DNA from: Nostoc commune NIES-4072
GTDB taxonomy: Bacteria > Cyanobacteriota > Cyanobacteriia > Cyanobacteriales > Nostocaceae
NCBI RefSeq assembly: GCF_003113895.1
Contig: NZ_BDUD01000001.1
Span: 1,773,821 to 1,837,820 of the forward strand
Length of the DNA stretch: 64,000 bases
Direction of reading: 5' to 3'
Below, piece by piece: positions 1-64,000 of this stretch. The position numbers were made by a program, and so were the translations under genes. Under the pieces are notes generated by a model. It was given only the letters and a program-made list of their open reading frames with translations. It did not search any database and was not told the origin of the DNA. The stretch's first letter is position 1, and each line of letters begins with the position of its first letter.

Positions 1-469
1 ATGGTTCATCCACAAAAGTAGTATTAACTACACCTGCTGTTGCCACCTGTTCCTTAATCAGATCCTTGAGAATTTGGATACCGCGAACCGTAGGCCCAAT
101 AGGTACTCCTAAAGAATTGTAAGTTTCCCGTAGCCCTTGTAGCACACGCTCATCCAATACATTTGTGTTTCCGGCAACTAACGCATAGGTGGCATAGCGC
201 AGATAGTAGTCCATATCCCGCAGACAAGCTGCATAACGACGAGTTGTATAAGCATTTCCACCGGGGCGAATCAATTCTGGCAGTTCTTCAAATAACTTTA
301 AACCAGCTTGCTTGACAAGTGCAGCTGCATTAGTATTTATCGCTGCTGCCGCTTGTACTCGTGCTGTACCACTGTCAAAGTAAGACTTCAGGCTATCGAT
401 CGCATTCCGGTCAAAATACCGGCCAGCTAAGTCATAATTCTTAATTAAACTTGTTACCGCATCGCGCAT
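1..469 (-). CDS. apcF: Allophycocyanin beta-18 subunit (partial, C-terminus off the left edge)
   Basis: Translating the minus strand from the ATG at 467-469 gives about 156 residues of a beta-type allophycocyanin. It is a phycobilisome core subunit that pairs with the terminal-emitter core-membrane linker. The phycocyanobilin cysteine is seen at residue 82 (AACLRDMDYY), and Asn72, the residue methylated in beta phycobiliproteins, lies in GGNAY. Known ApcF proteins have 169 residues, so about a dozen C-terminal residues are missing. A purine-rich AGAAGGA sequence lies just before the start. The N-terminus (MRDAVTSLIKNYDLAGRYFD) fits ApcF rather than ApcB. The gene is divergent from glnA with 357 bp between them. 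Confidence 0.93.
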   Translation of the reverse strand, partial: MRDAVTSLIKNYDLAGRYFDRNAIDSLKSYFDSGTARVQAAAAINTNAAALVKQAGLKLFEELPELIRPGGNAYTTRRYAACLRDMDYYLRYATYALVAGNTNVLDERVLQGLRETYNSLGVPIGPTVRGIQILKDLIKEQVATAGVVNTTFVDEP

Positions 470-687
470 TCCTTCTTCTCCCAATCATTACTATTTATGG
501 TTTGATATTTATTTGGCTGCACTTATGCACCAGTAAATTTTTGTGCTATTAAAAATAGATTCGGCACAAAAACAATTTATCCACTATCTATGGATTCTAT
601 GCCAAAGTTGACCCCTATATGATGAACTTTCCAGTTTTGTACAGATGATCCCTGAAAGGTTAATATAACCTGATAATCTAGATATCT

Positions 688-730
688 GTTACAGAAGCTA
701 CAAAATCAGCTAATGTCTAGTATTTAAGAT
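688..730 (+). promoter_or_regulatory. NtcA-dependent promoter of glnA
   Basis: GTTACAGAAGCTAC at 688-701 fits the NtcA consensus GTN10AC. It is followed after exactly 23 bases by TAAGAT (725-730), which fits the TAN3T -10 box. This is the layout of class II NtcA promoters, where NtcA replaces the -35 box. Transcription would start near 737, leaving a leader of about 90 bases. The rest of 470-826 shows no gene. Confidence 0.75.
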
Positions 731-826
731 ATTTCTGGTGTGTCACGGCCTGATTGAGATCAGCAGGGTTAGGATGCAATGTAAGATTCTGGTTTACTTT
801 AGGAAATTGGTAGAGAAGGAGTAACA

Positions 827-2251
827 ATGACAACACCCCAAGAAGTCTTGAAAAGAATTCAAGATGAAAAAATTGAACTGATTGATCTCAAATTCATCGA
901 TACAGTAGGGACTTGGCAGCACCTCACACTGTACCAGAACCAAATCGATGAGACTGCATTTACTGATGGCGTACCTTTTGACGGTTCCAGCATTCGGGGT
1001 TGGAAAGCAATCAACGAATCAGATATGACGATGGTACTCGACCCCAACACTGCTTGGATCGACCCATTCATGGAAGTCCCAACGCTAAGTATAATTTGTA
1101 GTATTAAGGAACCTCGCACGGGTGAATGGTACAATCGTTGCCCACGCGTTATTGCCCAAAAAGCAATAGATTACCTGGTTTCCACTGGTGTTGGTGACAC
1201 AGCCTTCTTTGGCCCTGAAGCTGAGTTCTTTATCTTTGACAATGCTAGGTTTGCCCAAACCGCTAACGAAGGCTACTACTTCTTAGACTCCGAAGAAGGT
1301 GCTTGGAATTCCGGTAAAGCTGGTACAGAGAACAAACCCAACTTAGGTTACAAACCACGCTTCAAAGAAGGTTACTTCCCAGTCTCACCGACGGATTCTT
1401 TCCAAGATATCCGTACAGAGATGCTGTTGACGATGGCACAATTAGGTGTACCCATTGAAAAGCATCACCACGAAGTAGCCACTGGTGGTCAGTGCGAACT
1501 AGGTTTCCGCTTTGGCAAATTGATCGAAGCGGCTGACTGGTTGATGATTTACAAATATGTCATCAAGAACGTTGCCAAAAAACACGGCAAAACCGTCACC
1601 TTCATGCCAAAACCGATTTTTGGCGACAACGGTTCTGGAATGCACTGCCACCAATCCATCTGGAAAGACGGACAACCTCTGTTTGCAGGTGATAAGTATG
1701 CTGGTTTGAGCGACATGGCATTGCACTACATTGGTGGTCTTCTCAAACACGCACCAGCGCTGTTGGCAATTACCAACCCTAGCACCAACTCATATAAGCG
1801 CCTAGTACCTGGTTATGAAGCACCAGTAAACTTAGCTTACTCCCAAGGGAACCGTTCTGCTTCTATCCGTATTCCTTTATCTGGCACTAACCCCAAAGCC
1901 AAGCGTTTAGAATTCCGTTGTCCAGATGCTACTTCTAACCCCTACTTGGCATTTGCTGCAATGCTTTGTGCTGGTCTTGATGGCATCAAGAACAAAATCC
2001 ATCCTGGTGAACCCTTAGATAAGAATATCTATGAACTCTCTCCAGAAGAACTGGCAAAGGTTCCTTCAACTCCAGGTTCTTTAGAACTGGCGTTGCAAGC
2101 ACTAGAAAAAGATCACGCCTTCTTGACCGAATCAGGCGTATTCACGGAAGACTTTATCGAAAATTGGATTGACTACAAGCTAGGTAACGAAGTTAAGCAG
2201 TTACAGCTGCGCCCTCATCCCTACGAGTTTTACCTCTACTACGATGCTTAA
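827..2251 (+). CDS. glnA: Glutamine synthetase type I
   Basis: This enzyme makes glutamine from glutamate, ammonia and ATP and is the entry point of the GS-GOGAT cycle. The 474 residues match the usual GSI length. Visible motifs are the DGSS segment near residue 52, the GPEAEFF metal-ligand region, the ATP-binding [27 protein letters not shown] and EFRCPD. A GGAG ribosome site precedes the ATG. A Tyr in the NIYELSPEE region aligns with the adenylylation site of enterobacteria, but cyanobacterial GSI is known to be controlled by small inactivating factors instead; none of their genes is seen here. The promoter has an NtcA site, so nitrogen control is expected. Confidence 0.97.
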
Positions 2252-2285
2252 TTAAGTACCGTAGCTATCTAAATATATAAGTTTT

Positions 2286-2315
2286 GCCGCCCCAGAGTAG
2301 AGGGTGGCTTTTTTT
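2286..2315 (+). terminator. Rho-independent terminator of glnA
   Basis: A GCCGCCC / GGGTGGC stem is followed by a run of seven T, 35 bases after the glnA stop. Confidence 0.85.
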
Positions 2316-2399
2316 CCAGAGTTGTCAGTTGAGAGATCCTTGCCCAAATAATACTGATGCCTTTTAAGATCATTCCTGAAAGTTGAAAGGAAAAAACAC

Positions 2400-3359
2400 A
2401 TGGATATTATTGGTACAAATGAGGACGATTTTCTTGCTGGCACTATTGGCAGCGATCGCATTGATGCTTTGGATGATGACGATACTATTGTATCCTTAGC
2501 CGGTGACGACGAAATCTTTGGTAACGATGGCGAAGACCTGATCGTTGGTGGAGCAGGAAACGACACAATTGATGGTGGGGATGGCGACGATCTAGTATTT
2601 GGAGATGCTGGGAACGACTCCATTGATGGCGACGATGGGGTTGACGTGATCAATGGGGGGGACGGCAATGACCGCATCATTGGTAACAATGACAATGACC
2701 GCATCTTCGGTGATGCAGGGAATGACACCATTAATGGTAATGATGGAGATGACATCCTCAATGGCTCTGATGGCGCCGACGTAATTTCTGGCGACGCTGG
2801 AAATGATCGAGTTTTTGCGGGTAATGGGAATGACACGGTATCAGGTGGCGGGAGGAACGACCAACTCAATGGTGATGCAGGCAATGATCTTGTTCAGGGT
2901 GAGGCTGGTAACGACACCGTATTTGGTGGGACTGGAGTTGGAAATGACACCCTTACTGGTGAAACTGGCACGGACTTATTGATTGGTGGAGCTGGAAACG
3001 ACTCTTTATCAGGTGGTGATGGGAGCGATCGCCTGATCGGCGTTGAACCTTTTGCCCCAGGATTTGGATCGATTGTTAACGAAGTCGATACCTTAACTGG
3101 TGGGGCTAATAGCGATACCTTCGTCCTGGGAGCAGGTAATGAAATTTTCTATGATAATGGCAACAATAGTGACTACGCCTTGATTACTGGCTTCAATATC
3201 AGCCAAGACTTTATTGAACTACCTGAATCTACCTTTAGCTTGGGTAGTATCTCTATTAATAATGCCGTGGGGACAGGGATATCTTTTAACAACGACTTAA
3301 TCGCGGTTGTTCAAGGAGTTTCAATTTCAGATTTTAGCCGTGGCTTTGATTTTGTCTAA
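2400..3359 (+). CDS. RTX (hemolysin-type calcium-binding repeat) protein
   Basis: The 319-residue acidic protein is built mainly of GGxGxDxU nonapeptides between about residues 25 and 215 (for example GGAGNDTI, GDAGNDSI). These form calcium-binding beta rolls. There is no N-terminal signal peptide, and the last 90 residues lack repeats, as expected for type I secretion with a C-terminal signal. An AAAGGA ribosome site precedes the ATG. No catalytic domain is recognisable, so the role (surface layer, adhesion or matrix) is unknown. No type I secretion genes are adjacent. Confidence 0.85.
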   Translation: MDIIGTNEDDFLAGTIGSDRIDALDDDDTIVSLAGDDEIFGNDGEDLIVGGAGNDTIDGGDGDDLVFGDAGNDSIDGDDGVDVINGGDGNDRIIGNNDNDRIFGDAGNDTINGNDGDDILNGSDGADVISGDAGNDRVFAGNGNDTVSGGGRNDQLNGDAGNDLVQGEAGNDTVFGGTGVGNDTLTGETGTDLLIGGAGNDSLSGGDGSDRLIGVEPFAPGFGSIVNEVDTLTGGANSDTFVLGAGNEIFYDNGNNSDYALITGFNISQDFIELPESTFSLGSISINNAVGTGISFNNDLIAVVQGVSISDFSRGFDFV

Positions 3360-3427
3360 ACACATATCACTATAAGTTGTGAACTTTGAAGTAAAAGGGG
3401 CTGGGAACTGGGGATTAGGAATTGGGG

Positions 3428-3507
3428 AACAAAATCCATCCTGGTGAACCCTTAGATTTAGATAAGAATATCTATGAACTCTCTCCAGAGGAGCTTGCAA
3501 AGGTTCC
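3428..3507 (+). pseudogene. glnA fragment (remnant of a second, diverged copy)
   Basis: These 80 bases match glnA positions 1991-2064 with one in-frame 6-base addition (TTAGAT) and a few changes. They read in frame as [20 protein letters not shown] and on to AKVP, then stop. The differences near the end are mostly third-position changes (GAAGAACTG against GAGGAGCTT), so the source was probably a diverged glnA paralogue rather than a recent copy. The fragment directly abuts the right end of the tnpB element. Confidence 0.8.
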
Positions 3508-3549
3508 GTGACATACTCCCTGCGCCGCCCTCCGGGACGGCGAGGGCTT

Positions 3550-4758
3550 CTAGGTGACTCCCCCCAACGGGTTGGACATTTCCCTAGCTTTTGAAAGGAC
3601 AGGATGCCCCACCGCCCTATGTTTTATATTTCGCGCTGCGTTGTGGTCACGGTCGTAACTAGCACCGCACTGGCAACTGTGCCATCGGTCAGCCAGTGTT
3701 TTTGGGACTGTCGCGCCACAATCAGAGCATTCTTGACTTGTGCCGTTGGGATTTACCGCTACTATCAAACACCCAGCACTTGCAGCCTTGATGTTCAGAA
3801 TTTGTAGAAATTGACCCCATCCAGCATCATTTACAGATTTCGCTAGCATTGATTTTGCTAGTCCCTTGATATTTAAGTTTTCATGTGCAATAACCTGGGA
3901 TTGCTTAAGTAAACATAAGGCAGTTTTATAATGAAAATCTTTACGTTGATTAGCAACTTTTAAATGAGATTTTGCAACACGCTTAATAGATTTTTGACGA
4001 CGTTTTGACCCTTTCTTTCTACGGGATAATTGACGCTGCAACCGCTTTAATTTCTTTTCAGATTTGCGATAATGTCGAGGGATTTGTACTTCCTGTTTGT
4101 CATTCGTCACCAAAAATGATTTCAGTCCCATGTCAATACCGAGTGTGTTATCCAGTGCGGGGATGACATCAACTTTAGTACTAGGCACGGTTACATCTTC
4201 TAAGCTAAGACTGATATACCAATTGTCAGCTTTACAGGTAATTGTGGCGGTTTTGATTTTGAAACCGTCAGGAATAGGGCGATGCAAAATCATTTTGACC
4301 TTGCCAATTTTGGGTAACTGAATAAATTTACCCGTTAAGTGTTCTGGTTTGATGGGGTCAGGAAATGCCAATGAATGATAGCGCCCTTTGCCTTTGAACC
4401 GGGGACGACCAGACTTAAAACCCTTACTATCTCCCTTCAGCCAACGGTCAAACGTTTTCTCTACCCTTGCTATTACATCTTGTAGGGTGTGCGAGGGGAT
4501 TTCTTTATAGTCAGAGAACAAGGCTTTGGTGTTGGTTAAATCGCGTTTCTGACTGTAATAACTGGGTTTGTCTTTTAGTGGTGCAATACCACAAGAAATA
4601 ATAGAGCATCGGTCAACGTTACAGCGATTTTGCTCCCACCAGTTAAACCGTTCTGCCAACCTGTAGTTATATTGACGACGGCACAATTCAAGCCAGTTTT
4701 CAAAAGTGGCTATTTGTTGTTTGGTTGGTCTTAGACGGTACTGGTAGGCTAGGCGCAT
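3550..4758 (-). CDS. tnpB: TnpB, IS605-family RNA-guided nuclease
   Basis: The 402-residue protein has the full TnpB plan: an N-terminal MRLAYQYRLRPT segment, a RuvC-like core and a C-terminal zinc finger. The catalytic acids appear intact: D209 (GIDMGLKSF), E293 (AHENLNIKGL) and D371 (DRDHNAARNI). The zinc cysteines are C344, C347, C362 and C364. TnpB proteins cut DNA guided by an omega RNA made from the element's right end, here the region around 3510-3600. The gene starts 6 bases after the stop of the small HTH gene, suggesting co-transcription. With intact residues it may be active. Confidence 0.92.
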   Translation of the reverse strand: MRLAYQYRLRPTKQQIATFENWLELCRRQYNYRLAERFNWWEQNRCNVDRCSIISCGIAPLKDKPSYYSQKRDLTNTKALFSDYKEIPSHTLQDVIARVEKTFDRWLKGDSKGFKSGRPRFKGKGRYHSLAFPDPIKPEHLTGKFIQLPKIGKVKMILHRPIPDGFKIKTATITCKADNWYISLSLEDVTVPSTKVDVIPALDNTLGIDMGLKSFLVTNDKQEVQIPRHYRKSEKKLKRLQRQLSRRKKGSKRRQKSIKRVAKSHLKVANQRKDFHYKTALCLLKQSQVIAHENLNIKGLAKSMLAKSVNDAGWGQFLQILNIKAASAGCLIVAVNPNGTSQECSDCGATVPKTLADRWHSCQCGASYDRDHNAARNIKHRAVGHPVLSKAREMSNPLGGVT

Positions 4759-4764
4759 TCTGAT

Positions 4765-4983
4765 CTAATCTTTTTCTGGTTCAAATAAATCAGCTAAATC
4801 TTCAACTGTGGATCTCGTGATTTTGCAAAGCTTGATAGTTTGTCTTAGGGTAAGTTTCGGAGCATGAACTCCACGCTCCCAGTTGGAAACAGTTTGATCG
4901 GTAACACCTACTGCTTCAGCTATTTGTCTTTGAGTGAGTCCTAGTGACTCTCTTAGTGTCATAAAGTTTTCACCTGAAGTCAT
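4765..4983 (-). CDS. Small Xre-type helix-turn-helix protein of the tnpB element
   Basis: The 72-residue protein is almost only a Cro/CI-type HTH (LGLTQRQIAEAVGVTDQTVS, then NWERG). It lies just upstream of tnpB on the same strand with a 6-base gap. In cyanobacterial TnpB elements lacking tnpA, a small HTH partner of this kind is common as far as I recall. It may repress the element or the omega RNA; this is inference. Confidence 0.8.
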   Translation of the reverse strand: MTSGENFMTLRESLGLTQRQIAEAVGVTDQTVSNWERGVHAPKLTLRQTIKLCKITRSTVEDLADLFEPEKD

Positions 4984-4998
4984 CTATACAAAATACTA

Positions 4999-5040
4999 CT
5001 ACAAGTTATTACTACAAGCTAACTTGACAACTACAAGCTA
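4999..5040 (-). repeat. Left-end repeats of the tnpB element
   Basis: ACAAGCTAACTTGA occurs in tandem (about 5014-5026 and 5032-5046), preceded by a related TACAAGTTATTACTACAAG segment. They lie between the small HTH gene and the hairpins. They may be the transposon left end or operators of the HTH protein. Confidence 0.5.
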
Positions 5041-5052
5041 ACTTGATTCAAT

Positions 5053-5106
5053 ACACACCCCACTCACCCCGTCAACCTAGCGGTTGACATCGGTTCGGGG
5101 GTGTGT
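5053..5106. repeat. Nested inverted repeat upstream of the tnpB element genes
   Basis: ACACACCCC at 5053 pairs with GGGGTGTGT ending at 5106. Inside this, GTCAACC and GGTTGAC form a second stem with a 4-base loop (5071-5088). Confidence 0.65.
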
Positions 5107-5117
5107 TCGTCACCGCC

Positions 5118-5168
5118 CCGACATTCTTCCCATCGCCGCCCTTCGGGACGGCGTGGGGCTGCTGTCGG
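5118..5168. repeat. Large nested hairpin at the far end of the tnpB element
   Basis: CCGACA (5118) pairs with TGTCGG (5168) around an inner CGCCG/CGGCG stem. The core matches the hairpin at the other end of the element in direct orientation. Confidence 0.65.
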
Positions 5169-5205
5169 AAATAGCTCAAAAAATCAACTTTAAAGCTCTT
5201 GAAAC

Positions 5206-5412
5206 TTAGCTCATCGAAGCATGACTTGGCCCATAAATCATCCGACTGTTAGCATCTACTTTCCCTTGAATCGGGTTCCAGTAGTGGGATGCTTCTTCAG
5301 GAAGACCAAGTTCTTGTGCAGCCCGCATCAGCATTGATTGTTGGCGATTCTTAACTTGCTGATGTTCACGCACCATCAACGCACGAGATTTATCTGCGAT
5401 AGACATAACCAT
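5206..5412 (-). CDS. Small conserved-looking protein, unknown function
   Basis: The 68-residue protein is hydrophilic, with an N-terminal helix rich in K, R and Q and a C-terminal stretch with ASHYWNP and MIYGPSHASM. The ATG at 5412 is followed by a second ATG six bases later. GAGAGGAC lies ideally for the second, so translation may start at MSIADKSR. I have the impression of a family restricted to cyanobacteria, but cannot name it. Confidence 0.6.
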   Translation of the reverse strand: MVMSIADKSRALMVREHQQVKNRQQSMLMRAAQELGLPEEASHYWNPIQGKVDANSRMIYGPSHASMS

Positions 5413-5694
5413 AGTCCTCTCTATTTGTGAATATATAATTTTTGGTTCCTTTTTAAACTACTATAGCTAAAATTCTGTAACATAAGCTACTTTTTACAAA
5501 AATTTATATTTGGTTTTGCTGACAATATCAGGTATTTTTCCCCAAAGCTCGAAAAATCCTCCCTAATCTACCGTTGATGGCTAAAATCATCTGGATTCAG
5601 ATTTGTCTCACCTGAGAGCCTTTATCTTTCCAACACCTAATAATTTTTTCGTTACAATTATTTACATAGAAGTATCAAACCTTAAGCTATTTTT

Positions 5695-6753
5695 ATGCCT
5701 GAGAGTTTAACTAAGCTGACTTATCAAACCTTTCAGCAGAGCAAAAATTACTTTGGTCTGGCTCACAAAATATTAAGTTCACGGTTAAGGAACCTGGTAT
5801 ATCCGACACTTGAACAAAAGACCAAACCCATCCCAAATGAGCTTTTACCCAAACTTCAACAAAGATTGAATCAGTTGCTGGAAACAGACTGGCAAGATAC
5901 TCAAAAAGGTGTATATCCGGAAAGTTTATTGTTTGACAACCCTTGGGATGACTTTTTCCGCTACTATCCCTTGATATGGCTAGATTTCCCTCAAATGTGG
6001 GAGCGGGTTAAACAACAGAGTTACCAAGATTTTTCGCCCGAAATTGACATAGATGCTTATCCCAGCTACTACGTCCAGAACTTCCATCACCAAAGCAATG
6101 GCTACTTGAGTGACTTGTCAGCCAATTTATATGATTTACAAGTAGAAATTCTTTTTGGTGGGGCAGCTGATGCGATGCGGCGGCGGATTCTCGCTCCCCT
6201 CAAGCAAGGGGTGAAAGCTTTTGAATTGGTTACACCACGGCAAGCCCGTATTTTGGATGTAGCTTGTGGAACTGGGCGGACTCTGAAGTTGATTCGGGCA
6301 GCCTTGCCTCAAGCATCTCTGTTTGGCACAGATTTGTCACCAGCTTATTTGCGTAAAGCAAATGAACTACTATCCCAAATTGCAGGCGAATTGCCGCAAC
6401 TTTTACAAGCGAATGCCGAAGAGTTACCCTATGTAGATGACTATTTTCATGCTGTAACTTCTGTTTTTCTTTTCCATGAGTTACCAGCAACTGTACGTCA
6501 GACAGTGATTGAGCAATGCTTCCGGGTAACAAAACCAGGAGGAGTCTTTATTATCTGTGACTCAATTCAGTTGAGTGATTCACCTGAGTTGGGATATATG
6601 ATGGATTTTTTCCCCGAAACTTTCCATGAACCCTATTACAAGCATTACACCACTGATAACCTGCTAGAACGTCTACAGAAAGTAGGCTTTGAGAATATTG
6701 AGACGCAAGTCCATTTTATGAGTAAGTATTTTATTGCTCATAAGCCAGCTTGA
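5695..6753 (+). CDS. Class I SAM-dependent methyltransferase
   Basis: The C-terminal half (about residues 150-350) is a Rossmann methyltransferase of the UbiE/Methyltransf_11 type. Motif I is DVACGTGRTL near residue 187 and an acidic strand-2 end is FGTDLSPAYLRKA. Post-motif segments include PYVDDYFHAVTSVFLFHELP and VTKPGGVFIICDS. The first 150 residues are an extra domain with conserved-looking WDDFFRYYPL. The substrate is unknown. The gene stands alone, followed by a hairpin. Confidence 0.85.
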   Translation: MPESLTKLTYQTFQQSKNYFGLAHKILSSRLRNLVYPTLEQKTKPIPNELLPKLQQRLNQLLETDWQDTQKGVYPESLLFDNPWDDFFRYYPLIWLDFPQMWERVKQQSYQDFSPEIDIDAYPSYYVQNFHHQSNGYLSDLSANLYDLQVEILFGGAADAMRRRILAPLKQGVKAFELVTPRQARILDVACGTGRTLKLIRAALPQASLFGTDLSPAYLRKANELLSQIAGELPQLLQANAEELPYVDDYFHAVTSVFLFHELPATVRQTVIEQCFRVTKPGGVFIICDSIQLSDSPELGYMMDFFPETFHEPYYKHYTTDNLLERLQKVGFENIETQVHFMSKYFIAHKPA

Positions 6754-6799
6754 GATAAAACCTTCTCATTCCCTTATCTTTAAATAAACTTTACCTAAA

Positions 6800-6831
6800 A
6801 AGGGCAAATGCAAAATTTTGCATCTGCCCTT
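6800..6831. terminator. Hairpin after the methyltransferase gene
   Basis: AAGGGCA (6800-6806) and TGCCCTT (6825-6831) enclose ATGCAAAATTTTGCAT, giving a long nearly perfect stem 47 bases after the stop codon. There is no T run, so it may be a folded 3' end rather than a classic terminator. The remaining sequence to 7163 shows no gene. Confidence 0.55.
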
Positions 6832-7163
6832 GGGTGTAGAATAATTAAGAGGACTAAGAGGTAGCTAGCAGATCCTTCTTAATGTTTATTTCGTTGGGAG
6901 CCATCTGTGAGGAGAAGGAACCAGGCACTTAATTTAATTTGCGTTTTGATCGCCAAGATTGACGCTAACTATATATACAAAGCTTGCAGTTGAAATACTA
7001 AGCGATCGCTGAAGATTTTCGTGTGTCAACTGTATATATATCTGTCAGAAAAGCTGTGTAACCGATGTTAGTACAACACTGGGTTTTCTGGTACTTTGTT
7101 TCCGTTGAAAAAAGAGGCATTACCCTACGGTAGTTAAACCACAACATAGATATTTTCCGATTT

Positions 7164-7361
7164 TTATGTCGCTTCTCTACGCCCACTACCGCGATGACGT
7201 GGCGCATCATCTGAAGCTTGTTCAGATGCCGCCGAGCGCCACTGTTCCGAAGTAGGCGTGGAAGGCAGCCCATAGGATAAGTGATTGACCATCGTTTGGC
7301 AGTTAGAAGCTAAGGGGCCGAACATCAGACTCGAGACTAAAAGAGAAATGGCAGCACGCAT
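7164..7361 (-). CDS. patX: PatX-like heterocyst patterning peptide precursor (RGSGR)
   Basis: The 65-residue protein starts with a hydrophobic signal-like segment (MRAAISLLVSSLMFGPLAS) and ends with PRHRGSGRREAT. RGSGR is at residues 57-61. PatX is known as a small exported protein of filamentous cyanobacteria with an N-terminal signal and a C-terminal HRG(S/T)GR motif. Like PatS, it gives a peptide that inhibits HetR and spaces heterocysts. Size, signal and motif position all fit. The start has no clear ribosome site. A TCCGGA (DIF1-type) element lies upstream. Chance occurrence of the motif is the main alternative. Confidence 0.72.
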   Translation of the reverse strand: MRAAISLLVSSLMFGPLASNCQTMVNHLSYGLPSTPTSEQWRSAASEQASDDAPRHRGSGRREAT

Positions 7362-7403
7362 AGCAGATGTCTATTTTGGAACTCTCCACTTCACTGATAC
7401 TTA

Positions 7404-7424
7404 GCTTTTTGATTAATATCCGGA
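7404..7424 (-). promoter_or_regulatory. Candidate DIF1-type promoter upstream of patX
   Basis: On the minus strand TCCGGA (7419-7424) is followed after 15 bases by TAAGTA, resembling the DIF1 -35 element and -10 box described for developmental promoters of heterocyst-forming cyanobacteria. It lies about 58 bases before the patX start. Confidence 0.45.
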
Positions 7425-7468
7425 CAATTCATCAAAAAGTATTCAGTTTTACTGAAAATAAACTCTCC

Positions 7469-9325
7469 TTATCCTCCGTTCAAATGTTCGACTAATAACC
7501 AATTACCAGAGTGGTTTTGATGACCCCACAATGTAATTAATTGTTCGTGAGGATAAGCGCGTAATTGCTTGTCGATATGCGATCGCAAAGTCACAAGCTG
7601 CCAATTTTGACCTTGATATGCGGCTGGTGATGTGACAGTGAATCTGTATTCCTGCTGACCCAAGCGGTAAAAAATGCCTTGGAAACAGTTACTTTCCCGA
7701 ATTAATCCCTTGCCAAAAGTAGAGTCAGGGTACTCACGCGACGATGGGCAAGGGCAATCACCACTAGCTGGATAGGCTTGTGGGTTATTTAAGTAATACA
7801 GTTGCCAGTGCAGCCAATCCGAATGATTGGGTGGAAGATTAAATAAAGGAATAATTGCTGCTTTTGAGCGATTATCTTCCAATAAAGCCATTTGCAGCGC
7901 CCTAACAGGTAAATCCCTTGGCTGGCAGTTTAACTCAACACACATCGCTGCTGCCATCCCTGCTGCTTGACCAATGCCCATAACCACAGGTTGTAATCTG
8001 GTGGCCCCATTGGCAATGTGGGAGACAGAAATATTTTTTTCACAAACCAAGAAACCATCTGTTGTGGCTGGAATCAGGGAACTGTAGGGAATTGTAAAAG
8101 GAGTTCCAGTCCAGCGTCCCCCCCAACGGATAGATTTAGATTGCAGTGGGAATTGAACACCAGGATAATGATGGTCATTGGCGTAGTTACCAATTGCGAT
8201 CGCTTCTCTACGAGAGGCTCCGCCAACGCAAACGCCTGCCGTAGGATGCCCAAAGGGCTGTAGGGCGAACGCTTCATATATAGATGCAACTCTACCTCCA
8301 GCGATCGGCAAAATATCCTGTTCTCGGACAGTAGTTAGTCCCACTAAGCGGCGGCTTTCCCGGTAATAGGGATGCAGAGCAAAAGCTGTAGGGGTGTGAG
8401 GAAATACTTTTTCTGCTAAACCATAGCGACGACCAAGCTGATTTTGGATAAAATGGGCAAAATTTTGGCTGTGCCAGCGAGATTCTTGGATAAATTCATC
8501 TCTGGATACATCTGACTCTATCAATCGCCCTACTCCTTCGCCGTAGTCATTGCCACAGATTGGCCAATTCATCATAAATAGGCCACCAGGCAAACGTCCA
8601 TAATTCAAAAATGTCTCTGTGCCATAGCTATCCCAAGCGCCTGTAAACTGCGATGGATTATAGTTAGGCGCAGCTGGAATTTCTGGTGCCGCAGCTACGC
8701 CCGTCGTAGACATCGCTTCACCAAAGTCTTGCATAATCACTACATAAGTGGGCGCTTGCACTGGATATTTTTCAGTTAAAGAGTTAAAAGCTACTGGGGC
8801 GCTGGGTTCTCCCCACTCAGATTGCAATTCCCAGCCCCAGCGATAGGGTATCTCAGCTAAAGCCAATAAATCTCCTAATTCTGTGCCGTCGAGAATAATC
8901 TTGGCTGTGACAGCAAAATCAGCAAAGCGCACACCAGTAATAGAATCACCTTGGCGAAACACTTCTATTGGCACATGTCCAGAAATCCAGTCCAGATTTG
9001 GCAATTCTTGCACCCAATCTGCAAAAATCTCTGCCCCAATCCGAGGATCGTAACTAAAAAAGCTTACCCAACTGTTATCTAATCCTCCGGGCTGTCGTTG
9101 TCGCAATTTCTGCAAAAACGCACCCCATAATCCCGTTTGAAAGGCTTCTAATTCGTTGCCATCGGGTGCGGATACTCCAGCCGAAGTCAGCATTCCCCCC
9201 AACCAAGGAAATTCACTCACCAGAATCGTTTTGGCTCCCCGTCGCGCCGCTTGGATAGCAGCCGCAGTGCCTCCGGTTCCCCCACCGACAACTAAAACAT
9301 CAGCTGTGTATGTCTGATTAATCAT
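7469..9325 (-). CDS. FAD-dependent oxidoreductase (FAD_oxidored family) with an in-frame repeat insertion
   Basis: The N-terminus is a dinucleotide-binding fold (VLVVGGGTGGTAAAIQAARRGA). The protein belongs to the PF12831-type FAD-dependent oxidoreductases, whose substrates are mostly unknown. A second hallmark, AIAIGNYANDHHYPG, lies near residue 375, and GIGQAAGMAAAMCV near residue 465. Residues about 350-374 (FALQPFGHPTAG and on) interrupt the conserved segment just before AIAIGNY; the DNA there (8201-8275) is a dispersed Nostoc repeat. A GAGGT ribosome site precedes the ATG. The gene is not in an operon. Confidence 0.85.
   Translation of the reverse strand: MINQTYTADVLVVGGGTGGTAAAIQAARRGAKTILVSEFPWLGGMLTSAGVSAPDGNELEAFQTGLWGAFLQKLRQRQPGGLDNSWVSFFSYDPRIGAEIFADWVQELPNLDWISGHVPIEVFRQGDSITGVRFADFAVTAKIILDGTELGDLLALAEIPYRWGWELQSEWGEPSAPVAFNSLTEKYPVQAPTYVVIMQDFGEAMSTTGVAAAPEIPAAPNYNPSQFTGAWDSYGTETFLNYGRLPGGLFMMNWPICGNDYGEGVGRLIESDVSRDEFIQESRWHSQNFAHFIQNQLGRRYGLAEKVFPHTPTAFALHPYYRESRRLVGLTTVREQDILPIAGGRVASIYEAFALQPFGHPTAGVCVGGASRREAIAIGNYANDHHYPGVQFPLQSKSIRWGGRWTGTPFTIPYSSLIPATTDGFLVCEKNISVSHIANGATRLQPVVMGIGQAAGMAAAMCVELNCQPRDLPVRALQMALLEDNRSKAAIIPLFNLPPNHSDWLHWQLYYLNNPQAYPASGDCPCPSSREYPDSTFGKGLIRESNCFQGIFYRLGQQEYRFTVTSPAAYQGQNWQLVTLRSHIDKQLRAYPHEQLITLWGHQNHSGNWLLVEHLNGG
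8201..8275. repeat. Dispersed repeat inserted in-frame in the FAD oxidoreductase gene
   Basis: The segment contains CTTCTCTACGAGAGGCTCCG followed by CCAACGCAAACGCC, a sequence type scattered in Nostoc intergenic DNA. It begins at a HIP1 octamer (8197-8204) and adds about 25 codons without shifting the frame. Confidence 0.65.
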
Positions 9326-9472
9326 TGCTTATACCTCACTGAAGTTTTGACATATTCTCCCCAGATAGCTTGGCATCAAACAAGATAAATTATCAGGATT
9401 TACGCAAAAATCCTCAAATAAATATTAGTTTTATAGGAATCGTATTTGATTTTTGAAATTATCTACGTGGGC

Positions 9473-9510
9473 GGGGAGTAGGGAGTAGGAAGTAGGGAGT
9501 AGGGAATAAG
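9473..9510. repeat. GGGAGTA-type short tandem repeat
   Basis: Degenerate copies of GGGAGTAG/GGAAGTAG lie in the 541-bp gap between the FAD oxidoreductase and the next gene. Just before it (9433-9457) is a sequence resembling one end of the MITE-like element at 9566. Confidence 0.6.
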
Positions 9511-9565
9511 AAATTAGAAATAATTTTGTTTTGACTGGATATACATAGGATTTAGGATTATATCT

Positions 9566-9715
9566 ATAGGATTACTATTTGATTTTTGAACGAAATTAAG
9601 TATTGTAGAGTGTGTTAGAACGGAGTTCGTAACGCACTATGAACACGAGTTTGATGCCGTACTCTCTGTGCTAACACATCCTACGTATATTTTCAGAAAT
9701 CAAACCGGATTCCTA
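9566..9715. mobile_element. MITE-like element, copy 1 (150 bp)
   Basis: The element is bounded by imperfect inverted repeats (ATAGGATTACTATTTGATTT at the left; the right end reads inward as ATAGGAATCCGGTTTGATTT). A second internal inverted pair is GTAGAGTGTGTTAG / CTAACACATCCTAC. It is identical to 30232-30381 except for about two bases. No coding capacity is seen. Confidence 0.8.
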
Positions 9716-9866
9716 TAACAAAAGCTTGATATTAAACAGCTATGAAGAGATACAACTTGTATATACAGCTAAAGATAGAGGTTGTTACTATATTTTGTAT
9801 TTAAACTTAATATAAATAGTCAATTTTTATTAACTACTAGTATTAAGTAGTAATAATCAAAATATT

Positions 9867-10808
9867 ATGTTTAATAATTGCTTTAAAAATAATGATAATT
9901 TAAGTGTAATTAAGGATAGGAATATATCAAATGTTGAGATAGCACTTTTTATAGATCAAATCAAAAGTAATATCTGGCTATTTGGTATTCCATCTTGGCT
10001 TTTTGGGATAACCGATAGAAGCATAGCTGCATTTAATGATGGTTATTTATCTCCTATAGAAATATTTCAGTTACTTACAGCCTCTTTCTTTTTTCTGAGT
10101 TGGCTATATCTCAAACCTGATGAAAGCTTTAATAGCAATGATTTAGGCCCCAATGAATATCAAGAATATCTCGCTCGTGCTCAAGCTAACAAGCTTCAAG
10201 TAAAAAAGCTCCACATGATTAGCCAGGAGTATATTTTACCGTTTCCTTATATTTGCCAAATCTATCATTTATTGAATTTAAGGCATTTAGAAACAGTTCA
10301 TAGCTTTAGCCTTAATAACCTGAAAATTTTTCAAATTAGCCACTTTCAGCCCACAAAGACTGGTGGAATAATTAAATTCCAAACAATATTGGATTCGCCA
10401 GGTAATGCTCTGAGAATTTGGCGTCAACCGATTGTAGAGGTGGATTTAATATTACATACTCCATATACTGTTGAGCTGAGTATCCCAGTCTACAATAACA
10501 AAAGGATAATTGTTATATTTCATGCTTTTCCGTTAAATGACTTAGAGCATCACTTTTTTATAGATATTTATAGTGATTTAGAGTGGCCAAAGCCATTATT
10601 ACAAATAATATTGCATTTTGCTTCTTGTTTGACACTATTTGAAGATTTGCCGTATTTAAGAGCTTTAGCTGATAAAAATATAGCGCGTTTATTCAATTTA
10701 AGTAAGACTTCAAATAACGAAGCTGCATTGCTGTTTAAAAGATATGTTGAGCTATATGGTTCGACTGGAGAACCAATTAAATTACTTGAGGGGAAGGAAG
10801 AGAGTTAA
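9867..10808 (+). CDS. Hypothetical protein, unknown function
   Basis: The 313-residue protein is AT-rich in codon use compared with its neighbours. Residues about 80-100 (FQLLTASFFFLSWLYL) could be a membrane or buried helix. The middle part (about 150-250) alternates hydrophobic strands and may be a lipid-binding-like beta domain. I do not recognise the family. No ribosome site is obvious before the ATG. It ends beside a pair of short palindromes and converges with the ABC ATPase gene. Confidence 0.65.
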   Translation: MFNNCFKNNDNLSVIKDRNISNVEIALFIDQIKSNIWLFGIPSWLFGITDRSIAAFNDGYLSPIEIFQLLTASFFFLSWLYLKPDESFNSNDLGPNEYQEYLARAQANKLQVKKLHMISQEYILPFPYICQIYHLLNLRHLETVHSFSLNNLKIFQISHFQPTKTGGIIKFQTILDSPGNALRIWRQPIVEVDLILHTPYTVELSIPVYNNKRIIVIFHAFPLNDLEHHFFIDIYSDLEWPKPLLQIILHFASCLTLFEDLPYLRALADKNIARLFNLSKTSNNEAALLFKRYVELYGSTGEPIKLLEGKEES

Positions 10809-10815
10809 GAGTTAG

Positions 10816-10875
10816 AGACGCGATGAATCGCGTCTGTACAAGAGTTGGGAATTAGAGACGCGATGAATCGCGTCT
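10816..10875. repeat. Two tandem copies of a 20-bp palindrome
   Basis: AGACGCGATGAATCGCGTCT occurs at 10816-10835 and 10856-10875, each followed by GTACA. A third copy, inverted, is at 51655-51674. Between convergent genes it may act as a bidirectional terminator. Confidence 0.8.
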
Positions 10876-10900
10876 GTACAAAAGTTAGGAGTTTGTTTGG

Positions 10901-12571
10901 TTAAGCGCGTGCTAGTAAGGGGGCAGCAGCTAGTAAGGTTTTGGTATAAGGATGCTGAGGATTAGCAAAAATAGTTTTTGTCAAACCGAGTTCGACAATT
11001 TTACCGCCATTCATCACGGCAATACGATCGCACAAAAATCGAGCTAACCAAAGATCATGAGTGATGAACAGATAAGTTAACTCAAATTCTTCTTTCAATT
11101 GCAACATCAAATCTAGCACTTGCGACTGCACGCTAGCGTCTAACATACTTACGGGTTCATCGCAAATCAAAAGTTTAGGGTGAGTAATCAAAGCACGAGC
11201 GATCGCAACTCTTTGCTGTTGTCCACCAGATAAATCTGATGGATAACGCTCATAATACACTTCTGACGGTGTTAACCCAACTTTCTCTAGCATCCACAAA
11301 ACCTGTTCTTTTGCCTTAACGGGATCGGCTAGATTGTGGATAAATAAAGGATCAGCGATACTTTGTCCCACTGTCATCGCCGGATTGAGACAAGCATGGG
11401 GATCTTGAAAAACCATTTGTATCTGTCGCCGCGAGGAGCGAATTTCTTGACGCGACAGTTTAGTTAAATCTTGTCCTAAAAACTCAACTTTGCCACTCGT
11501 GGGACGAATTAGTTGCAAGATTGTTCGTGATAGTGTACTCTTACCACAACCTGATTCCCCGACTAAGCCGAGAATTTCTCCGGGATAAATATCGAGGTTG
11601 ATACCATCTACTGCTTTAATTGTCTGAGCTTGTGTCTTAAACAGCCGTTCGATAAAGTTAGGTTCTATGGTGTAGTGTTGTTTGAGTTCACTGACACTCA
11701 AAATTGGGGATTGTTTATTAATAATCGGTAATTGCTTTTCTGAGTCATTGGCAATTATCAATTCTCCGTCATCACTTACTGCTTGAATGTGTAAAGCTGC
11801 TTTTAAGAGCGATCGCGTATATTCATGCTGAGGATGTCTAAATACGGTTTCTGTAGAACCCATTTCCACCATTTTGCCGTTGTACATGACGCCAATGCGA
11901 TCGCAATACTCAGCCACCATTGCCAAATCATGAGAAATCAGCAACAATCCCATGTTTTCTTCACCGCACAGACGAGTTAATTCTTTTAATATCTGCGCGG
12001 AAACGGTAACATCTAAACTGGTAGTGGGTTCATCGGCAACAATTAATTTGGGGTTGAGGAGTAAAGCTAAAGCGATCGCTACCCGTTGGCGCATTCCACC
12101 GCTAAATTCGTGGGGATACTGATTCCAACGACTAGCTGGAATATTTACCTTTGCTAAGGTAGCAAGTGCTTTTTCTTTAGCTTCGCGGGTTGATAATTCT
12201 GGTGAGTGCGCCTGGAGGGTTTCGATACAATGCTTACCAATCGTCATTAGTGGATCGAGGCGTGTCATGGGATCTTGAAAAATTAAGGCGATCGTTTCTC
12301 CCCGAAATTTCCGCAACTGGTTAGGCATCAAGTCAAACACTGACTGTCCTTGAAATCTCACCCGTCCCTCAATTCGACTAGAAGCTGGTAGTAAACGCAT
12401 TACTGCCCGTCCTATAGTTGACTTACCACAACCCGACTCTCCCACCAATCCCATTCTTTCGCCTGGTTGCAAGGTGAAAGATACATCATCAACCGCCCAG
12501 GTTGCTTCTTCTCCACTCCGCGCAGGATAGGCAACTCGCAAATTTTCGATACAGAATAAGGCTTCACTCAT
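10901..12571 (-). CDS. Peptide/nickel-type ABC transporter ATPase, two fused ATP-binding domains
   Basis: The 556 residues contain two complete ABC domains of the DppD and DppF type, as in YejF or GsiA. Walker A occurs twice (GESGCGKST near residues 44-52 and again near 340). The signatures are [10 protein letters not shown] and [10 protein letters not shown], with Walker [13 protein letters not shown] and [12 protein letters not shown]. It energises uptake of oligopeptides or a similar solute. No permease or binding protein is adjacent, so it is an orphan ATPase that must pair with permeases elsewhere. Confidence 0.92.
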
Positions 12572-12856
12572 AGTTTAGTTATCAGCCCTGAGCTACCAGT
12601 TTTTATAATTTCAAATTTAAGATAGTCTATCAGATTAGGATTAAACCTCCGTTGTGCGAACATCTTTATTGTCTTAGCGTAGCCATAACCTCTACAAAAG
12701 AAACCTTGAAGCTAGATTAACCTAATGTATCTATCGGCAACCAACCCAAAGGGAACTACGAGATCCGCCAATCTTCTATCATACTGATTTATACTGCTTG
12801 TCTCAACTTTTATCCGTTCATCTAGGAGACAAGCAAGTATTTTACTATTGAGCTAA

Positions 12857-13150
12857 TTAATGGTCATGATCTTGATGATGATCGTTTAGTTCTTGCTCAG
12901 TTTCTAGTAGCCGTGAAATAAGCACGTCTGCTTTTCTACTAATAACAGACCTAACTTTATCAATAGCAACTACTTCACTGATTTTGACAACCATTTCCCA
13001 GAGAGTATCCTCCTCTGTATCTTTGTTGTAAGTTCTATGTTTAAACCACAACAAATCATCCCAAACTCCGATAACTGTGGCGAAATACCATTTGTCTCGT
13101 ATTAGTATCCAGATTTCTTGTTCTAAGTAAGTTTGTAGAAGAGGTTTCAC
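12857..13150 (-). CDS. Small hypothetical protein with His/Asp-rich tail
   Basis: The 97-residue protein starts with a GTG codon and has no clear ribosome site. The first 60 residues predict a small beta fold (IWILIRDKWYFATVIGVWDD). A helix and a HHQDHDH tail follow, which might bind metal. I do not recognise the family. Confidence 0.55.
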   Translation of the reverse strand: MKPLLQTYLEQEIWILIRDKWYFATVIGVWDDLLWFKHRTYNKDTEEDTLWEMVVKISEVVAIDKVRSVISRKADVLISRLLETEQELNDHHQDHDH

Positions 13151-13843
13151 GATGAGTAAGATAATGGAAAAGATTGTGCTACATATTAAGTAAGTATTAA
13201 CAGGTAAAGCAACAGTTAAAATACTGATATCTTTTAGTGTAAATTATATTAACCTATTTTAAAAGTTAGTAAATAAACTGTATGCAAACTGGGGTTTTGC
13301 CAATAGCTAAGTTAGTAATTTTATTATTTTGGTAAAGACTGCGTGTATAAAATACAATTTTATGATTTAGTAGTGACTGTTACAGACTGGAACATCTACT
13401 ACAGCATTATCACTGAACCGGATCGACACCATTCCTAAACTAATAATTTAGGTGATGCATTGCCAAGGTGCGATCATTTATTTTTATATGGGATTTTGGC
13501 TTAGAACAATAATGAAATAACGAACCGCTAACGCGTAGCGTCTCGTTAGAGAAGGACGCCAACTCTTAGAGAGGCTTCCGCCAACGCGTAGCGTCTCGTT
13601 AGAGAAAAGCGCCAAGGAAACAGGTTTGTACAGGCTTTTTGTGTCAGTCCTGTACCTTTTGGCAAAATTGGGATGCTCCCCTGAATTCTGAATTCTGACT
13701 CCTGAATTCTGTTCGATAAAGCTTTCGCTGATTAATTCACCCATTTGTGGGAGGTAATAAGTAAACCAATAAGTATACTTTACTTATAATCAGACCAACA
13801 CAAGATGGTTTGATACAGCATTCACGCAACAGATGTATCAATC
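13151..13843. other. Gene-free stretch with dispersed repeats
   Basis: The left half is AT-rich with nothing recognisable. The right half has two copies of AACGCGTAGCGTCTCGTTAG with flanks (13530-13553 and 13583-13606), and a GAATTCTGA short repeat (13682-13711). An 86-codon open frame here is made of repeat DNA and is not called as a gene. Confidence 0.6.
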
Positions 13844-14167
13844 ATGTTAAACCTGATATTCACCGAATGTATAAAAATAAAACCCTTGGTGCTTTCAACA
13901 GCTTTTTTTCTGGCTATACAGACTTCTGCCAATGCTCAACAACCCCTTCCTCGTTTGACTCCAGCACAAGCTCAACATTTGTCCCGCGACTTAGTACCAT
14001 ATAACTCTCAAGAATTTTTTAGGCAAGGAAACAATTCGCTTGAGAGAGAAATTAAAATTCTTAGGCAAAGGCAACTGCGCCCAATTAAACCTGTTCTTAA
14101 GATTAATTCACTACCGCAGATTAAAACACCACATACTCAGCAAAACCCTAATATCTTAACTAGGTAA
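13844..14167 (+). CDS. Small exported hypothetical protein
   Basis: The 107-residue protein has a signal peptide: KIKPLVLSTAFFLAIQTS followed by a likely ANA cleavage site near residue 31. The mature part is basic and proline/glutamine rich (LPRLTPAQAQHLSRDL), with no cysteine or known motif. Function is unknown. Confidence 0.6.
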   Translation: MLNLIFTECIKIKPLVLSTAFFLAIQTSANAQQPLPRLTPAQAQHLSRDLVPYNSQEFFRQGNNSLEREIKILRQRQLRPIKPVLKINSLPQIKTPHTQQNPNILTR

Positions 14168-14279
14168 GAATCATCGTGAGTTTATGAAACCTTAGAACCC
14201 CATGCATCCAAATCAGTATGCCCTGGTTCCTGTTTACAGAGCTTTTGTGTTTTAATATTTGCAACACAAATTTACAATA

Positions 14280-14489
14280 TTAATCGTCTAGCAAACCCAT
14301 CAACGCTTGAACTTCAACGTCTTGCGATTCTGATAATTGACCTTGTAACTTTAACAATTCATCTTGTAATGCTTCAGCTACATAGAGCATATTAGATTCT
14401 TGTGCAATTTTTAGCTGATTTTCTTTAACCTTGATTTGTTTAAGCAAGCTATTTTCAACATTAATTGAATTGTAGTTTTGAGTAATCAT
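14280..14489 (-). CDS. Small coiled-coil hypothetical protein
   Basis: The 69 residues are mostly helical with a heptad-like pattern (SLLKQIKVKENQLKIAQESN) and an acidic end ALMGLLDD. No family is recognised. Start ATG at 14489 has only a weak upstream purine stretch. Confidence 0.5.
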   Translation of the reverse strand: MITQNYNSINVENSLLKQIKVKENQLKIAQESNMLYVAEALQDELLKLQGQLSESQDVEVQALMGLLDD

Positions 14490-15165
14490 AGCTTTATATT
14501 TTTATCAATTTACGGAACGCAATTAAATTTACCACTATGTATTATTCCATATTTTTACCATTTTTTAAATATTTAGTGATTTAACAGTTAGTAGTTATCA
14601 GTTGGAAGTCAGAGTCCCCACGAATACAAGTGGTGTGTTTCATTCGAGGTTAAATCCCCTACTGAAGCCGTGATAACTGATAACTGTTGACTGTTGAGTA
14701 TTTTAATCTTCATTACTCGTAGTATTACACGGCGTAAATAAACATACCCTTCGGGTTCACCAGTCGCCTGCGGAGGGAAACCCTCCCACAGCGCTGGTTC
14801 ACCATTTCAAATGGCGCAATAAGCTTGAAATACAATTTTGCCTGACTTTTGATTTCCGCCTTGTGGTAGTGTTTACGGGTATCGCAGGCTTAATACACCA
14901 TATTCGTATTTTTAGAGGCTTTTACAAAAATGTAAATCATGATATAAGATTGGTTGACTTAAAAGGAATTATAGATAACACATATAAGACTACACATGAG
15001 TACCAGAAAAACCTAGACTAAAGCAGTTTGCCGTAGGCTACCACAGAGGCACAGAGAACACGGCGAATAATTTGAGAGAGTTTTTTTGCGTAATTACTTA
15101 CACATTAACTTGTATGTTGCTTCACGAGTATTGCTGAATATTTTAAACAATTTTTTGTGAATTCT
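14490..15165. other. Long gene-free stretch with palindromic repeats
   Basis: It contains GTTATCAGT/ACTGATAAC heptamer-type repeats facing each other (14588-14605 and 14671-14697). It also contains the 38-bp hairpin element described separately. No gene is supported here. Confidence 0.6.
14760..14797. repeat. 38-bp GC-rich palindromic element
   Basis: CCAGTCGCCTGCGGAGGG pairs with CCCTCCCACAGCGCTGG around an AAA loop. This is a common Nostoc dispersed hairpin by my recollection. Confidence 0.7.
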
Positions 15166-15477
15166 ATGAACTTAAAACTTATAAAAAGAAACGTTTTTAC
15201 TTTTGTAAAAATTATATCCACAATGCTTATAACAAGCGCAATTGGATTGGAATCATGGAATATTTATGCAGCAATAACTAATACTAATCTACCAAGCAGC
15301 CTTAATCCAATTTTTTGGATTGAACGTTTTGCTATGACTAGCCATTTTCTCGAAGGTATTATAGCAGCTTTTTATGCACCTTCAAGAAAAAAGATGCCAA
15401 TAAAATATGCTACTTATACTTTTTTCGTAGGCACAATTGGATTGTTAGAACTATTCTCTTCAGAGAATGACTTTTGA
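15166..15477 (+). CDS. Small membrane protein, unknown function
   Basis: About 103 residues with three likely membrane helices (VFTFVKIISTMLITSAIGL, a central one around FLEGIIAAFYA, and YATYTFFVGTIGLLELF). The ATG at 15166 (MNLKLIKR) is preferred to the GTG nine bases upstream; neither has a strong ribosome site. A conserved-looking FLEGI motif lies before the second helix. I cannot assign a role. Confidence 0.6.
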   Translation: MNLKLIKRNVFTFVKIISTMLITSAIGLESWNIYAAITNTNLPSSLNPIFWIERFAMTSHFLEGIIAAFYAPSRKKMPIKYATYTFFVGTIGLLELFSSENDF

Positions 15478-15506
15478 CAGTACCCCTTTTGGATTAGGTC
15501 GGTTGG

Positions 15507-15528
15507 TAGGGTGCATTAACGCGCCCTA
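15507..15528. terminator. Short hairpin after the membrane protein gene
   Basis: TAGGG (15507) and CCCTA (15524-15528) form a short stem without a T run. Confidence 0.35.
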
Positions 15529-15701
15529 TGTAAGAAAGTTGTAAATTATTAAATCCACGATCGCTACTAAGCAAAAGTTATCTGTGGGGGTGTGGGGGTT
15601 CACCAATGTAGGTGACTGGTGAATCTGACAGGCAGAAGGGAGTATAGTTTGTATAGTTAGCTTTTTGCTGAAATTTTAGTTTGACACTAAAGGATTAAAA
15701 A

Positions 15702-16064
15702 ATGTCTACAGATACTCACATAGTTGCTTACGTTCAAGAAAGCGAATTTGATACTGTTTTAACTGAAAGTGAAGAGAAAGTTGTTGTCGTTGATTTTACT
15801 GCTACTTGGTGTGGCCCCTGTCGCTTGGTCAGTCCGTTAATGGATCAACTTGCTGAAGAATACAAAGGTCGCGCCAAAGTCGTTAAGGTAGATGTTGACA
15901 GCAACAAGCCAATTTTCAAAAGATTCGGTCTTCGCAGTATTCCAGCAGTTTTAATTTTTAAAGATGGTGATTTAGCAGAAACTATCGTAGGAGTTTCGCC
16001 TTACGAGCAGTTTAGCGAAGCTGTTCAGAAGCTTCTTGAGGTTGTTTCAACCACTGATTCGTAA
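15702..16064 (+). CDS. Thioredoxin
   Basis: The 120-residue protein has the active site WCGPC (C37, C40) in DFTATWCGPCRLVSP and the cis-proline in RSIPAVLIFKDG. It would reduce protein disulfides in the cytoplasm. A short N-terminal extension precedes the thioredoxin fold. It is a different paralogue from the trxA2-like gene at 52673. Confidence 0.93.
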   Translation: MSTDTHIVAYVQESEFDTVLTESEEKVVVVDFTATWCGPCRLVSPLMDQLAEEYKGRAKVVKVDVDSNKPIFKRFGLRSIPAVLIFKDGDLAETIVGVSPYEQFSEAVQKLLEVVSTTDS

Positions 16065-16138
16065 TCCATAATTAATAAGGGTTTATACCCGATGCCTAAT
16101 AACGGCAATGACGTTTTAGGTGGTGTTTAAATTCTACG

Positions 16139-16172
16139 AAGTTCCGAGCCTTGGAAGCCGACCCTCGGACTT
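16139..16172. terminator. Hairpin between convergent thioredoxin and reductase genes
   Basis: AAGTTCCGAG pairs imperfectly with CTCGGACTT. Confidence 0.5.
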
Positions 16173-16217
16173 CTCACTACTTGAACCATGATTATCAATT
16201 ATAAATTTTTAACCGTT

Positions 16218-16769
16218 TTATTTTCGCCTATAATGTGCTTGAACTAAGCCAGTAGAATATTGTTTTGAGCTAATTAGCTCCAATTTTTCTTCAGGGCTTG
16301 GCGGTGGGAAAAGGCGTATACCGCCACCTAAGATAATTGGAATAGTTGAAATAATATATTCATCAATCAGGCTGTGCTGGAGAAACGAATTGATTAATTC
16401 CCCGCCACCAACTAACCAGATGTTTTGATAACCTTGAGCTTCTATATTTGCTAAGGCTAACTCCACTGTATCAGAAATAAATGTAACGTCTTCACGATCA
16501 GATTGAAGGGGGCGCTGAGTGAAAACGAAGGATTTTTTTTCTGGATAAGGCCATTCATCAAAACTAAGCCCTACTTGATATGTATTGCTACCTAACACGA
16601 TCGCATCAATCGATTCGTAGAAATCAGTGTAACCATAGTCTTCACCTTCTGTATCAAGGAATGAGAGCCAATCAATTCCGCCATCACTGCGAGCGATGTA
16701 GCCATCCAAACTAGCTGCAATGTATAGTGTAACTTTCGTCATTGTGCTTCTGAATTTGGTAGTTTTCAC
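16218..16769 (-). CDS. RibD C-terminal / dihydrofolate-reductase-like protein
   Basis: The protein has the RibD_C fold: VTLYIAASLDGYIAR at the start, a DWL segment, IVLGSNTYQ and a NIWLVGGGELINSF NADPH-binding segment. Such stand-alone proteins are annotated as dihydrofolate reductase family; the true substrate is unknown. AAGGA lies five bases before the GTG at 16769. Family proteins usually start at the internal MTKVTL (ATG at 16742), so both starts are possible. It is 8 bases downstream of the DUF2805 gene. Confidence 0.88.
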   Translation of the reverse strand: MKTTKFRSTMTKVTLYIAASLDGYIARSDGGIDWLSFLDTEGEDYGYTDFYESIDAIVLGSNTYQVGLSFDEWPYPEKKSFVFTQRPLQSDREDVTFISDTVELALANIEAQGYQNIWLVGGGELINSFLQHSLIDEYIISTIPIILGGGIRLFPPPSPEEKLELISSKQYSTGLVQAHYRRK

Positions 16770-16777
16770 CCAATTCC

Positions 16778-17032
16778 TTACGTTTTTTGATTATGCGATT
16801 TAAAGCGACCTGCAATAAATTCTCGCTTAGATAAATGTTTTGTACCACGTTTGGTAACTCGTTCTCGCCACATCTGGAAACTAGATTCTTTCATTTCGCG
16901 CCTCATTAGAGCGATTACCTGTTTCTCCAGCAGCCCAAACTGAGCCTCAATGGCATCAAAAGATGTTCTATCTTCCCATGCCATTTCAATGATGCGATCG
17001 ATGGTTTGTGAATCAAGGTCAGGTAGCTTCAT
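16778..17032 (-). CDS. DUF2805 / TIGR03643 family protein
   Basis: The 84-residue basic protein contains IDRIIEMAWEDRTSFDAIEA and QFGLLEKQVIALMRR, typical of this short family of unknown function. A helix-turn-helix-like character (FDAIEAQFGL) is visible. It probably shares a transcript with the RibD-like gene. Confidence 0.85.
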   Translation of the reverse strand: MKLPDLDSQTIDRIIEMAWEDRTSFDAIEAQFGLLEKQVIALMRREMKESSFQMWRERVTKRGTKHLSKREFIAGRFKSHNQKT

Positions 17033-17083
17033 TATTTTGCTGGTAATTGATAAATTCGAGCTATATATATTCTACTTTTCGTT

Positions 17084-18874
17084 TTAAATAACCGTTGTGT
17101 CTGCTGCACCCAGTTGCAGGGCATAAAGGTTGGCATACACACCTTGCTGATTGATCAGTTCGGCGTGAGTACCCTGCTCTACAATTTCTCCCTGCTGAAT
17201 TACTAATACCCGATCTGCCTGGGTAACTGTACTGAGGCGGTGGGCAATTACGAAGCTGGTACGACCTTGCAGCAAACGAGCGATCGCAATTTGTACTAGC
17301 GCTTCTGTACGCGTGTCAATGCTGCTGGTTGCTTCATCAAGAATCAGAATTCGGGGGTTAATTAACACCGCACGGGCAATACTGATTAGTTGTCGCTGTC
17401 CTTGGCTCAAGGGCGCTCCCCGTTCACCCAATTGAGTTGTATAGCCTTGTGGTAGTGAAGTAATGAACTCATGCACATTTGCTAACTGTGCAGCCGCTTC
17501 GATATCAGCTTGGGTAGCATGGGCAGAGCCAAAGGCAATGTTTTCGGCTACAGTGCCACTGAATAGAATATTGTCTTGCAGTACGATACCTATTTGACGG
17601 CGTAGACTTGCTTGAGTAACGCTACGCACATCAATATCATCAATTTTCACTGCACCACCAGATACATCGTAGAAACGCAAAATCAAGTTAATGATCGTAG
17701 TTTTTCCCGAACCGGTTGGCCCTACTAACGCAATCATTTGCCCTGGATAGGCGTGCAAATTCACTCCTTTGAGAACCAGTTGATCTGGGTTGTAGCCAAA
17801 CTTGACATTATCAAATGTCACTTCACCTTGAATAGGCGGCATTTCTGTAGCATCGGGTGCGTCTTTGAGTTGTGAGGGTTCATCTAGCAATAGAAAGATT
17901 CGCTCTAATCCGGCGAAGGCAGATTGAGCTTGGGTGTAAAACTGGCTGAGAATTTGGATCGGGCGAAAGAACTGCTGAACGTAAAGTAAAAAGGCAGTCA
18001 CCACACCCACTGTTGCAGCTCCGGTGACTGCGAGATAGCCGCCATAAGCCAGCACACCTGCCGTTGCTAGGGTATTGAGAAAATCAATGGAGGGCAAAAA
18101 GGCCGAAGTAATTGCTACAGCCTCGACGTTAGCATCACGATTGGCAGCGTTAAGAACGTCGAACTCTTGAATATTCATCTGTACACGATTAAATGCCTGT
18201 GCTTCTCTGACGCTGCCAATATCTTCTTCTAACTTGGCGGAAAGCTCCCCAATAGTTTGTCGGGTAACGCGAAACCTAGCTCTTGCCCAACGGGCAAATA
18301 AGCTTGTGGTAAAAATCATCAGTGGTACAACCAGATTGCTCAACAAACCAAGTTGCAGGTTAATTGAGAGCATTGCAATGATGATGCCTACCAAACTAAA
18401 AGTGTTACCTAGCATTTGGGCGATCGTCAGTCCAAATGCCTGATTTACAGTATTAACATCATTCAGTAGACGGCTCATTAAATCGCCTGCTTCGCTGCGA
18501 TCAAAAAAGCTGAGTGGTAGACTTTGGATTTTAGTAAAAATATCTTGCCTTAGTTGAGCCAGCAATCGCTGCATAATCCAACCGACTCGAATAATTTGAC
18601 CCCGGATTGCTAATACGCCAAGTCCGTAGTTTAGCGCTAGTAGTCCTAATAAGAGTAGTAGTCCTTGCAAATTTCCTTGTGCAATTAGGTGATCAATCGA
18701 CCAACCAAGAAAAAACGGCCCTATTGCTTGGGTTACAGCACCAATAAATACTAATGTCAGGGCAATGGGAATTTCTTTGCGATAAAGTAGCAGGTATTGC
18801 AAAAAGCGCCGTAGGGTGGAGAGTTGTTTACTCGCTTGATCGTCAGATGCAACAACGGGAACTGTGCCTCTCAT
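17084..18874 (-). CDS. ABC exporter half-transporter, catalytically complete subunit
   Basis: The 596 residues have six membrane helices (about 35-320) and one ATPase domain. It has Walker A GPTGSGKTT (near residue 380), Walker B ILILDEATSSID with the catalytic Glu, and switch histidine in IAHRLSTV. Its signature is LSQGQ rather than LSGGQ. This fits the partner carrying the complete Walker B, as in TM288 or BmrD, of a heterodimeric exporter. The gene lies 93 bases downstream of the second subunit. Likely substrates are lipids or drugs. Confidence 0.92.
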   Translation of the reverse strand: MRGTVPVVASDDQASKQLSTLRRFLQYLLLYRKEIPIALTLVFIGAVTQAIGPFFLGWSIDHLIAQGNLQGLLLLLGLLALNYGLGVLAIRGQIIRVGWIMQRLLAQLRQDIFTKIQSLPLSFFDRSEAGDLMSRLLNDVNTVNQAFGLTIAQMLGNTFSLVGIIIAMLSINLQLGLLSNLVVPLMIFTTSLFARWARARFRVTRQTIGELSAKLEEDIGSVREAQAFNRVQMNIQEFDVLNAANRDANVEAVAITSAFLPSIDFLNTLATAGVLAYGGYLAVTGAATVGVVTAFLLYVQQFFRPIQILSQFYTQAQSAFAGLERIFLLLDEPSQLKDAPDATEMPPIQGEVTFDNVKFGYNPDQLVLKGVNLHAYPGQMIALVGPTGSGKTTIINLILRFYDVSGGAVKIDDIDVRSVTQASLRRQIGIVLQDNILFSGTVAENIAFGSAHATQADIEAAAQLANVHEFITSLPQGYTTQLGERGAPLSQGQRQLISIARAVLINPRILILDEATSSIDTRTEALVQIAIARLLQGRTSFVIAHRLSTVTQADRVLVIQQGEIVEQGTHAELINQQGVYANLYALQLGAADTTVI

Positions 18875-18967
18875 AGCAATTTTGGATTTTAGATTTTGGA
18901 TTTTGGATTAAAAGTCTTTGTCTTAATTACAAGGCTGTGATAAAAATCTTACGCAAGACTATTTATT

Positions 18968-20755
18968 TTAGTTTGGTATCATTTTTTCTTTCGCCTTTAC
19001 TTGAGATTCCAAAATCACACCGTAGAGGGGGCTGGTTTGCATCAATTCCTCGTGTGTGCCTTGTGCTACTAATCGTCCTTTATCCATGAGAAAAATGCGA
19101 TCGGCATTCTTGACGGTGCTGATGCGTTGAGCTACTACAAAAGTTGTACAAGCTTTTTGGCGCATTAAGTCATCTAGTTCGGCTTGAATCTGAGCAGCAG
19201 TTTTGGCATCTATAGCCGAGGTGCTATCGTCCAAAATCAGAATGCTGTAATCGGTTAGTAAGGTACGAGCGATCGCAATTCGTTGTTTTTGTCCACCAGA
19301 CAAGCCTACGCCCCGTTCACCTACAATCGTCTCGTAGCCATCGGGTAAACTACTGATAAAATCGTGCATTTGGGCAGTTTTGGCAACCTCAATCACCTCA
19401 TCTAGAGTTGCATCGGGTTTTGCGTAGGCAATATTTTCGCGGATTGTGCCAGAGAAGAGGGTGGTTTCCTGAAATACAATCCCAATATGCGATCTGAGGC
19501 TTTTGAGAGTAAAACTTTTGACATCTCGTCCGTCAATGCGAACTGCTCCCCCTGTGACATCATAAAAGCGGGGAATTAAGTTCATAATTGTGCTTTTCCC
19601 GGAACCAGTCATCCCTAGAACGGCGATCAGCTCGTTAGGTTTGGTTTCAAAGGAAACTTTTTTAAGAGTTTCTGCTGTCGCTCCCGGATAGCGGAAGGAA
19701 ACATTTTCAAAGGTTATTCTACCGCCGCAGGTTTCAAATGGGACAGCACCAGGGCGATCGCGAATTTCTACTTCCGCATCTACAACTTCGTAGACACGTT
19801 CGGCGGAAGCAGCTGATTGAGCGATCGCCGGTGCAGCAAATCCAATTAACAAAATCGGTTGCAGAATCAACGCTAGGTAAGAGTTAAACGCCACCAGTTC
19901 GCCAATGGAGAATCTACCCCCAATCACCTGCCCTCCCCCATAGGCGAAAACTGCCAATGTTACCAAATTACTCAACAAAAAGAGAAACGGGAAGGTATTG
20001 TGGATGGCGCTAATGGTCTTCATGTTTGCCCTGACTAGACCATCATTTAGAGTCGTGTAACGCGACCTTTCGGTTGACTCCCGGACAAACGCTTTCACCA
20101 CCCGGATTCCTAGCAAGTTCTCTTGCAATACAGCATTGAGGTCGCTCAGTTGCTCTTGTACTTGCCGAAAAAGTTTGTTATTCCGAGTGATAAATTGCGC
20201 CATCAACCAACCTTCTAGGGGTACTGCCGTTAGGGTAATTAGTGCTAGTTGCCAGTTCATCAGCAGCAAAACCACTGAAATACTTACCAATGTTACAATT
20301 GAACCGACAACCTGAATTAAGCTAGTGCCAACAAAGGTACGGATCTGCTCAATGTCGCTGGTAACACGAGTTAACAGTTGGGAAGTCTGCGCCTGGTCAT
20401 GATAACTGAAACTGAGATTTTGAATTTTGCTAAAAATTTTGTTTCGCAGGTCATAAGCTACACCCTGAGACGCTGCTTCTGCTAAATAGCTTTGTCCAAA
20501 GTTAAATACACCACGAGCGATCGCGGCAAGTACCAGCCAGGCGGCGCTATGTAGCACAATTTGGAGGTTTTTTTGGGTAATGCCCTGATCAATTCCCCAC
20601 CGAAATAGTTGTGGGGTAACTGCGTTTGCGATCGTCAACAGCAACAGACTCACCAATGCTCCTAGTGAAGTCCATCGGTAAGTGCTTAAACTCTTAAGCA
20701 CGCGCTGGATTGACTGTATCGACGAAGTTTCCTGGAGTTCTGGTTGCTGAACCAC
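18968..20755 (-). CDS. ABC exporter half-transporter, degenerate-site subunit
   Basis: The 595-residue protein has the same layout as its neighbour. Walker A is GMTGSGKST and the signature is canonical (LSGGQKQRIAIAR). Walker B reads ILILDDSTSAID, with Asp in place of the catalytic Glu, and the switch segment is VAQRISTV, with Gln in place of His. These are the changes known in TM287/BmrC-type subunits, so the pair should form an asymmetric heterodimer with one hydrolytic site. It is the first gene of the two-gene operon. Confidence 0.93.
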   Translation of the reverse strand: MVQQPELQETSSIQSIQRVLKSLSTYRWTSLGALVSLLLLTIANAVTPQLFRWGIDQGITQKNLQIVLHSAAWLVLAAIARGVFNFGQSYLAEAASQGVAYDLRNKIFSKIQNLSFSYHDQAQTSQLLTRVTSDIEQIRTFVGTSLIQVVGSIVTLVSISVVLLLMNWQLALITLTAVPLEGWLMAQFITRNNKLFRQVQEQLSDLNAVLQENLLGIRVVKAFVRESTERSRYTTLNDGLVRANMKTISAIHNTFPFLFLLSNLVTLAVFAYGGGQVIGGRFSIGELVAFNSYLALILQPILLIGFAAPAIAQSAASAERVYEVVDAEVEIRDRPGAVPFETCGGRITFENVSFRYPGATAETLKKVSFETKPNELIAVLGMTGSGKSTIMNLIPRFYDVTGGAVRIDGRDVKSFTLKSLRSHIGIVFQETTLFSGTIRENIAYAKPDATLDEVIEVAKTAQMHDFISSLPDGYETIVGERGVGLSGGQKQRIAIARTLLTDYSILILDDSTSAIDAKTAAQIQAELDDLMRQKACTTFVVAQRISTVKNADRIFLMDKGRLVAQGTHEELMQTSPLYGVILESQVKAKEKMIPN

Positions 20756-20960
20756 TGGAATTCACCCCTGTATCTTTGGAAAATTATCTCGTATTTTAAG
20801 GGTAAAAAACCAATCGACCAGTAGGGAATGTGGGATCTATTTGTGCTTGTAAGTCCAAATTTTGGTTGAAATTTTGGGACAACGGCATGGGAAAATACCT
20901 CTTTGGCAAGCATTGCAGCTAATCCATTCAAATACCTTAAAAAACCAAAGAACAAGAATA

Positions 20961-22022
20961 ATGGCTCAAAATTTTCATAGCAATTCCCAACTTTCCTCGA
21001 ATATGTCAACTGCTATCAATCGCACAGCAAAGCCAAGTTCTGAGTTCTACTCTATTTTTTCGGAAGAAGAAGTTTTAGGGATAATTCATGCATTAGAGGT
21101 CAGACGAGAAATACCTCTCAAGTATTCTTATAAAGGTAGAGGAGCAAAAATCTGGGACAATTTTTATCGAAAATATGTTATTCCAACATGGTATCGAACA
21201 TCAAATGTAGAAATTGAGCTTTTAAAGGAAAATTTTAAATACTTGAATGACAATATTCAGAATGGCAAAAAAGTCAATATTGTAGACGTTGGTGCAGGAA
21301 ACTCATATCCAGTTAAAAATTTTATTAAAAAACTTAATTTCCAAGGAAAAGTTAATAAATATATAGCTTTAGATATTAGTGAAGAATTACTTAATTTATC
21401 CAAGAATAATTTTACAAAATGGTTTCCTCTTGTCAAGTTTATCAGTTCTACAATTGACATAGAAAATAGTTGTGTGCCAAAAACTTTATTCCAAAATCAA
21501 ACTAACATTGAAATTGACGACACAGCAAAAATATTTTTCCATTTAGGTGTTACCATCGGTAATCATCAAAATAGAGATGAGGTACTAAAAAACTTTAGAG
21601 ATAGTATGGGAAAAAATGATTTTCTGGTGTTTACCAATGAAATTGGTTCAAACTCTAAATGGGATGGAAACGTCAGAGGTGGCTGCAAGTATCATGTAGA
21701 AGAAATATATGGATGGGTTAAAAGCAAGATTGGGATTAAATCTGAAGATTGTGAATTGATCAGAAAGTATGATTTAAAAACAGATAGTATAGTTGCTAAT
21801 ATGAAATTTCACCATAATTACACTCTAAATTTCAGTCGGATGGGGATAGATAAAAAGATTGAAATATCTGAAGGTGAAGAAATTACTATTTGGCGACATC
21901 ATAAGTATGAAATCCCTAAACTTTTGCAAGAACTAGAACGTTCTGGATTACAACTTATTCACTATAGTATTGACAAATATAAATCACATATTATGGTGAT
22001 TTGTCAGGTTGCCAATAGCTAA
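20961..22022 (+). CDS. EgtD-like (histidine-specific methyltransferase family) protein
   Basis: The protein resembles PF10017 methyltransferases, to which the ergothioneine enzyme EgtD belongs. Visible are the SAM loop INVVDVGAGNSYPV-like segment, YIALDISEELL, and FFHLGVTIGNHQNRDEVLKN, which corresponds to the conserved GSxIGN region. The frame opens at 20862, but the ATG at 20961 (MAQNFHSN) is the more likely start. EgtB is not adjacent, so the substrate need not be histidine. Codon use is AT-rich, hinting at transfer. Confidence 0.75.
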   Translation: MAQNFHSNSQLSSNMSTAINRTAKPSSEFYSIFSEEEVLGIIHALEVRREIPLKYSYKGRGAKIWDNFYRKYVIPTWYRTSNVEIELLKENFKYLNDNIQNGKKVNIVDVGAGNSYPVKNFIKKLNFQGKVNKYIALDISEELLNLSKNNFTKWFPLVKFISSTIDIENSCVPKTLFQNQTNIEIDDTAKIFFHLGVTIGNHQNRDEVLKNFRDSMGKNDFLVFTNEIGSNSKWDGNVRGGCKYHVEEIYGWVKSKIGIKSEDCELIRKYDLKTDSIVANMKFHHNYTLNFSRMGIDKKIEISEGEEITIWRHHKYEIPKLLQELERSGLQLIHYSIDKYKSHIMVICQVANS

Positions 22023-22092
22023 CATTTTCAATTATGGCGTTAAATATTTCTGATGATGCTAAAAAATCAGCTTTACTTGCCTTATGTATCAA

Positions 22093-22305
22093 TTAAATGT
22101 ACATTAAACGCGGTCTAACTTGAGGAACTGGCCGCCCTAAATCCTTAGCCGTTTCTATCCATTCCTGCATCACTAATTCTACATTATGCAGGGCTTCTTG
22201 ATAAGTATCACCGTCAGCAGCACAGCCTGTTAATTCTGGTACTTCAGCAATAAAAGCTTGATCTAATTCACTCCAGTAGAGAATAATTTCATAGCGAAAC
22301 ATCAT
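22093..22305 (-). CDS. hicB: HicB-like antitoxin
   Basis: The 70 residues form the HicB partial RNase-H fold (YWSELDQAFIAEVPELTGCA and ADGDTYQEALHNVE). It overlaps the 3' end of the hicA-like gene by 17 bases. HicB neutralises HicA and usually represses the operon; no extra DNA-binding domain is visible here. Confidence 0.88.
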   Translation of the reverse strand: MMFRYEIILYWSELDQAFIAEVPELTGCAADGDTYQEALHNVELVMQEWIETAKDLGRPVPQVRPRLMYI

Positions 22306-22555
22306 TTTTACTTCCTAACTTATACTTGACAATTACTGCACGAACTTGTTTAATTTGATAACTTTTGGCTTTTCCCCTCTTATGTTGCAGGTTCAATATT
22401 TCCTCAACATCGGGTTTAATAAAAATACGATGATCACCACGAATCCGCTCTTCAAAGCCTAGTCGATATAAAAGTTGCCACAGTTGGGCAAAAGGGATGT
22501 CTGTATCAGAAGTCCCAGAGAGGATCTTTTCTAAGATTTTGTCTTGCTGACTCAC
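22289..22555 (-). CDS. hicA: HicA-like mRNA interferase toxin
   Basis: The 88-residue protein shows a GDHRIFIKP segment matching the conserved His of the HicA dsRNA-binding-like fold, followed by a basic C-terminal half (RGKAKSYQIKQVRAVIVKY). Gene order toxin-antitoxin with overlap is standard for hicAB. Confidence 0.82.
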   Translation of the reverse strand: MSQQDKILEKILSGTSDTDIPFAQLWQLLYRLGFEERIRGDHRIFIKPDVEEILNLQHKRGKAKSYQIKQVRAVIVKYKLGSKNDVSL

Positions 22556-22750
22556 GTTTTTATGGCTGTCTTAATGCTTCTATAGTCTCATATTTATTTA
22601 GAATCAGGGTATACGTGAGTGTTTACTCAAATTTACAAGTGATGTAGGCAACTACAGAGGGCAAACTGTTCAGATTGCTCATATCATAATGCTGAGGTAT
22701 AAATCTATCTCAGTTAATGTTAAATATTGAGTTATAAATATTACACACAG

Positions 22751-23521
22751 ATGAAGAAGCAAATTCTAGCCATAGCTGCCTTTTTAACCCCCATTAGTTT
22801 GGCAACAACCGTACAAGCAGCAAATTCTGAACACGTTAAACAGTTATTGGCAACCAAGCAATGTCAAAACTGTGATTTGACTAATGCAGGTTTAGTGATG
22901 GCTGACTTATCTGGAGCCAATTTGAGCGGTGCTAATCTTACAGGTGCTAACCTCAGTCGGGCAAACTTGAGTGGCGCAGATTTACGGGGTGCTAACTTGA
23001 GCGGTGCGAGTTTGTTTGGTGTTAACCTGAGCGAGGCTAAATTCCGTGGGGCAAATTTAGGGGGTGCTGATTTGAGAAATACTTATTTAGCAAATGCAGA
23101 ACTAACTGGTGCTTACTTGAATGGTGCTAACTTTCAAGGTGCAGTTGGGATACCATTACAAATTGCTTCACCAGAAGAATTTTATGCTTGGGGTGTAGCA
23201 GAAGGGCAAAAAGGCAACCAACAGCAAGCAATCAGTTATTTTAATCAAGCGATCGCTATTAAACCAGAATTTGCGGGTGCTTATTTAGCTCGCGGTATCG
23301 CCCGTTACCAAATACTAGATAGACAAGGTGCATTTCAAGATGCCCAAGTTGCTGAAAAGTTGTTTACATCCCAAAGCAATACCCCTGGAACCCAAACAGC
23401 TCAAGCTTTTATAAAAGAACTGCAAACACCCGTAAATGAGAAGGTAAGTGCTGGTAAACCCAGTTTTGTTGATTTTTTGGGAAGTCTTGGTTCAGTTTTG
23501 CTCCAGTTCTTCCCTTTTTAA
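22751..23521 (+). CDS. Exported pentapeptide-repeat and TPR protein
   Basis: The ATG at 22751 begins a signal peptide ([20 protein letters not shown], then VQA). About 15 pentapeptide repeats A(N/D)LSG follow at residues about 45-130, forming a right-handed beta helix. A TPR-like region comes next ([20 protein letters not shown]). It is probably periplasmic or lumenal; function is unknown. The TenA gene follows after 16 bases. Confidence 0.85.
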
Positions 23522-23536
23522 AGGGGATAATAACAA

Positions 23537-24160
23537 ATGACTTTATCTCAGGAATTATGGGCAGCAAATCAAGACTTAGCCCAAGTTTGTCTAGAGCATC
23601 CTTTCGTTCAAGGCATTGGCGATGGTACTCTTGAGCAAGCTAAATTTGCTTACTACGTAGGGCAAGATGCTTTTTTCTTAGAAGCTTTTGCCCGTGCGTA
23701 TAGTATAGCCGCAGCTAAAGCACCAGACTGGTTAGGTTTCACCACATTTCATAACTTAGCTAGTGGAGTTTTAGAAGAACTGCGGCTGCATATTGGTTAT
23801 GCTTCCCAGTGGGGAGTGAATTTGCATTCTGTAGAACCTGCATCTGCTACCCGTCGCTATACTGACTTTTTGTTAGCAACTGCTTGGGGTGGAGATGTGG
23901 GTTTAACTGCTGCGGCGATGTCTCCCTGTATGCGTTTGTATGCCTTTTTAGGAGAAAAGTTAGCTACTAACGGCATTCCTAATCATCAATATGCAGACTG
24001 GATTCGTACTTACAGCAGCACAGATTTTCAACCACTAACACAACAATTAGAAAATTTGGTTGACAATTATGCCGCTACCAGTTCCGTTGTGCATTCAACT
24101 TATCGTTATGCGATGTTTTGCGAACGCGACTTTTTTCAGGCTGCGTGGATTTTGGAGTAA
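23537..24160 (+). CDS. TenA-family thiaminase II / aminopyrimidine aminohydrolase
   Basis: The 207-residue helical protein carries the TenA active-site cysteine at C131 (MSPCMRLYAFLG) and a C-terminal Glu at 196 (FCERDFF). This places it in the Cys-containing TenA group, which salvages the thiamine pyrimidine by hydrolysis. It lies 16 bases after the pentapeptide protein and may be co-transcribed. No other thiamine gene is near. Confidence 0.88.
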   Translation: MTLSQELWAANQDLAQVCLEHPFVQGIGDGTLEQAKFAYYVGQDAFFLEAFARAYSIAAAKAPDWLGFTTFHNLASGVLEELRLHIGYASQWGVNLHSVEPASATRRYTDFLLATAWGGDVGLTAAAMSPCMRLYAFLGEKLATNGIPNHQYADWIRTYSSTDFQPLTQQLENLVDNYAATSSVVHSTYRYAMFCERDFFQAAWILE

Positions 24161-24256
24161 GGTAGCACAGCTAGCTATGCTAACCCATGAACTTAACGAA
24201 TAATAGCACCAAAATAAAACTTCAAAATTTACTCTATCACTACGCAACTAAAAATT

Positions 24257-24769
24257 TCACAAAATCTCTGCCAACTTTACCACCAGACTATTTACTAAAT
24301 CCAAAAACCTAATGTCATCTGTATCAATGCTATTTCCTTCACCAGCTAACAGATTTTTTACAGCAGATAACCTGTCATTGGTTTCATAAATTCTCCAAGA
24401 TTCATCTAAGTTTACTGCAAAATCAAACAGCGATCGCTCTCCTAAATGCTGTCTTACTTTCACAGCTACACTATCATTACTTACCAAGAATTCCTTAATA
24501 GTATCTAATTGAAAATTACCTAATATTTCGTCATGTCCCCAGCTTTCTAGCCAGTCTCCCTCTACATCTTCAACGTAAATATTGACAAAATCAACCCCAT
24601 AAGTTAGCCAGTTTTGCTGCATTTGTCGCGCCGTTGCTAAAGCTTCAGCAAATGTATCTACTTGATTGTTGCAGTGAGTCTCTCTTTTGTTAGCCATAAA
24701 AGCTCTAATTAGCACGTAAGTATATAGGCTAGAACACAAACCCGAAATATCAAATTCCTGAAAATTCAC
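24257..24769 (-). CDS. Hypothetical protein coupled to a nuclease-like gene
   Basis: The GTG at 24769 overlaps the stop of the upstream gene (GTGA), suggesting coupled translation. An ATG 24 codons in (MANKRETHCNN) is an alternative start. The 170 residues are acidic and mostly helical, with an FDFAVNLDESW segment. No family is recognised. It may be a partner or inhibitor of the preceding protein. Confidence 0.6.
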   Translation of the reverse strand: MNFQEFDISGLCSSLYTYVLIRAFMANKRETHCNNQVDTFAEALATARQMQQNWLTYGVDFVNIYVEDVEGDWLESWGHDEILGNFQLDTIKEFLVSNDSVAVKVRQHLGERSLFDFAVNLDESWRIYETNDRLSAVKNLLAGEGNSIDTDDIRFLDLVNSLVVKLAEIL

Positions 24770-25455
24770 GAAAATTTTAAATATTTGCCACCAGAAAGGT
24801 AATCACTGTTATACAGGGCCACGTTAACTAACTGGTTGACAAAATTAGCATCCTTGGGATTGTAACTTAAGAACAGCCCCCTCTCGATTTCCCACGATCG
24901 CAGTGTATTTTGCCAAGCTTCGTACTTTTGATGATTAAGTTCTTCACTAACACTGGTAATTTGAATGCACAGTGGTTGATTGTTACGACTAACAATTAAA
25001 TCCGTTGCCATTGAAAGGTCGGCTATATAACGCTGCCAAAAGCTACCTTCTCGCTGAACAATATCTTGGGCTATTGATTTAATGATATCATCATCCACCT
25101 GATTAAATTCGCCTGCCATTAATTTTTGCTTCCAAATATAAAACTTGGAGTCACTTGCATTAAACCATCTGGGAAATAAATAACCATACCAATATCTCTC
25201 AAGCGGCGTCATCAGATCGAACTTTGCTTTTTGTTCTTCTTCTGAAGGTAAGGATTTGATTATCAGCCAAATTGTCGAATCCGTAATTACCTCTAGTAAA
25301 AAGGCTGTGACAAAGGGTTTTGCAGTCAGGGAACCTGGTTTGATGTCTTTTATCCAACGATTGATTTCATCTAATCTTCTCGCTAAATTATGATCTATCG
25401 AGGAGGCTTGGAGGGTAAGGGACTTTAGCTGATCCTTAATTTCTTGTGCTTGCAA
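24766..25455 (-). CDS. Hypothetical protein with nuclease-like C-terminal segment
   Basis: The 229 residues include an N-terminal helical part and a C-terminal part with ATDLIVSRNNQPLCIQITSV. This resembles the D...(E/Q)xK strand pair of PD-(D/E)XK nucleases, but the Lys position is Thr. It is either a degenerate nuclease or another fold. The gene overlaps the next one by four bases. Confidence 0.6.
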   Translation of the reverse strand: MQAQEIKDQLKSLTLQASSIDHNLARRLDEINRWIKDIKPGSLTAKPFVTAFLLEVITDSTIWLIIKSLPSEEEQKAKFDLMTPLERYWYGYLFPRWFNASDSKFYIWKQKLMAGEFNQVDDDIIKSIAQDIVQREGSFWQRYIADLSMATDLIVSRNNQPLCIQITSVSEELNHQKYEAWQNTLRSWEIERGLFLSYNPKDANFVNQLVNVALYNSDYLSGGKYLKFS

Positions 25456-25547
25456 ACGATGCCCTACTTTCAGAAGATTACGCTTTTTTTACACATTGAT
25501 AACTAGATTTTAACTTGAAAATGTCTTTAATTAATTTCCTGGTGTCA

Positions 25548-26276
25548 TTAAATATTCTCTAGGTTGATGCCCTGTGTACGTAAAACCTCCCGCAGTCGAG
25601 CAATTTCTTGCTCTGCTCGTTGGGCGCGTTCTTCTGCCTGTTCGGCACGTAAACGTTCTTGTTCAGCCAATTCTTCTGATGATAGTATCAATTGATTTTC
25701 AGTAGTGAAGAATCTTAATTTACCTTCATAAACTCCTAAATAAAGTTCTAACTGCTGACTCCACAAACGTCCATCAGTAGTCACTTGAATTTCTTGATAC
25801 TTCCCATCAACTAGATGAAACCCTTGAAGTTCCATTGTTACAGGGTCAAACCAGAAATAATCTGGTGTACGGAAGGTATCTTGGTAAACTTGTTTTTTTA
25901 AACCTTTATCAACTGCTGTCGTTGAACTTGACAAAATCTCCACAATCACATTTGGATATTTGCCGTCTTCTTGCCAAACTACCCAACTCTTACGGTCTTT
26001 TTTCTGGGTTCCCAAAACTACAAAGAAGTCTGGGCCACGAAAATATTCTGATTTTTTCTGGTTAGGACTGTAGTAAATCGTCAAATTGCCAGAAGCATAA
26101 AAATCTTGCCTATCTCGCCACCATAATTTGAGGATGCGAATCAGCAAATCGATTTGGTCGCGGTGTAGATCGCTTTCCAAGGGTGGTTCGTCACTCAGTA
26201 TATCACCAGGAGGAAAAATAACTTCGTCTTCTGAAATACTATCAGAGATGATTTCTAGAGTAGCAGGTTCAGACAT
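25548..26276 (-). CDS. Uma2-family (DUF820) PD-(D/E)XK protein
   Basis: The 242-residue protein has the Uma2 core: PDFFVVLGTQ with the conserved Asp, NVIVEILSSSTTAVDKGLKK with Glu and Lys, and YWYFDP-like DYFWFDP. A charged coiled coil (about 200-235, ELAEQERLRAEQAEERAQ) ends it, as in many cyanobacterial members. The family is highly expanded in Nostoc; its role is uncertain. Confidence 0.9.
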   Translation of the reverse strand: MSEPATLEIISDSISEDEVIFPPGDILSDEPPLESDLHRDQIDLLIRILKLWWRDRQDFYASGNLTIYYSPNQKKSEYFRGPDFFVVLGTQKKDRKSWVVWQEDGKYPNVIVEILSSSTTAVDKGLKKQVYQDTFRTPDYFWFDPVTMELQGFHLVDGKYQEIQVTTDGRLWSQQLELYLGVYEGKLRFFTTENQLILSSEELAEQERLRAEQAEERAQRAEQEIARLREVLRTQGINLENI

Positions 26277-26298
26277 CAGCGATCGCTCCGCGATTTAT

Positions 26299-26943
26299 TT
26301 ACTGAAAATTTGGTAACTGACAAATAGCTTTGAAAACTTGCAATAACTCAATTGCATCTAGAGATTGACTCAAATTTAATAATGGCATTAACTCATAAGT
26401 TGACTGGTTATCATGTCTTAGATAAACAAATTGATAAAGCTGTCCATTACTTACCAAACCCCAAACTGATGGTTGTTGCTCTAAACTTTTAAAAGCATAA
26501 GTTAGTAATTGAGGTAAACCTTCAATCACATTGACCGAACTATTTTTTGTTTCAATCACTAGAACCCAAAATGGCGGTGCAATATTACTTTGAGGATTGT
26601 TGATTGCTAAAATATCCATCCGTCCGGTAATTCTTTTGTCTTCATCTTCAACTGCGATCGCAATGCTATCTTCCATTGTCAACCGAATCGGCACATCGTA
26701 AAATCCTGCTAATCGCATTAAAGGTGCGAGCGTTAAGAATTTAACTAAACCTTCAGAAATTTTCCTAGCGCTTAAATAGCGATCAAAGTCGTTTCTGATT
26801 TTTAATAAATCCTGCTGTTCAAACTCAGATAGTGGTTCTAGACTTAAAAAGTCTACGAATGAAGCATTAGAAAGCTTTTCTAGTTTGAGAAACCGATGAA
26901 CATCGTTGAGAGATAAGCTGCTAGCTTCGACGGTAAGCGTCAT
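26299..26943 (-). CDS. HsdR N-terminal-like PD-(D/E)XK protein
   Basis: The 214 residues contain GRMDILAIN and VLVIETKNSSVNV, the D and ExK motifs of a restriction-type nuclease fold. IEGLPQLLTYAFKS follows, as in type I restriction subunit N-termini. Helicase domains and HsdM/HsdS are absent, so it is a solitary nuclease-like protein. The gap to the Uma2 gene is 22 bases. Confidence 0.78.
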   Translation of the reverse strand: MTLTVEASSLSLNDVHRFLKLEKLSNASFVDFLSLEPLSEFEQQDLLKIRNDFDRYLSARKISEGLVKFLTLAPLMRLAGFYDVPIRLTMEDSIAIAVEDEDKRITGRMDILAINNPQSNIAPPFWVLVIETKNSSVNVIEGLPQLLTYAFKSLEQQPSVWGLVSNGQLYQFVYLRHDNQSTYELMPLLNLSQSLDAIELLQVFKAICQLPNFQ

Positions 26944-27175
26944 AATTTCAGGCGTTGTTTGTCAAGACTACTTATATTTTGCAACATTGGCGCTAGATAG
27001 GTTGTAATGTAACCTCTTTACATTTCTTGATCGCTTGCTTTTGCTAGATGAAAATAAATGTAAACTAAATAACTCGGCAATTTCTACCCAGCTTAACGAA
27101 AATCTAAACATTGTCTAGCACAACTGGGCTAAGAATGGTTTTTAGTAACAATAGCGATCGCACTCATAACTAACC

Positions 27176-29149
27176 ATGTCTCAACCAACTATAGAATCAA
27201 TCCTCCAAGAGAATCGCCTATTTCACCCTGCCTCGGAATTCTCGCAGAATGCCCATATCAAAAGCCTGGAAGACTATCAGCGCCTCTACGATAAAGCCAA
27301 AGCCGATCCGCAGCAATTTTGGGCAGATTTGGCTGGAACAGAATTAGAATGGTTCCAAAAATGGGATACAGTATTAGATTGGCAACCACCTTTTGCTAAG
27401 TGGTTTGTTGGCGGTAAGATGAATATTTCTTACAACTGCCTTGACAGACATCTTACTACCTGGCGCAAAAATAAAGCAGCATTGATTTGGGAAGGAGAAC
27501 CAGGTGATTCGCGTACCCTAACTTACGCCCAACTGCACCGGGAAGTTTGCCAGTTTGCCAATGTATTGAAGCAACTGGGCGTAAAAAAAGGCGATCGCGT
27601 TGGTATTTATATGCCAATGATTCCCGAAGCTGCGATCGCTATGTTAGCCTGTGCCAGAATTGGCGCACCCCACGGCGTAGTATTTGGTGGTTTTAGTGCC
27701 GAAGCTTTGCGCGATCGCTTAATTGATGCTAAAGCTAAAGTGGTAATCACGGCTGATGGTGGTTGGCGCAAAGATGCGATCGTTCCTCTCAAAGAACAGG
27801 TAGACAAAGCCTTAGCTGATGGTGCTGTTCCCAGCGTTGAAAATGTCCTCGTTGTCAAGCGCACTGGGCAAGAAACCTATATGCAGTTGGGCGGACGCGA
27901 TCATTGGTGGCATGATTTACAAAAAGGTGTATCAGCAGATTGTCCCGCCGAACCAATGGACAGTGAAGATATGCTGTTTGTCCTCTACACTTCCGGCAGC
28001 ACCGGCAAACCGAAGGGCGTTGTGCATACAACTGCTGGTTATAATTTGTATACGCATATCACTACCAAGTGGATCTTTGACCTCCAAGACACAGATGTAT
28101 ATTGGTGTACCGCCGATGTAGGTTGGATTACAGGACACAGCTACATTGTTTACGGCCCCCTTTCCAACGGTGCAACCACGGTGATGTATGAAGGTGCGCC
28201 CCGTGCTTCTAATCCTGGTTGTTTCTGGGATGTAATTGAAAAATACGGCGTTAATATTTTTTATACTGCACCTACAGCAATTCGGGCATTTATAAAGATG
28301 GGCGAACAACATCCAAATGCGCGAAACTTGTCTTCGTTGCGTTTGCTGGGAAGCGTTGGCGAACCAATTAACCCAGAAGCTTGGATGTGGTATCACAAAG
28401 TAATTGGTGGCGATCGCTGTCCAATTGTTGATACTTGGTGGCAAACAGAAACCGGCGGTATCATGATTACACCGCTACCAGGGGCAATTCCCACTAAACC
28501 CGGATCTGCAACTCTTCCCTTCCCAGGAATTATTGCAGATGTTGTAGATTTGGAAGGAAACACCGTAGCCAATAACGAAGGCGGTTATCTAGCAGTGCGC
28601 CATCCTTGGCCAGGAATGATGCGGACAGTCTACGGCGATCCAGAACGCTTCCGCCGCACCTACTGGGAACACATTCCACCCAAGGATGGTAACTATACTT
28701 ACTTTGCTGGTGATGGCGCAAGACAAGATGAAGACGGTTACTTTTGGGTAATGGGTCGTGTGGATGACGTACTGAATGTATCAGGACACCGACTCGGTAC
28801 AATGGAAGTAGAATCAGCCTTAGTTTCGCACCCAGCAGTTGCAGAAGCGGCGGTAGTGGGTAAACCTGATGAACTTAAAGGTGAAGAAGTAGTTGCTTTT
28901 GTGACTTTAGAAGGCACTTATCAGGCAAGTGAGGAACTGAGTAAAGAACTCAAACTGCACGTTGTCAAAGAAATTGGTGCGATCGCGCGTCCCGGAGAAA
29001 TTCGCTTTACCGATGCTTTACCGAAAACGCGATCAGGTAAGATTATGCGGCGCTTGCTGCGGAATCTAGCCGCCGGACAAGAGGTATCTGGGGATACTTC
29101 GACATTAGAAGATAAAAGCGTGTTAGATAAATTGCGAGAAGGCACATAA
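27176..29149 (+). CDS. acs: Acetyl-CoA synthetase
   Basis: The 657 residues match the family length. The AMP-binding motif [14 protein letters not shown] lies near residue 270, followed by TWWQTETGG near 420. The C-terminal [14 protein letters not shown] contains the lysine that is acetylated in known Acs proteins. The enzyme activates acetate with ATP and CoA. It has its own terminator and no operon partner. Confidence 0.97.
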
Positions 29150-29217
29150 GTAATGCAAATTTCTCAAAATAGGAGTCTGTTAACAACAAACTAACATAAA
29201 GCAATTCTTAATAATAT

Positions 29218-29243
29218 AGGGTAGGCAAAACAGCCTGCCCTTT
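29218..29243 (+). terminator. Terminator of acs
   Basis: GGGTAGGC and GCCTGCCC form a stem around AAAACA, followed by TTT. Confidence 0.7.
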
Positions 29244-29275
29244 GCTATACAGGCTCAATTAAAATAGGTCTATAA

Positions 29276-29761
29276 ATGAGAGATGCATTAGGGCAAAGAG
29301 GCGAAGCAATCTTTACAGTATTAATGACGGAATTTCACTCTCATGCTGGCCCTATTTTCAAGCCGCAGTTTTTAGGAGACAAATGGCAATATGTTGATTT
29401 TATTGTAGAGTTGGTAGGGTCTGGTAAATCTGTTCCTTATTTCTTTGTACAAGTTAAAACAACAAGAGAAGGTTATACTAAAAAATATAATCGATTAAAA
29501 GTGAAAGTACGACAAGAAAATGTAATTGGTTTAGCATCTTATCCAGCACCAACTTATATAGTAGGTATTGATGAAATTCAAGAGGTAGGTTACATGGTTT
29601 CTGCAAATGGTGAAAGTCTTAAGTCTATGTCAAGCCTTTCTACCCAATTTAAAATTATCAAACAAAATAGAGAACTGCTATGGCAGGAAGTTGATGATTT
29701 TTGGAGCAGATACCATACTAATCACTTAGTTTCCAAATTTACCGATCGAGACTGGAGATAA
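29276..29761 (+). CDS. DUF4365-like predicted nuclease
   Basis: The 161-residue protein starts with the family-like GQRGEAIFTVLM. The YVDFIVELVG and YFFVQVKTTREG segments match the D and QxK positions of a PD-(D/E)XK fold as in DUF4365. The next gene starts four bases after its stop, with a GGAG ribosome site overlapping the stop. DUF4365 proteins are often found in defence islands. Confidence 0.78.
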   Translation: MRDALGQRGEAIFTVLMTEFHSHAGPIFKPQFLGDKWQYVDFIVELVGSGKSVPYFFVQVKTTREGYTKKYNRLKVKVRQENVIGLASYPAPTYIVGIDEIQEVGYMVSANGESLKSMSSLSTQFKIIKQNRELLWQEVDDFWSRYHTNHLVSKFTDRDWR

Positions 29762-29765
29762 AACA

Positions 29766-30248
29766 ATGAAAACCACAGCACCTTGGTATATTGAAAGACG
29801 GGCAGAATCTCTTGCCATTGTTTACTTAACTCGTCGTGATGACTTGATTATTTCTCAGCCAACACCAAATCAAGGATTAGACTTTTTAATCACAATTACC
29901 AAAGATGGAGTTTATACTGGAAGACTTTTTGGTATTGAAGTAAAAGCAACAGATTCTACATCTAATTTAAAGAAGCATAATGATATTTTAAAGCTAGACA
30001 AAAATAGGTTGAGTAGACTAGAAAAATTTAAAGATTTACCATTTCCCGTTTGCTTATTTTTCTTTATTTTAGAAAACGATCAAGGTTATTATAAATGGAT
30101 TTTAGAACCTAAAATAGATGAAAAAAAGCAATTTAAATTGCACTTTAACGAAGATGATGAACTGAAAAACCTTGATGACAAAGAAATAGCTAATATTATT
30201 TCAAGTATAAATAGTTGGTACGATCATAGAAATAGGATTACTATTTGA
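29766..30248 (+). CDS. Second DUF4365-like protein, 3' end supplied by a MITE-like element
   Basis: The 160 residues show AESLAIVYLTRRDDL, GLDFLITITKDG and LFGIEVKATDS, an intact D...ExK pattern. It appears to be a diverged sister of the preceding gene, and the two probably act together. The last four codons (RITI) and stop come from the MITE-like element starting at 30232, so the original C-terminus has been altered. Confidence 0.75.
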   Translation: MKTTAPWYIERRAESLAIVYLTRRDDLIISQPTPNQGLDFLITITKDGVYTGRLFGIEVKATDSTSNLKKHNDILKLDKNRLSRLEKFKDLPFPVCLFFFILENDQGYYKWILEPKIDEKKQFKLHFNEDDELKNLDDKEIANIISSINSWYDHRNRITI

Positions 30249-30381
30249 TTTTTGAACGAAATTAAGTATTGTAGAGTGTGTTAGAACGGAGTTCGTAACG
30301 CACTATGAACACGAGTTTGATGCCGTACTCTCTGTGCTAACACATCCTACGTATATTTTCATAAATCAAACCGGATTCCTA
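30232..30381. mobile_element. MITE-like element, copy 2 (150 bp)
   Basis: Nearly identical to 9566-9715, with the same terminal and internal inverted repeats. It overlaps the end of the upstream gene. Nothing else is recognised up to 30565 except a HIP1 octamer. Confidence 0.8.
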
Positions 30382-30565
30382 AATAATACATAAGTATGCA
30401 CATACAAATTTATTCTTATAAAACAAATAGGCGCGATCGCCCGTACCTAAAATTTTAATTACACCGTGCAGTCAGCCTATTGACAAACTTTTTAGTGGAT
30501 TGCAGACTTACTAATGCATCCTCACATTATTATAAGAATAGAACATTATTGAGGCATTCAGGGCG

Positions 30566-31246
30566 ATGAACGTAAAGCGCAAACTGAAATCAGCATTTGT
30601 TCAATCTTTTAGCGGCATGATGCTGAGTATCATCACTGTAATTGGTCTATCACCATTAGTGTTAGCGGTTCCTGCAAAAGTTTCTTTGGATTCGTCTGAA
30701 CAGTATGCACAGAGACAACCACAAAAACTAGCACAGTTTTCAGACACAGGGCCATCACAGCGATCGCAGATGTTGCAACAAGCTAATGCTTTATTTAATC
30801 AGGGAGAGTTGACAGGTGCAGAGGAAAATTTACGCAAATTCATTAAACAATTCCCAGACGATGCCTTCGGACACTTTCAATTAGGAAATGTACTTTTTCG
30901 GCAAAAGAAACCAGAAGAAGCAATTAGCTCTTATCAAGAAGCCATTCGCCTTCAGCCAAAATACGCTCTCGCTCACAATGCGATGGGTATGGTTTACGCA
31001 AGCCAAAGTCGCTGGGAAGAAGCCATTAGTGAATATAAAAAAGCTCTAGAAATTAATCCTAATTATGCCGAAGGACTGACTAATTTTGCGCTGGCATTGT
31101 GGCAAACAAATAAAAAAGATGAAGCGCTATCTTCTTTAGAAAAAGCTTTAAAAATCTTCAAAGAACAGAATAGAGGTGAAAAAGTTAACCAAGTAGAAAG
31201 AATCTTGCGAGAGATCAAAACTGCTGATGATCCTAGTGTTTCATGA
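30566..31246 (+). CDS. Exported TPR protein
   Basis: The 226-residue protein has an N-terminal membrane or signal segment (MMLSIITVIGLSPLVLA). Four to five tetratricopeptide repeats follow (residues about 65-200, for example GHFQLGNVLFRQKKPEEAIS and YAEGLTNFALALWQTNKKDE). It is probably a periplasmic scaffold. No partner is evident. Confidence 0.85.
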   Translation: MNVKRKLKSAFVQSFSGMMLSIITVIGLSPLVLAVPAKVSLDSSEQYAQRQPQKLAQFSDTGPSQRSQMLQQANALFNQGELTGAEENLRKFIKQFPDDAFGHFQLGNVLFRQKKPEEAISSYQEAIRLQPKYALAHNAMGMVYASQSRWEEAISEYKKALEINPNYAEGLTNFALALWQTNKKDEALSSLEKALKIFKEQNRGEKVNQVERILREIKTADDPSVS

Positions 31247-31532
31247 AAATCACATTATTCTGTGGATACTTTAATGTTACATTTTTTCAGTGTGTTGACT
31301 AAATTGCGGTGATGAGAATATCTCGCAGAACTGTTTAAAATCTGTATGGGGTGGGCAAAATCGCCTACCCTATATTGTATGAATAAAATTATTTCTGCTG
31401 GAATTACTTTTACTCGTTGATTCTCAAGATATATCACAATCGGGGTTTTGAGCTTAAACCCAATAGCTCTGATTAGTACCTCATAATTAAGGAAGGTTTG
31501 AAACTAATGACGACAAACCAGGAGAAGCGTGT

Positions 31533-32720
31533 ATGCAAGTAAGACAAGAAATTTTTGATACTTATTGGCGATTTGCTGCTATGCGCCAGGAAGTATTTTT
31601 CAAAAAAATTAACAATGTACCACCGCCCTGGACGAGTGACCCCATTATTAATACTTATAAATTTTGTAATGCATATCGAGCAAGTGATCGCGTTTCACAA
31701 TATCTGATCAAAAACGTAATTTACGATGAAAATAGGAGCAAAAATCAAGAAGAAGTAATTTTACGGATTCTACTATTTAAAATTTTTAATAAAATAGAAA
31801 CATGGGAATACTTAGAAAACAAAATAGGAGACTATATTACACTGTCTAATTTTGACTCCAATGTGTACTCAGATATATTACAAGAGGCTATGAATCTTGG
31901 ATATGTCATTTATACCAGTGCATATATGTCTTGTGCCAGCAAAGAGTTTGGTTATGATAAAAAACACCAGAATCATTTGGCATTAATCGACAAAATGGTT
32001 GTCCAAGATAGAGTAGTCAATCGCATAGTCAAAGCTAAAAAATTTGAACACGTTTTTCAGCTTATTCAAGAATATCCATTGCTAGGTAAGTTTATGGCTT
32101 ATCAATTAGCGACAGATATTAATTATAGTGAGATTATCAACTTTGACGAAAACAGTTTTACTATAGCAGGCCCAGGAGCCGAACGTGGTATTAGCAAGTG
32201 TTTCGTTGATACAGATGGTAAAACATATACTGATATAATTCATTGGATGACTGAAAACCAAGAGAGAGAGTTTCAACGATTAGAGTTAAACTTTCAATCA
32301 CTCTGGGGTCGTCCGCTACAGGCTATAGACTGTCAAAATCTTTTTTGTGAAACTGATAAATACTGCCGAGCAGCATTTCCTGATTTGAAAAGTAATCGCA
32401 AAAAAATAAAATCGAAATTTACTTCAAGTCCTCAATCAATTGATTATTTTTATCCACCCAAATGGTGTATTAATGATAAAGTCCAAGAAACTTTAGCACA
32501 GAGATTGGCAACATTAGAGATTACTAATTTGCAACTATTAAATAATAGTAATTGTCAGCAATTATCTTTGGAGCTAGATTCTCAGGTAAAAACAACATCT
32601 GAAGTTGCAAATCATGTATCAAAACAATATAAAAAATCTGAACAAGAGACTCAGAGAAAAAAATCAAAAGTTTTACAAAATCCAGAGATGGAAAAACATG
32701 AACAGTTGTGCCTGTTTTAA
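31533..32720 (+). CDS. Predicted DNA base hypermodification protein (HMUDK helical / aGPT-PPlase-like)
   Basis: The 395-residue protein has FDTYWRFAAMRQEVFF, PWTSDPIINTYKFCNAYRAS, VSQYLIKNVIY, AGPGAERGISKCF and DIIHWMTENQEREF. By recall these match the alpha-helical family linked to 5-hydroxymethyl-dU DNA kinases and alpha-glutamyl/putrescinyl-thymine pyrophosphorylases. Those enzymes build hypermodified thymines in phage DNA. There is no P-loop kinase domain. A charged tail (about 330-395) looks disordered. AGGAG lies eight bases before the ATG. It is the first gene of a four-gene cassette. Confidence 0.72.
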   Translation: MQVRQEIFDTYWRFAAMRQEVFFKKINNVPPPWTSDPIINTYKFCNAYRASDRVSQYLIKNVIYDENRSKNQEEVILRILLFKIFNKIETWEYLENKIGDYITLSNFDSNVYSDILQEAMNLGYVIYTSAYMSCASKEFGYDKKHQNHLALIDKMVVQDRVVNRIVKAKKFEHVFQLIQEYPLLGKFMAYQLATDINYSEIINFDENSFTIAGPGAERGISKCFVDTDGKTYTDIIHWMTENQEREFQRLELNFQSLWGRPLQAIDCQNLFCETDKYCRAAFPDLKSNRKKIKSKFTSSPQSIDYFYPPKWCINDKVQETLAQRLATLEITNLQLLNNSNCQQLSLELDSQVKTTSEVANHVSKQYKKSEQETQRKKSKVLQNPEMEKHEQLCLF

Positions 32721-32765
32721 GATAAGCGGCTCTTTATAAATCCACAGTAATTCAGAGTAAAATAC

Positions 32766-33263
32766 ATGGACATAAAAGGATATGCTAAGTTCGACATCAC
32801 TAGAAAGTATCGCTACTTACTGCGGCGTAAATGGGATATAAGTTTACCTCAAGTTACTTTTGTGATGCTTAATCCAAGTACCGCCGATGATAAGAAAAAT
32901 GATCACACTCTCACTAGATGTATTAACTTTGCTAAGTCTTGGAAATATGGTTCTCTTGAAGTAGTTAATCTATTTGCTTATTGTGCTACAAACCCCCGTG
33001 AACTTTGCCAAGTAGATGACCCTGTGGGGCCAAAAAATAACTGCTATATTCAAGTAGCAACAAAACGCGCTGCCTTAATTATTTTGGCATGGGGTGCGGG
33101 GAAATATCCCAGAATTCAGAACCGTGAAAAAGAAGTGTTAAGTCTAATTTCTGATAAACAACCTTTTTACTGCCTAGTTCTAACAAAGTATGGATACCCA
33201 CACCATCCGTTACGTCTTTCAGTTAGTACACAACCAATTATTTTTCCTAGTGATTCTCTATAA
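32766..33263 (+). CDS. DUF1643 protein
   Basis: The 165 residues carry the DUF1643 signature: VTFVMLNPSTADDKKNDHTL, CINFAKSWKYGSLEVVNLFA and a central ILAWGAG. The C-terminal TKYGYPHHPLRLS is also typical. The family is uncharacterised but recurs near DNA-modification and phage nucleotide genes. The gap to the preceding gene is 45 bases. Confidence 0.88.
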   Translation: MDIKGYAKFDITRKYRYLLRRKWDISLPQVTFVMLNPSTADDKKNDHTLTRCINFAKSWKYGSLEVVNLFAYCATNPRELCQVDDPVGPKNNCYIQVATKRAALIILAWGAGKYPRIQNREKEVLSLISDKQPFYCLVLTKYGYPHHPLRLSVSTQPIIFPSDSL

Positions 33264-33371
33264 ATATAGCTTAATTTTATAATGGCAATACTTTTTATTC
33301 ATCATCAGATTTATATTTCATCCTTCAGAGAATCACTATAATCAGCAATTTTCAAATTGGAGATGTCTGTT

Positions 33372-34298
33372 ATGAATTTTTCTGAGTATCAAATACAAGC
33401 ACTGAGCACAGACCAGATTCCTGCTGTGGAAGGTACTGAATTAATTATACCGCTATTAGGTTTAGTAGGTGAAGTTGGTTCATTGATGACTGAGTATAAA
33501 AAACATTTACGTGACGGTGAAGCACACAAACTATTTAAAGAAGGCATCGCAGAAGAATTGGGAGATATGCTTTGGTATATTTCTAACTTGGCAAGCAAGT
33601 TTAACCTTAATTTGGAAGAAATTGCGGAAGATAATTTGAGAAAGTGCCGTGACCGTTGGGGATGGAGAGATTCAGCACAAATAGATGATATAGCTACAAC
33701 CTACATATTCGACAATGATTTTCCTGAAAATGAAAGTTTACCACGGCAATTTGAAGTAGAAATTACGGAGATAAGCAAAGATAACTCAATCAAAATGAAG
33801 GCATTTATCAACAAACAACAGATTGGAAATGACCTCACCGATAATTCTTATACAAGCGATGGCTACCGCTTTCATGATGTTTTTCATTTTTCCTACGCCG
33901 CAGTTTTAGGTTGGTCAGTTATCACTCGTAGTATGCTTAAACGTAAGCGCAAAAGTAATTCTAGTATTGATGAAGTTGAAGACGGCGGTCGTGCAGTAGC
34001 TATTGAGGAAGGTATATCAGCGCTCGTATTTAGCTATGCCAAAAATCACGGTTTCTTAGAAGGCGTTTCAACATTAGATTACCAACTATTGAAGACTATC
34101 AAAAATATGACATCCCATTTAGAAGTTTCTCAATGTTCGCTAGGTGATTGGGAGAAGGCAATTCTCATGGGCTATGATGTCTGGCGACAGGTAGAGAAAA
34201 ATCGGGGAGGAAGGGTAGTTGTTGACCTTGATGCACGCTTGATAACCTATTTGAAAAAGTCTAGCCTGTGTTCAGCCTCCGTGGAGATAAAACATTAA
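33372..34298 (+). CDS. MazG-type nucleotide pyrophosphohydrolase with MazG C-terminal domain
   Basis: Residues 1-100 are a MazG domain: GLVGEVGSLMTEYKKH and AEELGDMLWYISNLA supply the ExxE and ExxD metal-binding motifs. Residues about 165-305 (YRFHDVFHFSYAAVLGWS, VAIEEGISALVFSYA) form a second helical domain seen in MazG proteins of conflict systems, by recall MazG_C. GGAG nine bases before the ATG at 33372 decides the start over two upstream codons. It likely hydrolyses a modified or signalling nucleotide. Confidence 0.85.
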   Translation: MNFSEYQIQALSTDQIPAVEGTELIIPLLGLVGEVGSLMTEYKKHLRDGEAHKLFKEGIAEELGDMLWYISNLASKFNLNLEEIAEDNLRKCRDRWGWRDSAQIDDIATTYIFDNDFPENESLPRQFEVEITEISKDNSIKMKAFINKQQIGNDLTDNSYTSDGYRFHDVFHFSYAAVLGWSVITRSMLKRKRKSNSSIDEVEDGGRAVAIEEGISALVFSYAKNHGFLEGVSTLDYQLLKTIKNMTSHLEVSQCSLGDWEKAILMGYDVWRQVEKNRGGRVVVDLDARLITYLKKSSLCSASVEIKH

Positions 34299-34324
34299 CT
34301 TAACGATATCTTGCAGGAAAATAA

Positions 34325-35020
34325 ATGAGTTTTTGGTCATCACAAACTTTGAGTTCTCGTCTTCCCAGTTTAATTGAACCATTTAATGAGGATCAAATTC
34401 AGTCTGCATCATACGAATTGTGCTTAGGAGAAGAAGTTTATATTTCAGCCCTTCCTGATACACCTCTGAAAGAACGCAAAAAAATTATTCTTAGTGATAA
34501 AGAAACTGTTCCTATCCCTCCAGGACAGTTTGCATTTCTGATAACTTCTGAAAAAGTCAAAGTTCCTAATAATGCACTTGCATTTATTTCGATTAAATTT
34601 AAATTTAAGTCAAAGGGGCTGATTAATGTTTCAGGTCTTCATGTCGATCCAGGCTATAGCGGTAAACTAATTTTTGCTGTTTATAATGCTGGGCCTCTTC
34701 ACCTTCATATAGGGAGAGGTGAGAAAGTTTTTTCTATATGGTATGCAGATTTAGATAAAGATGATGATAAGCCACGAAAGAAGCTAGGTTATGATTTAAT
34801 TCCCACTGATTTAATGAATAGTCCTGATTCAGTTGCTTCTCTTCCTTCTTTGGTAAAACGTTTGGATGATCTGGAGAAAAAAGTAGAGAATTATTCTATT
34901 AAACAGACTTTAGTATTGACGATTACTATTGGAGTTTTACTTGCTTTTGCAAAGCCAATAGTGGATATATTTATACAGCCATTACTCAATATGATTAAAT
35001 CTTCTCTTGTCATCTATTAA
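34325..35020 (+). CDS. dCTP deaminase/dUTPase-fold protein with C-terminal membrane helix
   Basis: Residues 1-160 have the DCD/dUTPase fold: IQSASYELCLG (as in IQPASLDLRLG), PPGQFAFLITSEKV and GLHVDPGYSGKLIFAVYNAG. The Asp of HVDPGYSG (D108) is kept. The Glu that acts in dCTP deaminases (LEFYN) aligns with Ala, and the SSLAR segment is not conserved. Residues about 175-190 may be a short coiled coil and 195-217 a membrane helix. It may be a nucleotide sensor or effector rather than a deaminase. The gap to the MazG gene is 26 bases. Confidence 0.78.
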   Translation: MSFWSSQTLSSRLPSLIEPFNEDQIQSASYELCLGEEVYISALPDTPLKERKKIILSDKETVPIPPGQFAFLITSEKVKVPNNALAFISIKFKFKSKGLINVSGLHVDPGYSGKLIFAVYNAGPLHLHIGRGEKVFSIWYADLDKDDDKPRKKLGYDLIPTDLMNSPDSVASLPSLVKRLDDLEKKVENYSIKQTLVLTITIGVLLAFAKPIVDIFIQPLLNMIKSSLVIY

Positions 35021-35171
35021 TTTTCAATTGCTGCAATGAATTCAAACTGTTGCTATATACTTACACCCAATAAGTGCAAAACTTACAACCATAAAGCCGT
35101 CTAGCACAACAAAGTTTGTTAGATTTATTCAGGATAATAAATAAAATACAAATATAATCTTGTTTGTGTAT

Positions 35172-35930
35172 ATGACTTCCCTATCGGCATTAACTTTACC
35201 TGATCACACCCAGTTACCAGACTCAAATGGTACATTCGTGAAAAATCTTCAGGAGCATCCGCAAAGCATTTTAATTACAGATTCAATTAAACCTGTTTTA
35301 GAGCAACTTCATCCTGACGGTCAATATTGTATTGGACAAGATTCTGGTATTTACTGGCGATTGACAAATCCTCCTGAGAAAGGGGCTGAAGCACCAGACT
35401 GGTTTTATGTACCCAATGTACCACCGACCCTTGACGGTAAAATGCGGCGTTCTTATGTGCTGTGGAAGGAGTATGTTGCACCCTTGATTGTGCTGGAATT
35501 TGTCTCTGGAGATGGTTCAGAAGAACGAGATAACACACCGCCATCTCAACGGGATGGTGGGAATGTTGGTAAATTTTGGGTTTATGAGCAGGCAATTCGA
35601 GTGCCTTATTATGGAATTTATGAAGTAGCAAAAGCGCAAGTGGAAGTTTACCATTTAGTGGATAATACTTATCAATTGATGAAACCCAATGAACGAGGAC
35701 ATTACCCAATTGCTCCTATGGGGGTAGAGTTAGGAATCTGGCAAGGATTTTATCAGAATGCAGAGTTACCTTGGTTGCGCTGGTGGGATGCACAAGGAAA
35801 TTTACTGCTAACAGGTGAGGAACGGGCTGTAATTGAGCGACAAAAGCGGGAGAGAATTGTAGAGAAATTGCGTACTCTCTCTCTTGAACAACTCAACGCT
35901 TTAGGAATTGACCCAGAAATGTTGGATTAA
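35172..35930 (+). CDS. Uma2-family (DUF820) protein
   Basis: The protein shows APDWFYVPNVPPT, VLEFVSGDGSEERD and YYGIYE, the motif series of large cyanobacterial Uma2 proteins. The C-terminal ERQKRERIVEKLRTLSLEQL is typical. The ATG at 35172 is chosen over TTG and GTG codons upstream. It follows the cassette by about 150 bases and may be unrelated to it. Confidence 0.88.
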   Translation: MTSLSALTLPDHTQLPDSNGTFVKNLQEHPQSILITDSIKPVLEQLHPDGQYCIGQDSGIYWRLTNPPEKGAEAPDWFYVPNVPPTLDGKMRRSYVLWKEYVAPLIVLEFVSGDGSEERDNTPPSQRDGGNVGKFWVYEQAIRVPYYGIYEVAKAQVEVYHLVDNTYQLMKPNERGHYPIAPMGVELGIWQGFYQNAELPWLRWWDAQGNLLLTGEERAVIERQKRERIVEKLRTLSLEQLNALGIDPEMLD

Positions 35931-36050
35931 GAAACATTTTTTCGTTATGAACTTATGAAATCATGTACTTAGTAATGTATAATTAAGCCCAAGAGTTCAG
36001 GGTGCTTGTCAAGTATTAAACTACTTGCTGGTACTGCCAAAGCATGTTGT

Positions 36051-36311
36051 ATGTCTAAATCTGCAATCACCGTTACCGTCAAATTGTTCGCTGCTTATCA
36101 AGAAGCCTTCAGGGTTTCGGAACTAGTGCTGGAATTTCCCAATAGTATCCCAGTAAAAACAGTATGCGATCGCCTCATAGCTGAACACCCCGAACTCTCC
36201 CAATGGCGAGACATCACCCGCTTTGGAATTAATCTAATATTTGTTGAACCAGATACCCTACTACAAGATGGGGATGAAGTCGTCCTGATTCCACCAGTAA
36301 GCGGCGGCTAG
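36051..36311 (+). CDS. moaD: MoaD/ThiS-like sulfur carrier protein
   Basis: The 86-residue protein from the ATG at 36051 has the beta-grasp pattern (ITVTVKLFAAYQEAF) and the C-terminal GG (LIPPVSGG) that is thiocarboxylated. By length and PPVSGG it fits MoaD, the small subunit of molybdopterin synthase. moaE is not in the window. Confidence 0.85.
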   Translation: MSKSAITVTVKLFAAYQEAFRVSELVLEFPNSIPVKTVCDRLIAEHPELSQWRDITRFGINLIFVEPDTLLQDGDEVVLIPPVSGG

Positions 36312-36473
36312 CAAAAAAGTTAGAAGTTAGGAGTTAAAAATTAAAAACTTCTAACTCATAATTAATGACTATTGCGTTGCAGTTTGATTTATTTTTACAT
36401 TAGCATACATATTAATCCCTACTTTACTTCACTGCAAACTCTTGTTTTAGGGGGGAGAGTGAAAAACTACCGT

Positions 36474-37832
36474 CTAAGCAATAGCACTTATAATGCAGAA
36501 TCCAATGCTAGTAATTGCAAATCTTTTTGAATGTATGTTTAAAGCTACGACTCCCAGCAGCACAGAAGAATACCAAGAGCAATACCAAGGAGCAGCAAAC
36601 ATAAATAATATTAAAGTAACCCATCCTATACTTATACTAAGATTAGTTTCGGAATAATTTTTTTTCCAATATGGTTTTACCAGAATAATCAAATAAGAAA
36701 CTACAAATATAGAAAATATTATAGGTTTAATTATTGAGTATAAAGTATGTTGTAAACTTAGAGAAAAGTTTAGAATTTTCAAACTTAATAAACTCTTTAC
36801 CAAAGCATATAATGAATCGCCTACTTTTTCTCCAACCCCAGGATTTAAAAGACTTCTCCAAGCATCGATTGTAGGTAAAGCTATAATAGAAGTAGCACAA
36901 ACTATACCTAAAGAGATACAAACAGCACTAAAGATAATTTTCCAACGTTGTTGCTTAATCAAATAAACAAAGATTAGAGGCAACCAAATAATTGGTAATG
37001 TTTTAATAAAAAAACCAATCCAAGCTGTAACAATTGCAGCTATATAATTATGGTTTTTGAGGCATATTATTAAAATAATTAAAGCTGTAGAAATTAATAT
37101 ATCAATATGTGCATTTGTAACCTGTTCATACAGCAAAAATGGGTTAACTAAATATGCAATTGTTATATTAGCTTTATGAGGAGATTTTTTTAAATGCTGC
37201 CATATTAAGGAACTATTTAATATATGGAACAAAAGACATATTAATTTAAATACATAAATTCCCAAAATTGGAGTAATTGCAACGAAAATAGCGGAAAACA
37301 TAAAAAATAGTTGAGATATAGGCCCATAAGTTGAAGTCTGTTTCCAAACTAGGAATGGAGACAACTTTGATGTAAATGTGCTTGCAGCATTAATAAAAGG
37401 ATTAATTCCATTTAAATACATCAAACCATAATGTACGTATAGATTAATATCAGTTGTTATTGGATAACTTATGAAGGCAATTAACAAAAAGAATGAACTA
37501 TTTTTTAGGATTTTTATAAAACTTATATCTCTTTTTTTATTTTTGTTTATTATTAGCCATATAATATATATAATAATTAAACAACGGTATTCTATACCTA
37601 CTCTTATTTTATTAATAGTTTTAGAAAAATCAGGTATATATTGACCTGTGGAATTAGCTAAAGCCTCAAGATTAAAAGAATAAGCTCTAATTGCTAATTC
37701 CACACACAATATTAATGATAATACTATCGCAAGACCTAACAATATTTGGTTTTTTTTATGATTGCTATAATTATCAATATTTAGCATAATCATCCAAAAA
37801 TTATTCAATAAAGTTTTTACTTGTCTTATCAA
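36474..37832 (-). CDS. GT-C-type integral membrane glycosyltransferase-like protein
   Basis: The 452 residues contain about ten to eleven membrane helices. The first-loop segment ITTDINLYVHYGLMYLNGINPF resembles the D...G.NPF motif of polyprenol-phosphate-sugar-dependent (GT87-type) transferases. The protein ends abruptly after the last helix (IISAIA). Codon use is very AT-rich, and transfer is possible. The sugar and acceptor are unknown. Confidence 0.65.
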   Translation of the reverse strand: MIRQVKTLLNNFWMIMLNIDNYSNHKKNQILLGLAIVLSLILCVELAIRAYSFNLEALANSTGQYIPDFSKTINKIRVGIEYRCLIIIYIIWLIINKNKKRDISFIKILKNSSFFLLIAFISYPITTDINLYVHYGLMYLNGINPFINAASTFTSKLSPFLVWKQTSTYGPISQLFFMFSAIFVAITPILGIYVFKLICLLFHILNSSLIWQHLKKSPHKANITIAYLVNPFLLYEQVTNAHIDILISTALIILIICLKNHNYIAAIVTAWIGFFIKTLPIIWLPLIFVYLIKQQRWKIIFSAVCISLGIVCATSIIALPTIDAWRSLLNPGVGEKVGDSLYALVKSLLSLKILNFSLSLQHTLYSIIKPIIFSIFVVSYLIILVKPYWKKNYSETNLSISIGWVTLILFMFAAPWYCSWYSSVLLGVVALNIHSKRFAITSIGFCIISAIA

Positions 37833-38522
37833 AATATAAGTTTATTTGTCATTTAATTCTATACAATTAAATGCGTCTAAACCCCGTCTATTTTATTTGA
37901 CATCTAGATTTTTCAGTCCTGGTTTGAGTTTTGAGCTTTTTCCTAATTCCAATAAACTACCGTTTTTAAGGTAGATGCGGTTTATGTCAATAGTACTATA
38001 AAGTTATATAGTAAAACTGAACATCTTCAATTACTTTAGCAGGGATTGGTATTGGCAGCATTAAGCTAAGATCCTTGCAAAAAATGGAAATTAAGTTTGA
38101 AAGTCCTTGTCAGTTCTGCATTTCAACTATTTTGAGTATGAGGTAAATTATAGTTGCAAATACTTGGCATATATTTTGCTCTTTGCCCACATAATCACTA
38201 TGCTAATTGAAATATCTGGTATGTAAAATTTTAAACCTGTTATCAAGCATCAACTAACATTCAGAAAACCAAAAACTTTTTCTCCAAGGAGCAGCAATTT
38301 TTTTAATCAATATACTATATATCTCTATTTTTGGCGAATATATTAGATATTGGTTTATGGATCACTTTTCAAATAATGGGGAGTGGTGTAATTCAATTAA
38401 TTGAAAAATGCACTCAATAATTTTTGCACTTGTTAGCGTTGGCAAGATAATTTTCCTGCTGTCCTTACTCGTCTGGAATCAAACTGGTTAGAAGTTGGAC
38501 GTGCCAATTCTACTCAATAGCT
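37833..38522. other. Gene-free stretch
   Basis: About 690 AT-rich bases between two minus-strand genes. I see no convincing gene, RNA or repeat. Confidence 0.5.
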
Positions 38523-39371
38523 TTAGGACTTAGTAGCTAGCTTTACTAAGTCATCTAACTCTTGCTGCATTTGACTAACAACTAATTCATAACATTCATT
38601 AACATAGTAGCGATCGCTGGCTGCTTCAGGGCCATAGCGTTGAAATACAATTGGCGGACAAACCCGCGTGTACATGGACACAGGCAATGGAATGTTGGGT
38701 AACGGGCCAATTGCTAATCCCCAAGGCAGTCCAAGATAGATCGGAAAAACTTCTGGATCAATCCCCAACAGCCAAGGCATCCCCCATTCGTGGAGTTGCC
38801 GCACAATTTTGTAGCAATCAGCCAGTATAATCAGCGTATCGTGAGCGCCCCAAGAAATCACAGGGACAATCGGCACATTTTCCCGCAACGCTAACTTGAT
38901 AAATCCTTGTCGCCCCGCAAAGTAGATTTTGTTGCGTAAATAATGCGGTCGGAAGATATCTTCGGCTCCACCTGGATAAACTAGCACACTCGCTCCAGAG
39001 CGCAAGGCAGCGTAAGCCATTTTCGGATGAGCCATGATTGCTCCAGCCTTAGCAACCAGTTGCGCTAGTGGCGGGCTAACCTGCCAAACCTTGGGATGCA
39101 TTAAACCATAAACAGGTTGTTCCACACCAAATCGTCGGAACCAGTCGTACATCATCATTGTCATATCGGGAGCTGCGAGTCCCCCATTATGCGAACCGAC
39201 AAATAGGACTTTTTCTTGGGGTGGAATATTATCCCAGCCACTAGTTTTAACTCGGAAATAGTAGTGATAGAAAAAGCCCAACAGGGGCATCAGAGATTCT
39301 ATGAACTTTGGATCTCGCTCATCCAAAGACCAACCGGGTTTTTTGTTTAAGAAATGTTGTTTTTTTGACAT
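38523..39371 (-). CDS. Lysophospholipid-acyltransferase-family protein
   Basis: The 282-residue protein has the LPLAT acceptor motif with a variant HX4D box (GSHNGGLAAPD), GASVLVYPGGAEDIFRP and NVPIVPVISWGAHD. It resembles the cyanobacterial group that includes the Synechocystis triacylglycerol/phytyl ester synthase Slr2103, which is recollection only. It acts on membrane lipids. Confidence 0.85.
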   Translation of the reverse strand: MSKKQHFLNKKPGWSLDERDPKFIESLMPLLGFFYHYYFRVKTSGWDNIPPQEKVLFVGSHNGGLAAPDMTMMMYDWFRRFGVEQPVYGLMHPKVWQVSPPLAQLVAKAGAIMAHPKMAYAALRSGASVLVYPGGAEDIFRPHYLRNKIYFAGRQGFIKLALRENVPIVPVISWGAHDTLIILADCYKIVRQLHEWGMPWLLGIDPEVFPIYLGLPWGLAIGPLPNIPLPVSMYTRVCPPIVFQRYGPEAASDRYYVNECYELVVSQMQQELDDLVKLATKS

Positions 39372-39380
39372 CGATGCATT

Positions 39381-39614
39381 CTAACAGGATTGGGAAACGT
39401 CAAACAATCCTTTGTTAGGTATGACCAGATTTGCTCCATGCACAAAACCTGATTTGTCTAAATACTTTAAGTCAGTTTCTTCTCTAACAGCAGCTAATTC
39501 CAACTTAATTACTTCTGCTTGGTATTTGACTTTCTGTAGTAAGTGTGATCTTCTAAGGTTTAACAAACTTCGGTCTTGCCCAACAGCCAAGAATCTCCTT
39601 AAAGGAGCGTCCAT
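39381..39614 (-). CDS. Small hypothetical protein upstream of the acyltransferase
   Basis: The 77 residues form a charged helical segment (LLQKVKYQAEVIKLELAAVR). The stop lies nine bases before the acyltransferase start, consistent with an operon, but no ribosome site is seen. An overlapping frame on the other strand is less likely. Confidence 0.4.
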   Translation of the reverse strand: MDAPLRRFLAVGQDRSLLNLRRSHLLQKVKYQAEVIKLELAAVREETDLKYLDKSGFVHGANLVIPNKGLFDVSQSC

Positions 39615-39821
39615 ATTTTAAGTTACCTTGGTGGATGCATTTTCCCTATTCATTTTTACATAGTTTGGGTTTTTATTGCCTAGTTAATACCAAAAAGCTC
39701 ATGACAACGGTATGTGATGATTTGATTAGCGCAATTACATTTTGGAGTATGCACGTAGTTATTCTACACAGGTAATCACCCTAGTTGCGGGTTATGGGAT
39801 GTCTCTTTTAGTCACTAGATA

Positions 39822-39936
39822 AGACCTCTTGCAAAAAACACTTTTGCAAGAGGGGGAAAAGGGTAAAGGTTAAAGGTTAAAGGGGAAGGGGACAATACAG
39901 AACTTTTCCCCTTTTCCCGACTTATGCAAGAAGTCT
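39822..39936. mobile_element. MITE-like repeat with AGACTTCTTGCA ends, copy A
   Basis: AGACCTCTTGCA and TGCAAGAAGTCT bound 115 bases containing a second palindrome (CTCTTGCAAAA...TTTTGCAAGAG) and AAAGGTT repeats. Related to 62528-62792. The rest of 39615-40065 holds nothing else recognised. Confidence 0.65.
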
Positions 39937-40065
39937 ATATAGCGTCATGTATTCCAAGCACAAATATTGAGTCCTGAAACTGATTCAGATAATTTGTGCC
40001 TGGAATAAAAACTAGATCGACTTATTTACGAGACTTGTGAGTGTAATTTCGGTTAAAACTGGTGT

Positions 40066-40518
40066 CTAAAAATTATCCGATAAAACAACTGTTAGGCTGG
40101 TATTTAGTTCTGGTGCAAAACCACTGCCTTCAGCTACATAAGTAATCGCTCCTCCTGCATTTAAAACAGCAGGGCCACCACAGGCTTTAATTAAATCAAC
40201 ACCATCCTTTACCTTAATATCTTGACAACCAAATTCAAGTCCATTTGATCCAGTAATTTTAATTTTATTAATTGTTCCAGTTTCACCAGCCGGTAAAAAA
40301 AGTTTAGCAGAGCGAATAACTGTTGTAGCTGGCAAAGGAGTTGGTGTCGTTGTGTCGATACTAAACTTTCCTCCAGTAATTTGAGCTTTTTCCGTGATAA
40401 TTAAGGTAGGAGAAGTGCTTGGCGCTGCAATTGCTGATGTAGAAAAACAGAATATAACAAATGACAGGGCAAATGCCAAAATCTTTGCGGGATTGATGAA
40501 CATCTTCAATGAATTCAT
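40066..40518 (-). CDS. Exported hypothetical protein
   Basis: The 150-residue protein has a clear signal peptide (ILAFALSFVIFCFSTSAIAA, cleavage near residue 32). A small beta-rich, Thr/Gly-rich domain follows, with two cysteines (EFGCQDIKV, IKACGGPAV) that could pair. The family is unknown. Confidence 0.7.
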   Translation of the reverse strand: MNSLKMFINPAKILAFALSFVIFCFSTSAIAAPSTSPTLIITEKAQITGGKFSIDTTTPTPLPATTVIRSAKLFLPAGETGTINKIKITGSNGLEFGCQDIKVKDGVDLIKACGGPAVLNAGGAITYVAEGSGFAPELNTSLTVVLSDNF

Positions 40519-40540
40519 GATGATTCTCCTTATTTAACTT

Positions 40541-41079
40541 TTACAAAAACAAGCTGAAGGCGAACAGCGAAACAGCAGTGCCTCGTGCTTCTGGGGAAAG
40601 CTCAGTGGCTTAGGTTTGGAGGGTGCTGTGCATCATATAAAAGCCCAATCTCATTAAAATACTCAAGGGGATAAACAGCATCCAGTTCTGGAATAATGCG
40701 ATCGCTAAGAAGCTGATAGACATTGAGCCCCCTCCCACTCCCATTAAACCAATTTCACCTAGTCGCCTGCCACTGTAATTACCTTAAGTTTGCCGATGCG
40801 TTCTCCGAAGGAGTTGCTGTAGGCATCGCCTAGTGGGCCATATACTAACTGAAATAGCCCGTAGGGAATCGTGTATGCGGAGATAATCACCGCAGCACTA
40901 CCAACACCGACTCTAAACTCGTCGGCAATAATGTGCAGTAGGGGATCAATTACTCGTGCATCAGCAATCACCATGAAAGCAGCAGCGCCCAACAGTCCTA
41001 ATGAGACAGGTGTTTTGCCTGCGATGTCCGTTGCTAACCTACCCACTGCTATATTCTCCTGTAGTTTGAGTTTTCGCAC
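40541..41079 (-). pseudogene. Decayed MFS transporter gene
   Basis: The 5' part encodes helices 1-2 of an MFS transporter (AAAFMVIADARVIDPLL, IPYGLFQLVYGPLGD). It then meets a stop near 40759. In another frame, downstream DNA still encodes an MFS C-terminus: IALFQNWMLFIPLSILMRLG, FYMMHSTLQT, a stop codon, then ATELSPEARGTAVSLFAF. The middle of the gene is missing. About eight codons of repeat DNA (40800-40826) also interrupt the conserved GPLGDRIGKLKV segment. It is divergent from a truncated AraC gene. Confidence 0.85.
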
Positions 41080-41302
41080 TTCTAGAATAGACTTTTTGTA
41101 GAAGGGGAAGGGCTAGAGAAATAATACCAATTTTAAAAATGATTGCGACAAATGGACAGAGAAAACCCAGATCCAGTAAGCGATTTCCAATCCAAAATCT
41201 AAAATCTAAAATTAAAAATGGTATTTAGAGAGTTACTGTTCAGTAAATTTTATTTCCCGTTCTAAGCTAATTTATATATAGAAAAAAAGCGTGCGAATCG
41301 TC

Positions 41303-42094
41303 ATGCAAATAGAGCAGCCTTTTAGAATTAATGCCGCCCAACCAGACAAACTAAAACAATTCCTTCCCCAACCTTTAATTATCTCCAGCCCAGTCGCTGG
41401 TTGGAATGGTTTTTATTTTGCCTATCATCGCCAGTTAAACTATCAACTCCCTGAAACCTCGCCTTTTCAGAACATTATTACCATTTATACTAGAGAGTTT
41501 CAGGCCAAATTAAAAATTAACGGGCACTGGCAAAGTAAATCTTATGCACCAACTGATGTAGGTATTTTTCCTGCTGATCAAATTTCTCCAGCAGTACAAT
41601 TTGAACAGGAATTAGGGTTTATCCATATTGGTCTTGAACCAGCGATGATTACTCGTGTTGCCTACGAGTCAGTAAATGCTGATGCAGTTGAAATTGTACA
41701 ACAACTGCAAACCCACGATCCACTGATTCAACAAATTGGACTGACACTCAAGCAGGAAATAGAAAATAGTGGATTTGATAGTTCCTTGTATATAGAGTCA
41801 GCAGTAAATCTGTTGGCGGTGCATTTGTTGAAACGTTATTCAACGCAAAAATTCATTATTCGAGAATATACAGATGGATTACCAAAACATAAATTAAAAG
41901 AAGCGATCGCTTATATCAACGATAACTTAGACCAAAATTTGTCTTTAGCAGAAATTGCTGCGATCGCACAGATCAGCCCGCATTATTTTGCTAGCTTATT
42001 TAAGCAATCAATGGGAATAGCACCTCACCAATATATTACTAAATGTCGAGTCGAAAGAGCAAAATATTTACTTGCAAGTTTTTTTATTTGTTAA
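41303..42094 (+). CDS. AraC-family regulator, C-terminally truncated
   Basis: The protein has an N-terminal sensor part and an AraC HTH beginning near residue 205 (YINDNLDQNLSLAEIAAIAQ, then SPHYFASLFKQSMGIAPHQY). It stops at CRVERAKYLLASFFIC, so the second helix-turn-helix normally needed for DNA binding is lost. ATG at 41303 is the likely start. Together with the decayed MFS gene it looks like a dead regulator-transporter pair. Confidence 0.82.
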   Translation: MQIEQPFRINAAQPDKLKQFLPQPLIISSPVAGWNGFYFAYHRQLNYQLPETSPFQNIITIYTREFQAKLKINGHWQSKSYAPTDVGIFPADQISPAVQFEQELGFIHIGLEPAMITRVAYESVNADAVEIVQQLQTHDPLIQQIGLTLKQEIENSGFDSSLYIESAVNLLAVHLLKRYSTQKFIIREYTDGLPKHKLKEAIAYINDNLDQNLSLAEIAAIAQISPHYFASLFKQSMGIAPHQYITKCRVERAKYLLASFFIC

Positions 42095-42629
42095 GCACAA
42101 ATTGCTCTAGATCGTGAAACTGCCCTTTGAAGAAGCGATACTCTTTCAGTACACCCTGACTCTGAAAACCTAATTTTTCTAGCAACTTTTTAGAAGCTAT
42201 GTTGTCCAGCATGACTTGGGCAACAATAAAACGCAAACCCATTTGCTCAAACCCAAATTGCAAGATGGTACGCACTGCCTCAGTCATAATGCCTTGCCTC
42301 CAAAAAGTATTGGCAAGCTCATAACCGACCTCAGCAGACTGTTCTTGTGGGTTCCATGTAAACCCACAGGAACCAATCACAACGTTGTCTTGCTTACGTG
42401 CGATTCCCCAGCGAATTCCTTCTCCTCGCTCAAACCGCTTGGCTCTACGTCCAACAACAGCAATCGCTTCTTTAATAGAAGTGAAAGTATCAAGATCGTG
42501 AAACTGAGTCACGCCTGGATCGGAGAATACAGCAAAGATAGCCTCAGCATCCTCCAACGTTGTCTCACGAAGAAGGAGCCTTTCTGTTTCTAATTCAGGA
42601 AAGGAAGATAGTGAGAAATCGTTGCTCAT
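42084..42629 (-). CDS. GNAT acetyltransferase, RimJ/RimL type
   Basis: The 181-residue protein has ETERLLLRETTLEDAEAIF at the start, the acetyl-CoA site region YELANTFWRQGIMTEAV and the late NIASKKLLEKLGFQSQG. It probably acetylates a protein N-terminus or small amine. It overlaps the end of the AraC gene by 11 bases. Confidence 0.9.
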   Translation of the reverse strand: MSNDFSLSSFPELETERLLLRETTLEDAEAIFAVFSDPGVTQFHDLDTFTSIKEAIAVVGRRAKRFERGEGIRWGIARKQDNVVIGSCGFTWNPQEQSAEVGYELANTFWRQGIMTEAVRTILQFGFEQMGLRFIVAQVMLDNIASKKLLEKLGFQSQGVLKEYRFFKGQFHDLEQFVLNK

Positions 42630-42701
42630 AGTTGCGACAAGATGATCTGGGGTTAGAGCTAACTTAGCGATCGCTACAATAACAAGACAATTTCATTAGG
42701 C

Positions 42702-43400
42702 TCAAGGTTGAATAGTCTTTGCCGACTGGTTAAATAACAAATCTCGTGACTTATCAGGATCAATCGCTTGAGCTTTGAATGCTTCTGCTTTCTCGTAAGC
42801 GCGAATTGTTGCAGGACGGGCTTTAATTGCCTCAAACCACCGTTTGAGATTAGGAAAATCTTCTAGATTCTGACTCTGGCGTTCATAGGGCACAATCCAG
42901 GGATAGGCAGCAATATCGGCGATAGAATAATCGCCAGCCACAAATTCTCTATCTGCTAGTTGCTTATTCAGCACTCCATATAAGCGTCCCGTCTCATTCA
43001 CATAGCGGTTAATCGCATAGTCTATTTTTTCGGGAGCGTAAGCGTTAAAGTGATGATTTTGTCCGGCCATTGGCCCCAGTCCTGCCATTTGCCAGAACAA
43101 CCACTCTAAAACTTTAGTGCGATTACGTAAATCTTGGGGGATTAATTGCCCGGTTTTTTCTGCTAAATATAACAAGATTGCACCAGACTCAAATACCGAA
43201 ATCGGCGCACCTCCATCTGCTGGTTCGTGGTCAACAATCGCAGGGATGCGATTGTTAGGAGAAATATTCAGAAATTCGGGTTTAAATTGATCCCCAGCAC
43301 CAATATTCACAGGAATTATGGTATATTGCAAACCGACTTCTTCTAAGAAAATTGTAATCTTATGACCATTTGGGGTTGTCCAATAATAAAGATCAATCAT
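42702..43400 (-). CDS. Glutathione S-transferase, YfcG/YghU-like
   Basis: The 232 residues show the N-terminal thioredoxin-like domain (YYWTTPNGHKITIFLEEVGL), the ESGAILLYLAEKTG glutathione-binding segment and the helical C-terminal domain (DYSIADIAAYPWI). The TxPNGxK start is typical of Nu-class enzymes with disulfide-bond reductase activity. No gene is seen in the 379 bases upstream. Confidence 0.9.
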   Translation of the reverse strand: MIDLYYWTTPNGHKITIFLEEVGLQYTIIPVNIGAGDQFKPEFLNISPNNRIPAIVDHEPADGGAPISVFESGAILLYLAEKTGQLIPQDLRNRTKVLEWLFWQMAGLGPMAGQNHHFNAYAPEKIDYAINRYVNETGRLYGVLNKQLADREFVAGDYSIADIAAYPWIVPYERQSQNLEDFPNLKRWFEAIKARPATIRAYEKAEAFKAQAIDPDKSRDLLFNQSAKTIQP

Positions 43401-43779
43401 GGTTATTTTTCCTAAAATTGTGCGATTGTTTTTTAAGCCAATGGTGCGGACACCTCTTTCGCATTTCTCACAAAATTTGAAAAAAAAGGGGGCAAAAACT
43501 TAAAACCTGTATACACAATAAGCATTTTAGCACTTTATACCCAAAAGTATTGCCCTTAGAGGTAAGATGAGAAATCGCTGTCAGGTATGGAGCTACAGCC
43601 CCATACTGGACTATTATGCTGGGCTATTACTGATTTTGCATTATTAAAAAAGACGAGATGCTTAAAAAAAATTAACTTTTTAGCTTATCTGTAGAAAAGA
43701 TGGCACTTTTCAACAAGAAGTTGATGAAGTTAAATTGTCAATCCAGAACCTAGAATTTCAAGGACTTAAAGAGTAACTT

Positions 43780-44745
43780 ATGAGTGAAAAAACATTAAAG
43801 GTGATTGAAGTCAAGTTATTACCGAAAGGAGATTATATTTCGTCAGGATTTTCCACTATTCAGCCAGATTCCTATTTTCCCAATATAAGTTTAGGAAATA
43901 AATATGATTCTTTTTGGCTTTACTTGCGGCGGGATATTACTCATAACTGGTACGTGGATAAGCGAAAGCAGAATGTAGGATTTGTCAGCAGAGATGAAGC
44001 TCATATTTTATACAATACAGCCTTAAAATTTAAAGGGAAAAAAGCTTTAGAAATAGGTTGTTGGATGGGTTGGTCAGCTTGTCATTTGGCTCTAGGAGGA
44101 GTAGAGCTAGATGTCATCGATCCGATGCTATCCGAAGAATTATTTAATGAAAGCGTCACAGAGTCACTAAAGTCGGCAGGTGTTAAAGAATCTGTAAATC
44201 TAATACCAGGATGTAGCCCTGAAAAAGTAGAAGAAATTGCAAATAAATTTCAACGTAAATGGTCGTTGATATTTATAGATGGTAATCACGAAGCACCTGC
44301 ACCGCTCAATGATACAATTATTTGCGAACAACTTGCAGAAGCAGATGCTTTAATTTTATTTCATGATTTGGCTTCTCCTGACGTAGGCCAAGGTTTGGAC
44401 TACTTAAAAGAAAAAGGATGGAACACAATGGTGTATCAAACTATGCAAATTATGGGAGTTGCATGGCGGGGAAATGTTGAGCCTGTAATACATCAGCCAG
44501 ATCCTAAAATTAACTGGCCCTTACCTCCACATTTACAAGGTTATTTTGTAAGTGGTTCAGTTCAAACTGCGGCGGAAGATAAATTTGCAGAAATTCTCAG
44601 AGCAGTTCGACCATATACTTTATTGAGTGAAAGAAAGTTATTCTCGCTTTATAGTCAGGCAAAACAACTATATTGTTATCTTTTTTGGCTGCCAAAAATG
44701 TTAAGACAAGCAATCGCTAGAAACAAACCTATCAAACACGACTAG
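43780..44745 (+). CDS. Class I SAM methyltransferase (Methyltransf_24 type)
   Basis: The 321-residue protein has a SAM loop (ALEIGCWMGWSACHLAL), DVIDPMLS and WSLIFIDGNHEAPAPLND, the DG(N/D)H pattern of Methyltransf_24 proteins. A C-terminal amphipathic or membrane-near segment is YCYLFWLPKMLRQAIA. Members of this group often act on glycans or secondary metabolites. The target is unknown. Confidence 0.82.
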   Translation: MSEKTLKVIEVKLLPKGDYISSGFSTIQPDSYFPNISLGNKYDSFWLYLRRDITHNWYVDKRKQNVGFVSRDEAHILYNTALKFKGKKALEIGCWMGWSACHLALGGVELDVIDPMLSEELFNESVTESLKSAGVKESVNLIPGCSPEKVEEIANKFQRKWSLIFIDGNHEAPAPLNDTIICEQLAEADALILFHDLASPDVGQGLDYLKEKGWNTMVYQTMQIMGVAWRGNVEPVIHQPDPKINWPLPPHLQGYFVSGSVQTAAEDKFAEILRAVRPYTLLSERKLFSLYSQAKQLYCYLFWLPKMLRQAIARNKPIKHD

Positions 44746-44871
44746 CTTTAACAATTGCAATATTTGTCTCTCTACAGCAAATAAGCTATCACAAGCGGCT
44801 GGCTGTGTAGCTAATTTTATTGCTTAGTAGTCTAAAAGTGCATGAGTCATTTTTGAAGTGTAGTAAACAAA

Positions 44872-44908
44872 AAGCTCTGCCTTTAGTTGTTTCAAGAAGG
44901 CAGAGCTT
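44872..44908 (-). terminator. Terminator of the double-glycine peptide gene
   Basis: AAGCTCTGCCTT and AAGGCAGAGCTT form a perfect 12-bp stem, followed on the minus strand by TTTTTG. Confidence 0.8.
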
Positions 44909-44971
44909 AAGTAAGTGCATTTCTCGGCTAGAGTTAAGAAATGAGGTATAAGTTGTTTAAGTTTTGTTAGT

Positions 44972-45241
44972 CTAATTTCCGTCTATTTGGTTTTTTCCCA
45001 CAATTCCAGTTGCTTCTAAAGCTAGCTCACCTGCTGTGTAGAGTCCAAGTGCTGTCATGCCTCCAGCCTGAGTCACTGCGCTGCCTGCATTATTCAAAGT
45101 TTTGATTGTCGCATGTTCAACTGTTTTTGTAATTTTCTTCCACCAACTTTTACCTCCTGTTATTTGTTCGCAACATTCATCTGATAAGTCTTCAAACAAT
45201 TCTTCTTGGTTTTCAACTATCAGGCTTTTGTTTACAGACAT
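44972..45241 (-). CDS. Double-glycine leader peptide, bacteriocin-like precursor
   Basis: The 89-residue protein has an acidic leader (EELFEDLSDECCEQITGG, GG at residues 29-30), like peptides cleaved by C39-peptidase ABC exporters. The predicted mature part begins KSWWKKITKTVEHATIKTLN, cationic and amphipathic. Small-residue helices with GxxxG-like spacing follow, as in pore-forming bacteriocins. No modification enzyme or C39 exporter is in the window. A strong terminator follows. Confidence 0.75.
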   Translation of the reverse strand: MSVNKSLIVENQEELFEDLSDECCEQITGGKSWWKKITKTVEHATIKTLNNAGSAVTQAGGMTALGLYTAGELALEATGIVGKNQIDGN

Positions 45242-45854
45242 AGTGAATTATTCTCCCAAATAAAGAAATACGAAAATTTCTTTTTTATGTTTTGAGCAAG
45301 AAAATAATATTTTTTCTTCCTCTGACTATTAATTAGATTAATCAAAAAGAATGTATATGCACAGACTTGACAATCCATATTTGGGAAGATAGCAAGCTTT
45401 ATGACAATTTTTTTGCTCTTTTTTCAGTATTTATTATGAGCATTTTTCTTGTCTAAGTTTAGTAAGTAAATATATGGAATTTAATCCGTTATATAGCCTT
45501 TATTACTATAATTATCAAGCTTTTCAATATATAATATTTTTGATATGTTGAGATATAAATAATATTTATAAAAGAATCATAAATTATTTATAGCCTTGCA
45601 GGATTTGTTTAAAGTTATCAATAAATATTTCTAAGTTGTTTCTACCTATTTTCGCTGAAATTGATTTTCTAAGCAGGTATCAATTGTATGAAACGCTAGA
45701 GTGGCGTAGCTGCTGTGGGTTACAAACAAGACATTGGTTTTCGTTTTCGCATGTCTTTGGGTGGCGCGATCGCGTAGGGTGAGAAATCCCTCTGCGAACA
45801 ATCGCCTTAATTAGTCTTGACTTAATATTTTGCCTTGTCCGTTATCGAAAACCT
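45242..45854. other. Gene-free stretch
   Basis: The first 400 bases are very AT-rich and may hold the promoter of the peptide gene. The right part (45700-45810) has repeat-like DNA around a HIP1-like GCGCGATCGCG. No gene is supported. Confidence 0.5.
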
Positions 45855-46625
45855 TCATCTTTGCGGTGATTTGGCGATCACAGCCCAAACTCTATGGTGA
45901 ACCTGAAGAATTGGCGTAGGATATTTTGTTTCGAGTAATGTCGCCAATTCCTGATCAAATACTTCTACCAATTCTTGTGTCATACTGGCTCCCACGCCTG
46001 CACTAGCACGAATTCGCCCCCGCCAAGCTTCGTGTGTATAAGACACAAAGACATCGTAAGAAAATGTGCGGATTTCTCGGAATCCTCCTTCGCCAATGTC
46101 TTGTAACCACAAGGGATACATTCCATTACCACCATCCAAATTCCACGCTGGATTATGAGCCTTGATCAATTGTTCTGTTGCTTCAACGACATTACCTTTT
46201 AAGGGTATCCAATCAAAATGAGCGATCGCGAGCGAGCCATTTTTTCTCAATATCCGAGTAATTTCTTGGACAGCACGCGGACGATCAAACCAATGCCAAC
46301 ACTGTCCGGCTGTCACTACATCCGCACTTGCATCTGGTAACTCGGTATTCTCGGCAGTTGCGACTCGATAATCTACTTTGAGTTCGATAGATTCGCTTAA
46401 CAGTCTCGCTTGTTCTAAAAGTGATGCTGATGGATCTATGCCAATGACATAAGCACCTCTATCGGCAAAGCCCCGCGCTAGTGTTCCTGTTCCTGTACCA
46501 AGGTCAACAATATTCTGCCCTGGTAAACCTATACCATATTCAGACAGTCTGTTAAATAATGAACTGGGAAAGCCAGCGCGGTGTTTTGCATAATCAGTAG
46601 CAGTTGCACCAAAATCAATATTCAT
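45855..46625 (-). CDS. Class I SAM methyltransferase (Methyltransf_11)
   Basis: The 256 residues contain VDLGTGTGTLARGFADRGA (motif I), VIGIDPSASLLEQAR and DASADVVTAGQCWHWFD. This small-molecule methyltransferase type is common beside redox enzymes. It is the last gene of a minus-strand run reaching back to trxA2. Confidence 0.88.
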   Translation of the reverse strand: MNIDFGATATDYAKHRAGFPSSLFNRLSEYGIGLPGQNIVDLGTGTGTLARGFADRGAYVIGIDPSASLLEQARLLSESIELKVDYRVATAENTELPDASADVVTAGQCWHWFDRPRAVQEITRILRKNGSLAIAHFDWIPLKGNVVEATEQLIKAHNPAWNLDGGNGMYPLWLQDIGEGGFREIRTFSYDVFVSYTHEAWRGRIRASAGVGASMTQELVEVFDQELATLLETKYPTPILQVHHRVWAVIAKSPQR

Positions 46626-46659
46626 ACCTGCAAAACTATTCTTGTAACAATTGTTTTGG

Positions 46660-47349
46660 CTAAAAGTTCTCTACCCACGGACGTAGTTCTACTTCATAAG
46701 TCCAAGCACTACGGGGTTGGCGTAAAATGCTGAGATAAGTTTGAGCGATCGCATCTGGGTCAAGGGTACTATCAGGATTATCTGCTGGATCTTGGCGGAC
46801 TGTGGAGCGGATTGCACCATCAATCACGAAATGCGCTACATGGATATTCTTTGGTGCTAATTCTCTAGCAATACTCTGAGCCAAACCGCGCAGTGCAAAT
46901 TTACCCATTGCAAAGGGAGCAGACTCAGCATAACCCTTAACACTCGCTGAGGCTCCAGTAAAGAAGATAGCACCGCCACCAAGTTGCAAAAACCTTTTGG
47001 TAGCAGCTTGGGCAACGAGAAAGCCACCATAAGCAGTTACATCTAGGGTTTTTGCCACCTCACCAGGGTCTAGATCAACAAGAGGCCCCCGCACTCGGTA
47101 ACTAGGATTGTAAACGACAATATTCGGGGAACCAATTTTATGATCAATATCAATAAATAACTGTTCTACTTCATCTGGGTTTGAGGCATCAGCAGCAAAA
47201 CTAACTGCGCCAATTTCACTGCTCAATTGAGTCAGTTTTTCAATTTGGCGAGCCGCTAAAGCTACGGTGAATCCTTCTTTAGCAAATAGGCGGGCTAAAG
47301 ATGCGCTTAGTCCACTACCTGCACCGACAATTAAAGCTGTTGTTGCCAT
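46660..47349 (-). CDS. Short-chain dehydrogenase/reductase, atypical active site
   Basis: The 229-residue SDR has the nucleotide motif VGAGSGLSASLARLFA, VYNPSYRVRG in place of NNAG, and GASASVKGYAESAPFAMGKF. The usual catalytic YxxxK reads FAMGK, so Tyr is replaced by Phe. Related SDRs with Fxx(x)KFAL exist, so this may be a family trait. Substrate unknown. Confidence 0.85.
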   Translation of the reverse strand: MATTALIVGAGSGLSASLARLFAKEGFTVALAARQIEKLTQLSSEIGAVSFAADASNPDEVEQLFIDIDHKIGSPNIVVYNPSYRVRGPLVDLDPGEVAKTLDVTAYGGFLVAQAATKRFLQLGGGAIFFTGASASVKGYAESAPFAMGKFALRGLAQSIARELAPKNIHVAHFVIDGAIRSTVRQDPADNPDSTLDPDAIAQTYLSILRQPRSAWTYEVELRPWVENF

Positions 47350-47423
47350 ATTTTAAACCTGTAGTGCTTATTCTGCCTAGCTTAGAGCTTTTCTTAATAC
47401 TATTCGATTAAGACATTTATAGA

Positions 47424-48722
47424 TTAAGAATTGAGCGTGACTGAAGATAACTCTGAATTGCCCTTAGTAGGACTTTGACCAATTTGCAGTACACAAACTG
47501 CGGCAATTAGACAGAGAATGCCTGATAAAATAAACGCTTGTAAATAACTACCCGTCCAAGTTCTCAACACTCCGGCTCCAAAGGCTGCTGTGGCTGCACC
47601 GAGCTGGTGTCCTGCGACAATCCAACCAAACATCACGCCGACATTTTCTTTACCAAAGACATTGGCAACAAGACGCACCGTCGGTGGTACAGTGGCAATC
47701 CAATCAAGTCCATAGAAGACGGCGAAAATGGAAAGTCCATAGAAGGAGAAGTTGAAACTGAAGGGCAAGAAAATCAAAGACAAACCCCGTAGTCCGTAGT
47801 ACCAAAACAACAAGTAGCGATTGTTCCAGCGATCGGATAGCCAACCCGACATAGTAGTTCCAAAAAAATCGAATAGTCCCATGATTGCCAAAAGACCAGC
47901 AGCCTTGACTTCCGGGATACCGTGGTCAATACAAGCAGGAATCAAATGAGTTCCAATTAACCCATTTGTGCTAGCACCACAGATAAAAAAGCTACCAAAT
48001 AACAGCCAGAAATCTCGATTACGCATTCCTACCCAAAGAGCGTTAAGGGTGGAAGTGATGGAATTTGCTCTAGGCTGTGATAATTCCACAGTTTCACTGT
48101 TATCGCCAAAGGGTCGCAAACCGACATCCGCCGGACGATCGCGCATAAAAGCTGCGATCGCTGGAATAATTAGAACTGCTGCACCAGTAAGAGCTAGAGC
48201 AGCAGTTCGCCATCCAAAGCGATCGGCTATTGAGGCCAGCATGGGCAGAAATACCAGTTGCCCCGTGGCAGTACTGGCGGTTAAGATGCCCAGAACTAGA
48301 CCCCGCTTTTCCAAAAACCAGCGATTGACAACAATAGCACCCAAAACCAGGGCAATAACTCCGCTACCAGAACCGACAACTACACCCCACAGCAAAACTA
48401 GCTGCCAGGAAGCGGACATCAAAGTAGTTAAACCGACACCGAGAGCAATGACAGCAAGTGAGAACACCATCATCCGGCGAATGCCGATCCGCTCCATAAC
48501 TGTAGCGGCAAAAGGGCCAATCAGTCCATAGAGTACTAAGTTAATGGAGATTGCCAAAGATATAGTTGCTCTACTCCAGCCAAACTCCTGTTCGAGAGGC
48601 ACTATAAAAACTCCAGGAGCAGAACGAATTCCGGCTGCAACGAGCAAGGCTAGGAATGTTAAGCCAGCTACAATCCAGCCATAATGGAACGAACGACGCG
48701 CTAGGAAGGAGGGTAAGGACAT
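47424..48722 (-). CDS. MFS transporter, monocarboxylate/oxalate-formate-like
   Basis: From the ATG at 48722 (MSLPSFLARRSFHYGWIVAG) the protein has 432 residues and twelve membrane helices. It starts with the HYGWIVA motif of the OFA/MCT-like group. The open frame continues upstream through a 21-bp minisatellite as ILADESL repeats to 49028, but this stretch is probably not translated. No ribosome site is visible before the ATG. Confidence 0.85.
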   Translation of the reverse strand: MSLPSFLARRSFHYGWIVAGLTFLALLVAAGIRSAPGVFIVPLEQEFGWSRATISLAISINLVLYGLIGPFAATVMERIGIRRMMVFSLAVIALGVGLTTLMSASWQLVLLWGVVVGSGSGVIALVLGAIVVNRWFLEKRGLVLGILTASTATGQLVFLPMLASIADRFGWRTAALALTGAAVLIIPAIAAFMRDRPADVGLRPFGDNSETVELSQPRANSITSTLNALWVGMRNRDFWLLFGSFFICGASTNGLIGTHLIPACIDHGIPEVKAAGLLAIMGLFDFFGTTMSGWLSDRWNNRYLLFWYYGLRGLSLIFLPFSFNFSFYGLSIFAVFYGLDWIATVPPTVRLVANVFGKENVGVMFGWIVAGHQLGAATAAFGAGVLRTWTGSYLQAFILSGILCLIAAVCVLQIGQSPTKGNSELSSVTLNS

Positions 48723-48762
48723 GGTTGGGGCAGGGGGCAGGGGGAGCAGCTTCAAAGGTTCG

Positions 48763-49037
48763 TTGGCGAGTATAAAAGACTCATTCACGAGTATAAAAGA
48801 CTCGTCGGCGAGTATCAAAGACTCATTCACGAGTATCAAAGACTCGTCAGCGAGTATCAAAGACTCGTCAGCGAGTATAAAAGACTCATTCACGAGTATC
48901 AAAGACTCGTCGGCGAGTATCAAAGACTCGTCAGCGAGTATAAAAGACTCATTCACGAGTATCAAAGACTCGTCGGCGAGTATCAAAGACTCGTCAGCGA
49001 GTATAAAAGACTCGTCGGCGAGTATCAAAGACTCATC
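48763..49037. repeat. 21-bp minisatellite, 12 full units
   Basis: Units start with GACTC and end with AAA (for example GACTCGTCGGCGAGTATCAA+A), in three variants: ATTCAC, GTCGGC and GTCAGC in the middle. Full units run from 48778 to 49029 with partial units at both ends. Units 6-8 and 9-11 repeat the same 63-bp trimer. Most units contain ACTCG/CGAGT, so each can fold into a hairpin. Confidence 0.93.
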
Positions 49038-49088
49038 CCCTATTCTCCATGCCCAATGCCCAATGCCCGATTCCCCATTTAAAGAAAA

Positions 49089-49754
49089 CTACCCTTCATA
49101 AGGATTACCAATTCTGTCTACAGAGACGTTGGAAGAGAATGGCAAACGACCGGGATTTAAGCGTGGTTCGGCTGCATAGCCAACAGGAACTAAAACAGCG
49201 ATCGCTAAATCTGGATTATTCTCAGCACCAATCACTTGTTTTACCTGATCCTCAATCCAACCGTTCATAAAACAAGTGGATAATCCTAGACTTTCTGCGG
49301 CTAACACCAAATGAGTAGCGGCAATGATGGCATCTTTGATCGCATATTCGCGTCGTTTGTCGCCTAGCCCAGCTTGAAATTGTGGGATGGCGCTTTTAAA
49401 GTAGTTTACCGTGCCTTCATTCCATGCCCCAGTTTCAGTTGCCCTCTCAAAAATTGGGGTTAAGTCTCGTTCGCCTACGTTAGGATCGGCGGCAAAGACG
49501 AAGGTTACAGGTGCTTGGACAATTTGCTGTTGATTCCACGATGCTGCTGATAGTGCTGCCTTTTGCGCCTCATCTTGCACGAGAATAATTTGCCAGTCCT
49601 GGATATTAAAGCTGCTGGGCGCTGCCACGGTTAACTCTACCAGTTGCTTGAGCAGTTCTGGGGCAATGGGGTCTGTTTTAAAAGTTTTGATGGAACGACG
49701 TTGAGCGATCGCACTCGGTACATCTAAAGCTTGAGTTTGGGTGATGGAACTCAT
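49089..49754 (-). CDS. Nitroreductase family protein
   Basis: The 221 residues show the FMN-binding start AIAQRRSIKTFKTDPI, AAPSSFNIQDWQIILV, AIKDAIIAATHLVLAAESLG and STCFMNGW. It would reduce nitro or quinone compounds with NAD(P)H. It belongs to the minus-strand redox gene run. Confidence 0.92.
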   Translation of the reverse strand: MSSITQTQALDVPSAIAQRRSIKTFKTDPIAPELLKQLVELTVAAPSSFNIQDWQIILVQDEAQKAALSAASWNQQQIVQAPVTFVFAADPNVGERDLTPIFERATETGAWNEGTVNYFKSAIPQFQAGLGDKRREYAIKDAIIAATHLVLAAESLGLSTCFMNGWIEDQVKQVIGAENNPDLAIAVLVPVGYAAEPRLNPGRLPFSSNVSVDRIGNPYEG

Positions 49755-49855
49755 GAGATTCTCCTGATAGTTGAGTTATGAAAGGGTTTCAAATTTTACT
49801 CTGCCTAGAGTGATTCAAGAGCATTAGAGAACAGAACACTGTTATGTGTTCTTCT

Positions 49856-50290
49856 CTAATTGACATCTATATTAACTGGGTTAGAGATGTGCTCGTGGAT
49901 AATACGCCATTGTCCCTGTCGGTTCTCCCATACAAGTGTCGCATGAGCCGTAATTACAACCGCTTCTTTCGCAATAGTGGTTGCGCTACTTTGGAAGATC
50001 AAAGCAGAGACGGCAATGTTATCATTTGTCCAGATCCGAATATCTCCAACTGGTTTAACTTGCCACTGGGCTATTGCAACCATGAAAGGCTTCCAGACTT
50101 CCTCATAGGATTGCCATCCTTGAATTCGAGTAGTCTGTGGTGAGAGAGTATCGAAGGCGAGGAATTTTTCATCTTGCCAGTAGAGAGTATCTAAAACAGA
50201 AAAATCAAATGGTTTATTGCCTGGACTAAATGCAGCTAGCCAATCGTTAACGCGTTCTTTGATTTTCGCTTCTTCTAAAGTCTCTTTCAT
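49856..50290 (-). CDS. NTF2/SnoaL-like fold protein
   Basis: The 144-residue protein has the cone-shaped NTF2-like pattern: a helical start, GWQSYEEVWKPFM, VSALIFQSSATT and WENRQGQWRIIHEHIS. Members act as isomerases, hydratases or ligand binders; the role here is unknown. Its ATG overlaps the TGA of a preceding relic frame. Confidence 0.82.
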   Translation of the reverse strand: MKETLEEAKIKERVNDWLAAFSPGNKPFDFSVLDTLYWQDEKFLAFDTLSPQTTRIQGWQSYEEVWKPFMVAIAQWQVKPVGDIRIWTNDNIAVSALIFQSSATTIAKEAVVITAHATLVWENRQGQWRIIHEHISNPVNIDVN

Positions 50291-50391
50291 AGTTTATAAC
50301 CAACTTGCACAACCATTTTACCGATGTTGGTATCCTGAAAAAAAGCGAGAATCTCCTCAGAGTGAGTGCGGAACCTGGGTTTTAATTATTC
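50287..50391 (-). pseudogene. Possible 3' relic of an MDR-type oxidoreductase
   Basis: The minus strand reads in frame HSEEILAFFQDTNIGKMVVQ and on to VGYKL, then a TGA overlapping the NTF2-like start. This resembles the C-terminal strand of zinc-independent medium-chain dehydrogenases (xxNxGKxVVxV). No upstream part remains. Confidence 0.4.
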
Positions 50392-50403
50392 AGATGAGAT
50401 AAA

Positions 50404-51516
50404 TTAGGTGTTGACTACCTGCTCATTAGCAGATGACCAAAATGGATAATCTGTATATCCTTCTTCGCCGCCACCATAAAAGGTTGCTTGATTTGCTTCG
50501 TTTAGTGGTGCATTTAAAGCCAAGCGTCGGGGTAAATCTGGGTTTGATATAAATAATGTGCCAAAGGCAACTAAATCTGCTGCTTTGTTTGCCAGTACAG
50601 CATCGCCTTTTTCACGAGTATAACCACCATTGACGATGAGTGTACCTGTAAAGCGATCGCGTATATGACTAGTGGATACAATTATCCCGCCATGTCTGAT
50701 GTCTGCATCTGTTGCTTCATAAATATGCAGATATGCCAAATTAAACTGGTTCAACGCTTGAGCCGCATAACCAAATGTCTCCAGGGGATTGGAGTCACCT
50801 ATATCGTTAAAAGTCCCACTGGGAGACAAACGTACCCCGACTCGGTTAGAATCCCACACACTAGTTACTGCTTCTGTGACTTCTAACAGGAATCGGGTAC
50901 GATTTTCAATGGAACCGCCATATTTATCTGTACGTTGATTGGTGCGATCGCGCAGAAACTGATCTATTAAATAACCATTAGCGCCGTGAATTTCCACCCC
51001 ATCAAACCCAGCCGCTAGGGCATTTGCCGCTCCCTGACGATACTGTTCGACTATCTGCGGTATTTCCGAAGTTTCTAAAGCACGGGGAATTACAAAAGGT
51101 TTTGGCCCCTCATAAGTTGCGGCGTCACCTTTAGGAGCAATGGCAGAAGGTGCCACAGGTAAAGCTCCATTCGGTTGTAAGTCTGGATGAGAAATCCTGC
51201 CCACATGCCATAGTTGCAGAAAAATTCTCCCTCCCTGCTGATGTACGGTATCGGTTACTAACTTCCATCCCTCCACCTGTTCTGATGAATGAATTCCTGG
51301 TGTAGCAGGATAGCCCTGTCCTTCAGGAGTTACCTGTGTTGCTTCAGAAATAATCAGTCCGGCGGAAGCACGTTGGGCGTAGTAGGTAGCATTAAGTTGA
51401 TATGGTACGTTTCCCTTACCTGCCCTGTTTCGGGTTAAGGGTGCCATTACTATTCGGTTAGGTAGTTCCAGATTCCCTAATTGGTAAGGAGAGAATAAGT
51501 TGATATCACTAGTCAT
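50404..51516 (-). CDS. Old Yellow Enzyme-type ene-reductase
   Basis: The (alpha/beta)8 FMN protein shows RIVMAPLTRNRA, LQLWHVGRISHP and DGVEIHGANGYLIDQFL, with the His/Asn substrate pair in HGAN. SIENRTRFLLEV and VAFGTLFISNPDLP follow. It reduces activated C=C bonds with NAD(P)H. GGAG precedes the ATG at 51516 (MTSDINLF), which is chosen over the ATG 18 bases upstream. By recall, an ene-reductase gene also lies next to trxA2 in Nostoc sp. PCC 7120. Confidence 0.93.
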   Translation of the reverse strand: MTSDINLFSPYQLGNLELPNRIVMAPLTRNRAGKGNVPYQLNATYYAQRASAGLIISEATQVTPEGQGYPATPGIHSSEQVEGWKLVTDTVHQQGGRIFLQLWHVGRISHPDLQPNGALPVAPSAIAPKGDAATYEGPKPFVIPRALETSEIPQIVEQYRQGAANALAAGFDGVEIHGANGYLIDQFLRDRTNQRTDKYGGSIENRTRFLLEVTEAVTSVWDSNRVGVRLSPSGTFNDIGDSNPLETFGYAAQALNQFNLAYLHIYEATDADIRHGGIIVSTSHIRDRFTGTLIVNGGYTREKGDAVLANKAADLVAFGTLFISNPDLPRRLALNAPLNEANQATFYGGGEEGYTDYPFWSSANEQVVNT

Positions 51517-51540
51517 TGGTTTTATCTCCGTCATTAGTCA

Positions 51541-51600
51541 TTAGTCATTGGGCATTGGGCATGGGGCATTGGGCATTGGGCATTGGGCATTGGGCATTGA
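51541..51600. repeat. TTGGGCA short tandem repeat
   Basis: About seven degenerate copies of GGGCATTG/TGGGGCATTG lie just upstream of the ene-reductase gene. Confidence 0.8.
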
Positions 51601-51654
51601 TTATTTCTTCCCCTGCCTCCCCTGCTGCCTCATCCCCCACTCCCCACTTTGTAC

Positions 51655-51674
51655 AGACGCGATTCATCGCGTCT
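51655..51674. repeat. 20-bp palindrome, third copy (inverted)
   Basis: AGACGCGATTCATCGCGTCT, the exact reverse complement of the copies at 10816 and 10856, including the flanking TGTAC. Confidence 0.8.
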
Positions 51675-51693
51675 CTCCCCACTCCCGCCCAAA

Positions 51694-52488
51694 CTAAACA
51701 ATCGACCGAATAAGGCCACCATCTACCCGCAAAGCTGCACCATTAGTTGCTGAAGCTACGGGGCTAGAAAGGTAAACTACGATCGCTGCTACTTCTTCAT
51801 TAGTTGCAAAGCGTTTGATTAGGGAACTTGGACGCACATTTTGAAAAAACTCAGCCTCGACTTGGGCGCGATCAATACTACGTTCCTGCGCCAGGTTGGT
51901 GATAAACTTTTCAACTCCTTCTGAACGGGTTGGCCCAGGGAGGACGGAGTTTACCGTGACTCCAGTCCCCACAGTCATCTCTGCTAAACCTCGTGCAATG
52001 GCTAGCTGTGCTGTCTTAGTTGTGCCGTAGTGAATCATTTCTACGGGAATTTGAATCGCAGACTCGCTGGAGATAAAAATTATCCGTCCCCAGTTTTGCT
52101 CTAGCTGCTTTTGCAGATATTGCCGACTCAAACGGACTCCGCTAAGGACGTTAACCTCAAATATGTTTAACCAGTCTTTATCAGTAATATCAAAGGAGGT
52201 TTTTGGCTCGTAAATACCTAAATTGTTTATCAGGATATCAACGTGAGGAACCTCTTGAAAGACTTTTTCTATCCCTGATGCAGTACCTGTATCAGCAACA
52301 ACACCAGAAACTTTCGCGTCGGGTGTAGAATGCTTAATTTTAGCGATCGCTTGAGCTACTCGTTCTTCAGTCCGACCGTTGATAATCACTGATGCACCCT
52401 CTTGAGCTAACCCAAGAGCGATCGCAAAACCAATACCTGCGGTTGAGCCACTCACCAGCGCGGATTTACCATGCAATTTCAAGTCCAT
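51694..52488 (-). CDS. Short-chain dehydrogenase/reductase
   Basis: The 264-residue classical SDR has SGSTAGIGFAIALGLA, NNLGIYEPK, an ISSESA serine and the YGTTK catalytic Tyr/Lys pair. VLPGPTRSEG follows. It sits between the ene-reductase and trxA2 genes on the same strand. Confidence 0.92.
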   Translation of the reverse strand: MDLKLHGKSALVSGSTAGIGFAIALGLAQEGASVIINGRTEERVAQAIAKIKHSTPDAKVSGVVADTGTASGIEKVFQEVPHVDILINNLGIYEPKTSFDITDKDWLNIFEVNVLSGVRLSRQYLQKQLEQNWGRIIFISSESAIQIPVEMIHYGTTKTAQLAIARGLAEMTVGTGVTVNSVLPGPTRSEGVEKFITNLAQERSIDRAQVEAEFFQNVRPSSLIKRFATNEEVAAIVVYLSSPVASATNGAALRVDGGLIRSIV

Positions 52489-52535
52489 TTCGCTCTTTCC
52501 CCGTTAGTTGAAACAGAATTTAGGAATTGGGAGTA

Positions 52536-52596
52536 GGGAATGGGGCATTGGTGATTGGGCACAAGAGAGGGGCATTGGTGATTGGGCACAAGAGAC
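52536..52596. repeat. Two direct repeats of about 27 bp
   Basis: GGGGCATTGGTGATTGGGCA followed by CAAGAGA occurs twice (about 52538 and 52571), between the SDR and trxA2 genes. It is related to the TTGGGCA repeats at 51541. Confidence 0.7.
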
Positions 52597-52672
52597 AGAG
52601 GGGAAGGAGGAAGGGTGCAGAGGAGAGGAATTTTCTCCCTACTCCCTACTCACCTACTCGCTTTCACTTAAA

Positions 52673-52996
52673 TTAAAGATGCTGTGCTAAGGTCTTATTC
52701 AAGGTGGTTTTTGGAACTGCCCCTACGACAGTATCAACCTGGCGACCTCCCTTAAAAACCATCAGTGTCGGAATGCTGCGAATTCCATAGTGGCTGGCGA
52801 CAGTAGGATTTTGATCTGTGTTCAGCTTCACAAATTTCACCTGTCCTTCGTATTCAGCAGCAACTTCATCGACGACTGGGCCCACCATCCGGCAAGGGCC
52901 ACACCACGGGGCCCAAAAGTCCACTAAAACTGGAATCTCACTTTCTAAGACTTCTTGCTTGAATGTGGCTTCTGTGACATTTGTAATGGATGACAT
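52673..52996 (-). CDS. trxA2: Thioredoxin, trxA2-like
   Basis: The 107-residue classical thioredoxin has WCGPC (C32, C35) and the cis-proline in [12 protein letters not shown]. It is divergent from an ArsR-family gene with a CC pair, the arrangement known in Nostoc sp. PCC 7120, where RexT represses trxA2. The palindrome between them is the likely operator. The downstream SDR and ene-reductase genes may share this control. Confidence 0.9.
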
Positions 52997-53023
52997 AAAA
53001 TTGCCTTCCTAATTAATTCTATA

Positions 53024-53040
53024 ATTCGATAATATCGAAT
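53024..53040. promoter_or_regulatory. Candidate RexT operator
   Basis: ATTCGATAATATCGAAT is a perfect 8-bp inverted repeat with one central base in the 81-bp gap between trxA2 and rexT. It is placed to control both genes. Confidence 0.65.
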
Positions 53041-53077
53041 AATAAAAATATATGCCACCTGATGAGATAATGCAACT

Positions 53078-53428
53078 ATGAGATTTCTTTATCATCCAGA
53101 TAGAAAAAATATTTCTTTACCGGGAGTGCTGTATGCATTGGGCGATCCAGTCCGGTTAGAGATTGTGCGACGGCTGGCGACTGAGGGGGAACAATGCTGT
53201 GCCAGTTTTGATTTTGCGATCGCTAAGTCTACTATGTCCAATCATTTTAAGATTTTGCGGGAGTCTGGGATAGTCTTTACACGGAAATCCGGGACACAGC
53301 ACATTAACATCCTGCGGCGTGAAGATTTAGAGGTGCTGTTTCCAGGGTTACTGGATGCGATATTGAAAGCGGCTCAACCATTGCCTGTTAGTCCTGCGAG
53401 TACTAAACAAACAGCTTCAAGGATTTAA
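53078..53428 (+). CDS. rexT: Redox-sensing ArsR-type repressor RexT
   Basis: The 116-residue winged-helix protein has ALGDPVRLEIVRRLA and the recognition region AKSTMSNHFKILRESGIV. Vicinal cysteines lie at positions 40 and 41 (EGEQCCASF). RexT of Nostoc sp. PCC 7120 is known to sense hydrogen peroxide through C40-C41 and to repress trxA2. Position, residue numbering and the divergent thioredoxin gene all agree. Confidence 0.88.
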   Translation: MRFLYHPDRKNISLPGVLYALGDPVRLEIVRRLATEGEQCCASFDFAIAKSTMSNHFKILRESGIVFTRKSGTQHINILRREDLEVLFPGLLDAILKAAQPLPVSPASTKQTASRI

Positions 53429-53447
53429 AAGCATGGGGCGACGCTGT

Positions 53448-54233
53448 TTAAGAATCTTCTCGTTTTTTAATTTGTGTTTCTAAATCAGCAAAGATATCAT
53501 GTTGTTCTCGAAAAGCCCTTGGAGTGGGAGATAACCCTAAATCTGTAGAGAGTAAATCAATACCGTCGATAATTTTGGGTATCTGAGCTTGATCAACTTG
53601 CAGGCTAAGAAAGCATTTCTCCCTGTAATCTGGTCTTTCCTGAAATAGTGCGATCGCTCTTTTCAAAGGGCGTATAACCTGATATGCTTTTTCAGCCTTT
53701 TCAATTGATGCTTGAGGTATTGGAGATTGTAGCCTAAGAACTGCTAGATCGATTAAATCTCTTGCCTCAACGCTGTCATCTGCATAACGATCAGAATTTG
53801 ACAGCAGCTTAGAGGTAAAACAGTCATTGGAGCTTAAGCAGGGAACGAGTGACCAGTTTAGATATCTTGGTGGGTCTAGTTGAAAACGAGTTTCGGCAAT
53901 AATTTCCGTTTTAATCGGTATATTATCCACAAAAACTATCATCCGAATTCCATATTGGTCAGTTGTGCTACGTCCAACTTGAATTTTACTTAAATCACGA
54001 AATAATGCTTCATGCCCACCCTCAAATACCACTGTCCGCAGGTATTTGTAGCCTTCTGTACTAACAGAAGCTATAAAATCAACGTCCTTACTCCAGCGAT
54101 ATTCTTCAAACTCAAATGCAAGAAGGGTTCCGCCACCGAAGTAAGCAGAACCCTTCCTAAGTATTTCAGAATCTAAAGATTCAAGAACTGTGAGAATTTG
54201 ATTATGGTGTTCTAACCTGAAGGTCATAAACAA
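53448..54233 (-). CDS. AbiEii-type nucleotidyltransferase toxin
   Basis: The 261 residues show a polymerase-beta-like nucleotidyltransferase core: FGGGTLLAFEFEEYRWSKDVDF (GGG at 33-35, DVD near 50) and PIKTEIIAET. A helical C-terminal half follows. AbiEii/MenT-type toxins modify tRNA ends or other targets. The gene overlaps its upstream partner by ten bases, typical of toxin-antitoxin coupling. Confidence 0.82.
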   Translation of the reverse strand: MFMTFRLEHHNQILTVLESLDSEILRKGSAYFGGGTLLAFEFEEYRWSKDVDFIASVSTEGYKYLRTVVFEGGHEALFRDLSKIQVGRSTTDQYGIRMIVFVDNIPIKTEIIAETRFQLDPPRYLNWSLVPCLSSNDCFTSKLLSNSDRYADDSVEARDLIDLAVLRLQSPIPQASIEKAEKAYQVIRPLKRAIALFQERPDYREKCFLSLQVDQAQIPKIIDGIDLLSTDLGLSPTPRAFREQHDIFADLETQIKKREDS

Positions 54234-54475
54234 ACTTGCAACCAGGATTTATAGCGTCTAGCTAGTTCCTGAACAAAATTGAGTTCTTCACCTTCAAGAT
54301 TATTAAATAGATTATGATACTGCCAGCCACGCTCATAGCGACTCAGCATTTGTTCTGAAGTAAACCGATATACATCGGCAGTCTGCCAACAAATCGACTC
54401 CAGAAAAGGCAGCTTTTTGGGGACAGTAACAGGATTAATTGTGGGTGTTGCGGTTGTCATAGCTCTTTTAATCAA
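54224..54475 (-). CDS. Small partner of the AbiEii-like toxin, candidate antitoxin
   Basis: The 83-residue protein has no recognisable DNA-binding domain, unlike AbiEi antitoxins. It contains SEQMLSRYERGWQYHNLFNN and ends in a helical basic segment. An internal ATG (MTTATPTINP) five codons in may be the start. Its overlap with the toxin gene is the main reason for the assignment. Confidence 0.62.
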   Translation of the reverse strand: MIKRAMTTATPTINPVTVPKKLPFLESICWQTADVYRFTSEQMLSRYERGWQYHNLFNNLEGEELNFVQELARRYKSWLQVCL

Positions 54476-54538
54476 CCACTTTCGGCTTATTTTTATTTAG
54501 ATTAGCACTGTGGATATCCACATTTAATTTTATTCTAA

Positions 54539-55789
54539 CTATAAATTATCCGAACTGGGATAAACTCTTCCTTTCCAAGCGCCGCCGCGCCCTTGCCAAT
54601 GACGGAGTGCTGAGTCTAGAGTCATTAAAGTATAGAGAAAAGCGATCGCAGGTAAACTAAAGGCTAACCAAGGAGAACATTTATAAAAGCGGATCGTTGG
54701 GTAGTAAGCTAACGACATTAACAACCATCCTAATAAACCTGTAAGTGCGATCGCCCAATTACCCCAAATTGCACCCAGAACTACACACATCGGTGCAACT
54801 AGATAAATCAGAGGCATTCCTACTAAAGTTCCCAATAGTAGTAATGGAGAATAATTTAGTTGGGTATAAGCAGTACGAGCAACCATATCCCAAATTGTCG
54901 CCAGCGAGTTATATGGACGTAAACTGCGAGTCAAGTTACTCAATCCTAGCCAGATACGCCCTTGATTGGGGATTGGGGATTGGGGATTGGGGATTGGGTA
55001 TTGGGAAAACTCTTCCCTAGTCCCCAGTCCCCAGTTCCCAGTCCCTCTCTTAACAGCTTGAGCTAGGGCGCAATCGTCGATTAAAGCTTGGCGAATGACT
55101 TGAATTCCTCCGATTCGCTCTAAAGCTTCACGGGCGATTAAAATAGATCCCCCTGCGGCGGCGGCTGTGGGATTGTTGGGATTATTTACCCAGCGAAACG
55201 GATAGAGTTTTTGAAAGAAAAACACGAAAGCTGGAATCAAAAGTTTTTCCCAAAAGCTTTCACACCTGAGCCGCACCATTACCGAAACCAAATCTAAATC
55301 TTCTTGCACAGCTTTAGCAACGAGTCGCCGAAGATTACTAGGATCGTGTTCGATATCTGCGTCGGTCAGCAAAAAATAGTCAGGTGCGAATTTACTAGCG
55401 CTGTTTATACCTTGCTCAACTGCCCAAAGTTTGCCCGACCAACCAAAAGGCAGTGAAACGCCAGAGATAATATGCAATTGTTGGGGTTTACCTACAGCGT
55501 GTGCAACTCCTTCGGCAAAATTTGCTGTTTGGTCTGTGCTGCGATCGTCTACTAAAAATACGTTGAAAGAACCAGGATAGTCTTGGAGTAGGAGCGATCG
55601 CAGCGTCGTTGGTAGCAATTCGGCTTCGTTACGGGCTGGAACCACGGCACAAACCACAGGTAACGATTGTAGCTGAGTTTCTGTAACCTCTAATTGCTGG
55701 TCTGTCCGCCAAAACTGTCCCCAAAAACACAGTAATCCTAACCAAATTGTCAAGGATAACAGCATCAATCCTAATACAATTACATCCAT
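54539..55789 (-). CDS. hpnB: Hopene-associated glycosyltransferase HpnB with a repeat insertion
   Basis: The 416-residue family 2 glycosyltransferase has an N-terminal membrane helix, VVPARNEAELLPTTLRSLL, FLVDDRSTDQT, LLTDADIEHDP and three C-terminal membrane helices. HpnB accompanies hopanoid genes, and shc is divergent next door. Residues about 247-276 (GTGNWGLGTREEF...PIPNPQSPIPNQ) are encoded by GGGGATT-type repeat DNA. They split the conserved AVK-(P)GGRIWLGL segment without shifting the frame. Confidence 0.9.
   Translation of the reverse strand: MDVIVLGLMLLSLTIWLGLLCFWGQFWRTDQQLEVTETQLQSLPVVCAVVPARNEAELLPTTLRSLLLQDYPGSFNVFLVDDRSTDQTANFAEGVAHAVGKPQQLHIISGVSLPFGWSGKLWAVEQGINSASKFAPDYFLLTDADIEHDPSNLRRLVAKAVQEDLDLVSVMVRLRCESFWEKLLIPAFVFFFQKLYPFRWVNNPNNPTAAAAGGSILIAREALERIGGIQVIRQALIDDCALAQAVKRGTGNWGLGTREEFSQYPIPNPQSPIPNQGRIWLGLSNLTRSLRPYNSLATIWDMVARTAYTQLNYSPLLLLGTLVGMPLIYLVAPMCVVLGAIWGNWAIALTGLLGWLLMSLAYYPTIRFYKCSPWLAFSLPAIAFLYTLMTLDSALRHWQGRGGAWKGRVYPSSDNL
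54962..55048. repeat. GGGGATT/CCCCAGT repeat inserted in hpnB
   Basis: Five GGGGATT-like units face CCCCAGT-like units across GGGAAAACTCTTCCC, giving a long imperfect hairpin. It adds about 29 codons in frame. Confidence 0.8.
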
Positions 55790-55912
55790 GACCTATTGCA
55801 AATTTTCAGTGACTCAGACAGAATACTATGTCTACTAAATAAAGAAAAATTTTTTCATCATAATATTGCCGTGTTCATAATTAGTGTTGGTGTTGAGGTT
55901 AAATAGGGTTTG

Positions 55913-57829
55913 ATGCAAACACAAGACAGGGTAAAAGTCAATCAAGTTGCAACGGCGATCGCAGCCAGTCAAAAATATTTGCTTTCGATTCAAAATCCCG
56001 CCGGTTACTGGTGGGCAGAGTTACAATCTAATGTCACCATTACTGCTGAAGTCGTCCTTTTGCATAAGATTTGGGGAACAGACCACGGTAGACCTTTACA
56101 CAAAGTTGCAGCATACCTGCGTCAAGAGCAACGGCAGCATGGCGGCTGGGAACTTTACTACGGTGATGGTGGAGAACTTAGCACCTCGGTTGAAGCCTAC
56201 ATGGCGCTAAGACTGCTAGGTGTACCAGCAACCGATCCGGCGATGATTAGAGCGAGAGCCTTTATTCTCCAACGGGGTGGGATCAGCAAAACTCGGATTT
56301 TTACCAAGTTGCACCTAGCCTTGATTGGCTGCTACAACTGGCGCGGTATTCCCTCGCTACCACCTTGGATAATGTTGTTGCCAAAAGCTTTCCCAGTTAA
56401 TATCTACGAAATGTCTAGTTGGGCACGTTCTAGTACTGTGCCGTTGTTGATTGTGTGCGATCGCAAACCTATTTTTATCACCGATCCAACTATCAACCTA
56501 GATGAACTGTACGCTGAAGGCGTTGATCAAGTCCGGTGGGAATTACCCCAAGCTGGCGATTGGACAGATTTATTCCTCACCCTTGATCAGGGGTTCAAGT
56601 TTGCAGAAAGTCTAAATTTAGTTCCCTTTCGCCAAGAAGGCATCAAAGCCGCCGAAAAATGGATTTTAGAGCGCCAAGAAGCCACAGGTGACTGGGGTGG
56701 GATTATTCCGGCGATGTTGAATTCAATGCTGGCTTTGCGGTGTCTGAATTATGACCGAAACGATCCCATTGTGGAACGAGGTTTGCAAGCAATTGATAAC
56801 TTTGTCATTGAAACAGAGGATAGCTATCGGGTTCAACCCTGTGTTTCACCCGTCTGGGATACAGCTTGGGCGATGCGTGCTTTAGTAGAATCTGGCTTTG
56901 CACCAGATCATCCCGCCGTGGTGCAAGCTGGAGAATGGTTGTTGCAAAAACAAATTTTAGATTACGGAGATTGGGCTGTAAAAAATCGTCAGGGAAAACC
57001 AGGGGCTTGGGCGTTTGAGTTTGACAATCGCTTTTATCCCGATGTAGACGACTCGGCTGTGGTGGTGATGGCACTACATTTGGCGAAACTTCCCAATGAA
57101 GAAATTAAGCAGGCTGCGATCGCACGGGCGTTAAACTGGATTGCATCTATGCAATGTAAACCAGGCGGCTGGGCTGCATTCGATTTGGATAATGATCAAG
57201 ATTGGCTTAACTCCATCCCTTATGGCGACTTGAAAGCGATGATTGATCCAAATACCGCAGATGTTACGGCTAGAGTCGTAGAAATGCTGGGTGCTTGTGA
57301 TTTGTCAATTGATAGTGATAATTTAGAGCGATCGCTTACTTATCTTCACAGCGAACAAGAAACCGAAGGCTGTTGGTTTGGTCGTTGGGGTGTAAATTAT
57401 ATCTACGGCACCAGTGGTGTTTTATCAGCTTTGGCGTTAATTGCTCCTCAAAGGCATAAACTCAGTATAGAACGAGGAGCAGCTTGGTTGGTTGGATGTC
57501 AAAACCGAGATGGGGGTTGGGGTGAGACTTGCCGCAGCTATAACGATCCCAGTCTTAAAGGAAAAGGAAATAGTACTGCATCTCAAACCGCTTGGGCTTT
57601 AATTGGCCTCTTGGCAGCAGGTGAAGCAACTGGTAAATTAGCTCTTGAAGTCATTGAGCGAGGAATTAGCTATCTCGTGGCAACTCAACAACCCGATGGT
57701 ACTTGGTTTGAGGCTGACTTTACAGGTACTGGCTTTCCTTGCCATTTTTATCTCAAGTATCATCTGTATCAACAATACTTTCCTTTAATCGCTCTAGGTC
57801 GCTATCAAGCACTGATTCAAAAAGGTTAA
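55913..57829 (+). CDS. shc: Squalene-hopene cyclase
   Basis: The 638-residue protein carries the catalytic DVDD motif (YPDVDDSAVVV, near residue 377) that protonates squalene. It has many QW motifs (QNPAGYWWAEL, QCKPGGWAAFD, QNRDGGWGETC, QQPDGTWFE). It makes hopene for membrane hopanoids. The ATG at 55913 is preferred to the TTG just before. It is divergent from hpnB with about 120 bp between. Confidence 0.96.
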   Translation: MQTQDRVKVNQVATAIAASQKYLLSIQNPAGYWWAELQSNVTITAEVVLLHKIWGTDHGRPLHKVAAYLRQEQRQHGGWELYYGDGGELSTSVEAYMALRLLGVPATDPAMIRARAFILQRGGISKTRIFTKLHLALIGCYNWRGIPSLPPWIMLLPKAFPVNIYEMSSWARSSTVPLLIVCDRKPIFITDPTINLDELYAEGVDQVRWELPQAGDWTDLFLTLDQGFKFAESLNLVPFRQEGIKAAEKWILERQEATGDWGGIIPAMLNSMLALRCLNYDRNDPIVERGLQAIDNFVIETEDSYRVQPCVSPVWDTAWAMRALVESGFAPDHPAVVQAGEWLLQKQILDYGDWAVKNRQGKPGAWAFEFDNRFYPDVDDSAVVVMALHLAKLPNEEIKQAAIARALNWIASMQCKPGGWAAFDLDNDQDWLNSIPYGDLKAMIDPNTADVTARVVEMLGACDLSIDSDNLERSLTYLHSEQETEGCWFGRWGVNYIYGTSGVLSALALIAPQRHKLSIERGAAWLVGCQNRDGGWGETCRSYNDPSLKGKGNSTASQTAWALIGLLAAGEATGKLALEVIERGISYLVATQQPDGTWFEADFTGTGFPCHFYLKYHLYQQYFPLIALGRYQALIQKG

Positions 57830-58146
57830 GAGTAATTTATTGAAAGCAAGGGGAAACTCCATTCCCGGCTTCGTCTCGCTACGCTAACGTAGATGTACGA
57901 GGTTGTTTTCCTCGTTGCTCTACGGTGTACACACCTAACTTTTCACGTTATGTGGAAAAGTTCACGAAAACCTAACCCCCTAAACCTCTTCCCGACACAG
58001 GAAGGGGGAAAAATTCAAAGTCTCTCTCCTTTTAGGAGAGAGATTTAGAGAGAGGTTTTTCTGCAATGCCATTGCAGGTCAAGAGACTTGTGTGTATAAA
58101 GCGTAGTAAACCTTTGAAGCTTAGTCCCTAAGTATAGGAGAAAATC
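57830..58146. other. Intergenic stretch with hairpin repeats
   Basis: CTCTCTCCTTTTAGGAGAGAG (58022-58042) folds into a stem and is followed by a second AGAGAGAGG and TTTTT, which could end shc transcription. The preceding CCCCCTAAACC...GGAAGGGGG segment is another repeat. Confidence 0.5.
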
Positions 58147-60621
58147 ATGGCTAATTCATCATTTAATCTCTCTGACTTGAATGGCAGCAACGGCTTTGCT
58201 ATAAACGGCTTAGATGGGAACTCAGGCTACAGCGTCAGTAATGCGGGGGATATCAACAACGATGGCGTTGACGACTTGATTATTAGCGCACCTCTTGCCA
58301 ACCGCAATGACATCATTTTCGCTGGGGAAAGCTATGTGGTATTTGGGGGGGCAAATGTTGGCAGTAGCGGCGTGTTCAATCTCTCTGACTTGAATGGCAC
58401 TAATGGCTTTACTATCACCGGCTTTGGTGGCGACTCAGGCAGGTCAGTCAGCAATGCAGGGGATATCAACAACGATGGTATTGACGACCTGATTATTGGC
58501 GCACCTTTTGCCTTTCGCAACGGCATCTCTCAAGTTGGGGAAAGTTATGTGGTGTTTGGGGGGACGAATGTTGCCAGTAGCGGCGCCCTCAACCTCTCTG
58601 ACTTGAATGGCGCTAATGGCTTTACCATCACCGGCATTAATGAAATAGACACCATAGGCAACTCAGTTAGCAATGCGGGAGACATTAACAACGATGGTAT
58701 TGACGACTTAATTATTGGGGGATTTGGGAAAAGCTATGTGGTGTTTGGGAGGACGAATGTGGGCAGTGGTGGCAGCCTCAACCCTTCATCCCTGGATGGC
58801 ACTAATGGCTTTGTCATTAATATTGTGGGTAACAACAAATTCAGTCTCTCAGTCAGCAATGCGGGGGATATTAACAATGATGGCATTGACGACCTGATTC
58901 TTGGGGCGTATGAAGCCGACCCTAACGGCAAGGAGAATGCTGGGCAAAGCTATGTGATATTTGGGGGGAAAAATATCGGCAGTGGCGGCACTTTTAACCT
59001 CTCTAACTTAAATGGTACTAATGGCTTTGCTATTAATGGTATTGCAGCAGGCAACGAATCAGGCTTTACAGTCAGCAATGGGGGGGACATTAACAACGAT
59101 GGCATTGATGATCTGATTATTGGGGCATCGCGTGCGCCCGCCAACGGCGTCAATCAAGCTGGGCAAACCTATGTGCTATTTGGGGGAACGAATATCGGCA
59201 CTAGCGGCACTTTTAACCTCTCTGACTTGAATAGGACTAATGGCTTTGTCATTAACGGTATTACTGAGAATAGCTTCTCAAGCTCCTCAGTCAGCAATGC
59301 AGGAGACGTTAACGCTGATGGTATTGACGACCTGATTATTGGCGCACCTAATAGTAACCAAACCTATGTGGTCTTTGGGGGAAGGAATGTCGGCAAAAGT
59401 GGCAGCCTCAACCTCTCTGACTTGAATGGCACTAATGGCTTCGCCATTCCTGGGGGTGGCGCGATAGGTCTTTCAGTTAGTTCTGCGGGTGACATCAACA
59501 ACGATGGCGTTGACGACCTAATTATAGGCGCACCTTTTGCCTCACCCAACGGCATCTCTGGCGCTGGACAAAGCTATGTGTTGTTTGGGGGGCCAAATAT
59601 CGGCGTCGGTACTCTTAAGCTGACGGGAACTCCTGGTGCAGATACTCTTGTAGGCACAGCTAGCAACAACATTATCGATGGTTTAGCTGGTAACGATACC
59701 CTAACAGGCGGTGGTGGTCAAGATAAGTTTGTGATTCGCCGAGGCGATGGCAATGACATCATCACTGATTTTGGCGGTGTAGGTAAAAGCCCAAATCCAT
59801 CGGCGGCTGTGATTGCGAAAGTAGACACTTTGCAATTTACAGGGAGTGGCTTAACTGTCCGAAATCTGCTATTGACTCAAATAGGCAAGATTCTAGAAGT
59901 TACCTTTGAAAATGTGGCTAATACCAAAGTCACTCTGCAAAACTTTCAGTTGGAAAACTTGCATAATCTGAAAGCTTCTGGAACAAGACCAGCGATTAGT
60001 AATATCCTGTTTGATGGGCAAACTAGCATCACCAACTTTAATGTCTTTGATGCCAATTCCACTCAAACTAGCCTGTTTGAAAAAAATACGGTGACATTCC
60101 TCAATGACTTATCTAACGATATTCAGGGTTTTGACAACTCTGCTGATGTGGTCAATGCTCAAGGGGGTAATGACAAAATCGACGGCAAAAGTGGCAATGA
60201 CCTGCTGCGGGGTGGCGCTGGTAATGATACTTTCATTGGTGGTGCAGGCAATGATACCCTTGTTGGTGGTGCGGGTGCTGACAGATTTTTGTACAATACC
60301 AATGCTGCCTTTGCTAGTGCTGCTGTTGGTGTAGATGCGATCGCTGATTTTAAACACTCCGAAGGTGACAAAATTATCCTGGATAAGACTACCTTTAGTG
60401 CTATTACTTCTGCTACGGGAACAGGTTTTAGTAATGCCAGTGATTTTAAAATCACTTCTTCAGCAGCGACCAGCACGGCAAAAATTGTCTATGACGCTGT
60501 GAGTGGACAGTTGTTTTATAACCAAAATGGTAGCGCGGCTGGTTTTGGTAGCGGTGGTCTATTTGCAACTCTGACTGGTGCGCCGACTTTGATAGGTTCA
60601 GACTTCATCATTCAAGCGTAG
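58147..60621 (+). CDS. FG-GAP (integrin-like) and RTX repeat protein
   Basis: The 824 residues begin with seven FG-GAP blades (about 5-480), each with NLSDLNGxNGF, a DINNDGxDDLIIGAP calcium loop and YVVFGG. This should fold as a seven-bladed propeller. Two RTX clusters follow (about 495-530 and 670-710), then a C-terminal serralysin-type region typical of type I secretion. There is no signal peptide. It is probably an extracellular or surface protein; no enzyme domain is seen. Confidence 0.9.
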   Translation: MANSSFNLSDLNGSNGFAINGLDGNSGYSVSNAGDINNDGVDDLIISAPLANRNDIIFAGESYVVFGGANVGSSGVFNLSDLNGTNGFTITGFGGDSGRSVSNAGDINNDGIDDLIIGAPFAFRNGISQVGESYVVFGGTNVASSGALNLSDLNGANGFTITGINEIDTIGNSVSNAGDINNDGIDDLIIGGFGKSYVVFGRTNVGSGGSLNPSSLDGTNGFVINIVGNNKFSLSVSNAGDINNDGIDDLILGAYEADPNGKENAGQSYVIFGGKNIGSGGTFNLSNLNGTNGFAINGIAAGNESGFTVSNGGDINNDGIDDLIIGASRAPANGVNQAGQTYVLFGGTNIGTSGTFNLSDLNRTNGFVINGITENSFSSSSVSNAGDVNADGIDDLIIGAPNSNQTYVVFGGRNVGKSGSLNLSDLNGTNGFAIPGGGAIGLSVSSAGDINNDGVDDLIIGAPFASPNGISGAGQSYVLFGGPNIGVGTLKLTGTPGADTLVGTASNNIIDGLAGNDTLTGGGGQDKFVIRRGDGNDIITDFGGVGKSPNPSAAVIAKVDTLQFTGSGLTVRNLLLTQIGKILEVTFENVANTKVTLQNFQLENLHNLKASGTRPAISNILFDGQTSITNFNVFDANSTQTSLFEKNTVTFLNDLSNDIQGFDNSADVVNAQGGNDKIDGKSGNDLLRGGAGNDTFIGGAGNDTLVGGAGADRFLYNTNAAFASAAVGVDAIADFKHSEGDKIILDKTTFSAITSATGTGFSNASDFKITSSAATSTAKIVYDAVSGQLFYNQNGSAAGFGSGGLFATLTGAPTLIGSDFIIQA

Positions 60622-60701
60622 TTGATTAATAGGGCAGATACTAAGACACTTAAAAATAAAGGTGAGGCATAGCCCCACCTACGATTCTTAACTCAAAACT
60701 G

Positions 60702-61157
60702 TTACAGCACTTGCTTGAAGAAAGTCACTAAATCTTCAAGATTAGGTGTGTGAAGTAAATCTAATACTTCTGTGGCTTTTTCAGAAGGTATATAGTCATT
60801 TGGTACTCCGATGACTGAAGTTCCCAAATTTTGGGCGAGATGATACCAAAAAGCCAATTTACAATCAACGCTCATTGAAGTATAGTCCTGTGTGGGAATT
60901 TCCTTTTCCCCTGCTTCATCTGGGTGTAGCAACTGACGCAAAGCAATTAGCTGTTCTGCCTGGGACAAGTTTTGAATTTGTGCAAGCAAACTTGCAGTAC
61001 TTTCATTTTGCACATCATTGAGAGCGATCGCTGGAATTTCATCAGAAATTTCAGTATAAAGTAATGCTAAAACCGTCAGGCGATCGTCTGTATCCAAACT
61101 CTGAAATTTTGATACACTTTGTTCTAAAAAGTTGACGTTCGTGGAAGTCATAAACAC
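60702..61157 (-). CDS. Helical carotenoid protein (OCP N-terminal domain homologue), diverged
   Basis: The 151 residues resemble the all-helical carotenoid-binding domain of orange carotenoid protein. The ends of the two subdomains are visible: DDRLTVLALLYTEISDEI and CKLAFWYHLAQNLGTSVIGVPNDY. The C-terminal OCP domain is absent. The first subdomain lacks the usual FWF(V)YxEMG aromatic cluster, so carotenoid binding may differ. The start may be the ATG two codons in (MTSTN). Confidence 0.8.
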   Translation of the reverse strand: MFMTSTNVNFLEQSVSKFQSLDTDDRLTVLALLYTEISDEIPAIALNDVQNESTASLLAQIQNLSQAEQLIALRQLLHPDEAGEKEIPTQDYTSMSVDCKLAFWYHLAQNLGTSVIGVPNDYIPSEKATEVLDLLHTPNLEDLVTFFKQVL

Positions 61158-61692
61158 CTCATATTAACTACTTAAATAACTAAAAAAGTATCGATTTAAC
61201 TTCAAATAAAACACTACATAAAGGTAGACTAGTAATATAAATTAGGCATATTTAAACCAACCAAAAGACAGATTAATCCAACTATAATTATTTTTAATAT
61301 ATTAAGTACAAAATAAAGAGCGTTACAACTATAGGGCACAACTCCATTCAAGATATAGATGAACGATGGACACAGAGGAAGAGTTTTAGTTTTTACTCTG
61401 GGTTTATTTATCAAAAAAATGAAAACGCCAGTCATTAAAATTCAGCTAGATATTAAGCGACTGGCGGGGCAAGCTTTAACAAAAGGGCTATAATACCCTT
61501 GCCATATTCATGAGGACGATGCTGCATATCGCAGGCTAGAGTTGGAACGCTACGCTAACACCAATTGCCTAAACCTAGCGAAGAGTAAAAGCATTCTGAT
61601 TGCTGACTTCTACTACAACCAAATGAACTTGGTATAACAGACATCCACAGGGGCTAAAAAGGTAGCCAAGCAGTTTCAAAACTTCAAAAGTG
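61158..61692. other. Gap between the two carotenoid-protein genes
   Basis: About 535 bases. A 68-codon minus frame (61229-61435) with one hydrophobic segment exists but has no ribosome site or recognised motif; I do not call it. The rest holds repeat-like TCGCAGGCTAGAG...GCTACGCTAAC. Confidence 0.5.
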
Positions 61693-62184
61693 CTAAATTT
61701 CAGCACCTGCTTTTGCTTCAGCGCCCATTGGCGAAACATAATCACGGAAAAGAGTAATTTGTTGCTCAAACTCTAATCCTTGAATTCTGCCAAGCAACTG
61801 TTGACATTCTGAGGGAAGTTCATAGTCAGAAGGTACAGGAATGATAGTACCCTGATCCATACCTTGAGATAATCTATACCAAAATAGTAGCTTAGTGGTA
61901 TCACCTAAAGAACCATATTCACGAGAAATTTGGGTATCTACTTTATTAATCAAGTCACGCTGAACTTGTAATTGTTCTTCGTGAGATAATTCCTTAACTT
62001 GATTAAACAAACCTTCAGCAATTTCTGGGGAAACAGTGCTGGCGCCAGGAGCGGCTGGCGTAATTGAGCCACCCATTTCTTTGTAAACGAACCAAAACAA
62101 AGCCAGTTGTTGATCCACACCCAACTGTTGCCAAGCTTGAACATGTTCACGAATAGTTGGATCGCCAGTTTGTGTAAATGTCAT
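61693..62184 (-). CDS. Helical carotenoid protein (OCP N-terminal domain homologue)
   Basis: From the ATG at 62184 (MTFTQTGDPTIREHVQAW) the protein has 163 residues. It has QQLALFWFVYKEMGGSITPA and LLFWYRLSQGMDQGTIIPVPSDYELP, matching the carotenoid-contact segments of the OCP N-terminal domain. Such stand-alone proteins are known as HCPs, some of which quench singlet oxygen or phycobilisome energy. It is the upstream member of a same-strand pair. Confidence 0.9.
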   Translation of the reverse strand: MTFTQTGDPTIREHVQAWQQLGVDQQLALFWFVYKEMGGSITPAAPGASTVSPEIAEGLFNQVKELSHEEQLQVQRDLINKVDTQISREYGSLGDTTKLLFWYRLSQGMDQGTIIPVPSDYELPSECQQLLGRIQGLEFEQQITLFRDYVSPMGAEAKAGAEI

Positions 62185-62527
62185 TATTAACTCCGATTGC
62201 AATTAATCCATTTCATTAGCAAGGTTATCAAATGTACATTTAACCTTTTACCCTACTGAAGACAGATGTATTGGAATCAGAAAGAAGAACAATTATAAAG
62301 AAAACATAGATTGGGCAAACTGTAGTCCTGCATTAGAAGTATTACAGTTAAATAAAAACCAAATATCAAAAGCCAAAACAATACTTGCCTTTAGCACAGT
62401 AAAGGAGCTAACAATATTATGAAAAACTATTTCGGGAGATAGATGTTAATTTTATTGTGACAGTGCTTTTTAAGCACTGCCCAATTCAGTCATATTATTT
62501 ATGAACAGCGACATCCAATTTTTGAAT

Positions 62528-62792
62528 AGACTTCTTGCATAAGTCAGGAAAAGGTGAAGAGGAAAAAGTTTTGTATTATCCCTTTCCTCTTTAACAGTGA
62601 ACAGTGAACAGTAAACAGTTATCAGTGATCTATTTATCCCTGGGTTTAAGTCCCCCACAAAGAGGTGGAATGCGTTGGTGGCGGGTCTAAATCCCCCACC
62701 ATACGCCTGATAACTGATAACTGATAACTGATAACTGATTTAACCTTTACCCTTTTCCCCAAGAGGGCAAAAAGCACTTTTGTAAGAAGTCT
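62528..62792. mobile_element. MITE-like repeat with AGACTTCTTGCA ends, copy B
   Basis: AGACTTCTTGCATAAGTC at the left and GTAAGAAGTCT at the right bound 265 bases. The interior holds face-to-face CAGTTATCAGT and ACTGATAAC repeats and a GTCCCCCAC/GGTGG hairpin. Related to 39822-39936. Nothing else is seen between 62203 and 62830. Confidence 0.6.
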
Positions 62793-62830
62793 AATGTACA
62801 GTAGGAATATGGCTTTTGCTTTTATCTAGC

Positions 62831-63229
62831 TTATTCTCGCCGATCTTGATAATCTTCAGAAGATTTCGGATCTAACTCCCAACGAGAATCGTCACGTTCT
62901 TCTAAAATATCGTTAGTATGCAGAAACTCAGAATCAGCCATTTCTAGCCCTACTGCTGCTTCTAGCTCCTCAGTTACATTTTGATCGGGAGTGGAAGTAC
63001 TACCACCAACAGCTTCATCCCCAACTGCATCTGCATCTTGCCAATAAGCATCAACATCGCCACCAGTGAGTTCGGGACTAGTTTCTGTATACTCCTGTCT
63101 TTCTGCTCGTATTGAGCGCCCACCAATATTGTATCCCGGCAAGTCTTTCACACCAGTACCATAAGATTCGGTAATTTCCTGTGGCAAATCATTGGTTTCA
63201 ACTTTGTCATTATGATTTTTTTCTGCCAT
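62831..63229 (-). CDS. DUF6335-like protein
   Basis: The 132-residue acidic protein from the ATG at 63229 (MAEKNHNDKV) contains ITESYGTGVKDLPGYNIGGRS, GGDVDAYWQDADAVGDEAVGG and SRWELDPKSSEDY. This is the motif series of a cyanobacterial family of unknown function. It is soluble and probably largely disordered. AAGGG lies upstream of the start. Confidence 0.85.
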   Translation of the reverse strand: MAEKNHNDKVETNDLPQEITESYGTGVKDLPGYNIGGRSIRAERQEYTETSPELTGGDVDAYWQDADAVGDEAVGGSTSTPDQNVTEELEAAVGLEMADSEFLHTNDILEERDDSRWELDPKSSEDYQDRRE

Positions 63230-63479
63230 GATACTAGCCCTTTTGTGCATTCTCACAATAACGTTTTCTTGTCACCCAGTTGTCTTACTAGAGATGTATA
63301 GCTTTAGAAATAAAATATCTATCCCCTTGGTACGAAGTTAAAGTACACATTGGGCCATACCATTGTAAATATGAATTCATGGTTAAGCAACTTGTAGTTG
63401 AAGTTTTTAGTTATGAGTTAGTAGCTCTAAAACCGAAATTATTCAGTAGCCAAGTTCTTACTCATAACTATTTTTTAGT

Positions 63480-63572
63480 TAGGACTTACGCAAAAATTGC
63501 TAAAAAGCTTAATTTCTCGAACCGCCAAGACGCCAAGAGCGCCGAGAATTCGTAGAGTGTGCGTAAGTCCTA
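63480..63572. mobile_element. MITE-like element with perfect 13-bp inverted ends
   Basis: TAGGACTTACGCA (63480-63492) and TGCGTAAGTCCTA (63560-63572) bound 93 bases with no coding capacity. The interior holds a GCCAAGACGCCAAGAGCGCC repeat. The rest of 63257-63663 shows no gene. Confidence 0.8.
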
Positions 63573-63663
63573 TTAGTATTAAGCAAAAAATCAAATTTAA
63601 GTTTAGCATTTAACTTTATATTCATGCTTTTAACTAAAGAATTTTGAGAAGCGGAGGTCAACA

Positions 63664-64000
63664 GTGGAATACGATGAGTTCATTACACATGTACAAAGCC
63701 TTACCCAATCAGATTCTCGTGAAGAGGCAGAACGTGCTACCCGTGCCACACTAGAAACCCTTAAAGAACGGATAGCAAATGATGAAGCAGAAGAACTAGC
63801 TGCAAATTTGCCCCAACAACTAGGTGATTATTTGCGAGGAAAAGAAGGGGATAGTGGTGGCTCTTTCAATTTTCAAGAGTTTATTGCCCGTGCAAGTCAG
63901 AAAGAAAATATAGAACCAACCACTGTGGCAATTCATGTTCGGGCTGTATTTACTGTGTTGCAAAATGCTATCAGTCCAGAATTATTTGATACCTTGCATT
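63664..64000 (+). CDS. DUF2267 protein (partial, C-terminus off the right edge)
   Basis: The GTG at 63664 follows a strong GGAGG ribosome site and opens a frame to the window end (112 codons). The start VEYDEFITHVQS, then EEAERATRATLETLKERI, ANLPQQLGDYLRG and FIARASQKENI, matches DUF2267. This is a short helical repeat family of unknown function, often stress related. Confidence 0.88.
   Translation, partial: MEYDEFITHVQSLTQSDSREEAERATRATLETLKERIANDEAEELAANLPQQLGDYLRGKEGDSGGSFNFQEFIARASQKENIEPTTVAIHVRAVFTVLQNAISPELFDTLH

Follow-up and report, generated by a model that had tools for sequence, protein, structure and literature searches.

Phages evade restriction through thymidine hypermodification, and the phage members of the PF18723 family are thought to work on thymine-derived bases. 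In the hypermodification clusters of phages PaMx11 (genes 46-51) and LuckyBarnes (genes 38-41), a PF18723 gene, the component shared with the locus described here, adjoins or lies near genes of the thymidylate synthase family. Proteins of the dCTP deaminase type can act in anti-phage defense. In the available part of the DefensePredictor study of 2026 (PMC13092281), the aGPT-Pplase, MazG, MazG-C, dUTPase and NMAD domains are predicted to be defensive, a prediction stated there to be experimentally unvalidated, and validated E. coli defense systems that contain a thymidylate synthase or a 5-hydroxymethyluracil kinase domain are reported to protect against phage.

The window analyzed here, a stretch of 64,000 nucleotides from Nostoc commune NIES-4072, contains a four-gene cassette (Table 1) that looks like a stripped-down version of a wider, computationally predicted bacterial anti-virus system. 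The cassette has its domain vocabulary in common with the DefensePredictor systems (PMC13092281, Fig. 6F, within the available part); the portion of the text at hand makes no mention of this gene set, of clamp motifs, of a cyanobacterial variant or of altered residues in DCD, and DUF1643 is not mentioned in its main text. The validated E. coli systems described in the same portion employ thymidine-modification-type enzymes, whereas the cassette lacks a thymidylate synthase gene and a gene for a P-loop kinase. A literature search on the gene set yielded no paper describing the exact four-gene combination, and the PADLOC-DB 2.0.0 profiles gave 0 matches to the four proteins at E ≤ 0.1. New in this analysis are the putative clamp-binding motifs of the cyanobacterial PF18723 proteins and a DCD protein that, as judged by alignment, has neither the Arg nor the Glu of the deaminases.

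Table 1. Features of the cassette and its insertion, in window coordinates
Feature	Position	Strand	Remarks
Accessory insertion	31267..35170	+	No counterpart at the same site in 4 sister genomes (blastn, tblastn against L136-L139)
Four-gene cassette	31533-35020	+	PF18723, DUF1643, MazG + MazG_C and membrane DCD-fold genes
PF18723 (HMUDK_hel / aGPT-Pplase-type) protein	31533..32720	+	395 aa; Pfam match
First sliding-clamp-binding-like motif, QLSLEL	32559..32576	+	Residues 343-348 of PF18723 protein
Second sliding-clamp-binding-like motif, terminal QLCLF	32703..32717	+	Residues 391-395 of PF18723 protein
DUF1643 protein	32766..33263	+	165 aa; Pfam PF07799, 165.9 bits
MazG + MazG_C protein	33372..34298	+	ORF opens at TTG 33357; likely start ATG 33372
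MazG part	~33468-33656	+	PF03819, 22.3 bits, cut-off 22, marginal
MazG_C part	~33699-34256	+	PF18722, 283.6 bits
DCD-fold protein	34325..35020	+	231 aa; Pfam PF22769, 63.8 bits
C-terminal membrane helix of DCD protein	~34907-34963	+	Hydropathy

The gene order, strand and spacing given in a preliminary description of this DNA were recovered, with intergenic gaps of 45, 93 and 26 bases, the second of which becomes 108 if the MazG gene starts at ATG 33372, the start favored because homologs suggest it; its family calls (PF18723, DUF1643, MazG plus MazG_C, and a DCD protein with a membrane helix) were likewise borne out by Pfam profiles and hydropathy. A scan of 31240-35180 for terminator-like sites gave 0, against 1.6 expected in shuffles, a result that fits a single transcript and does not prove one. 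Four pairwise alignments with sister genomes place the edges of the insertion at 31250-31266 on the left and 35171-35179 on the right, and its GC content is 34.7% versus 40.7% for the window. In 4 of the 4 same-genus genomes sampled (L136-L139), the cassette is missing and the flanks are retained; other accessory genes occupy the slot in two sisters, and a PADLOC HEC-04-like ATPase gene is found there in one sister. The flanking nuclease genes had been taken to fit a defense island. All 4 sisters that have no cassette nevertheless keep both the Uma2 gene downstream and the TPR gene upstream, and Uma2 is for this reason no evidence of such an island. Better evidence is provided by the variable slot and by the HEC-04-like gene, from which, together with the wider genomic context described below, we infer a probable defense role, as originally suggested.

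Among 292 cyanobacterial genomes, PF18723 is represented in 14 and PF18722 in 9, all of them among these 14 and with the two genes never more than 1.5 kb apart, so the expected co-occurrence in other genomes was found. The PF18723 and MazG_C distance matrices are correlated as well (r 0.71 for 64 loci, with 0 of 2000 permutations as high). PF18723 and MazG_C, accompanied by a membrane DCD in about half of the loci, co-travel patchily through bacteria, on chromosomes and plasmids and in some genomes next to known defense genes. The loci used for clade counts are the best 80 of 217 relatives by similarity, and the clade frequencies are therefore skewed to close relatives. DUF1643 follows PF18723 in 25 of the 27 clade A loci (with two partial frames, L022 and L035) compared with none of the 54 in clade B, where two loci have DUF1643 downstream on the opposite strand; a DCD gene is present in 11/27 and 28/54 loci, respectively, and the exact four-gene set in 11/27 clade A loci. 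The notion of the four genes as a fixed unit is not supported: the set found in the window is the form that a larger, modular system takes in one lineage.

In clade B, the core is mostly embedded in ACP-HTH-IrrE-thymidylate-synthase-like operons, whose products include a carrier protein, AcpS and a thymidylate-synthase-like protein. IrrE and HTH genes are each found in 46 of the 54 loci, as opposed to 0 of 27 in clade A as far as the sequence reached. This pair resembles capH and capP, which likens clade B to CBASS and CapH/CapP-controlled operons, as does the CBASS phospholipase gene of one plasmid copy; the window cassette, however, contains no HTH/IrrE pair. In some loci and plasmids, a CBASS phospholipase or TIR/Nmad2 gene lies near the core, and no CBASS cyclase was found among the annotations in 8.2 kb of the Gloeothece plasmid.

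The first protein of the cassette matches the PF18723 profile over positions 2-280 of 281 (residues 6-286; 360.6 bits against a cut-off of 25), a strong match in agreement with its initial assignment. The predicted structure (mean pLDDT 82.4) consists of a core of approximately residues 1-320 and a low-confidence tail (residues 340-395, pLDDT below 50) that is probably disordered; the modeled fold matches glycosylase-like structures. Across 39 PF18723 sequences (alignment A1), 74 residues are invariant, 28 of which are retained in at least 6 of 7 phage or viral relatives. Its homolog in PaMx11 is gene 50 (hhalign probability 99.5, E 1.4e-22). A P-loop kinase domain, the hallmark sought for a 5-hmdU DNA kinase, was not found, PF18723 being the only family matched in the 395 aa; in PaMx11, the P-loop protein is encoded by a separate gene, 49, and no kinase family matched any of the eight window proteins scanned with Pfam. 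The possibility that the protein is a glycinyltransferase was rejected, given that the likeness to 8z2m is at the fold level and the hhalign comparison with PaMx11 gene 46 fails (E 0.46). The amino acid:DNA transferase family PF18724 is not listed for this protein at E ≤ 0.01.

The low-confidence tail contains two short segments, QLSLEL and the terminal QLCLF, that conform to the bacterial sliding-clamp-binding consensus, QL[S/D]LF or QxxLF in the available part of PMC12309361, and would be accessible there. Both look like, and are predicted to be, binding sites for the sliding clamp (DnaN). A C-terminal QLxLF is present in 21 of 27 clade A PF18723 proteins versus 1 of 4238 other ORFs, and the Q, L, L and F columns are invariant although the surrounding clade A tail changes fast. 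In cyanobacteria (a count that takes in three extra clade B-like proteins and three of family f31), the motif is C-terminal in clade A and N-terminal in clade B; it was found in none of the 7 phage or viral PF18723 proteins checked.

For the DUF1643 protein, profile comparison with PDB chains gave no match up to E 10. A uracil-DNA-glycosylase fold, considered on account of LNPS...HP motifs seen by eye, was rejected: the hhalign comparison with PF03167, represented by cyanobacterial proteins and based on 20 usable loci of 22, yielded E 0.57, within the range of four unrelated controls (0.47-0.68).

The preliminary description further assumed that MazG hydrolyzes nucleotides and that the DCD protein acts on dCTP or dUTP, and this is not supported by the residue counts. 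The model of the third protein matches MazG folds, close to house-cleaning pyrophosphohydrolases, with matches that cover mainly the MazG part. The metal ligands of MazG pyrophosphohydrolases form the motif EXXE...EXXD. The EELGD half of this motif is retained in the window protein, but all 23 of the 23 proteins counted in clade A have Ser at the position of the second metal-binding Glu, so that the full ligand set is not found in them; in clade B, this position shows Q in 16 proteins, E in 11, S in 6 and T in 1, and the MazG part is missing in 7. The profile of the DCD family finds dCTP deaminases as its best PDB chains (E 1.2e-22), and the window protein scores 74.3 against NCBIfam dCTP_deam, under the cut-off of 92.8. 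The catalytic residues of dCTP deaminase, Ser111, Arg115 and Glu138 in E. coli numbering, were located by aligning the family with 4xjc. Among the 28 aligned sequences, Arg is present in none, the Glu position holds A (15), S (12) or T (1), and the Ser position A (16), F (9), S (2) or T (1), a change in 26 of 28; the complete catalytic set is found in none of these sequences. Unlike the dCTP deaminase proteins of anti-phage defense, with which it has the DCD fold in common, the cassette protein thus is altered at Arg and Glu in 28/28 sequences and carries an added membrane helix. The 19-residue mean hydropathy of this C-terminal segment is 2.09, and the threshold is reached by 35 of the 36 family members of full length (4 fragments excluded).

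These features could be accommodated by a role in house-cleaning or repair, in which a clamp-bound protein of glycosylase-like fold, together with MazG and DCD, would rid the nucleotide pool and freshly made DNA of oxidized thymine (5-hydroxymethyl-dU) or of other damaged nucleotides. The clamp motifs, the glycosylase-like and MazG fold matches, and the clade B gene pair, which resembles DNA-damage-responsive regulators, are all compatible with such a role. We nevertheless consider it unlikely, in view of the absence of the cassette from 278 of the 292 cyanobacterial genomes and from the sampled sisters, the plasmid-borne relatives, the CBASS phospholipase and TIR/Nmad2 genes that adjoin some copies, the other accessory genes in the slot of two sisters, and the changed deaminase residues.

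Relatives are present in 489 of 50,697 phage records. Among the 19 viral loci listed, 11 contain a ThyA-family gene, 1 contains MazG_C and none the family DCD; clade B-type partners are found on 3 of the 19 contigs (L140, L142 and L145). By the MazG_C and DCD counts and by the absence of the clamp motif in 7/7 proteins, the phage hypermodification clusters differ from the cassette. The phage records, the viral contigs with clade B-type partners, the match of phrog_229 to the MazG/MazG_C protein (PHROG; residues 1-296, 148 bits) and decayed-looking copies (such as L028, without three of the genes, and L026, with a split MazG_C frame) could indicate domesticated phage or plasmid modification genes that have drifted since transfer and have no current immune role. 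This we regard as highly improbable: 74 residues are invariant in 39 PF18723 sequences, the motif columns are fixed within a fast-changing tail, the membrane DCD has a match, covering 50-57% of its length, in only 2 of the 50,697 phage records, and the 19 viral loci listed contain MazG_C once and DCD not at all.

Kinship with phage hypermodification genes could also be taken to mean that the cassette places modified thymidine in host DNA, as an epigenetic mark or for protection against other systems, with DCD and MazG tuning the nucleotide pool. Clamp motifs would permit post-replicative modification of host DNA, and the thymidylate-synthase-like protein, carrier protein and AcpS of clade B are in keeping with this possibility. 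Such self-marking seems quite unlikely, however, because no constant nuclease partner family stood out in neighbor clustering and the cassette contains neither a kinase nor a hydroxymethylase of the thymidylate synthase family. PF00303 had no match in the host genome, the same profile being positive in 9 of 14 control genomes; a TSL search of this genome, run without a positive control, was empty.

On balance, we propose, as a reading on which the chances appear evenly poised, that the cassette represents a mobile system against phages, of the thymidine-modification type, that acts on thymidine-derived bases at replicating DNA, with the membrane DCD as receptor or effector. By likeness to its phage relatives, the PF18723 protein would act on thymine-derived bases in DNA (5-hydroxymethyl-dU or phosphorylated forms). 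Tethered at the replication fork through its clamp-binding motifs, the cyanobacterial protein would thereby come into contact with newly made phage DNA, and MazG/MazG_C would handle the corresponding nucleotide or product. The DCD protein, with its deaminase residues changed and its pocket strongly conserved, might be the membrane-anchored receptor of that nucleotide, relaying an alarm to the membrane or acting on it, a role that fits the CBASS-type phospholipase and TIR/Nmad2 genes beside the core in other genomes. A more specific version, fork-tethered immunity in which the clamp-bound enzyme modifies thymine on nascent phage DNA, a deaminase-dead membrane DCD reads the resulting unusual nucleotide as receptor or effector, and a phospholipase or TIR/Nmad2 module can take the place of this DCD in other genomes, is tentative and unlikely.

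The presence of kin of phage hypermodification enzymes in mobile, immune-like cellular operons suggests that cells made a weapon of this chemistry, or that it arose as one to begin with. Specific, testable predictions follow from the clamp motifs and the altered DCD for a widespread system supported computationally so far, and in clade B operons a DNA-base pathway is combined with a carrier protein and the enzyme that activates it. A pair of DUF4365 genes, considered as a linked partner, turned out to be accessory only: among 81 loci, some of which stop short of that position, both members are present in 2 (the window and L020) and a single member in 2 more.

The four genes that the preliminary description had placed in the cassette are present with the identities it gave them, as judged from their coordinates and from matches to the Pfam profiles (see the table below). 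The MazG gene likely starts at the ATG at 33372, because most homologs begin with M(N/D)F, and no terminator-like sites were found in the cassette region. The genome that carries these genes is 8.2 Mb in size; among the best 80 of 217 relatives, the nearest named one at this locus is a Nostoc (L015) whose PF18723 protein is 94% identical. Pfam families of the cassette type (aGPT-Pplase, MazG-C) stem from earlier comparative-genomic work.

Features of the cassette, its flanks and related loci
Feature	Locus and position	Pfam match
PF18723 protein	window	360.6 bits
DUF1643 protein	window	165.9 bits
MazG/MazG_C protein	window	MazG_C part 283.6 bits; MazG part 22.3 bits (marginal)
DCD protein	window	63.8 bits
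Stretch missing from all four sister genomes	window, ~31267 to 35170
Two adjacent DUF4365 genes	window, 29276-30248
474-aa protein in sister slot	L137:3710-5134
Apparently decayed PF18723 locus	L028:8001-9203
PF18723-MazG_C fusion, Gemmataceae MAG	L043:7887-9866
Rhizobium plasmid locus	L125:1845-7987
Parabacteroides plasmid locus	L126:5850-10492
Cyclase domain gene, Acinetobacter plasmid	L128:10187-11242
Brevibacterium phage LuckyBarnes locus	L130:2858-6873

The cassette is a mobile insertion. PF18723 was not detected in the four same-genus genomes of our 292-genome cyanobacterial sample, in all of which the acs, TPR and Uma2 genes are kept around the site; the cassette is missing, ~0.1 to 1.75 kb of different sequence separates TPR from Uma2, and the slot is therefore variable. 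In one sister (G167), it is occupied by an AAA ATPase with matches to PADLOC HEC-04 (154 bits) and Pfam AAA_21; in another (G068), by a 474-aa protein for which neither Pfam nor PADLOC gave a match at E 0.001 and which is possibly an unknown accessory or defense gene. The cassette is AT-rich, with a GC content of 34.7% vs 40.7% for the window (as low or lower in 4% of same-size stretches), and the cassette is also present in several other named Nostoc genomes (L015-L020). The Uma2 gene, previously cited among flanking nucleases as a sign of a defense island, lies outside the insertion and is retained in all four sisters that lack the cassette. The DUF4365 pair upstream of the TPR gene is likewise accessory, being partly kept in G068 and having no match in the other three sisters (G125, G167, G278).

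PF18723 is represented in 14 of the 292 cyanobacterial genomes and PF18722 (MazG_C) in nine, all of them among these 14, with the two genes on the same contig and strand at most 1.5 kb apart; of the remaining five, two (G087, G155) have the PF18723 gene close to the end of a contig and three belong to family f31. DUF1643 is found in 78 genomes, mostly ones without PF18723, and is thus a general family recruited into the cassette. A scan of genome contigs with the PF18723 protein identified 217 relatives, the best 80 of which by similarity, together with the window, gave 81 loci, which local profile searches for partner genes divided into two clades. Clade A comprises 27 loci with Nostocales-type titles (68-94% identity for the nine others aligned), encoding DUF1643 in 25, MazG_C in 23 and DCD in 11; all four genes occur together in 11, one of them (L032) with a truncated DCD, and no DCD was found in ten loci with more than 6 kb fetched past MazG_C. 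The 54 clade B loci come from many phyla (47-57% identity for those aligned) and, counting loci cut by contig ends, encode MazG_C in 41, DCD in 28, a thymidylate-synthase-like protein (TSL) in 48, HTH and IrrE in 46 each, a carrier-protein-like (ACP) protein in 43, AcpS in 39 and a ThyA-like protein in 12. Nostoc sp. B(2019) carries one copy of each clade (L018, L048).

Distances between PF18723 proteins correlate with the corresponding distances for MazG_C (r 0.71, 64 loci), DCD (0.88, 39), TSL (0.85, 48), IrrE (0.90, 46) and DUF1643 (0.59, 27), with 0 of 2000 permutations as high in each case, which in part reflects shared species history; within clade A alone, the values are lower (DCD 0.50, 11 loci; DUF1643 0.43, 25 loci). 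In a Gemmataceae MAG, PF18723 and MazG_C are naturally fused in one 659-aa open frame. The apparently decayed clade A locus L028, where profile searches found no DUF1643, MazG_C or DCD, encodes a PF18723 protein that lacks the last residue of the usual QLCLF end.

Putative sliding clamp-binding-like motifs were detected in PF18723 proteins of both clades. QLxLF forms the C-terminus of 21 of the 27 clade A proteins, vs 1 of 4238 other ORFs of the same loci (a set that contains spurious frames) and a rate of 7e-5 in shuffled tails. Three exceptions (L020, L022, L027) have residues beyond the motif, L028 ends in QLCL, L031 has QLCLPF and L034 is a shorter frame. In an alignment of 25 tails, which excludes L034 and L054, every sequence keeps the Q, L, L and F of the motif except L028, which lacks the F, and the linker columns vary widely; a second motif, QLSLx[L/F], precedes the terminal one in 20 of 27 proteins. 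In cyanobacterial clade B proteins, the motif is near the N-terminus (QLSL or QLSF in nine of ten, two of these ten N-termini being identical; QLNF in the tenth); none was found in three near-identical proteins of family f31 from the same phylum, and QLS[L/F] was absent from the first 60 residues of 50 other clade B proteins. Because the motifs lie at opposite ends of the protein, we infer two gains. The clamp-binding consensus is given as QL[S/D]LF or QxxLF, with the PolC motif at the C-terminus and QLSLPL as a tight binder (PMC12309361).

Among 28 aligned DCD proteins, the deaminase Glu and Arg are kept at equivalent positions in none and the Ser in two. Conservation is complete or almost so at one Lys, one Asn and most of the GLxNVSG...VDP stretch. 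A caution against over-reading these changes is that the closest chains of solved structure (9ln0, 8y1w), deposited as dCTP deaminase, have Met at the Glu position in the alignments but retain the Arg and Ser. With a C-terminal hydrophobic segment in 35 of 36 full-length proteins (four fragments left out), the sequences fit a ligand-binding, non-deaminating membrane protein. The second metal-binding Glu of MazG is replaced by Ser in all 23 clade A proteins and the MazG part is missing from seven of 41 clade B MazG_C proteins; thus, MazG_C is the constant piece.

The most frequent clade B order is ACP, HTH, IrrE, TSL, PF18723, MazG_C; AcpS and DCD follow these genes or lie among them. In L041, Pfam matches were HTH_3, Peptidase_M78, PF18723, MazG_C and ACPS, and the ACP-like and TSL proteins had none. 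The TSL profile weakly matched CMP 5-hydroxymethylase in PDB (E 0.006); the protein has a Cys invariant in 13 of 13 sequences and is annotated as thymidylate synthase on two cyanobacterial plasmids. The ACP-like protein is annotated as acyl carrier protein on one plasmid, and a Ser is conserved in 42 of its 43 sequences. One HTH (L066) and one IrrE (L041) protein show modest similarity to capH (43 bits) and capP (45 bits), the best of several PADLOC matches for each; CapH+CapP control immune operons through single-stranded DNA (PMC13373217). A Rhizobium plasmid encodes holo-ACP synthase, HTH, IrrE, a C1 peptidase (a possible further effector), small genes, DCD and PF18723.

A CBASS phospholipase gene overlaps PF18723 on a Gloeothece plasmid, and MazG_C, a ThsB-type TIR gene and Nmad2 come next; a Parabacteroides plasmid has the order TIR, Nmad2, PF18723, radical SAM and a 521-aa unknown protein. 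In five of 54 clade B loci, TIR and Nmad2 genes begin no more than 4.1 kb from where PF18723 begins, and the other plasmid copies inspected had no obvious TIR, Nmad2 or CBASS neighbor. On an Acinetobacter plasmid, where the annotation gives the PF18723 frames as two CDS, an annotated adenylate/guanylate cyclase domain gene lies ~3 kb from these frames.

On genomic grounds alone, the cassette probably has a role in defense. There is an even chance that it is an anti-phage system in which PF18723 acts on thymine-derived bases at the replication fork and MazG/MazG_C on the nucleotide, with DCD as membrane receptor. That this is fork-tethered immunity, with a deaminase-dead membrane DCD reading the unusual nucleotide and exchangeable with phospholipase or TIR/Nmad2, seems rather unlikely. 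In the portion of the DefensePredictor report drawn on here (PMC13092281), the closest precedent in print, aGPT-Pplase, MazG, MazG-C and dUTPase domains are predicted to be defensive, none of them validated, and the newly validated domains include 5-hydroxymethyluracil kinase and thymidylate synthase.

Of 50,697 phage records, 489 contain relatives of the PF18723 protein, which are distant, with less than 60% identity in every case. Among the 19 viral loci listed, 11 have a ThyA-family gene within the fetched stretch, three (L140, L142, L145) have clade B-type partners and one (L145) has MazG_C. Residues 1-296 of the cassette MazG/MazG_C protein match phage family phrog_229 (148 bits); hence, proteins of the MazG_C type are not limited to cellular genomes. 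In phage LuckyBarnes, thymidylate synthase and two glycosyltransferases precede PF18723, an order that suggests sugar-bearing thymine modification.
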